The position numbers were made by a program, and so were the translations under genes. From a virus: a DNA stretch of 20,507 nt. Of this stretch, positions 1-20,507 are shown piece by piece. Where the stretch lies: positions 1 to 20,507 of IMG/VR virus record IMGVR_UViG_2199352025_000001; one strand, 5' to 3'. Under the pieces are notes generated by a model. It was given only the letters and a program-made list of their open reading frames with translations. It was not told the origin of the DNA and searched no databases. How positions within the stretch are numbered: the stretch's first letter is position 1; every line of letters begins with the position of its first letter.

Positions 1-146
1 GTGGGGGTCGGCGTAGGCGTCGGGCTGGTGGTCGTCGGCGCCGGTGTCGTCGGTGTCGGGCTCGGCGTCGTGGGAGTAGGCGTCGGGGTCGCCGTCGGCG
101 AAGGAGGTGGGGCCGTCGACGACCCCGACGGGCTCGTGGTGGGCGC
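1..146 (-). repeat. Low-complexity Pro/Thr codon repeat
   Basis: On the minus strand this stretch is a run of CCG ACG, CCG ACC and similar codons encoding alternating Pro-Thr. On the plus strand it reads as a GT/GGCGTCG-rich pseudo-repeat that gives a spurious Val-Gly reading frame. It is an imperfect coding repeat that could change length by slippage. Confidence 0.6.
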
Positions 147-404
147 GGTCAGCAGGTCGATGATCCGCTGCTGGTCTGCGACGCACTGCTGTGCGCGGGT
201 GCGCTGAGCACTGCTGGTGGCCTTCGCGGCGAGCAGCTGGCAGTTGGCCTTCTGCGCCTGCGCCAGTTCGAGCGCGGACAGGTTCGCGTCGGCGGTGGCA
301 CCGGTCGCGGCCCAGGACCACGAAAACGCCCCCACCACGAGGGCGAGGGCGATAGCTGCAGCGGCGATACGCCGCGTCGGTAACTGCTGCTTGCGTCGGT
401 GCAT
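1..404 (-). CDS. Signal-anchored Pro/Thr-rich protein, partial at left edge
   Basis: The ATG at 404 has a near-perfect ribosome binding site (AAGGAGGAG ending 4 bases before it), and the frame stays open for 134 codons to the window edge, so the C-terminus is missing. Residues 1-12 are basic, residues 13-32 form one hydrophobic segment (signal anchor or signal peptide), and residues 38-86 look helical with two cysteines (C55, C74). From residue 87 on the chain is almost entirely Pro, Thr and Ser, a flexible linker as seen in secreted or wall-spanning proteins. It lies 41 bases after the holin gene, so a role in lysis (a spanin-like or envelope-disrupting protein) is possible, but no known spanin or esterase motif is present in the visible part. 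The gene call is firm; the function is unknown. Confidence 0.75.
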   Translation of the reverse strand, partial: MHRRKQQLPTRRIAAAAIALALVVGAFSWSWAATGATADANLSALELAQAQKANCQLLAAKATSSAQRTRAQQCVADQQRIIDLLTAPTTSPSGSSTAPPPSPTATPTPTPTTPSPTPTTPAPTTTSPTPTPTP

Positions 405-445
405 GATCTCCTCCTTCAAGTACCCCCGTGTTTGTTTTGTTTGGG

Positions 446-670
446 TCAGTGCTTCTCGTCCACCAGCGACGGCGAGTCCGAGTCGCCCACCTTCGCCGAA
501 CCGACCGACGTCGCCAGCGACAGCAACGCGGCGCCGGCTGAGACGGTCAGGGCCTGCTTCCAGCCGACGCTCATCACATCGGCCCAGCCGGCGCCGACCG
601 TGACGACGAGGGACTGGCAGAACGTCTTGCCGGCGCGTTCCAGGGTTGCGCGCCAGAACTTCGTGGTCAT
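446..670 (-). CDS. Holin, r1t-like family
   Basis: A 74-residue protein starting MTTKFW at the ATG at 670, with a GAGGAG ribosome binding site 5 bases upstream. The same frame is open further upstream, but that part reads as Arg-rich noise, so 670 is the start. The layout matches r1t-type holins of actinobacteriophages: an N-terminal amphipathic part with the word LERAGKTFCQS, a first hydrophobic segment (about 17-34), a short turn containing W-K-Q-A-L, a second hydrophobic segment (about 39-58), and an acidic/Ser C-terminus with GDSDSPSLV. Such holins open the cytoplasmic membrane so the endolysin reaches peptidoglycan. It sits 8 bases downstream of another membrane protein gene in the lysis block. 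The family call rests on remembered sequence style, not on a search. Confidence 0.8.
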   Translation of the reverse strand: MTTKFWRATLERAGKTFCQSLVVTVGAGWADVMSVGWKQALTVSAGAALLSLATSVGSAKVGDSDSPSLVDEKH

Positions 671-678
671 GTTGCTCC

Positions 679-966
679 TCAGATGTCGGTGTCGCCTCGC
701 TGCGCCCGGATCAGCAACCACACCCGCTGGGTGACGGCTACGTCGATGACGCCGAACCCGACGGCGTACACCCACAGGGGCAGGGCGAGGCGGGCGGCGA
801 TGGTGACGAGGATCCCGAACACGACGATCATCGCGAACATGAACAGCATCACGTTCCGGCCGGTCGGGGACACCCGCCAGTTAGAACGGGCCCAGTAGAG
901 GACGACGAAGAACAGGCAGGCCAGGAACGCGTACCAGATCTGGCCGACGACGATCGTGCGCATCAC
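679..966 (-). CDS. Small integral membrane protein, holin-like candidate
   Basis: A 95-residue protein with three predicted hydrophobic segments, about residues 5-25, 38-60 and 64-85, joined by short basic loops, and a charged C-terminus. It begins ATGATG; the first ATG overlaps the TGA of the upstream gene (ATGA coupling), and only 8 bases separate its end from the holin gene. Proteins of this kind are common beside actinobacteriophage lysis genes and are usually unnamed. It could be a second holin, an antiholin, or another membrane partner in lysis. The sequence shows a membrane protein in a lysis cassette; the specific function is inference. Confidence 0.75.
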   Translation of the reverse strand: MMRTIVVGQIWYAFLACLFFVVLYWARSNWRVSPTGRNVMLFMFAMIVVFGILVTIAARLALPLWVYAVGFGVIDVAVTQRVWLLIRAQRGDTDI

Positions 967-1148
967 GCCTGCCGGCGCCGGAAGGCCCGGCCGACCCGAT
1001 CGGCGAACTCGTCGGGGGGTAGCTGCGCGAACCGTTCCGCTGCCCGTTCCACTCTCGCTGTCCGCCTCTTAGCCTCGTCCCGGATGCGTTCAGCCCTGGC
1101 CCGCTCCTCGCGTGTGCCATTGCGGTGCCACGGCCACCACCAACTCAT
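963..1148 (-). CDS. Small charged helical protein, lysis-region
   Basis: A 61-residue protein starting MSWWWPW at 1148, where the ATG overlaps the upstream stop (ATGA). After a Trp-rich head, residues 11-40 are a highly charged Arg/Glu/Ala helix with coiled-coil character, followed by LPPDEFADRV and an Arg-rich end. Similar short Trp-start proteins ending in RAFRRR-type tails are familiar in actinobacteriophage lysis regions and have no assigned function. The Trp patch could touch the membrane interface and the helix could bind a partner, possibly the coiled-coil protein encoded just upstream. Gene call good, function unknown. Confidence 0.7.
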   Translation of the reverse strand: MSWWWPWHRNGTREERARAERIRDEAKRRTARVERAAERFAQLPPDEFADRVGRAFRRRQA

Positions 1149-1363
1149 ATCGGCGGCTTCCGCGAGCCGAGCAGAATCGAAATTTGTTCCTTCTGCTCGT
1201 CCAACGTGTCCTCCAATGCCCGGTTGGCTGCTCGTAGGTCGCTGATGCGGTCGAGGTGCACTCGGCGCGGGACGAGCCGCCCAGTCAGGATCGCCAGCAC
1301 GAAGGCTGATACCAGCGCCCAGGGGCCACCGTCTGCCAGAACGGTCCGGACCGAGTCCCACAC
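1145..1363 (-). CDS. Single-TM coiled-coil protein, lysis-region
   Basis: A 72-residue protein from a GTG start at 1363 with a GGGGGT ribosome binding site close upstream. Residues 12-30 form one hydrophobic segment (WALVSAFVLAILTG core), followed by a basic stop-transfer stretch and a heptad-like helix (about 36-66: DRISDLRAANRALEDTLDEQ). The layout, one N-terminal membrane anchor plus coiled coil, resembles inner-membrane spanin-like or holin-accessory proteins, but it is too short for a typical i-spanin and no lipoprotein partner is visible. It follows the endolysin by 26 bases and overlaps the next gene by 4 bases. Confidence 0.7.
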   Translation of the reverse strand: MWDSVRTVLADGGPWALVSAFVLAILTGRLVPRRVHLDRISDLRAANRALEDTLDEQKEQISILLGSRKPPI

Positions 1364-1389
1364 GTACTACCCCCGTTTCGGTGTCAAGG

Positions 1390-2379
1390 TCACGCAGTGA
1401 GGGGTATAGCGGGTCCGGTGGCGCCGACGGTGGTGGCGGTGTGGGTGTGGTCGCCGCCGGCTGCGGCTGCGGGTTTGCGGTAGTCGGCGACGCCGCGCAG
1501 CGCGGTCGGGTCGAACACGCAGCCACCGGTCAACTCTGCGAACGCGGTCGCGAACGGCGTACCGAGCGGCAGGGCACCATCGACGTTCGCGCCCAACGTG
1601 ACGTTGACGGGGGCGGAGCCGTTCAACTTCGCCGACCCGTACTGCCACGATGCGAGGTTGCGGACCCAGTAGGCGCCGACACCATCGGTGCACACGTAGA
1701 TCGCGTTGTTGGAGCTCTTCAGCTCAGGTGGGCAGTCGGTGAGGCTGCCGAAGGTGTACACGTTCATGTCCGTTCCGTTCCACAGCGGGTCGCCGCCGTT
1801 GACGTAGTGGAGGACTGCGGCGATGTGTTCGGACCACGGAAAGTTGGGGCCCGGGTCGGTGTGGGTGCCGCCGTCTTCGGGGAACGCGCGGGTGATGTCG
1901 TAGTGTCCGCAGATCCCGCCCGGCCCGTTGTCGTAGTAGGCGGCCCTGACCTCGGCGACGGTGAGCCGGCGCACCTGCAGGCCGTACGTTTTGCAGTCGT
2001 CGGCCTGTGCGCGGGCCATCCGGTCCCGCATCGCCTTCGCGTAGGGGGTCTGCCACTGCAGGGCTGTCCAACTCGCGGTGCCGCACTGCTCGTGGTGGAT
2101 ACCAATGTCGTTGCCGTGTTGGAACGCGGAGTGGGACCGGTCCGACCGGAGCACCTCCTGCGGCGACGAGTCCGAGTCGTGGAACACGTGGCAGGACGTC
2201 CCGTCCGTCCGGCCCACGTCGATGACGTGGCCCTGCTCGGCCGAGTTCGCATCGGCGTGACCTTCCGTGGTGTGGGCCACCGACAGTTTGACGCCGTGCG
2301 CTGTCCGTCCCTTCGTCCACGAGCGGGGGAGGCCGATCCAGTAGACGCCCGCGTCGGGGCCGTAGTCGCTGCTCGTCAT
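1390..2379 (-). CDS. Endolysin, N-acetylmuramoyl-L-alanine amidase (amidase_2/PGRP-like)
   Basis: A 329-residue lysis enzyme predicted to cleave the amide between N-acetylmuramic acid and L-Ala in peptidoglycan. The zinc-amidase signature is clear: VAHTTEG places the first His ligand at residue 36, DIGIHHEQ lies at 91-98, GHYDITRAFP at 158-167, and THTDPGPNFPW supplies His173 and Asp175. The amidase domain covers about 1-195. Residues 200-300 form a separate Cys-containing C-terminal domain I do not recognise, presumably for wall binding, followed by an Ala/Gly/Thr-rich tail. The ATG at 2379 is chosen because GGGGGAG lies just upstream; a GTG seven codons earlier is open but less well placed. 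The gene is coupled by ATGA to a 16-codon mini-ORF upstream and heads the lysis cassette. Confidence 0.85.
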   Translation of the reverse strand: MTSSDYGPDAGVYWIGLPRSWTKGRTAHGVKLSVAHTTEGHADANSAEQGHVIDVGRTDGTSCHVFHDSDSSPQEVLRSDRSHSAFQHGNDIGIHHEQCGTASWTALQWQTPYAKAMRDRMARAQADDCKTYGLQVRRLTVAEVRAAYYDNGPGGICGHYDITRAFPEDGGTHTDPGPNFPWSEHIAAVLHYVNGGDPLWNGTDMNVYTFGSLTDCPPELKSSNNAIYVCTDGVGAYWVRNLASWQYGSAKLNGSAPVNVTLGANVDGALPLGTPFATAFAELTGGCVFDPTALRGVADYRKPAAAAGGDHTHTATTVGATGPAIPLTA

Positions 2380-2426
2380 GTGGCTCCCCCGGAGCGCCAC
2401 TCGGCGAGGTCGGTCCAGCGGGCCAT
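2376..2426 (-). other. 16-codon mini-ORF coupled to tail gene and endolysin
   Basis: The minor-tail stop and this ATG form TGATG, and its TGA forms ATGA with the endolysin start, so a ribosome could pass through all three. It encodes MARWTDLAEWRSGGAT. The W-x-x-L-A-x-W-R pattern resembles the extreme N-terminus of several actinobacteriophage lysins as I remember them, so it may be the former endolysin start cut off by a one-base change. It may instead be a true leader peptide. Too short to assert as a gene. Confidence 0.35.
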
Positions 2427-3025
2427 CAGATGGACTCGTAGGTGAGCGACCAGCGGAGGAGATCGCCGTTGGCCCACGTAAAGGGAAAGACGTTCGTGAT
2501 GTTAGCGGCGGCGACGCCCGCCGCTCCTGTGGAAATGAACGTCCTAGTTGTGGTGGAGTTCTGCCCCACCACGCCGGCGTATGCGTTTACTCCCGTGTCT
2601 TGGGGATAGCAGGAGCCGATCATCTGGGCACCGTTGGAGGTCGCGGTAATGGGTATCGACATGATCCAGGTCCCGGTGCCGAACGTTGTCGTGCTGCCCG
2701 CAGTGAGCTGCCCCCACATGTGGACCGTTTTGCCGAGCTGCTTGTAAGAGCCGGCGAGTGATCCGTTGCCAAGAGAAGGCGCCGTGCCGGTGCATGTCCA
2801 GGTTGGCGTGAATGCAGTCCAACCCGCGATGTCGCCGAAGACCGTCCACGCCGCACCGTCCCAGACCATGAACCTGTCCGTGTCGGTCTCGTAGATGACC
2901 TCGCCCTCCACGGGCGAGCCCGGCCGCGTGCCCGACGTGCAGACGATGTTGGTCTGCTTCATCAGGTACGTGTTCACGTCCGAGGCGGTCAGCACGTCAC
3001 CCACGTTGAAGGTCTTGAACGCCAA
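2426..3025 (-). CDS. Minor tail / tail-tip protein
   Basis: A 199-residue protein from a TTG start at 3025, supported by a strong AGGAGG site 7 bases upstream. The N-terminus (FNVGDVLTASDVNTYLM, residues 6-22) is a signature seen in many small actinobacteriophage minor tail proteins encoded after the large tail protein. It is followed by GEVIYETDTDRFMVWDGAAW (41-60), a common fibre-type beta motif in which a parameter is displayed on a predicted beta strand. The rest, about 70-199, is Ser/Thr/Gly-rich beta sequence like a receptor-binding head. Its position between the minor tail protein and the endolysin fits a tail-tip or short fibre component that contacts the host surface. Confidence 0.75.
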   Translation of the reverse strand: MAFKTFNVGDVLTASDVNTYLMKQTNIVCTSGTRPGSPVEGEVIYETDTDRFMVWDGAAWTVFGDIAGWTAFTPTWTCTGTAPSLGNGSLAGSYKQLGKTVHMWGQLTAGSTTTFGTGTWIMSIPITATSNGAQMIGSCYPQDTGVNAYAGVVGQNSTTTRTFISTGAAGVAAANITNVFPFTWANGDLLRWSLTYESI

Positions 3026-3036
3026 GGGAACGCCTC

Positions 3037-4863
3037 CTAGTAGCCAAGCCCGTTGAAATCGAGTCGGCCCAACGTCGGGTTATCGAGGATCAGGAACGAA
3101 CTCCGCGTGGCCGACTGGAGCGTCCAGGTGGTGACCCAGTTGTCCGGGCTGATGTCGTGCGTGACGCCGCGGATGAACACGTCGCGCGTGATGGTGCCGC
3201 CCCCGGGCGGGCGACGGACGATGCGAATGCGGTCACCGAACTCGCGGCCCAGCGCCTGCGGGAAGAGGTTGGTCGAATCCCCGCGCGGCAGCAGCTCCAG
3301 CGACGAGAAGCGCAACTCAGGCTGCGCGGCCTCATAGAGGATGAACTGGGCCCAACTCAGCGCGTCCGCGTCGGTGACCATGATGAGGTCGCTGCGCTCG
3401 TAGGTCTTGATGAGATACGCGGCCTGCGAAGCGGCGTCCTGCACCACCTGCTGCGCCCCGCCAACAGCAGTGGCGCGCACCAGGTTCGCCAGCGTGGTGT
3501 CGTCATAATCGGTGCCGATAGCTGAGTACGGGAGTTCGGGCAGCCGCCGCGAGGATGAAGCGTGCGCGGTGGCGTCCCAGGTGCCGCCCGCCTGGTCACC
3601 GTCCACATAGGCCGTCGCGGTCGAGCCCACCTCGATCTGGAGCCCGTCAACGTAGAACGTCTGGCCGACAGTGGTGACCCCCCCGATCGGCCAGAGCTGG
3701 ATCTGCCAACCGGCCGTGGTGCCAGCGGTGCCGGTGCCCGTGAGCCGGACCCACTGGTCCTTCACGAGCGCGTTCGTGGTGAAGCCGGTCTGCGCCGAGA
3801 AGAATGCGATGCCCGGCGACCCGGTGGGCACGTAGACGTAGACGCTGACGGTGTACGTCTTGCCGGCCAGCAACGGGTCCATCATGTCGATGGTGGGGAA
3901 GGTGCTGACCTGCGGCAGATCGCCGCCGGACGCGTTGGCCCAACTGACGAGCATGCTCTTCGTACCGAACAGCGCCTGCGCGCTGGACGAGGAGATCGTC
4001 GGTTGGTTGGCGAAGCCGCCAGCGATCCAGCCGGTGAGGTTCGTCTCGACGCTCGGGTTCTTAGCCAGGTTGATCGTCGTGGAGACGCCTGCTACGGGCT
4101 GGTCGCCGAAGGTCGCATTGGGCAGCGCCGAGCGCGAGTCCTCCAATGTGGCCTGGCGGTTGCGGAACACCACCCGGCCGCCGGCGTCGAGGTAGCACTC
4201 GCCGATCTCCGTGTCCTGGGTGAGCAGCAACTCCGTCCAGGCGTCACCAGCCAGCGTGGTCGCCTGCACCGTCGTGTCACCGGTGCGGATCATGCGAGCG
4301 GTGGCCGACCACGACACCGAGTTGAGGATGCGTGTGGCGCGGGCACCCGAGTCTTCTCCCGCGCCGACAGCGCCGACAGCGCCGCGCACGTAGTTGCTCA
4401 GCACCTTCGTCGCGTCGGTGGCGGTCAGCGTGCAGGTCGAGTACGACGGCCAAGCCTTGTCGTACCCGACCTCCCACCGGTCGGCGTAGCCCGAGAACAA
4501 CTCGTAGGTGACACCGTTCCATGTGGCGCGGATACGGACCGGCCGCATGGGCTGAACCTGGGTGACGCCGGCCGAGACGTACGGTCCGGACAGGTTGCTC
4601 GGGTCGAACCGCCGATCCCGGTTGTCCAACACCACAGTGACGGTGCCCGCCTCATAGCGCAGAATCGGTGACTCAACCCGGTTGGCACCGCGGCGAGTGG
4701 TTACCGTCGTGGTCGCATAGGCCGTGATGTCGGTGAACAGCGAGTCAGGAGCGAGCGTTGCCGTGTCCAGCTTCCCCCGGGCCGGATCGTCAAGGAACAA
4801 GTACGAGCCGGACTGGGCGGCGGAGGAGAACCCGGCCTCGACGATGAGGGTCGGCAGGTTCAC
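3037..4863 (-). CDS. Minor tail protein with inserted carbohydrate-binding-like module
   Basis: A 608-residue distal tail protein (numbering from the GTG at 4863, which forms GTGA with the tape-measure stop; a GTG at 4875 would add four residues). The N-terminal part (about 45-255) has the actinobacteriophage tail-tip pattern: DITAYATTTVTTRRG, then EAGTVTVVLDNRDRRFDPSN, then QPMRPVRIRATWNG and a FSGYADRWE strand. Residues about 264-424 form a separate jelly-roll-like module that starts NLAKNPSVETNLTGW and ends FYVDGLQIEVG, the hallmark of CBM4/9-type carbohydrate-binding domains. The C-terminal part resumes the tail fold (GDRIRIVRRPPGGG) and ends LILDNPTLGRLDFNG. A related word, FLDDPARGKLD, occurs near residue 25. 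It probably forms the baseplate hub or tail tip, with the module binding cell-wall glycans. Confidence 0.8.
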   Translation of the reverse strand: MNLPTLIVEAGFSSAAQSGSYLFLDDPARGKLDTATLAPDSLFTDITAYATTTVTTRRGANRVESPILRYEAGTVTVVLDNRDRRFDPSNLSGPYVSAGVTQVQPMRPVRIRATWNGVTYELFSGYADRWEVGYDKAWPSYSTCTLTATDATKVLSNYVRGAVGAVGAGEDSGARATRILNSVSWSATARMIRTGDTTVQATTLAGDAWTELLLTQDTEIGECYLDAGGRVVFRNRQATLEDSRSALPNATFGDQPVAGVSTTINLAKNPSVETNLTGWIAGGFANQPTISSSSAQALFGTKSMLVSWANASGGDLPQVSTFPTIDMMDPLLAGKTYTVSVYVYVPTGSPGIAFFSAQTGFTTNALVKDQWVRLTGTGTAGTTAGWQIQLWPIGGVTTVGQTFYVDGLQIEVGSTATAYVDGDQAGGTWDATAHASSSRRLPELPYSAIGTDYDDTTLANLVRATAVGGAQQVVQDAASQAAYLIKTYERSDLIMVTDADALSWAQFILYEAAQPELRFSSLELLPRGDSTNLFPQALGREFGDRIRIVRRPPGGGTITRDVFIRGVTHDISPDNWVTTWTLQSATRSSFLILDNPTLGRLDFNGLGY

Positions 4864-6620
4864 GGCGTACGCCACCGCCGGCCATTGGCCCGTTCGTAAG
4901 CCTGGATCGCTTGGACGTTGACACGGCCGACCTCACGCAGATCAGCGCCGGGGGCCACGTAGACGTTGATGGTGTAATGGTTGCCACCGCCGCCGCCGCG
5001 GCCCAGCGGCACAACGGCTTCGGGTCCGTCCTCGCCGATCATCGCCACAGTGGGTCGGGTGACGATGCCACCCTCCGCCATGCGTGGCAGACGCGGAATC
5101 GGGGCGAGTTTGCCCGGGATCGAGTGCCTCCCGGCGAGGCTGTCCAGGGCGTCGTTCGCACCCTTGATGCCGGTGAAGATAGCGTCGATGATCGGCTTGA
5201 TGATGCGGCGGTAAACCCAATCCACTGCGGGGCCGATGTGATTCACCCAGAGGTCGATCCAGAACTTCCGGAACGCCTCACTGTTTTTCCACAGCAGGAT
5301 CAGCCCGCCGACGATCAGGGCTATGGCGGTGATTACGAGCCCGATCGGGTTGGCGGTCATTGCCACGTTCCACGCCCACTGGGCGGCGGTGGCGAGACCG
5401 ATGGCGATCCGCAGCGCGACCAGCGCGACTTGCGCACCGACCATCGCGACCTTCCACGCCACGAAGCCGGTGATCAGTATCGGCAGCAGCGGCCGGATCG
5501 TGTCCATGTTGTCGGCCAGCACCTTGACCACGGCGCCGGCGACGGAGAAGTACGCAGCCACAGTGGAGATGCCGGGGCCGGACTGCACCAATGCAGCCGT
5601 GAGACCCTTGACGATCCCCCACAGCTCCTTCGCGACATCCCGCAGGCTGGTGAAGAACTCGTGCAGGACCGACTGCCCCTTGGCCGAGGCGGTCCACGCC
5701 GCGAAGGCGGCGCTGCCCTTGACCAAGGTGTCGAGGAACCCTGGTCCGGCGTTGCCGGCCGAGAAGATGTCGCGGATCGACCGGCCAACGTTGAGTAGGA
5801 GGGTGCCGAACTTTCCCGCCACCTCAATGCCGTCGGTGATCCACTTGTTGATCTCGCCGGACCTGCGCGCGCGCATGGCCCACGCGTCGAAGCTGACGGC
5901 AATGTCGCGGAGCCAGGCACCCATGCGCGGCAGGAACGCCGACCCGACCGTGCCGATCTGGCGGAGCCCGTCGAGGAACGGGGCCATCGCCCCGCCAGCG
6001 GCCTGGCTGAACTTCGCCGTGTTCCGCAGCGACGTGTTCATGTCCTTGATGAAGCCGGGCGACTTGAACAACGCAGCCGTACCGCGGAACGCGAGGTTCC
6101 AGCCGGACGCCACGGCGGGCAGTTGGGCGCGCAGCACCGGGATGTAGATCTTAGCCAGATCGCGGATGTCCTTGGAAACGCCAGCGAACAGCCCCTGCGC
6201 CACTGATGCTTGGACCTGGCGCCACGCCGGGGCCAGCGCCTTCAGCGTGTCCACGAGTGCTTTCGACGCCGCGGGTAGCTTCTCGTACGCCTTCTGCCCC
6301 GCCGGTGTGCTTGCCATGGCCTTGCCGAGACCATGGAGACCGATCGCGAGCACACCGAGGGACGCTGCGCCGGCGAAGGCTACGGCGGGTAGCGCGGCCA
6401 GCAGCCCGGCCATTGGGGCGATGGCGTCGGTGAACGCGACGGCCTCGGCGGCCGCGCCGGCGATCCCGCTGACCAGCGTGGCCATGCCGAGCCCCGCCAG
6501 CGAGGAGCTGGACTTCAGTCTCGCCGCCATGGCCAGCGCGTTGTTGCCGACGGTGGCCATGTGCGGGGAAGCGGTGTCACGGCCCTTCAGGAAGTTGAAG
6601 AGCAGGGAGGTTTCCGACAC
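4860..6620 (-). CDS. Tape measure protein
   Basis: A 586-residue protein from a GTG at 6620, just after the stop of the frameshifted tail chaperone (TGA at 6624-6626). It has the expected composition: an Ala/Gly/Leu-rich helical chain with a hydrophobic block near residues 41-98 and another near 380-455 (ANPIGLVITAIALIVGGLIL region), which may insert into the host membrane. The C-terminus carries the common phage tape-measure ending MAEGGIVTRPTVAMIGEDG followed by EAVVPL and a Gly run. The protein sets tail length and threads the tail tube during assembly. At about 0.15 nm per residue it predicts a tail near 88 nm, short for a siphovirus. No lysozyme or peptidase motif is apparent, so it looks like a bare tape measure. 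Confidence 0.9.
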   Translation of the reverse strand: MSETSLLFNFLKGRDTASPHMATVGNNALAMAARLKSSSSLAGLGMATLVSGIAGAAAEAVAFTDAIAPMAGLLAALPAVAFAGAASLGVLAIGLHGLGKAMASTPAGQKAYEKLPAASKALVDTLKALAPAWRQVQASVAQGLFAGVSKDIRDLAKIYIPVLRAQLPAVASGWNLAFRGTAALFKSPGFIKDMNTSLRNTAKFSQAAGGAMAPFLDGLRQIGTVGSAFLPRMGAWLRDIAVSFDAWAMRARRSGEINKWITDGIEVAGKFGTLLLNVGRSIRDIFSAGNAGPGFLDTLVKGSAAFAAWTASAKGQSVLHEFFTSLRDVAKELWGIVKGLTAALVQSGPGISTVAAYFSVAGAVVKVLADNMDTIRPLLPILITGFVAWKVAMVGAQVALVALRIAIGLATAAQWAWNVAMTANPIGLVITAIALIVGGLILLWKNSEAFRKFWIDLWVNHIGPAVDWVYRRIIKPIIDAIFTGIKGANDALDSLAGRHSIPGKLAPIPRLPRMAEGGIVTRPTVAMIGEDGPEAVVPLGRGGGGGNHYTINVYVAPGADLREVGRVNVQAIQAYERANGRRWRTP

Positions 6621-6623
6621 CGG

Positions 6624-7183
6624 TCACCCCCGCCGTTTGATGTCCTCGCGCAACTTGTCGATCGCCGCGACGGCCTGGTAGAACTCCTCGACGGTGCACT
6701 CGTCGAGCTGCCGCGGCCCGATGTGCAGGTTCGCGGCGATCTCTAGCCAGTACTCGTCTCGGAGTCGCTCGAGGGGGCTTTTCCCTCGTCGCTCTCCTCC
6801 GGCTCACCGGCCAGGGTGTCGAGGCTCGCCAGGATCAGCTCCCGCTGCGCGTCGTTCAGGCCGGTGTTGTTCGCCACCGCCGCTCGCAGTTCCTCGATCT
6901 CGCCGGCGGAGGGTTTGACCTCGACCTCGCCCATCAGCGGGTCCACGTCCTCGATCTTCAGGACTGGGTGCAGCACGTTCTTGCAGTGCCACAGGATCAC
7001 CCGCTGGGCCGCGGCCCCGCCCTGGATCGCGCTCATCCGCATCAGCTCGAGGGTGACCTGGTCCTCGCCGGACAGCTTCTTGAACCGGCTCTCCAGCATC
7101 GCCGCCCGGGACATTGAGATGCGTTTGGCGTCGAACTCATACCGTGTCGGCGCTTGTCCCTCAGGCTTCTCGGTGATGAACAT
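6624..7183 (-). CDS. Tail assembly chaperone, -1 frameshift extended form (G-T type)
   Basis: This is the long chaperone: 135 codons of the upstream frame, a -1 slip at GGGAAAA (6785-6779), then 51 codons to the TGA at 6624-6626, 186 residues in all. The extension is clearly protein-like (LERLRDEYWLEIAANLHIGP, then a helical DECTVEEFYQAVAAIDKLRE stretch). Without the slip it has no start codon or ribosome binding site of its own. The arrangement matches the lambda G/GT and mycobacteriophage tail chaperones, in which a minor frameshifted product bridges the short chaperone and the tape measure. The tape measure begins right after its stop, the expected order. Confidence 0.85.
6743..7183 (-). 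CDS. Tail assembly chaperone, short form (G type)
   Basis: A 146-residue protein from the ATG at 7183, directly after the stop of the upstream gene (TGAATG). It is acidic and helical (DVDPLMGEVEVKPSAGEIEE region) and ends in a low-complexity acidic/Ser tail after the slippery site, as is typical for the unshifted chaperone. It is expected to coat the tape measure and recruit tail-tube subunits without being part of the finished virion. The N-terminal part, with SMSRAAMLESRFKKL, resembles actinobacteriophage tail assembly chaperones. Identification rests mainly on position before the tape measure and on the frameshift signal. Confidence 0.85.
   Translation of the reverse strand: MFITEKPEGQAPTRYEFDAKRISMSRAAMLESRFKKLSGEDQVTLELMRMSAIQGGAAAQRVILWHCKNVLHPVLKIEDVDPLMGEVEVKPSAGEIEELRAAVANNTGLNDAQRELILASLDTLAGEPEESDEGKAPSSDSETSTG
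6779..6785 (-). promoter_or_regulatory. Programmed -1 ribosomal frameshift slippery heptamer GGGAAAA
   Basis: On the minus strand the codons are G-GGA-AAA, the canonical X-XXY-YYZ slippery pattern. Both tRNAs can re-pair one base back (GGG, AAA). The 0 frame stops 12 codons later, while the -1 frame continues for 51 codons. The site lies at codons 134-135 of the short chaperone, as in many siphovirus G/GT pairs. Confidence 0.9.
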
Positions 7184-7711
7184 TCAGACCTTGGACCTCT
7201 CGGCGATTCGTCGTGCCGCGTGGTCGAGTGCGCGCGCGGCGGCTTCCTTGGCGGGTTCCTTGAACGGGCGGATCGAGTCGTCGAACCAGCCCGGCTTGCC
7301 GCGCTGGGTGACCCACACGTTGATGTAGCGGCCCTTCGCGGTGACCCGTTGAAACACGGGGTGCCGCCAGCCCTTGGCCGAGTTCAGCGCGGCGGGCGCG
7401 CCCCGGAACCCGCGCGGCATGCCCGTCTTCTGGACCCGGATCGACACGCCCGGCCGGCGCCCGGTGGTGCGGATCGAGATCTTCGTCTGCCTCGCCACCG
7501 TGGCCCGCAGGCCCGGCAGCACCTCGGAGTGCGAGCCCATGGACAGGATCGACGCCCGTGCCGCTTGCAGCGCCGGCTCGGCCACGAGGCGCAGGTTGCG
7601 GACCAGGTCCCGGGCGAGTTCCTTGCCGTCGGACTCTTTCTTCAGCGCCGTTACGACGCGCTTGAGGACGCCTGCGTCGACTTCGACCTTCCACTCCTCG
7701 ACGCGGGCCAT
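7184..7711 (-). CDS. HK97 gp10-like tail completion / neck protein
   Basis: A 175-residue basic protein from the ATG at 7711, three bases after the upstream stop. The first half is a long helix with repeated Leu/Ala positions (VLKRVVTALKKES, LVRNLRLVAEPALQAARASI). A beta-rich stretch follows, with basic and aromatic residues (IRTTGRRPGVSIRVQ, then WRHPVFQ). The end is an Ala/Arg helix. A helix, an RxxRPFF-like or SIRPF element (FDDSIRPF near 144-151) and a basic tail are typical of HK97 gp10-family proteins that complete the head-tail junction or tail. The gene sits between the tail-tube genes and the tail chaperone, whereas gp10-like genes more often precede the tail tube, so the exact role is uncertain. 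Confidence 0.6.
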   Translation of the reverse strand: MARVEEWKVEVDAGVLKRVVTALKKESDGKELARDLVRNLRLVAEPALQAARASILSMGSHSEVLPGLRATVARQTKISIRTTGRRPGVSIRVQKTGMPRGFRGAPAALNSAKGWRHPVFQRVTAKGRYINVWVTQRGKPGWFDDSIRPFKEPAKEAAARALDHAARRIAERSKV

Positions 7712-7714
7712 GAC

Positions 7715-8134
7715 CTACGCGGTGGCCCGTGTGATCGCGCCAGAAGTTGTCCAGGCGTTATCGCCGCCGGCCACATCCCCGACGGTGCCGCTGATCATCT
7801 TCAGCGCCTTCGGTAACACAAGCCCGGTGTACTTCGGGTTGGATGTGCTTACCGCCGACTGGGTGGCCCGGACCTCGAACGCCACTGGCACACCGGCCAG
7901 AAATATGGTCCAAAACGTCGAGTCCAGATTACCGGCGGCGTAGTCGGCGAGGAAGGTGAAACTCAGCTGACCGGACTTGAGTCCACCTGTAAATTCCTTC
8001 CACCCCAGTGAGGCAAAGGTCGTTACGTCCTTTTCCTCGATGTCAGCAGTTAGTTCAGCCTTAGACAGATGGTCGTGGATGCTGCCTGGCCCGGTGATGT
8101 TCACGTAGGCAGCGGTAAGAACCATGGCGGGCAT
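7715..8134 (-). CDS. Tail-tube-like protein, short paralogue
   Basis: A 139-residue protein from the ATG at 8134, with GGAGGGG about 8 bases upstream. Residues 24-54 contain LSKAELTADIEEKDVTTF, then GWKEFTGGL. This closely matches the N-terminus of the gene just upstream (ASNKIELDAEREEKDVTTF, then GWKKFIGGL). The acidic EEKDVTTF signature is common in major tail proteins of actinobacteriophages. After it the protein is compact beta sequence with no extra domain. It could be the main tail tube subunit and its longer neighbour a variant, or it could be a tail-end cap subunit. Both start codons have usable ribosome binding sites. Confidence 0.7.
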   Translation of the reverse strand: MPAMVLTAAYVNITGPGSIHDHLSKAELTADIEEKDVTTFASLGWKEFTGGLKSGQLSFTFLADYAAGNLDSTFWTIFLAGVPVAFEVRATQSAVSTSNPKYTGLVLPKALKMISGTVGDVAGGDNAWTTSGAITRATA

Positions 8135-8207
8135 AGCGGCGACCCCTCCTCAGGGCGTGAAGGAAACGCCCGGTCACCGTGCGGAGCCGGGAAAACGCGT
8201 AGGTGGC

Positions 8208-8954
8208 TTAGGCGATACCGAAGGCGGCGAGGAACAGGAAACTGGGTGAACTGCCGGAGATGGTCCAAGCGGCCCGGTACCACGTGTCGGTGATCGGGCC
8301 GGGCACCCTCAGAATCTGCCCGCCGATGACGGTGGCTGCAGCGAACGTCAGCCGGTCCGTCGGCGCACCGAAGGTGTTGTCCACGTTGCTCTGCACCTTC
8401 ACCGTGATGGTGGGTGTGGCGGTACCCGCAATGGACAACACGTGCAGCGAGGCATACAGATACTGCGTGGCAGAGACGGCGGTCATCTGCACCGCCGTGC
8501 CGCTGCCCGTGGTGGTCCTGGCCGTACCTGGCGGGTTAGCGACGCTACCGCGCACCAGCGGCCACGTCGAGGCAGCTTCGGCCGCCCACGGAGCGACATC
8601 GCCCACCTGGCCAAGCAGCGTGTACTTGCCCCGCAGCGCCTTCATGAACCAGGCCAACGAACCCGCCGTCGACGTGGTGGGTAACGCTGTCCACGCGCTC
8701 AACCCACCTAGGTCCGCCCAGGACGTGTCATCGACCTTGCTCAGGTCGCCGGCCTCCCAAAACCCCTCCGCCTGGCTCTTGGCCGAACCGAGTCCGCCGA
8801 TGAACTTTTTCCAGCCAGAGTCCGGGTCGGCGGAGTCGAGAAACGTGGTTACGTCCTTCTCTTCGCGCTCCGCATCCAACTCAATCTTGTTGGAGGCGCC
8901 GGTCAGATCAGCTGCGCCAGTGAAGAGTCGGGCGTTGGTCAGGATGACAGCCAC
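8208..8954 (-). CDS. Major tail (tube) protein, long paralogue
   Basis: A 248-residue protein taken from the GTG at 8954, because AGGTGA lies 5 bases upstream; the GTG at 8963 would add three residues but lacks a site. It begins AVILTNARLFTG and carries the tail-tube signature DAEREEKDVTTF followed by SGWKKFIGGLGSA. Residues about 55-135 include the tube-fold continuation (WTALPTTSTAGSLAWFMKAL, LLGQVGDVAPW). The last ~110 residues are a beta-rich extension (TVKVQSNVDNTFGAPTDRL, then TDTWYRAAWTISG), which reads like a small surface-exposed jelly-roll or Ig-like domain. Its position after the terminator-like gene and before the chaperones is standard for the major tail protein. Confidence 0.75.
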   Translation of the reverse strand: MAVILTNARLFTGAADLTGASNKIELDAEREEKDVTTFLDSADPDSGWKKFIGGLGSAKSQAEGFWEAGDLSKVDDTSWADLGGLSAWTALPTTSTAGSLAWFMKALRGKYTLLGQVGDVAPWAAEAASTWPLVRGSVANPPGTARTTTGSGTAVQMTAVSATQYLYASLHVLSIAGTATPTITVKVQSNVDNTFGAPTDRLTFAAATVIGGQILRVPGPITDTWYRAAWTISGSSPSFLFLAAFGIA

Positions 8955-8963
8955 ACGGCTCAC

Positions 8964-9383
8964 CTATCCGATCACTAGGACGCTGAACTCGAGGCCGTAG
9001 AAGTCGACGGCGCCGATCTCGTAGAGCCGGGGACCGGTCACGCTCACCAGCGCCAGATCGGCGGCGGCACCGTTCAGCGCCATCTGCCCCGGCGCGCCCC
9101 GGGCCGCCTCAAGCGCTGCGGGGATCGACCCGGAGCCGGTCAGCGTGGCCAGTTTGCGCAGAGCCCGCTGGCCTTCGGCGTCGCTGCCGCGCGAGGTGAG
9201 CAGCCGGCACTTCACCATCACGCGGTCCATCGCGTTGCTGCCGAAGGTCTCGTGGTACTCGTTGACGAACTCGGCAACGACGAAGTGGGGCGGGGTCGGC
9301 GAGTCCGGCACGAAGTCGGTGGCCGTGACCGTCTGCCCGTTCACCTGCACCGCCGCGCTCGTCACCGCCGCCGCGAGACCCAC
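8964..9383 (-). CDS. Tail terminator-like / tail completion protein
   Basis: A 139-residue frame whose in-frame start would be a GTG at 9383, but nothing like a ribosome binding site precedes it. It ends LYEIGAVDFYGLEFSVLVIG, the strand ending typical of actinobacteriophage proteins between the connector and the tail tube. Residues 36-110 hold the expected strand-helix order (FVNEYHETFGSNAMDRVMV, then a helical LRKLATLTGSGSIPAALEA). The better start is the ATG at 9409, which forms TGATG with the connector stop and encodes MSLDFDAVR, the kind of beginning such proteins have; it lies in a different frame and reaches a stop after 15 codons. A one-base loss near 9383 would explain this. The protein would cap the tail and join it to the head. 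Confidence 0.65.
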   Translation of the reverse strand: MGLAAAVTSAAVQVNGQTVTATDFVPDSPTPPHFVVAEFVNEYHETFGSNAMDRVMVKCRLLTSRGSDAEGQRALRKLATLTGSGSIPAALEAARGAPGQMALNGAAADLALVSVTGPRLYEIGAVDFYGLEFSVLVIG

Positions 9384-9408
9384 CGCACGGCGTCGAAGTC
9401 GAGGGACA

Positions 9409-10263
9409 TCAGGCCACGTTGAAAGACACGTAGGGAGCCAGCAGGGCTTTCACGTCCGGGTCCTCGTTGGGTGCGTGGACCAGGCCCCAGTCGGTGGATC
9501 CGGCCACACCTTCCGGTGATCCGAACCGGCGGTAGAGCCGAACCGCTTTCAACAGCGTGGCCTGTTCCACCGCAGAGGGGACGGCCGGCCAACCCCAGCG
9601 GGCGGTGACCCGGACCTTGCGTTGATAGCGGAGCGAGATGTTGGGCGAGACGACCGCGGTGATGGCGTCGCCCCGGGCCAGGGCGTTGTCCGGGTACGTC
9701 TCCGCGTCGGTGATGGTGGTGTAGGTGATCCCGTCGCCCACCTCGACGAGCAGCCCGGTGATGGCGCCGATGTCGTCGACGTTGAGCCGGTCGCCCTGGC
9801 GTGTCGGCATCACCCAACCCGCGGCTGAGAAGACCCGGGCCGTGGCGGTCTTGTCCAGGTCGAACACCCGGCCGTCGCAGAACTGCTCCACCGCCCGCGA
9901 CGCAGCGGTCAGCGCCAGGGTCAGCGCCTCGTCCCGGCTGACGTTCGTTGGCGCCATGTTCAGCCGATCACGCATCTGCGCCAAGGATGCGTACAGGGGC
10001 GGGGCCGGGTCGACTGCGGTGATCTGGTCGGTCTCAACGTCGACCACCAGACCGGAGGCGGTCCACACCCAGTACCAGACGCCGGCCTGGCTGGCGGTGA
10101 AGCTGGCGTCGTACTGGTTGGGCGCCGTGAAGGTGATCGTCGGGCTGCTCGTCGTTGCGTCCGGCGCGGTGACGACGAGGGCCATCGTCGCGGTGCTCGC
10201 AACGCCTGCGGCATATGCGAAGTAGCGGACGTTGACCCGGTCGCCGAGGTCCACCGTCGTCAC
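9409..10263 (-). CDS. Head-tail connector protein (gp6-like adaptor)
   Basis: A 284-residue protein from the GTG at 10263, with GGAGG 6 bases upstream and GTGA overlap with the preceding gene. The first ~100 residues are a beta-sandwich-like domain (DLGDRVNVRYFAYAAGV, VVTAPDATTSSPTITFTAPN, GVWYWVWTASGLVVDVET). The remainder is adaptor-like: a helical start LASLAQMRDRLNMAP in phase with YASLAQM, then NVSRDEALTLALTAASRAVE and FCDGRVFDLDKTATARVFS. It continues with strands around LNVDDIGAITGLLVEVGDG and ends in a helix (VEQATLLKAVRLYRRFGSP). HK97 gp6-type adaptors ring the portal and open the way for the tail. The N-terminal beta domain is an addition found in some actinobacteriophages. Confidence 0.75.
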   Translation of the reverse strand: MTTVDLGDRVNVRYFAYAAGVASTATMALVVTAPDATTSSPTITFTAPNQYDASFTASQAGVWYWVWTASGLVVDVETDQITAVDPAPPLYASLAQMRDRLNMAPTNVSRDEALTLALTAASRAVEQFCDGRVFDLDKTATARVFSAAGWVMPTRQGDRLNVDDIGAITGLLVEVGDGITYTTITDAETYPDNALARGDAITAVVSPNISLRYQRKVRVTARWGWPAVPSAVEQATLLKAVRLYRRFGSPEGVAGSTDWGLVHAPNEDPDVKALLAPYVSFNVA

Positions 10264-12513
10264 TGCACACCTCCACGGGTTTGCGAGACGATGATGACGC
10301 CGGTCTGGGTGACGATGGCGACGGTGTCGCTTTGGGATACGTCCGGTGCGCCGGTCTGGGTGACGATGGCCGCACCCCGCGTGCCGGTGACGATCGGCGG
10401 GAGTTTGCCGACGCCGACGGTCGCCACGAGCCAACCGCTGGTGACAGACCGCCGGCGCAGCCATGCCGCCAACTGTCGACGCGGCGCCCGCTGCGGCACA
10501 TACGGCGGGGCGATGAGGATGACCTGCGCCGGGATGAACTGCCGGGACCGTCGTACGAGCCGGACCGGAGCAGCCGGACGCCGCCGCGACACTGCTGGCG
10601 GGGTCAGTTGCGGTGGCGGAACCGCGACACGCTGCCGTCTCGTCGGCGCTGCCATCCGGGGGCCGCGGGGCCGTTTCGCCAGCGGTGCGGCCTGCGTCGG
10701 CACCGGGGTGGCCGTGCGGGGCTTCGCCGAGCGGCCGAACCGTGGGTGCGGCTTCGATGTGGTCGGCGCCCACAGCGGCGGGGGAACTGCGAGTTGCGGC
10801 GGGGACGACCTGCTGCGACGGGCGTGGCGGCAGGTGCCACAGCCGTTTGAACACCCGGCTTGACGTGGGCGTCCACAGCGGAGGGGTGACGACAACCTGC
10901 GGCGGTGGAACGGCCTGAGGTCTGGGCGGTTTACGCAACTGCGATCGTGAGCGGCGCGGCTTACCCGGTGCGGGTGGGGACTGCTGCTCGGGCGGGGTGA
11001 ACGTTGAGCGTGGCGGCCTGGGGCGGAGCACACCGCGTCGGCGCGGTTCTGCGACGACCGGCGGCGCGGGTTGGTCGGGTGGGATCCATGAGCTGGTCCG
11101 GTGGCGCAACAGCGGTGGGCGCAGGTGCGGGCGGGTCCCCGCCAGGGGGATAGGGATGATGTCGGGGGCGCCGAAGTACTGGGCCTGCTGCTCGGCGAGG
11201 AGTTGCAGGATAAGGTCTATCGGAATGGACTGTGCCGGCAGGGTGCCCGCCGCGGACGGCACGAAGGCGATCCACACGCCGGCGTAGTCAGCGGAGGAGA
11301 CGTTGGCGTGGACCATCTCGGTCCACGTGAGCCCACCGCCGGACACGGTCATGGTGGTGATACCGATACCGCCGTCGGACGCCACCATGGCCACCAGCAG
11401 CGACCCGGGCGGAGGGGTGAAGTTCGACGTCGACACGCTCGTCGCCGACGTGGATGTCACCGGTCCGGGGGCGGAGCTGTCCTCGACAATGGTGCCGCTG
11501 GGAAGGATCTCCAGCAGAGCGCAGCCGCCGCCGGCATTGGCCGGCGCCGACGCCCCAACCGTCGTCGCGCCCGGCGTCCCGGTCGCCGACGTAGTTCGGC
11601 ACGACCCGTAATACCCGTTGTTCGTGCCGTCGCTGAAGTTGTCGAACAGCGTCGTCGTGCCGGCGGCCGTGTACGCGGTGGAGCTTGCACCGTTGGTCAT
11701 CGCCCCGTAAACCTGCGACCCGGTCACAGTTGTGGTGATCGACGCCTGATGTGCCAGCGCGGAGGTCGATGACTGGGTCGCGGTTGCACCGGTCTGCACG
11801 GCCGCGACGCCGGTCAGAACCTTGACCCGCAGCAGCATCCCGTTGGCGGTCGCGCCACCTTGCGTGGCGGTGATCACCGGGTCGCCGATCGGCGGCCCGG
11901 TGGCGACCCATACCCCGGAGTAGAGCTGCCCTGAACCGTTGGAGACTACGGCCTCAGTCCACGTCAGGCCGCCACCGGACACGGTCATGGTGCACGTCGC
12001 GGAGCTGCCGTCGGCCGACACCATCGCGACCAGCAACGACCCGGGCGGGGGGTCAAACGGGGCGGTGGTGACCGACGTTGCGACCAGTGTCGAAACCACC
12101 GCGGGTGACGACGCGTCCTCGGCGATGGTCCCGTTGGGTAGCACCTCAAACAGCGCCGCACCGCCGCTGTCAGTGTCGGCGCTGCAGCCCAGCAGAGTCG
12201 CGCCCGGCGTCCCCGTGGCGTTGGTGGCCCGGAATGTGCAGTACCGGTCGGCGTTGCTGGCGTCGGCGATGTTGTCCAGCAGTGTCGTCGCCGCGTCCTC
12301 GGCGACAAACGCGATGTTGGCGCCGTTGGTCGCTGCCCCATACACCCGCGACCCGGTCACGGTGGTCGTGATCGACGCCTCGTGGGCGGCGAAACCCGAC
12401 TGGGTCGCGGTCGCACCGTATGGGTTGCCGGCAGCCCCAGTGAGGACCATGACCCGCAGGGCCATGCCGTTAGCGCTGCTACCGCCCTGGGTGGCGGTGA
12501 CGGTCACCGACAC
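10260..12513 (-). CDS. Repeat-domain virion protein with Pro/Arg-rich tail, frameshifted
   Basis: A GTG at 12513 opens a frame that is clearly coding for about 570 residues. A second frame is clearly coding from about 10802 to the TGA at 10260-10262, giving about 750 residues if joined. Residues 5-205 and 214-418 are two copies of a beta-rich unit sharing TATQGG, TTTVTGS-VYGA, TGTPGAT, PPPGSLLVAMV and SGGGLTWTE. Residues 455 to about 700 are Pro/Arg-rich with recurring PPPQ and PPLW-PT words, and the end repeats VTQTG. The frames meet at GTCGTCCCCGCCG, where one extra C or two missing bases breaks the gene. Such units occur in actinobacteriophage structural proteins, so this is probably a fibre or decoration protein. 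Start and function are uncertain. The unbroken first frame beyond the junction is noise until the connector gene begins. Confidence 0.6.
11254..12501 (-). repeat. Tandem ~210-residue coding repeat
   Basis: Two diverged copies lie head to tail inside the virion protein gene: residues 5-213 (12501-11875) and 214-420 (11874-11254), offset 209-212 codons. The shared words are listed with the gene. Copy one begins at the TATQGG block, without a preceding PPPGSLLVAMV block, so the order along the protein is B-A-B-A. Confidence 0.75.
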
Positions 12514-12542
12514 GACGCCACCACCGCCCTACGTCGCGCGAA

Positions 12543-12836
12543 CTAGACAGCGCCCCACATCAGCTTGGAGAACGTCCGATAGTCGTATGTGCCGGTCAGG
12601 TGGCTCGATGTCACGGCCTGGTAGATGTTCGCCAGGTCGTTCAGGTCCGCGTACGACGAGCGCAGGTTCGCCAGGTCGCCCGCCGACATGCCGAGCCCGG
12701 TGTAGTACGCGTCGACCTGAGTGTCCAGCTCGGCTTTGAAGGTCTGGACCTGCCGCATGATGTCCCGAACCGCCACGGACAGCGAGCCGGCACGCGAGTT
12801 GATGTCGTTGAGCCCGAACGGGAAACCTGCGGCCAT
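12543..12836 (-). CDS. Small helical virion-region protein
   Basis: A 97-residue protein from the ATG at 12836, with GAGAGGGCGG just upstream. It is predicted to be mainly helical: SVAVRDIMRQVQTFKAELDT (20-39), then GDLANLRSSYADLNDLANIY (53-72), and an aromatic end (YDYRTFSKLMWGAV). Short helical proteins with this Leu/Asn pattern occur in several actinobacteriophage structural clusters without a named role. It lies 20 bases after the preceding structural gene and 29 bases before the repeat protein, and is probably part of the same decoration or fibre unit, perhaps as a trimerisation or attachment protein. That role is inference. Confidence 0.65.
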   Translation of the reverse strand: MAAGFPFGLNDINSRAGSLSVAVRDIMRQVQTFKAELDTQVDAYYTGLGMSAGDLANLRSSYADLNDLANIYQAVTSSHLTGTYDYRTFSKLMWGAV

Positions 12837-12856
12837 GGTCCGCCCTCTCGTCTAGA

Positions 12857-13399
12857 TCAGTTCGGCAGTTGGACGTTCAGTTGGTTGGTCTTGATCGTGT
12901 TCGACGCGGATGATGCACCCCAGGTGGCGCAGACGCCGAACGCCCGGTCGATGGTGGTGTCTATCGCGACCGTGCGCAGGGCCGCCGTGATGGGGACCGG
13001 CACCACCGACAACGCGATCAGCGACGTGCCCAGCCGGCAGGTGCCCTGGCCTTGCAGCGAACCGGCCGTGCCGATGGCGGTGCAGAACAGAGTCATGTCC
13101 AACTCCCACGGCCACGCCGCGGGGGTGGTGCCGGTGGTGAACACTGATGTTTCCCAGAAGCCGGTGATCGCGGCGGCGGCGGTGCCGAAGTAGGCGCCGA
13201 GGGTCAGCGCCGCGCCGGTCAGGCTTGAGTATTCCCCGGCGGCGTGGATCGACGCCTTCCAGCCGATCTGCAAGGACCCGGCCCGGGCCACCGGCAACGG
13301 CTGCGGGCTGATGTCTTGCCGCGTGGTGAAGGAAGCGAAGGCCGAGCCGAGGACGTTCTGGACCGGCAGCAGAGGAGTGGCGATGTAGGCAACGCCCAT
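12857..13399 (-). CDS. Probable virion structural protein
   Basis: A 180-residue protein from the ATG at 13399, two bases after the upstream stop, so almost certainly coupled. It is rich in Ala, Thr, Ser and Gly with alternating hydrophobic residues, which suggests a beta-sandwich (SLQIGWKASIHAAGEYSSLTG, TLGAYFGTAAAAITGFWE split by short turns, then AWPWELDMTLFCTAIG). It has two Cys (about 115 and 125) and no signal peptide. I do not recognise the family. Size and composition parallel the 172-residue neighbour, so the two may be distant paralogues or partners. A head decoration or base-of-fibre function is plausible from context only. Confidence 0.65.
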   Translation of the reverse strand: MGVAYIATPLLPVQNVLGSAFASFTTRQDISPQPLPVARAGSLQIGWKASIHAAGEYSSLTGAALTLGAYFGTAAAAITGFWETSVFTTGTTPAAWPWELDMTLFCTAIGTAGSLQGQGTCRLGTSLIALSVVPVPITAALRTVAIDTTIDRAFGVCATWGASSASNTIKTNQLNVQLPN

Positions 13400-13401
13400 C
13401 G

Positions 13402-13920
13402 CTAGACCTCAATCTCCAGGTTCAGCCGGATCGAGTGGGAGGCCGGCAGAGTGTTGCCGATGTTGACGAACGCGATCCCGTTGGCGGTGCCCAGGGTGCA
13501 GATGAAGTCGTTAGGCGCCTCCCACCACTCCTCCTGGTTGGACTGGGTGTTGAACGGGATGGTGTACAGGGCGTTCGCGCCCAGGGTCGGGGCGGTGGTG
13601 CCGATCGTCGCCGCCGTGGTCATGATCAGACCCACCGTGGGGTCGGTCTGCGGCGTCCACGTCTCCAGCGCGATACCCAGCACCGCTGCGGCGAGGCCGG
13701 TGCCAGCCGGGGCCACCGTCTGCCGGTAGATGCCAATGCTGATCTGCTGGGAGGTGGGGACGCTGCCGCCGGCGATGACGCCTGCGTTGAAGCGACGCAC
13801 CCGGAACCCGGAGGTAGCCGAAGCACCCCAGTAGCCCAGGTACCCATTGACGGTGGTGCCGGAGTTCACCCCGGCGAGTTGCGCGGCCTGGGACAGGCCA
13901 GTCGTTGCGTACCGAGCCAC
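13402..13920 (-). CDS. Probable virion structural protein
   Basis: A 172-residue protein from a GTG at 13920, with an excellent AAGGAGGG site 8 bases upstream. It is beta-rich, Thr/Ala/Gly-heavy and ends SIRLNLEIEV, a strand end typical of jelly-roll or tail-fibre domains. The central part (SQQISIGIYRQTVAPAGTGL, then LGIALETWTPQTDP) alternates polar and hydrophobic residues, and EEWWEAP (about 130-136) is an aromatic loop. No family is recognised. Its stop lies two bases before the next structural gene, so the pair is translated together. The strong site marks the start of a new translational group after the modification genes, which suggests high expression, as expected for a virion component. 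Confidence 0.7.
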   Translation of the reverse strand: MARYATTGLSQAAQLAGVNSGTTVNGYLGYWGASATSGFRVRRFNAGVIAGGSVPTSQQISIGIYRQTVAPAGTGLAAAVLGIALETWTPQTDPTVGLIMTTAATIGTTAPTLGANALYTIPFNTQSNQEEWWEAPNDFICTLGTANGIAFVNIGNTLPASHSIRLNLEIEV

Positions 13921-13956
13921 GAGCGGGCCCTCCTTGATTATCGCGGGATCAGGTTG

Positions 13957-15216
13957 TTACGAAATCTCGATGGTGCCGAGGCCGAAGTTGTTGGGCGCGT
14001 TCGTCCACTTGAGACCGGTGGCGGCGCAGAACTCATCCAGCGCGGCGGCGACCGGGAACTCCGGCCCATCGACCGGCTGACCGAGGTATCCGGCCATCTG
14101 CTCGGCCGACAGTTCCGTGTCATGGCACAGCACCACCCCGCCCGGGCGCACCCGCGGCACATAGCGGTGCAACTCGGCCAGCGTGTGCTCGTAGAAGTGC
14201 GACGTGTCGATGAACAGCACGTCGATCTCGTCGGGCACGAACTGCGCTGCTTCGTCGGACATGTCGTCGGCGTCGAGGAACGACCACAGCCCCGTGTCGA
14301 ACCACCAGTTCGGCACGTCGACCGCGCCCACGTCGACGCTCCACACGCGCCCGCGCACCGCCGACGCTCCGGTCAGCAGGGCGGCGGTGGACTGGCCGGT
14401 GCGGGTACCGAGTTCGACCACAACCGCGTCGGGGTAACGCCGGACGGCATCACGCAGGGTCGGCATGTGCTCCTGGATGTCCGACCAGGTCGCCATGCGG
14501 TGGCGCATCTCCCGCACTAGCCGGAAGTGCCGGCCCAGCACGGCGGCGTCCTCGGACCGCAGCTCGGTGTAGGCCGGGGAGAAGAACTCCGGCGCCCGGT
14601 AGCCCGACCGGCCCTCCTGATACGTGATGTCATTGTTCTTGCCGGTCAGGTCGAAGCGGTCCTGCAGGACGTAGATACGCGGGTCCGGATGAACCAGGGC
14701 CGTGGCCTGCTGGCCGACGAGTTCGTACCAGGTGTCCAGTGCCGGCAGTGGACAGAGCCGGCCGAGCACCGCGAACACGTCCATGTGCACGATCGGATAG
14801 CAGGTCAGGCCCCGCACGTTGCCGGCGACCCACAGCACGGAGCCCTGCGGTTGGCGGCGGACGATGTCGTCCCACCCGCGGGTGCGCATCAGACCGTCGT
14901 CGCCCCACGTCGGCAGGCACCATTCGCCCCGTGCCTGCTGGATCAGTTCGGCGTAGTAGCAGGCCGAGTCGGCGTAGCCGTAACGCTTCGGCGCCTCCCA
15001 CACCACGTCGGCACCCAAGTCGAGGGCCGCCTGCGCCGTCTCCTGGTCGTCCGGGTCATGCGCGACGAGGATCTCAAGCAGGTCGGGGCGGTGAGCACGC
15101 TCCCGAAGAGACCCGATCGACGCGGCGAGCATGCCCGGTCGGCCACGGCTGGGCAACGTCACCGAGATGACGCCCGGCCGACGTTCGCTCGGCGGACGGA
15201 CCTTCAGCGGGATCAC
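13957..15216 (-). CDS. Glycosyltransferase-methyltransferase fusion protein
   Basis: A 419-residue two-domain protein; the ATG at 15216 overlaps the upstream stop as ATGA. Residues 15-235 look like a GT-A glycosyltransferase: VISVTLPSRGRPGML start, EILVAHDPDD strand, and WGDDGLMRTRGWDD at 104-117, where the paired Asp could take the place of the metal-binding DxD. Residues 245-419 look like a class I SAM-dependent methyltransferase: VVVELGTRTGQSTAALL (motif I, 266-281), GRVWSVDVG (289-297), IDVLFIDTSHFYEHTLAEL (331-349) and RPGGVVLCHDTE (357-368), as in the methyltransferase_24/CmcI-like group. It would transfer a sugar and methylate it or a neighbouring group. The acceptor may be a virion protein, since the gene sits inside the structural cluster. 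It has no membrane segment. Confidence 0.8.
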   Translation of the reverse strand: MIPLKVRPPSERRPGVISVTLPSRGRPGMLAASIGSLRERAHRPDLLEILVAHDPDDQETAQAALDLGADVVWEAPKRYGYADSACYYAELIQQARGEWCLPTWGDDGLMRTRGWDDIVRRQPQGSVLWVAGNVRGLTCYPIVHMDVFAVLGRLCPLPALDTWYELVGQQATALVHPDPRIYVLQDRFDLTGKNNDITYQEGRSGYRAPEFFSPAYTELRSEDAAVLGRHFRLVREMRHRMATWSDIQEHMPTLRDAVRRYPDAVVVELGTRTGQSTAALLTGASAVRGRVWSVDVGAVDVPNWWFDTGLWSFLDADDMSDEAAQFVPDEIDVLFIDTSHFYEHTLAELHRYVPRVRPGGVVLCHDTELSAEQMAGYLGQPVDGPEFPVAAALDEFCAATGLKWTNAPNNFGLGTIEIS

Positions 15217-15992
15217 GGCGCCGCCGGCTCGGCCTTGAGCGTCTCCAGCTCCTCGGAGATCTTCTCCGCGGCGGACTTGAACGCCACATCCCGCCAGAAG
15301 TCCTCTTCGCCGAGCCAGATCTGCTTGAAGTGCGTCGTCGGCACGCCGGTGTGGACGAAGATCGGGATACCCAACGCGCGGACGCGCAGGCAGAACGACA
15401 TGTCCTCGCCGATCAACGTGTCCGTGGTGGTGTTCGGGATCCGGTCGTACCAGTGCTGGCCGTGTTCCGCCTCGACCTTCTCAAAGACGCTGCGGTGGAT
15501 CAGGACGCACGCCGAGCCGGTACCGTCGCAGGGAGTCAGGGCGTTGACCTTGTACTGCGAGCGAGCCTGCCAGCCGTACTGGCCCTCGATGTGCACCCAG
15601 TCGTAGATGGTGGGCGTGGCAACGTGCCGATACCCGCCGGTACCGTCCGACTCGATCTCACGGTTGAAGAAGCACAACCCGCCGACGATCGGCCGCTCAG
15701 CCGCGTCGGCCGCCTCGAGAAGACGGTCGACGGCGTCGGGCCGGAAGCCCATGTCCGTGTCGACCCAGAACAGCCAGTCAGCGGTGTCCTCCTCGAGGAA
15801 CGTCCGCACAACCTTGTTCCGAGCGTCGACGAGTTCGCCGGTGCCGTAGCGCTGGGCGACATAGCCGCCGCGCCCGACCCGGTTCTTGTTGGCGCCGTCG
15901 TATGCCACCAACTCGAGCAGGCTCTTATGCCACGAGTAGATGACCGTGTTCCCGCAGACGTAGGCGACGGTGACCGCGTCCGAGTCAGCCAC
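15213..15992 (-). CDS. Glycosyltransferase, GT-A fold (GT2-like)
   Basis: A 259-residue enzyme from the GTG at 15992, with GGAG 8 bases upstream and an 8-base overlap with the small gene before it. Longer upstream readings of this frame are Arg-rich noise. Key features are an N-terminal VTVAYVCGN strand, GELVDARNKVVRTFLEE (52-68), WLFWVDTDMGF (73-83) carrying the DTD metal/nucleotide-sugar motif (78-80), and VGGLCFFNRE. Near the C-terminus come GEDMSFCLRVRALGIP and a His (THFK), expected in this fold. The enzyme transfers a sugar from a nucleotide donor. Coupling to the fusion protein suggests sequential action, the first sugar here and elongation or methylation there. Donor and acceptor cannot be deduced from the sequence. 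Confidence 0.85.
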   Translation of the reverse strand: MADSDAVTVAYVCGNTVIYSWHKSLLELVAYDGANKNRVGRGGYVAQRYGTGELVDARNKVVRTFLEEDTADWLFWVDTDMGFRPDAVDRLLEAADAAERPIVGGLCFFNREIESDGTGGYRHVATPTIYDWVHIEGQYGWQARSQYKVNALTPCDGTGSACVLIHRSVFEKVEAEHGQHWYDRIPNTTTDTLIGEDMSFCLRVRALGIPIFVHTGVPTTHFKQIWLGEEDFWRDVAFKSAAEKISEELETLKAEPAAP

Positions 15993-16212
15993 GCCGCACG
16001 CTCCGACGCTGGCCCGGCTCCGCGGTCGCCGTCTCGACCTCGTCCGCTGGGGCGTGGCCAACCAGGCCATTGCGGGGATCGTCGGAGAACAGGTCCGGGT
16101 TCGCACGGACCACCGGATCGTCGGCCCACCAGTGCGTGCCCAGCAGCACCGTGACCGGATAGCCCTCCGGCATCATGATCGACGCCGTCTGTGTTGCGTA
16201 GACAACCTTCAT
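15985..16212 (-). CDS. Small conserved-type head-region protein
   Basis: A 75-residue protein starting MKVVYATQTAS at 16212, with GGAGG 6 bases upstream. The frame is open further upstream but only as shadow sequence. The core GTHWWADDPVVRANPDLFSDD (split here at about residues 30-50) resembles a recurrent short actinobacteriophage motif (x-ADDP-V-V-x-x-x-P-x-x-F) in small proteins encoded just after the capsid gene, of unknown function. Residues 55-75 are a charged tail. A hairpin lies 18 bases upstream of the start, and its stop overlaps the glycosyltransferase start, so the three genes read as one unit. Probably a small head-completion or chaperone-like protein, by position only. Confidence 0.7.
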   Translation of the reverse strand: MKVVYATQTASIMMPEGYPVTVLLGTHWWADDPVVRANPDLFSDDPRNGLVGHAPADEVETATAEPGQRRSVRRG

Positions 16213-16287
16213 TCGTGCCTCCAGGTAAGCGGAAGGCCCGACACCTGGATGCCGGGCCTTCCTTCCCTCGACGATCAGGCGAGGGCG
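16210..16287 (-). repeat. Copy 2 of hairpin-RBS cassette
   Basis: This stretch matches 17253-17335 along its whole length: CGCCCTCG start, GAGGGAAGGAAGG, a hairpin, then CCAGGTGTCG, TTCCGC and a short ACCTGGAGGCAC leader ending in the ATG. The two copies differ by several substitutions and small gaps, so the duplication is not recent. Confidence 0.75.
16231..16262 (-). terminator. Hairpin, 10-bp stem, 12-base loop, before start at 16212
   Basis: Perfect inverted repeat: ggaaggcccg at 16231-16240 pairs with cgggccttcc at 16253-16262 across a 12-base loop. No U run follows on the minus strand, so an intrinsic terminator is only one option; mRNA processing or control of translation of the gene starting 19 bases on are others. 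Confidence 0.65.
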
Positions 16288-16294
16288 CGTGTGT

Positions 16295-16624
16295 TTACTT
16301 GTAACCCAACTCGGCGAGTTGAGCGGTGACCGCCGCGGCGGCCTTCTCGTCGCCGTTGAGCACATGCGTGTGCCGCTCGGCGAGCAGTTGGTGCACCGCC
16401 GGATCGGTAGCGGCGCCGCCGTCGGCCAGGGGCGGCGGTGCCTTCGGCTCGACCTTCTTCGCTGTCTCGGGCATGGGGTTCCCTTTCTTTGCGTAAGCTC
16501 GCCAGCTACGAAACGGCTCCTCCGAATCGCGCAAGGTGCCGACCAACAACTCGACGTGCATGCCGCCGCGGCGAGCTATGACGTAGTTGGGGAACTCCTC
16601 GGCGATAACGGCGTCTTCTGGCAT
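16295..16624 (-). CDS. Capsid C-terminus remnant fused to small head-region protein
   Basis: A 109-residue protein from the ATG at 16624, whose GGAGGG site lies across the stop of the upstream endonuclease, so it is probably translated. Residues 11-45 copy the end of the major capsid protein: FPNYVIARRGGMHVEL versus WQNYVVARRGGMNVEL, then W-R-AYAKKGN versus W-F-AYARIGG. The capsid's last 13 residues are missing. From M51 (ATG at 16474, with an AAAGGG site) the sequence is a small protein with a Pro/Lys linker, HQLLAERHTHVLNGDEKAA and a terminal AQLAELGYK, a type often encoded after actinobacteriophage capsid genes. It thus looks like an in-frame fusion of a partial capsid copy to the original downstream gene. 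The fused form, the form from M51, or both could be made. Confidence 0.75.
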   Translation of the reverse strand: MPEDAVIAEEFPNYVIARRGGMHVELLVGTLRDSEEPFRSWRAYAKKGNPMPETAKKVEPKAPPPLADGGAATDPAVHQLLAERHTHVLNGDEKAAAAVTAQLAELGYK

Positions 16625-16634
16625 GTCCGCCCTC

Positions 16635-17255
16635 CTACACGATTAGACGGAGTTGGCCGGTCAGCCGGACGCTCCGCGTGCGCTCGACGTAACGTGCAGC
16701 CTTCCGGAGCGCCGCCGGGTCGTCGTCGAACATCCCCAGGCCGACATTGCAGGACTGACAGAGCATGCCGCGAAAGCACTCCCCGCAAGTGCGCTCTCCC
16801 GCACAGCAAGAGTGATCGTGGTCGATCACAAGCCGTCGGGCCCCGCGCCCGCACAATTCGCATTTCTTCGGTGGCTCAAAGTCGGCGGGAAGACGCTTCT
16901 TCCGCCATCGCGCAGTCTTGGCCGCATGGGCGAGTTGGCACTCGCCAGAGCAGTAAGCCCTCTTACCGCTCTTGTAAGGAATCTGCTTCGAGCACCAGGC
17001 GCAGTACAGCACCGGCGGCCGGTACTCCCTGTCCCGCCTGCGGCGGAGGCTGGACTCGCGACCGCATGATTCCGTGCAGTACAGCTTGTGGCTCTGACTA
17101 ACCTCGAACTCTTCGCCGCACTCGGCGCAGAGCTTCATCGGTGGTGCTTTAGTGCGCCGTTCGGCTCGCCACATTCGCATGTAGTCGCGTTGGCACATGC
17201 CGGCCTGGACCGCTTCACGGCTACAGCCCATCTCTGAGCAAACACTTTGCTGCAT
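16635..17255 (-). CDS. Free-standing zinc-finger endonuclease VII-like HNH nuclease
   Basis: A 206-residue protein from the ATG at 17255, with AGGGG just upstream. The N-terminal two thirds carry Cys pairs for zinc binding: C6/C11/C21, C43/C46/C60/C64 and C85/C88/C102/C106, joined by basic stretches fit to bind DNA. The C-terminal domain is endonuclease VII-like: CELCG (132-136), VIDHDHSCC (144-151) with the catalytic DHDH, then FRGMLCQSCNVGLGMF (161-176), the arrangement seen in recombination endonuclease VII proteins of phages. It would cut DNA. Its location directly after the capsid gene, between a capsid-end duplicate and a duplicated hairpin, suggests a homing role. It is not a structural gene and interrupts an otherwise structural run. 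Confidence 0.88.
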   Translation of the reverse strand: MQQSVCSEMGCSREAVQAGMCQRDYMRMWRAERRTKAPPMKLCAECGEEFEVSQSHKLYCTESCGRESSLRRRRDREYRPPVLYCAWCSKQIPYKSGKRAYCSGECQLAHAAKTARWRKKRLPADFEPPKKCELCGRGARRLVIDHDHSCCAGERTCGECFRGMLCQSCNVGLGMFDDDPAALRKAARYVERTRSVRLTGQLRLIV

Positions 17256-17335
17256 CGGTGCCCCTAGGTTGTGCGGAAGGGCTCGACACCTAGGAGGATC
17301 GAGCCCTTCCTTCCCTCAGTAGCTAGCCGAGGGCG
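17253..17335 (-). repeat. Copy 1 of hairpin-RBS cassette
   Basis: Upstream of the endonuclease start, matching 16210-16287. Both copies place the hairpin 18-19 bases before the next ATG and are followed by an A/G-rich ribosome binding site, so the whole leader was duplicated, not only the stem. The match continues toward the capsid stop with a TAAAC word similar to the stop of the 109-residue gene. Confidence 0.75.
17275..17310 (-). terminator. Hairpin, 12-bp stem, 12-base loop, between capsid and endonuclease genes
   Basis: Perfect inverted repeat: ggaagggctcga at 17275-17286 pairs with tcgagcccttcc at 17299-17310 over a 12-base loop. It lies 40 bases after the capsid stop, where phages often place a terminator or attenuator to lower expression downstream of the capsid. 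As with its copy, no U run follows on the minus strand. Confidence 0.7.
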
Positions 17336-17350
17336 TTTAGTACAAAACGG

Positions 17351-18835
17351 TCAGTGGTTCACCAACATGCGGAAACCGAGATCATTAACGCTATTCCCAC
17401 CAATTCGGGCATATGCAAACCAGCCCCTGCTGCCCGTGGGCCGGTTGTTGGTGACATCGAAGAGCGTCGGTACGAGTTCGACGTTCATTCCACCGCGGCG
17501 GGCCACCACGTAGTTCTGCCAGTCCCCGACGATGGCCAGCTCTGTCGTCGCCGAGGTGCTCGTGGTGGTGTCGTTCATGTACGGCGACTCGTAGACCCGC
17601 TTGCCGAACAGGCTGTCCGCCCATTCTGCTGGCAGGGCCTGCGTGAAGGCGTGATACACGTTCGCGGTCGCGAGTTGACGGATTGCGTTGTTCACGCCGA
17701 CCGACATGAGCCAGTTCGCCGGGTTGCGGAACCGCTGCGGGAGCGCCTTCCACGTGTTGTACGGCGCGGCAGCATCGAACGTGCCGCCCGTGGTGAGCGC
17801 CACCCTGACGCTGGAGTTGGCGGAGAGCTGAGTCACGATGCCGTTGGGCTCGGTGGTGCCGGCGCCGCGGGTGAACTTGTCGACCAGGAGTTCGTTGTAG
17901 CCGCTGGCCAGCAGCGTCTGCATCTCGCTGGCGAATCCGGGGTAGTCCTGTTGAACCTCGATGCTGTATGGAATGAAGCCACGTGCCATGTAGACCGTGA
18001 CCGTCGGCTGCGCCAGAGTCGGCGAGTTGTCGGCCACCGTCGCGGCCTCAGCCTGGAACGCCCAGCTGACACCGGCCGAGGAGACGCCCTTCCAGATGTT
18101 GGTGTTGACGTCGACCTGCTTGGCCAGGGTCAGGAACGGGTTGTTCGTCCCCTGGGCCGTGAGGATGATGCTCGGGTCGATGAAGACCGGGATGCCGAAG
18201 CCACCAGCGGTGGTCGTGCCTTCGGACATGGCCCGGTACTCAGCCCAGGCCTGCATGGCGCCGCGCTCTTCGTCGGTCAGCATGAGCGCGCCGTGCGGGT
18301 CGGTGCTCATCTTCATGAACGCGTCGCGGTAGGCGTCGTTCTCGGTGACGATGATCCGGCGGGCGATGTCGGTCGACTTGCGGACCTGCCGCTCGATCTC
18401 GTCCTTCTCGTCGGACCTCAGGTGCGAAGCAGCACTGCGGTCGTCCAAGACACGAAGCGCCGCATCGCGGGCTTCGCTGTTGCGCAGCCGCACCACGCCG
18501 TCCCGGGCGTCGATGCCGTTGCGGAGGTTGGTGTAGACGGTCTTGACCGCCTCCGGGCGGCGGGAGAAGACCTCGCTCAGCGCGCGGTGCTCCTCGATGC
18601 GCTTGAGGGAGTGCTCGCGGACCTTCAGCCCGTACTGGAACGCCTTGTCCTCGTCGGGGGTCAGGTCGCGCAGTTCGCCCGTGTCGGCCTGGTGCAGCGA
18701 GCGCAGGTGCGCGTCGAGGATCTCGACGAGCTCGCGTAGCTGCTCGGGGCTCTTGTTCCGGACCTCGTCCGGGATGTTGTTGCCCAGCGCAGCAGGGTCC
18801 TTGTCCTGCAGCAGGGCTTCGATGTCGATTGGCAC
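17351..18835 (-). CDS. Major capsid protein, HK97 fold
   Basis: A 494-residue protein from a GTG at 18835 with GAGG about 7 bases upstream. Residues 1-200 are mainly charged helix (SPEQLRELVEILDAHLRSLH and later EIERQVRKSTDIARRI), matching the delta-domain scaffold that the protease removes. TTTAGGFGIPVFIDPSII (207-224) is the usual beginning of the mature HK97-type capsid. Later come NNPFLTLAKQVDVNT, GFIPYSIEVQQDY (286-298), LVDKFTRGAGTTEPNGI (317-333) and a C-terminal NYVVARRGGMNVELVPTLFD. These proteins form the icosahedral shell. It directly follows the prohead protease gene. The last 50 residues are partly duplicated, in diverged form, 0.9 kb downstream. Confidence 0.93.
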   Translation of the reverse strand: MPIDIEALLQDKDPAALGNNIPDEVRNKSPEQLRELVEILDAHLRSLHQADTGELRDLTPDEDKAFQYGLKVREHSLKRIEEHRALSEVFSRRPEAVKTVYTNLRNGIDARDGVVRLRNSEARDAALRVLDDRSAASHLRSDEKDEIERQVRKSTDIARRIIVTENDAYRDAFMKMSTDPHGALMLTDEERGAMQAWAEYRAMSEGTTTAGGFGIPVFIDPSIILTAQGTNNPFLTLAKQVDVNTNIWKGVSSAGVSWAFQAEAATVADNSPTLAQPTVTVYMARGFIPYSIEVQQDYPGFASEMQTLLASGYNELLVDKFTRGAGTTEPNGIVTQLSANSSVRVALTTGGTFDAAAPYNTWKALPQRFRNPANWLMSVGVNNAIRQLATANVYHAFTQALPAEWADSLFGKRVYESPYMNDTTTSTSATTELAIVGDWQNYVVARRGGMNVELVPTLFDVTNNRPTGSRGWFAYARIGGNSVNDLGFRMLVNH

Positions 18836-18860
18836 AGTGATCCTCTTCCGTGAGAGCTGT

Positions 18861-19835
18861 TTAGATCTCGGGACGTAGCGCCACCGCGAGGAGGCGCTCC
18901 CGGATCTCGGGAGGTGTTACGGGTGACGTGTCGCCCTCCCAGGGCTCTTCGTCGTGATCACCGCCATCGGCACTCAGCGTGTCCGATCGCCCGGTGAGGT
19001 CTGTGAGTTCGAAGGCTTGGCGGAGCTCTTCGAAAAGTGCGGCGCGTTCTTCCTCGGATGCCGAGGCGAACAGCGACCGCACGGTGACGGAGGTTTGCGC
19101 GTACGCGGGGAACACGACGGGTCCGGCTTCGTGTACGTCGGCGTCGAGGATGTCGCGCCTGTCGACGGTGCCGCGGTTGCGGGTCCACCGGTCGCCGCCG
19201 CCCTGCTTCACGGAGAACCGGAACGACATGCCCTTGATGGCCTTACCGGCGATGGCCTGCCGGACGGGTTCGACGACAGGGTTGTCGAACAGCCGGCCCC
19301 GGACGAAGTAGCCCTTGGCGTCCTTGTCGAACGTGTCGTACACGCCGATGGGGACGGTGCCGACGCGGGGATCTTTGCCGTGGTCGAACTGCATGACCGG
19401 GAAGCCGTTGGCGAGGCTGCGGTCAGCGAAGCCGGGGTAGAGCTCCTCGTCGAAGTCGCCGCCCCGGTCGGGGATCCGCGCCCGCTGGTTGAACATGGCG
19501 ACGTAGCCCTCAAGGGTCCGCCCGTCGCCGCCCGCGCTGCGCATCTCGAAGTCGAAGCCACGCACGAACGTGTCGGGCGCGGAGCGCTGGCCGTCGCTGA
19601 ACTCGATGCCGTACTTCTTGCCGGCGGCCATGATGCGGGACTTGATCCGCGCGACCTGCGCCGAGGTGTACTTCGCGGCGTTCTTCGGCATGTTGATGTA
19701 GCTCCAAGCCGCACGGCAGTGGGCCTCGCTGTCCAGCGGGTATCTCGCCACACCGTCGGCCTGCAGACCTGGATCTCCATAAGAGACGTTCCCGTAGGGC
19801 TTGCTACTCGCGCGGGTGTCCACGGCAGACGTCAT
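18861..19835 (-). CDS. Prohead protease, HK97/S78 type, with extra N-terminal domain
   Basis: A 324-residue protein from the ATG at 19835, with GAGGTG 9 bases upstream. Residues about 95-255 are the HK97 protease: an EGYVAMFN strand (109-116), MQFDHGKDPRVG with the catalytic His152, IKGMSFRFSV (200-209) with Ser204, and HEAGPVVFPAY (235-245), the strand that closes the fold. Residues 20-78 are a separate region (YPLDSEAHCRAAWSYINMP, then a helix RIKSRIMAAGKKYGI), a small domain found in some phage proteins alone or joined to proteases. The tail, 255-324, is acidic and helical, possibly the part that binds the capsid. The enzyme cuts the capsid delta domain and itself, allowing shell maturation. 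Confidence 0.9.
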   Translation of the reverse strand: MTSAVDTRASSKPYGNVSYGDPGLQADGVARYPLDSEAHCRAAWSYINMPKNAAKYTSAQVARIKSRIMAAGKKYGIEFSDGQRSAPDTFVRGFDFEMRSAGGDGRTLEGYVAMFNQRARIPDRGGDFDEELYPGFADRSLANGFPVMQFDHGKDPRVGTVPIGVYDTFDKDAKGYFVRGRLFDNPVVEPVRQAIAGKAIKGMSFRFSVKQGGGDRWTRNRGTVDRRDILDADVHEAGPVVFPAYAQTSVTVRSLFASASEEERAALFEELRQAFELTDLTGRSDTLSADGGDHDEEPWEGDTSPVTPPEIRERLLAVALRPEI

Positions 19836-19874
19836 CGCCCACGCACCTCGCTTTCGGTGAGTGGGTGTGCCTGG

Positions 19875-20507
19875 TTAGCGGTGGAGTTGGAGGCACAGCT
19901 GCCGGTCCCGCTGCTCAGCGGTGTAGTAAGCGGACCGCTTCGCCACCGGAACGCCCGGAGGCGTGGTGTCGGGCAGCGGCTGCGGTGACGGGTCGTCGAA
20001 GGAGATGGCGTGCTTGTCCTGGTCGCCGAAGCGCACCGCTGCGTCGCGGTCCGCCTGCGTCAGGGTCTTCTGGTTCGACTCGGGGACGATGTTCGCGTCA
20101 CCCGGCCCCTGACTGACGGCGAGACGCTTCAGCGCCGCGTCGACCTCTTCGCGGCTGAGGTCGTTGCCCAACTCGGCGCGCAGGTCAGCGAGACCAACCC
20201 ACTTGTTCTGCTCGGGGTTGGGCTTGCGGGCCAGGACCGCCGAGTACGCCTGCCGGATGCGGTTCTCGACCTCCACCTGCCGGGTCGGATTGTCCGGGTT
20301 CGGCGTATCCACCGATGTCGACGTGTCTCCGTGGAGTTCGTCCAGCAGCATCGCCGTCAGCGTCGGCTTGGTCGCCCTCTGGGTGAACGGAACCCCGGCG
20401 TCTTTGGCCAGCGCCTGCAGCTCCGGCTTGGTGTGCTTCGCTAGGAGGGCTTCAGCGTCAGCGCGGGACCCTGCAGCGCGGATGTCGGCGAGAGTGGCCT
20501 TGCCGGG
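19875..20507 (-). CDS. SAP/HeH-like structural-region protein, N-terminus missing
   Basis: An open frame of 210 codons runs from the right window edge to the TAA at 19875-19877, so the start lies outside. An ATG at 20351 exists but the frame is coding well upstream of it, so it is internal. Near residues 28-55 is a helix-extended loop-helix pattern of SAP/HeH type (KPELQALAKDAGV, then TKPTLTAMLLDEL). A second domain (about 75-160) has helices AYSAVLARKP and LREELDAALKR-like spacing (REEVDAALKRLAV), followed by NQKTLTQADRDAAVRFG, reminiscent of winged-helix regions, and a Pro-rich end. In this position, before the protease, it may be the end of the portal or a minor head protein; no portal motif is visible here. 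Confidence 0.6.
   Translation of the reverse strand, partial: PGKATLADIRAAGSRADAEALLAKHTKPELQALAKDAGVPFTQRATKPTLTAMLLDELHGDTSTSVDTPNPDNPTRQVEVENRIRQAYSAVLARKPNPEQNKWVGLADLRAELGNDLSREEVDAALKRLAVSQGPGDANIVPESNQKTLTQADRDAAVRFGDQDKHAISFDDPSPQPLPDTTPPGVPVAKRSAYYTAEQRDRQLCLQLHR

Follow-up and report, generated by a model that had tools for sequence, protein, structure and literature searches.

An endonuclease gene inserted behind the capsid gene of a phage and the diverged capsid end found downstream of it

Why does a phage genome contain the end of its major capsid gene twice, and how did an endonuclease gene come to lie between the two copies? The question is posed by a sequence of 20,507 nucleotides (IMG/VR record IMGVR_UViG_2199352025_000001, positions 1 to 20,507), here called the window in its full length, whose source is a soil-type phage with a selfish nuclease gene at the end of its capsid gene. 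On the minus strand, a prohead protease gene is followed by the capsid gene, a leader, the endonuclease gene, a 109-codon open reading frame (ORF), another leader, a small gene whose product starts with MKVVYAT, and the gene that we used as a downstream anchor (Table 1). The endonuclease contains the DHDH...CN motif and is assigned by its domain to the Endo VII type. The original prediction, made from the letters alone, held that this nuclease had entered together with a partial capsid 3' copy from a related phage, thereby displacing a small gene and leaving a fused gene behind. We compared the locus with about 110 capsid relatives fetched from IMG/VR, of which 96 remained after deduplication at 97%; they are designated by L numbers in the following, and the window capsid shares 61-80% amino acid identity with IMG/VR relatives.

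Table 1. Features of the capsid locus in the window, from upstream to downstream
Feature	Position	Strand	Evidence or remark
Prohead protease	18861..19835	-	Pfam PF04586 4.7e-19; context
Major capsid gene, HK97 fold, 494 codons, intact	17351..18835	-	Pfam PF05065 Phage_capsid 3.4e-28; PHROG 10 1.8e-31
Capsid codons ~453-494, silently recoded 3' tract	17354..17479	-	GC3 drop; sister pairs
Leader of the nuclease gene (hairpin 1, H1)	17256..17350	-	Similar leaders in L123, L151
Free-standing HNH/Endo VII-type endonuclease gene, 206 aa	16635..17255	-	Pfam Endonuclease_7 (PF02945) 6.5e-14; PHROG 2633 3.6e-16
109-codon ORF (capsid remnant and small gene)	16295..16624	-	
Diverged capsid C-terminal remnant, in frame with the small gene	16484..16615	-	Profile E 1.1e-7; shuffle control
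Resident small gene, 59 codons from Met51 of the 109-codon ORF	16295..16474	-	L008 homology; Pfam CysS_C 1.5e-5
Leader of the MKVVYAT gene (hairpin 2, H2)	16213..16294	-	74/80 aligned bases as in L010
Small downstream gene, starts MKVVYAT	15985..16212	-	Conserved in relatives
Gene after the MKVVYAT gene, downstream anchor	ORF 15213-16106	-	Conserved in relatives

The proposed position of the HNH gene, between the intact capsid gene and a second, diverged capsid C-terminus, was borne out by Pfam, by a sequence profile and by shuffling. Capsid residues ~432-479 have their counterpart in residues ~4-47 of the 109-codon ORF, with 52% identity over 46 aligned positions, so that the second capsid end is real and only its extent, previously given as residues 11-45, needed revision. 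A profile built from the capsid C-termini of 82 relatives matches this remnant at E 1.1e-7. Scored by BLOSUM against the capsid consensus, the remnant reaches 90, compared to at most 49 in 3,000 shuffles; together, these results rule out chance similarity. The remnant retains 11 of 15 near-invariant capsid residues and lacks G437, F473, R477 and I478, which are near-invariant in ~100 capsids. Over the codons that it shares with the capsid gene, its GC3 is 0.79 against 0.80, a composition that does not separate the resident from the incoming copy.

The rest of the ORF, residues 51-109, is a complete small gene. Met51 aligns with the start of its free-standing counterpart in L008 (MADIEKKVEKPAP...; MADIEKKVEKPAPVPEPP...), and the gene directly after the capsid gene in that relative is 62% identical to it over 64 aa. 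The sequence AAAGGGAACCCC before Met51 looks like the ancestral Shine-Dalgarno leader of the small gene: it resembles the Shine-Dalgarno leaders of this gene elsewhere (e.g. GAAGGGAAGCCTG in L001), and the capsid remnant therefore seems to have become attached to the resident gene's own leader. Hence the predicted in-frame fusion was found, and the predicted displacement of the small gene was ruled out, as the gene is still there with its own start and a Shine-Dalgarno-like sequence; it appears to have been fused to the capsid remnant with its ancestral start kept, not lost. The 109-aa protein has no match among phage isolates.

The two capsid ends had also been described as each followed by the same hairpin. 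H1 consists of stem-loops at 17313-17333 and 17275-17310, and the loop of the latter, CCTAGGT, is complementary to ACCTAGG (17263-17269), which lies at the ribosome-binding site; in H2, with stem-loops at 16265-16285 and 16231-16262, it is again the loop of the latter, TCCAGGT, that can pair, here with ACCTGGA (16220-16226). The two leaders are indeed similar (63 of 78 aligned bases are identical), but the second follows the small gene and not the capsid end. H2 is the native leader of the MKVVYAT gene, a gene that comes after the small gene in nearly every relative whose sequence extends that far; H2 and its counterpart in L010 agree in 74 of 80 aligned bases, and leaders of the H2 kind are found before the MKVVYAT gene in many relatives that have no endonuclease. 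The nucleases of L123, L151 and the window are preceded by H1, a variant of this native leader element. Since hairpin 2 stands behind the small gene and hairpin 1 is the nuclease's own leader, no duplicated unit of capsid end plus hairpin exists: the second hairpin is simply the leader of the next gene. The pairing of hairpins with capsid ends is coincidental, and the duplication of the capsid end and the resemblance of the hairpins are separate matters.

About half of the relatives have a conserved, strong stem-loop before the MKVVYAT gene with a loop complementary to the ribosome-binding region, for which no Rfam match was found. The longest Watson-Crick run between loop and downstream sequence has a mean length of 5.37 bases, compared to 3.71 (sd 0.14) once loops and downstream sequences are exchanged among the phages, and reaches at least 7 bases in 22 of 52 cases, compared to 4% after swapping. 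Because a phage's own pairing exceeds this swapped-partner control, we predict a pseudoknot by which ribosome binding could be blocked at this site.

Among the 96 relatives, 25 carry an endonuclease gene exactly between the capsid stop and the small gene, 69 are endonuclease-free at this site, and in the remaining two (L181 and L225) the endonuclease is degenerate. The nuclease is therefore an optional gene, present or absent at one conserved site (25 occupied versus 69 empty alleles). The original prediction had taken it for an insertion at the capsid 3' end and had proposed to look for the fused gene in endonuclease-free relatives; neither a fused ORF nor a second capsid end occurs in any of the 69, and the insertion reading stands. 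The endonucleases at the site belong to three Pfam types of the HNH superfamily, Endonuclease_7, HNH_3 and HNH; homologues of the window nuclease follow the capsid gene in L096 (54% identical) and L246 (53%). The two degenerate genes are HNH_3-like (L225, 5575-5958; L181, 2922-3092) with the low-GC3 capsid tract described below retained, and may represent the decaying stage of a homing cycle. Several unrelated nucleases have QLRL(I/V/M)-like C-termini (the window HNH, at 16635-16655, and those of L096, L097, L107, L123, L128, L163 and L213), which we take to be reminiscent of a sliding-clamp-binding motif. Furthermore, genes other than nucleases are found as cargo after the capsid gene in L113, L140, L143, L154, L159 and L214, and for this reason the post-capsid stretch may be a general insertion hotspot. 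Outside this set, GTDB contigs yielded no capsid relatives in bacterial genomes. The capsids of isolated phages are only 31-40% identical to the window capsid, and the four regions viewed in isolates show no annotated nuclease after the capsid gene, with head-tail connector or hypothetical genes there instead.

Among the relatives compared, L123, a contig also present as L240, is the only one to share with the window a second capsid end. In L123, an HNH_3 nuclease is followed by a remnant corresponding to capsid residues ~400-411 and ~432-474, and no small gene is recognisable at the locus. Near-invariant capsid residues have been lost in this remnant, too, and its ORF is open. Both remnants cease being capsid-like at about codon 474-477. 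By their scores, neither remnant could be assigned to a particular donor or recipient lineage.

Most nucleases other than those with H1 are preceded by a second type of leader, GCCGGGGAG-N6-CTCCCCGGC with CACCTAT..GAGGTG(CCCGAC)ATG, which occurs with all three Pfam types (L096, L097, L101, L108, L111, L125, L130, L142, L149, L163, L187 and others). The two leader types cut across nuclease families, and leaders and nucleases therefore appear to have been exchanged independently; a single leader common to three unrelated nuclease families suggests modularity at the level of the leader. In pattern searches with leader DNA, two of the four matches to the first pattern (L241 and L243) were unrelated and due to chance, and the second pattern added L246.

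What arrives together with the nuclease is best seen in four pairs of occupied and empty sisters, whose capsid DNA is 90-95% identical. Identity between L096 and L095 is 95% over codons 1-390 and rises to 100% at codons 421-440; codons 441-494 then differ by 42 nucleotides and not a single amino acid, followed by the leader and the nuclease insert, and high identity resumes from the small gene onward. Likewise, the capsid 3' tract differs by 34 nucleotides and no amino acid between L163 and L161, and by 24 nucleotides and no amino acid between L196 and L203. In these pairs, a replacement that is purely synonymous spans codon ~441-450 to the capsid stop. Co-conversion of the flank is accordingly evident in the first two pairs and in part in the third; it is weak between L125 and L127, where little of the tract is replaced (12 nucleotides, 1 amino acid), which speaks against homing. 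The window has no close empty sister.

The same tract stands out by composition. The GC3 difference between the last 25 codons and the body of the capsid gene is -0.20 in occupied (n=25) and -0.045 in empty alleles (n=69; p=2.9e-7), the drop falling mainly in codons ~453-494, and matched pairs agree with this in 18 of 25 cases (Wilcoxon p=0.001). Against the homing reading, the difference is opposite in the other 7 pairs, and the empty alleles L120, L102 and L158 have a low tract GC3 as well. With a GC3 of 0.71, the tract comes near the nuclease genes (0.74) and stands apart from capsid codons 1-430 (0.92); in the window, GC3 falls from 0.91 in codons 1-430 to 0.56 in the last 25. No association was detected between capsid tract and nuclease family (permutation p=0.90). 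The simplest reading of these comparisons is that the capsid 3' end is co-converted with the nuclease, and the recoded tract of the window would, by extension, travel with its nuclease.

Within the tract, recoding is strong at codons 473-478 and 484-485, in the conserved WFAYxRIGG...ND stretch. In L151, moreover, a group I intron (6410-6690; 38.1 bits, E 2.8e-8, below the Rfam gathering score) interrupts the capsid gene at codon 468/469; it thus falls within the tract and lies beside an Endo VII-type nuclease, which makes L151 a likely further natural case of collaborative homing; the window has no group I intron at the Rfam gathering score and does not fall under this type. Because of the recoding there, the site of the L151 intron and the end of both remnants at about codon 475, we place the presumed target near codons ~465-485. 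Other group I introns (RF00028) are located at capsid codon ~217 in L008 (5650-5902; 77.6 bits) and in L246 (4009-4330, minus strand; 72.5 bits), the latter a phage that also has the Endo VII-type nuclease after its capsid gene mentioned above.

We consider it probable that all this reflects the insertion of homing endonucleases at a hotspot, the capsid 3' end, by which capsid 3' tract, leader and nuclease gene move together, and that in the window the resident capsid end was left downstream. In a mixed infection, the nuclease would cut the capsid 3' end of nuclease-free phages, and repair from the nuclease-bearing phage would install the donor's 3' tract (approximately the last 45-50 codons), its RNA leader and the nuclease. 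Under purifying selection, the capsid protein would stay the same, such that the tract is changed only synonymously, and the synonymous differences could protect the new allele from being cut. In most relatives, the transferred unit would stop just before the small gene, with the resident capsid end being lost. In the window, the right-hand junction would lie inside the resident capsid gene, so that codons ~432-476 stayed downstream, were freed from capsid constraint and became fused in frame to the small gene. The remnant comprises codons up to the presumed target and not beyond it; an illegitimate join or a template switch must therefore be assumed for this junction, which goes beyond simple cut-and-fill. 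On this account, the original prediction would be reversed in one respect: more likely, it was the intact capsid end that arrived with the nuclease, and the diverged fragment downstream is the displaced resident copy rather than a partial copy brought in.

The gene order of the window would be the same if the phage had first duplicated its own capsid 3' end locally in tandem and the nuclease had later inserted between the copies, and the remnant in fact scores much the same against its own capsid (94) as against those of relatives (best 100). We nevertheless regard such a history as unlikely: a tandem copy without a nuclease is found in no relative, a nuclease lies in between at both remnant loci, and the sister pairs show the capsid end replaced along with the nuclease. 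An artefact of assembly, joining two phage variants in a metagenome, might come to mind for an IMG/VR record, but it has next to no probability given that the protein identity between remnant and intact copy is only 52%, that the remnant sits within a conserved gene order and that the same architecture recurs on a second, independent contig (L123).

Other explanations concern parts of the locus. The 109-residue fusion could have been domesticated as an expressed, functional protein under selection, for instance a head accessory or capsid-binding protein, considering that its frame is open, that a strong AGGAGG stands just upstream of Met1, that 11 of the 15 near-invariant capsid residues are kept and that the remnant ORF of L123 is open as well. 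However, chance stops are rare in such GC-rich DNA, the small gene keeps its own start, near-invariant residues (G437, F473 and others) are lost in both remnants, and a fusion or remnant exists at only 2 of ~25 occupied loci, all of which makes domestication very improbable in our view. A further proposal would see the low-GC tract as a regulatory adaptation for nuclease expression, i.e. an internal promoter or a relaxed mRNA structure, and the nucleases as passive cargo at a recombination boundary. It would account for a change that is synonymous only, for the A/T shift in occupied alleles across nuclease families and for the other cargo genes at the site (L113, L140, L143, L159, L214), yet the abrupt, fully synonymous block swap in the sister pairs resembles gene conversion and not gradual adaptation, the low GC3 persists next to degenerate nucleases (L225, L181), and the L151 intron sits inside the tract; we give this proposal as little credit as the tandem duplication.

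Under the homing reading, one site offers a comparative data set of alleles that are empty, occupied, degenerate or displaced or that bear an intron, which allows target, co-conversion tract and immunity of free-standing phage homing nucleases to be predicted codon by codon. The locus also illustrates a route by which homing nucleases may give rise to new gene fusions and recode an essential virion gene by synonymous changes. More tentatively, and with somewhat less than even confidence, we propose that the capsid 3' end serves as a docking site, at which a modular, selfish cassette of an immune, silently recoded capsid end and a regulatory RNA leader accommodates swappable nucleases of unrelated families, and where imperfect arrivals leave fused fragments behind.

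Several features of this locus have precedents. The free-standing Seg and Mob enzymes of phage T4 home without an intron and co-convert their flanks, and several homing endonucleases of the T4 type are kept in check by RNA structures that cover the ribosome-binding site (PMC2988022); homing endonuclease genes are also known near capsid genes and at exchange boundaries (PMC10448857). The present locus shares with T4-type homing the optional nuclease beside an essential, conserved gene, the co-converted flank seen in relatives and the predicted RNA structure over the ribosome-binding site, but differs in that three nuclease types occupy one site, often with a conserved leader. In cyanophage S-PM2, the free-standing nuclease F-CphI, which has an Endo VII motif, is encoded next to its presumed target gene and takes part in collaborative homing (PMC6083498). 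The window nuclease likewise adjoins its presumed target, and L151 adds a group I intron in the target gene; here, however, the target would be a capsid gene and not psbA, and protection in the window would come from recoding and not from an intron. Cluster J mycobacteriophages provide another parallel, as actinobacterial phages with an intron in the capsid gene and many free-standing HNH genes, although the parts of their description considered here mention no duplicated capsid end (PMC3706429).

The closest likeness is found outside phages, in the mORFs of fungal mitochondria, which consist of a foreign C-terminal segment and an endonuclease ORF, with the native C-terminus displaced downstream; the supplied C-terminus differs mainly synonymously from the native one (PMC3630166). 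They are described from atp6 of Allomyces macrogynus, from atp6, atp9, cox2 and nad3 of Glomus sp., from atp9 of Rhizopus and from cox2 of Mortierella, and the Glomus sp. enzymes are mitochondrial and of the LAGLIDADG or GIY-YIG type (PMC3630166). For phages, we found no report of a duplicated and displaced host-gene C-terminus in the open-access literature. The window and L123 both have this layout, with an in-frame, functional capsid C-terminus upstream of the endonuclease ORF and a second, presumably displaced C-terminus downstream, and the window, like the mORFs, would pair a supplied C-terminus and an endonuclease with the displaced native C-terminus; it differs from them in its HNH/Endo VII enzyme, its target in the capsid gene of a tailed phage and the strong divergence of the displaced copy. 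If the docking-site reading is true, the capsid 3' end would be the phage counterpart of the fungal mORFs.
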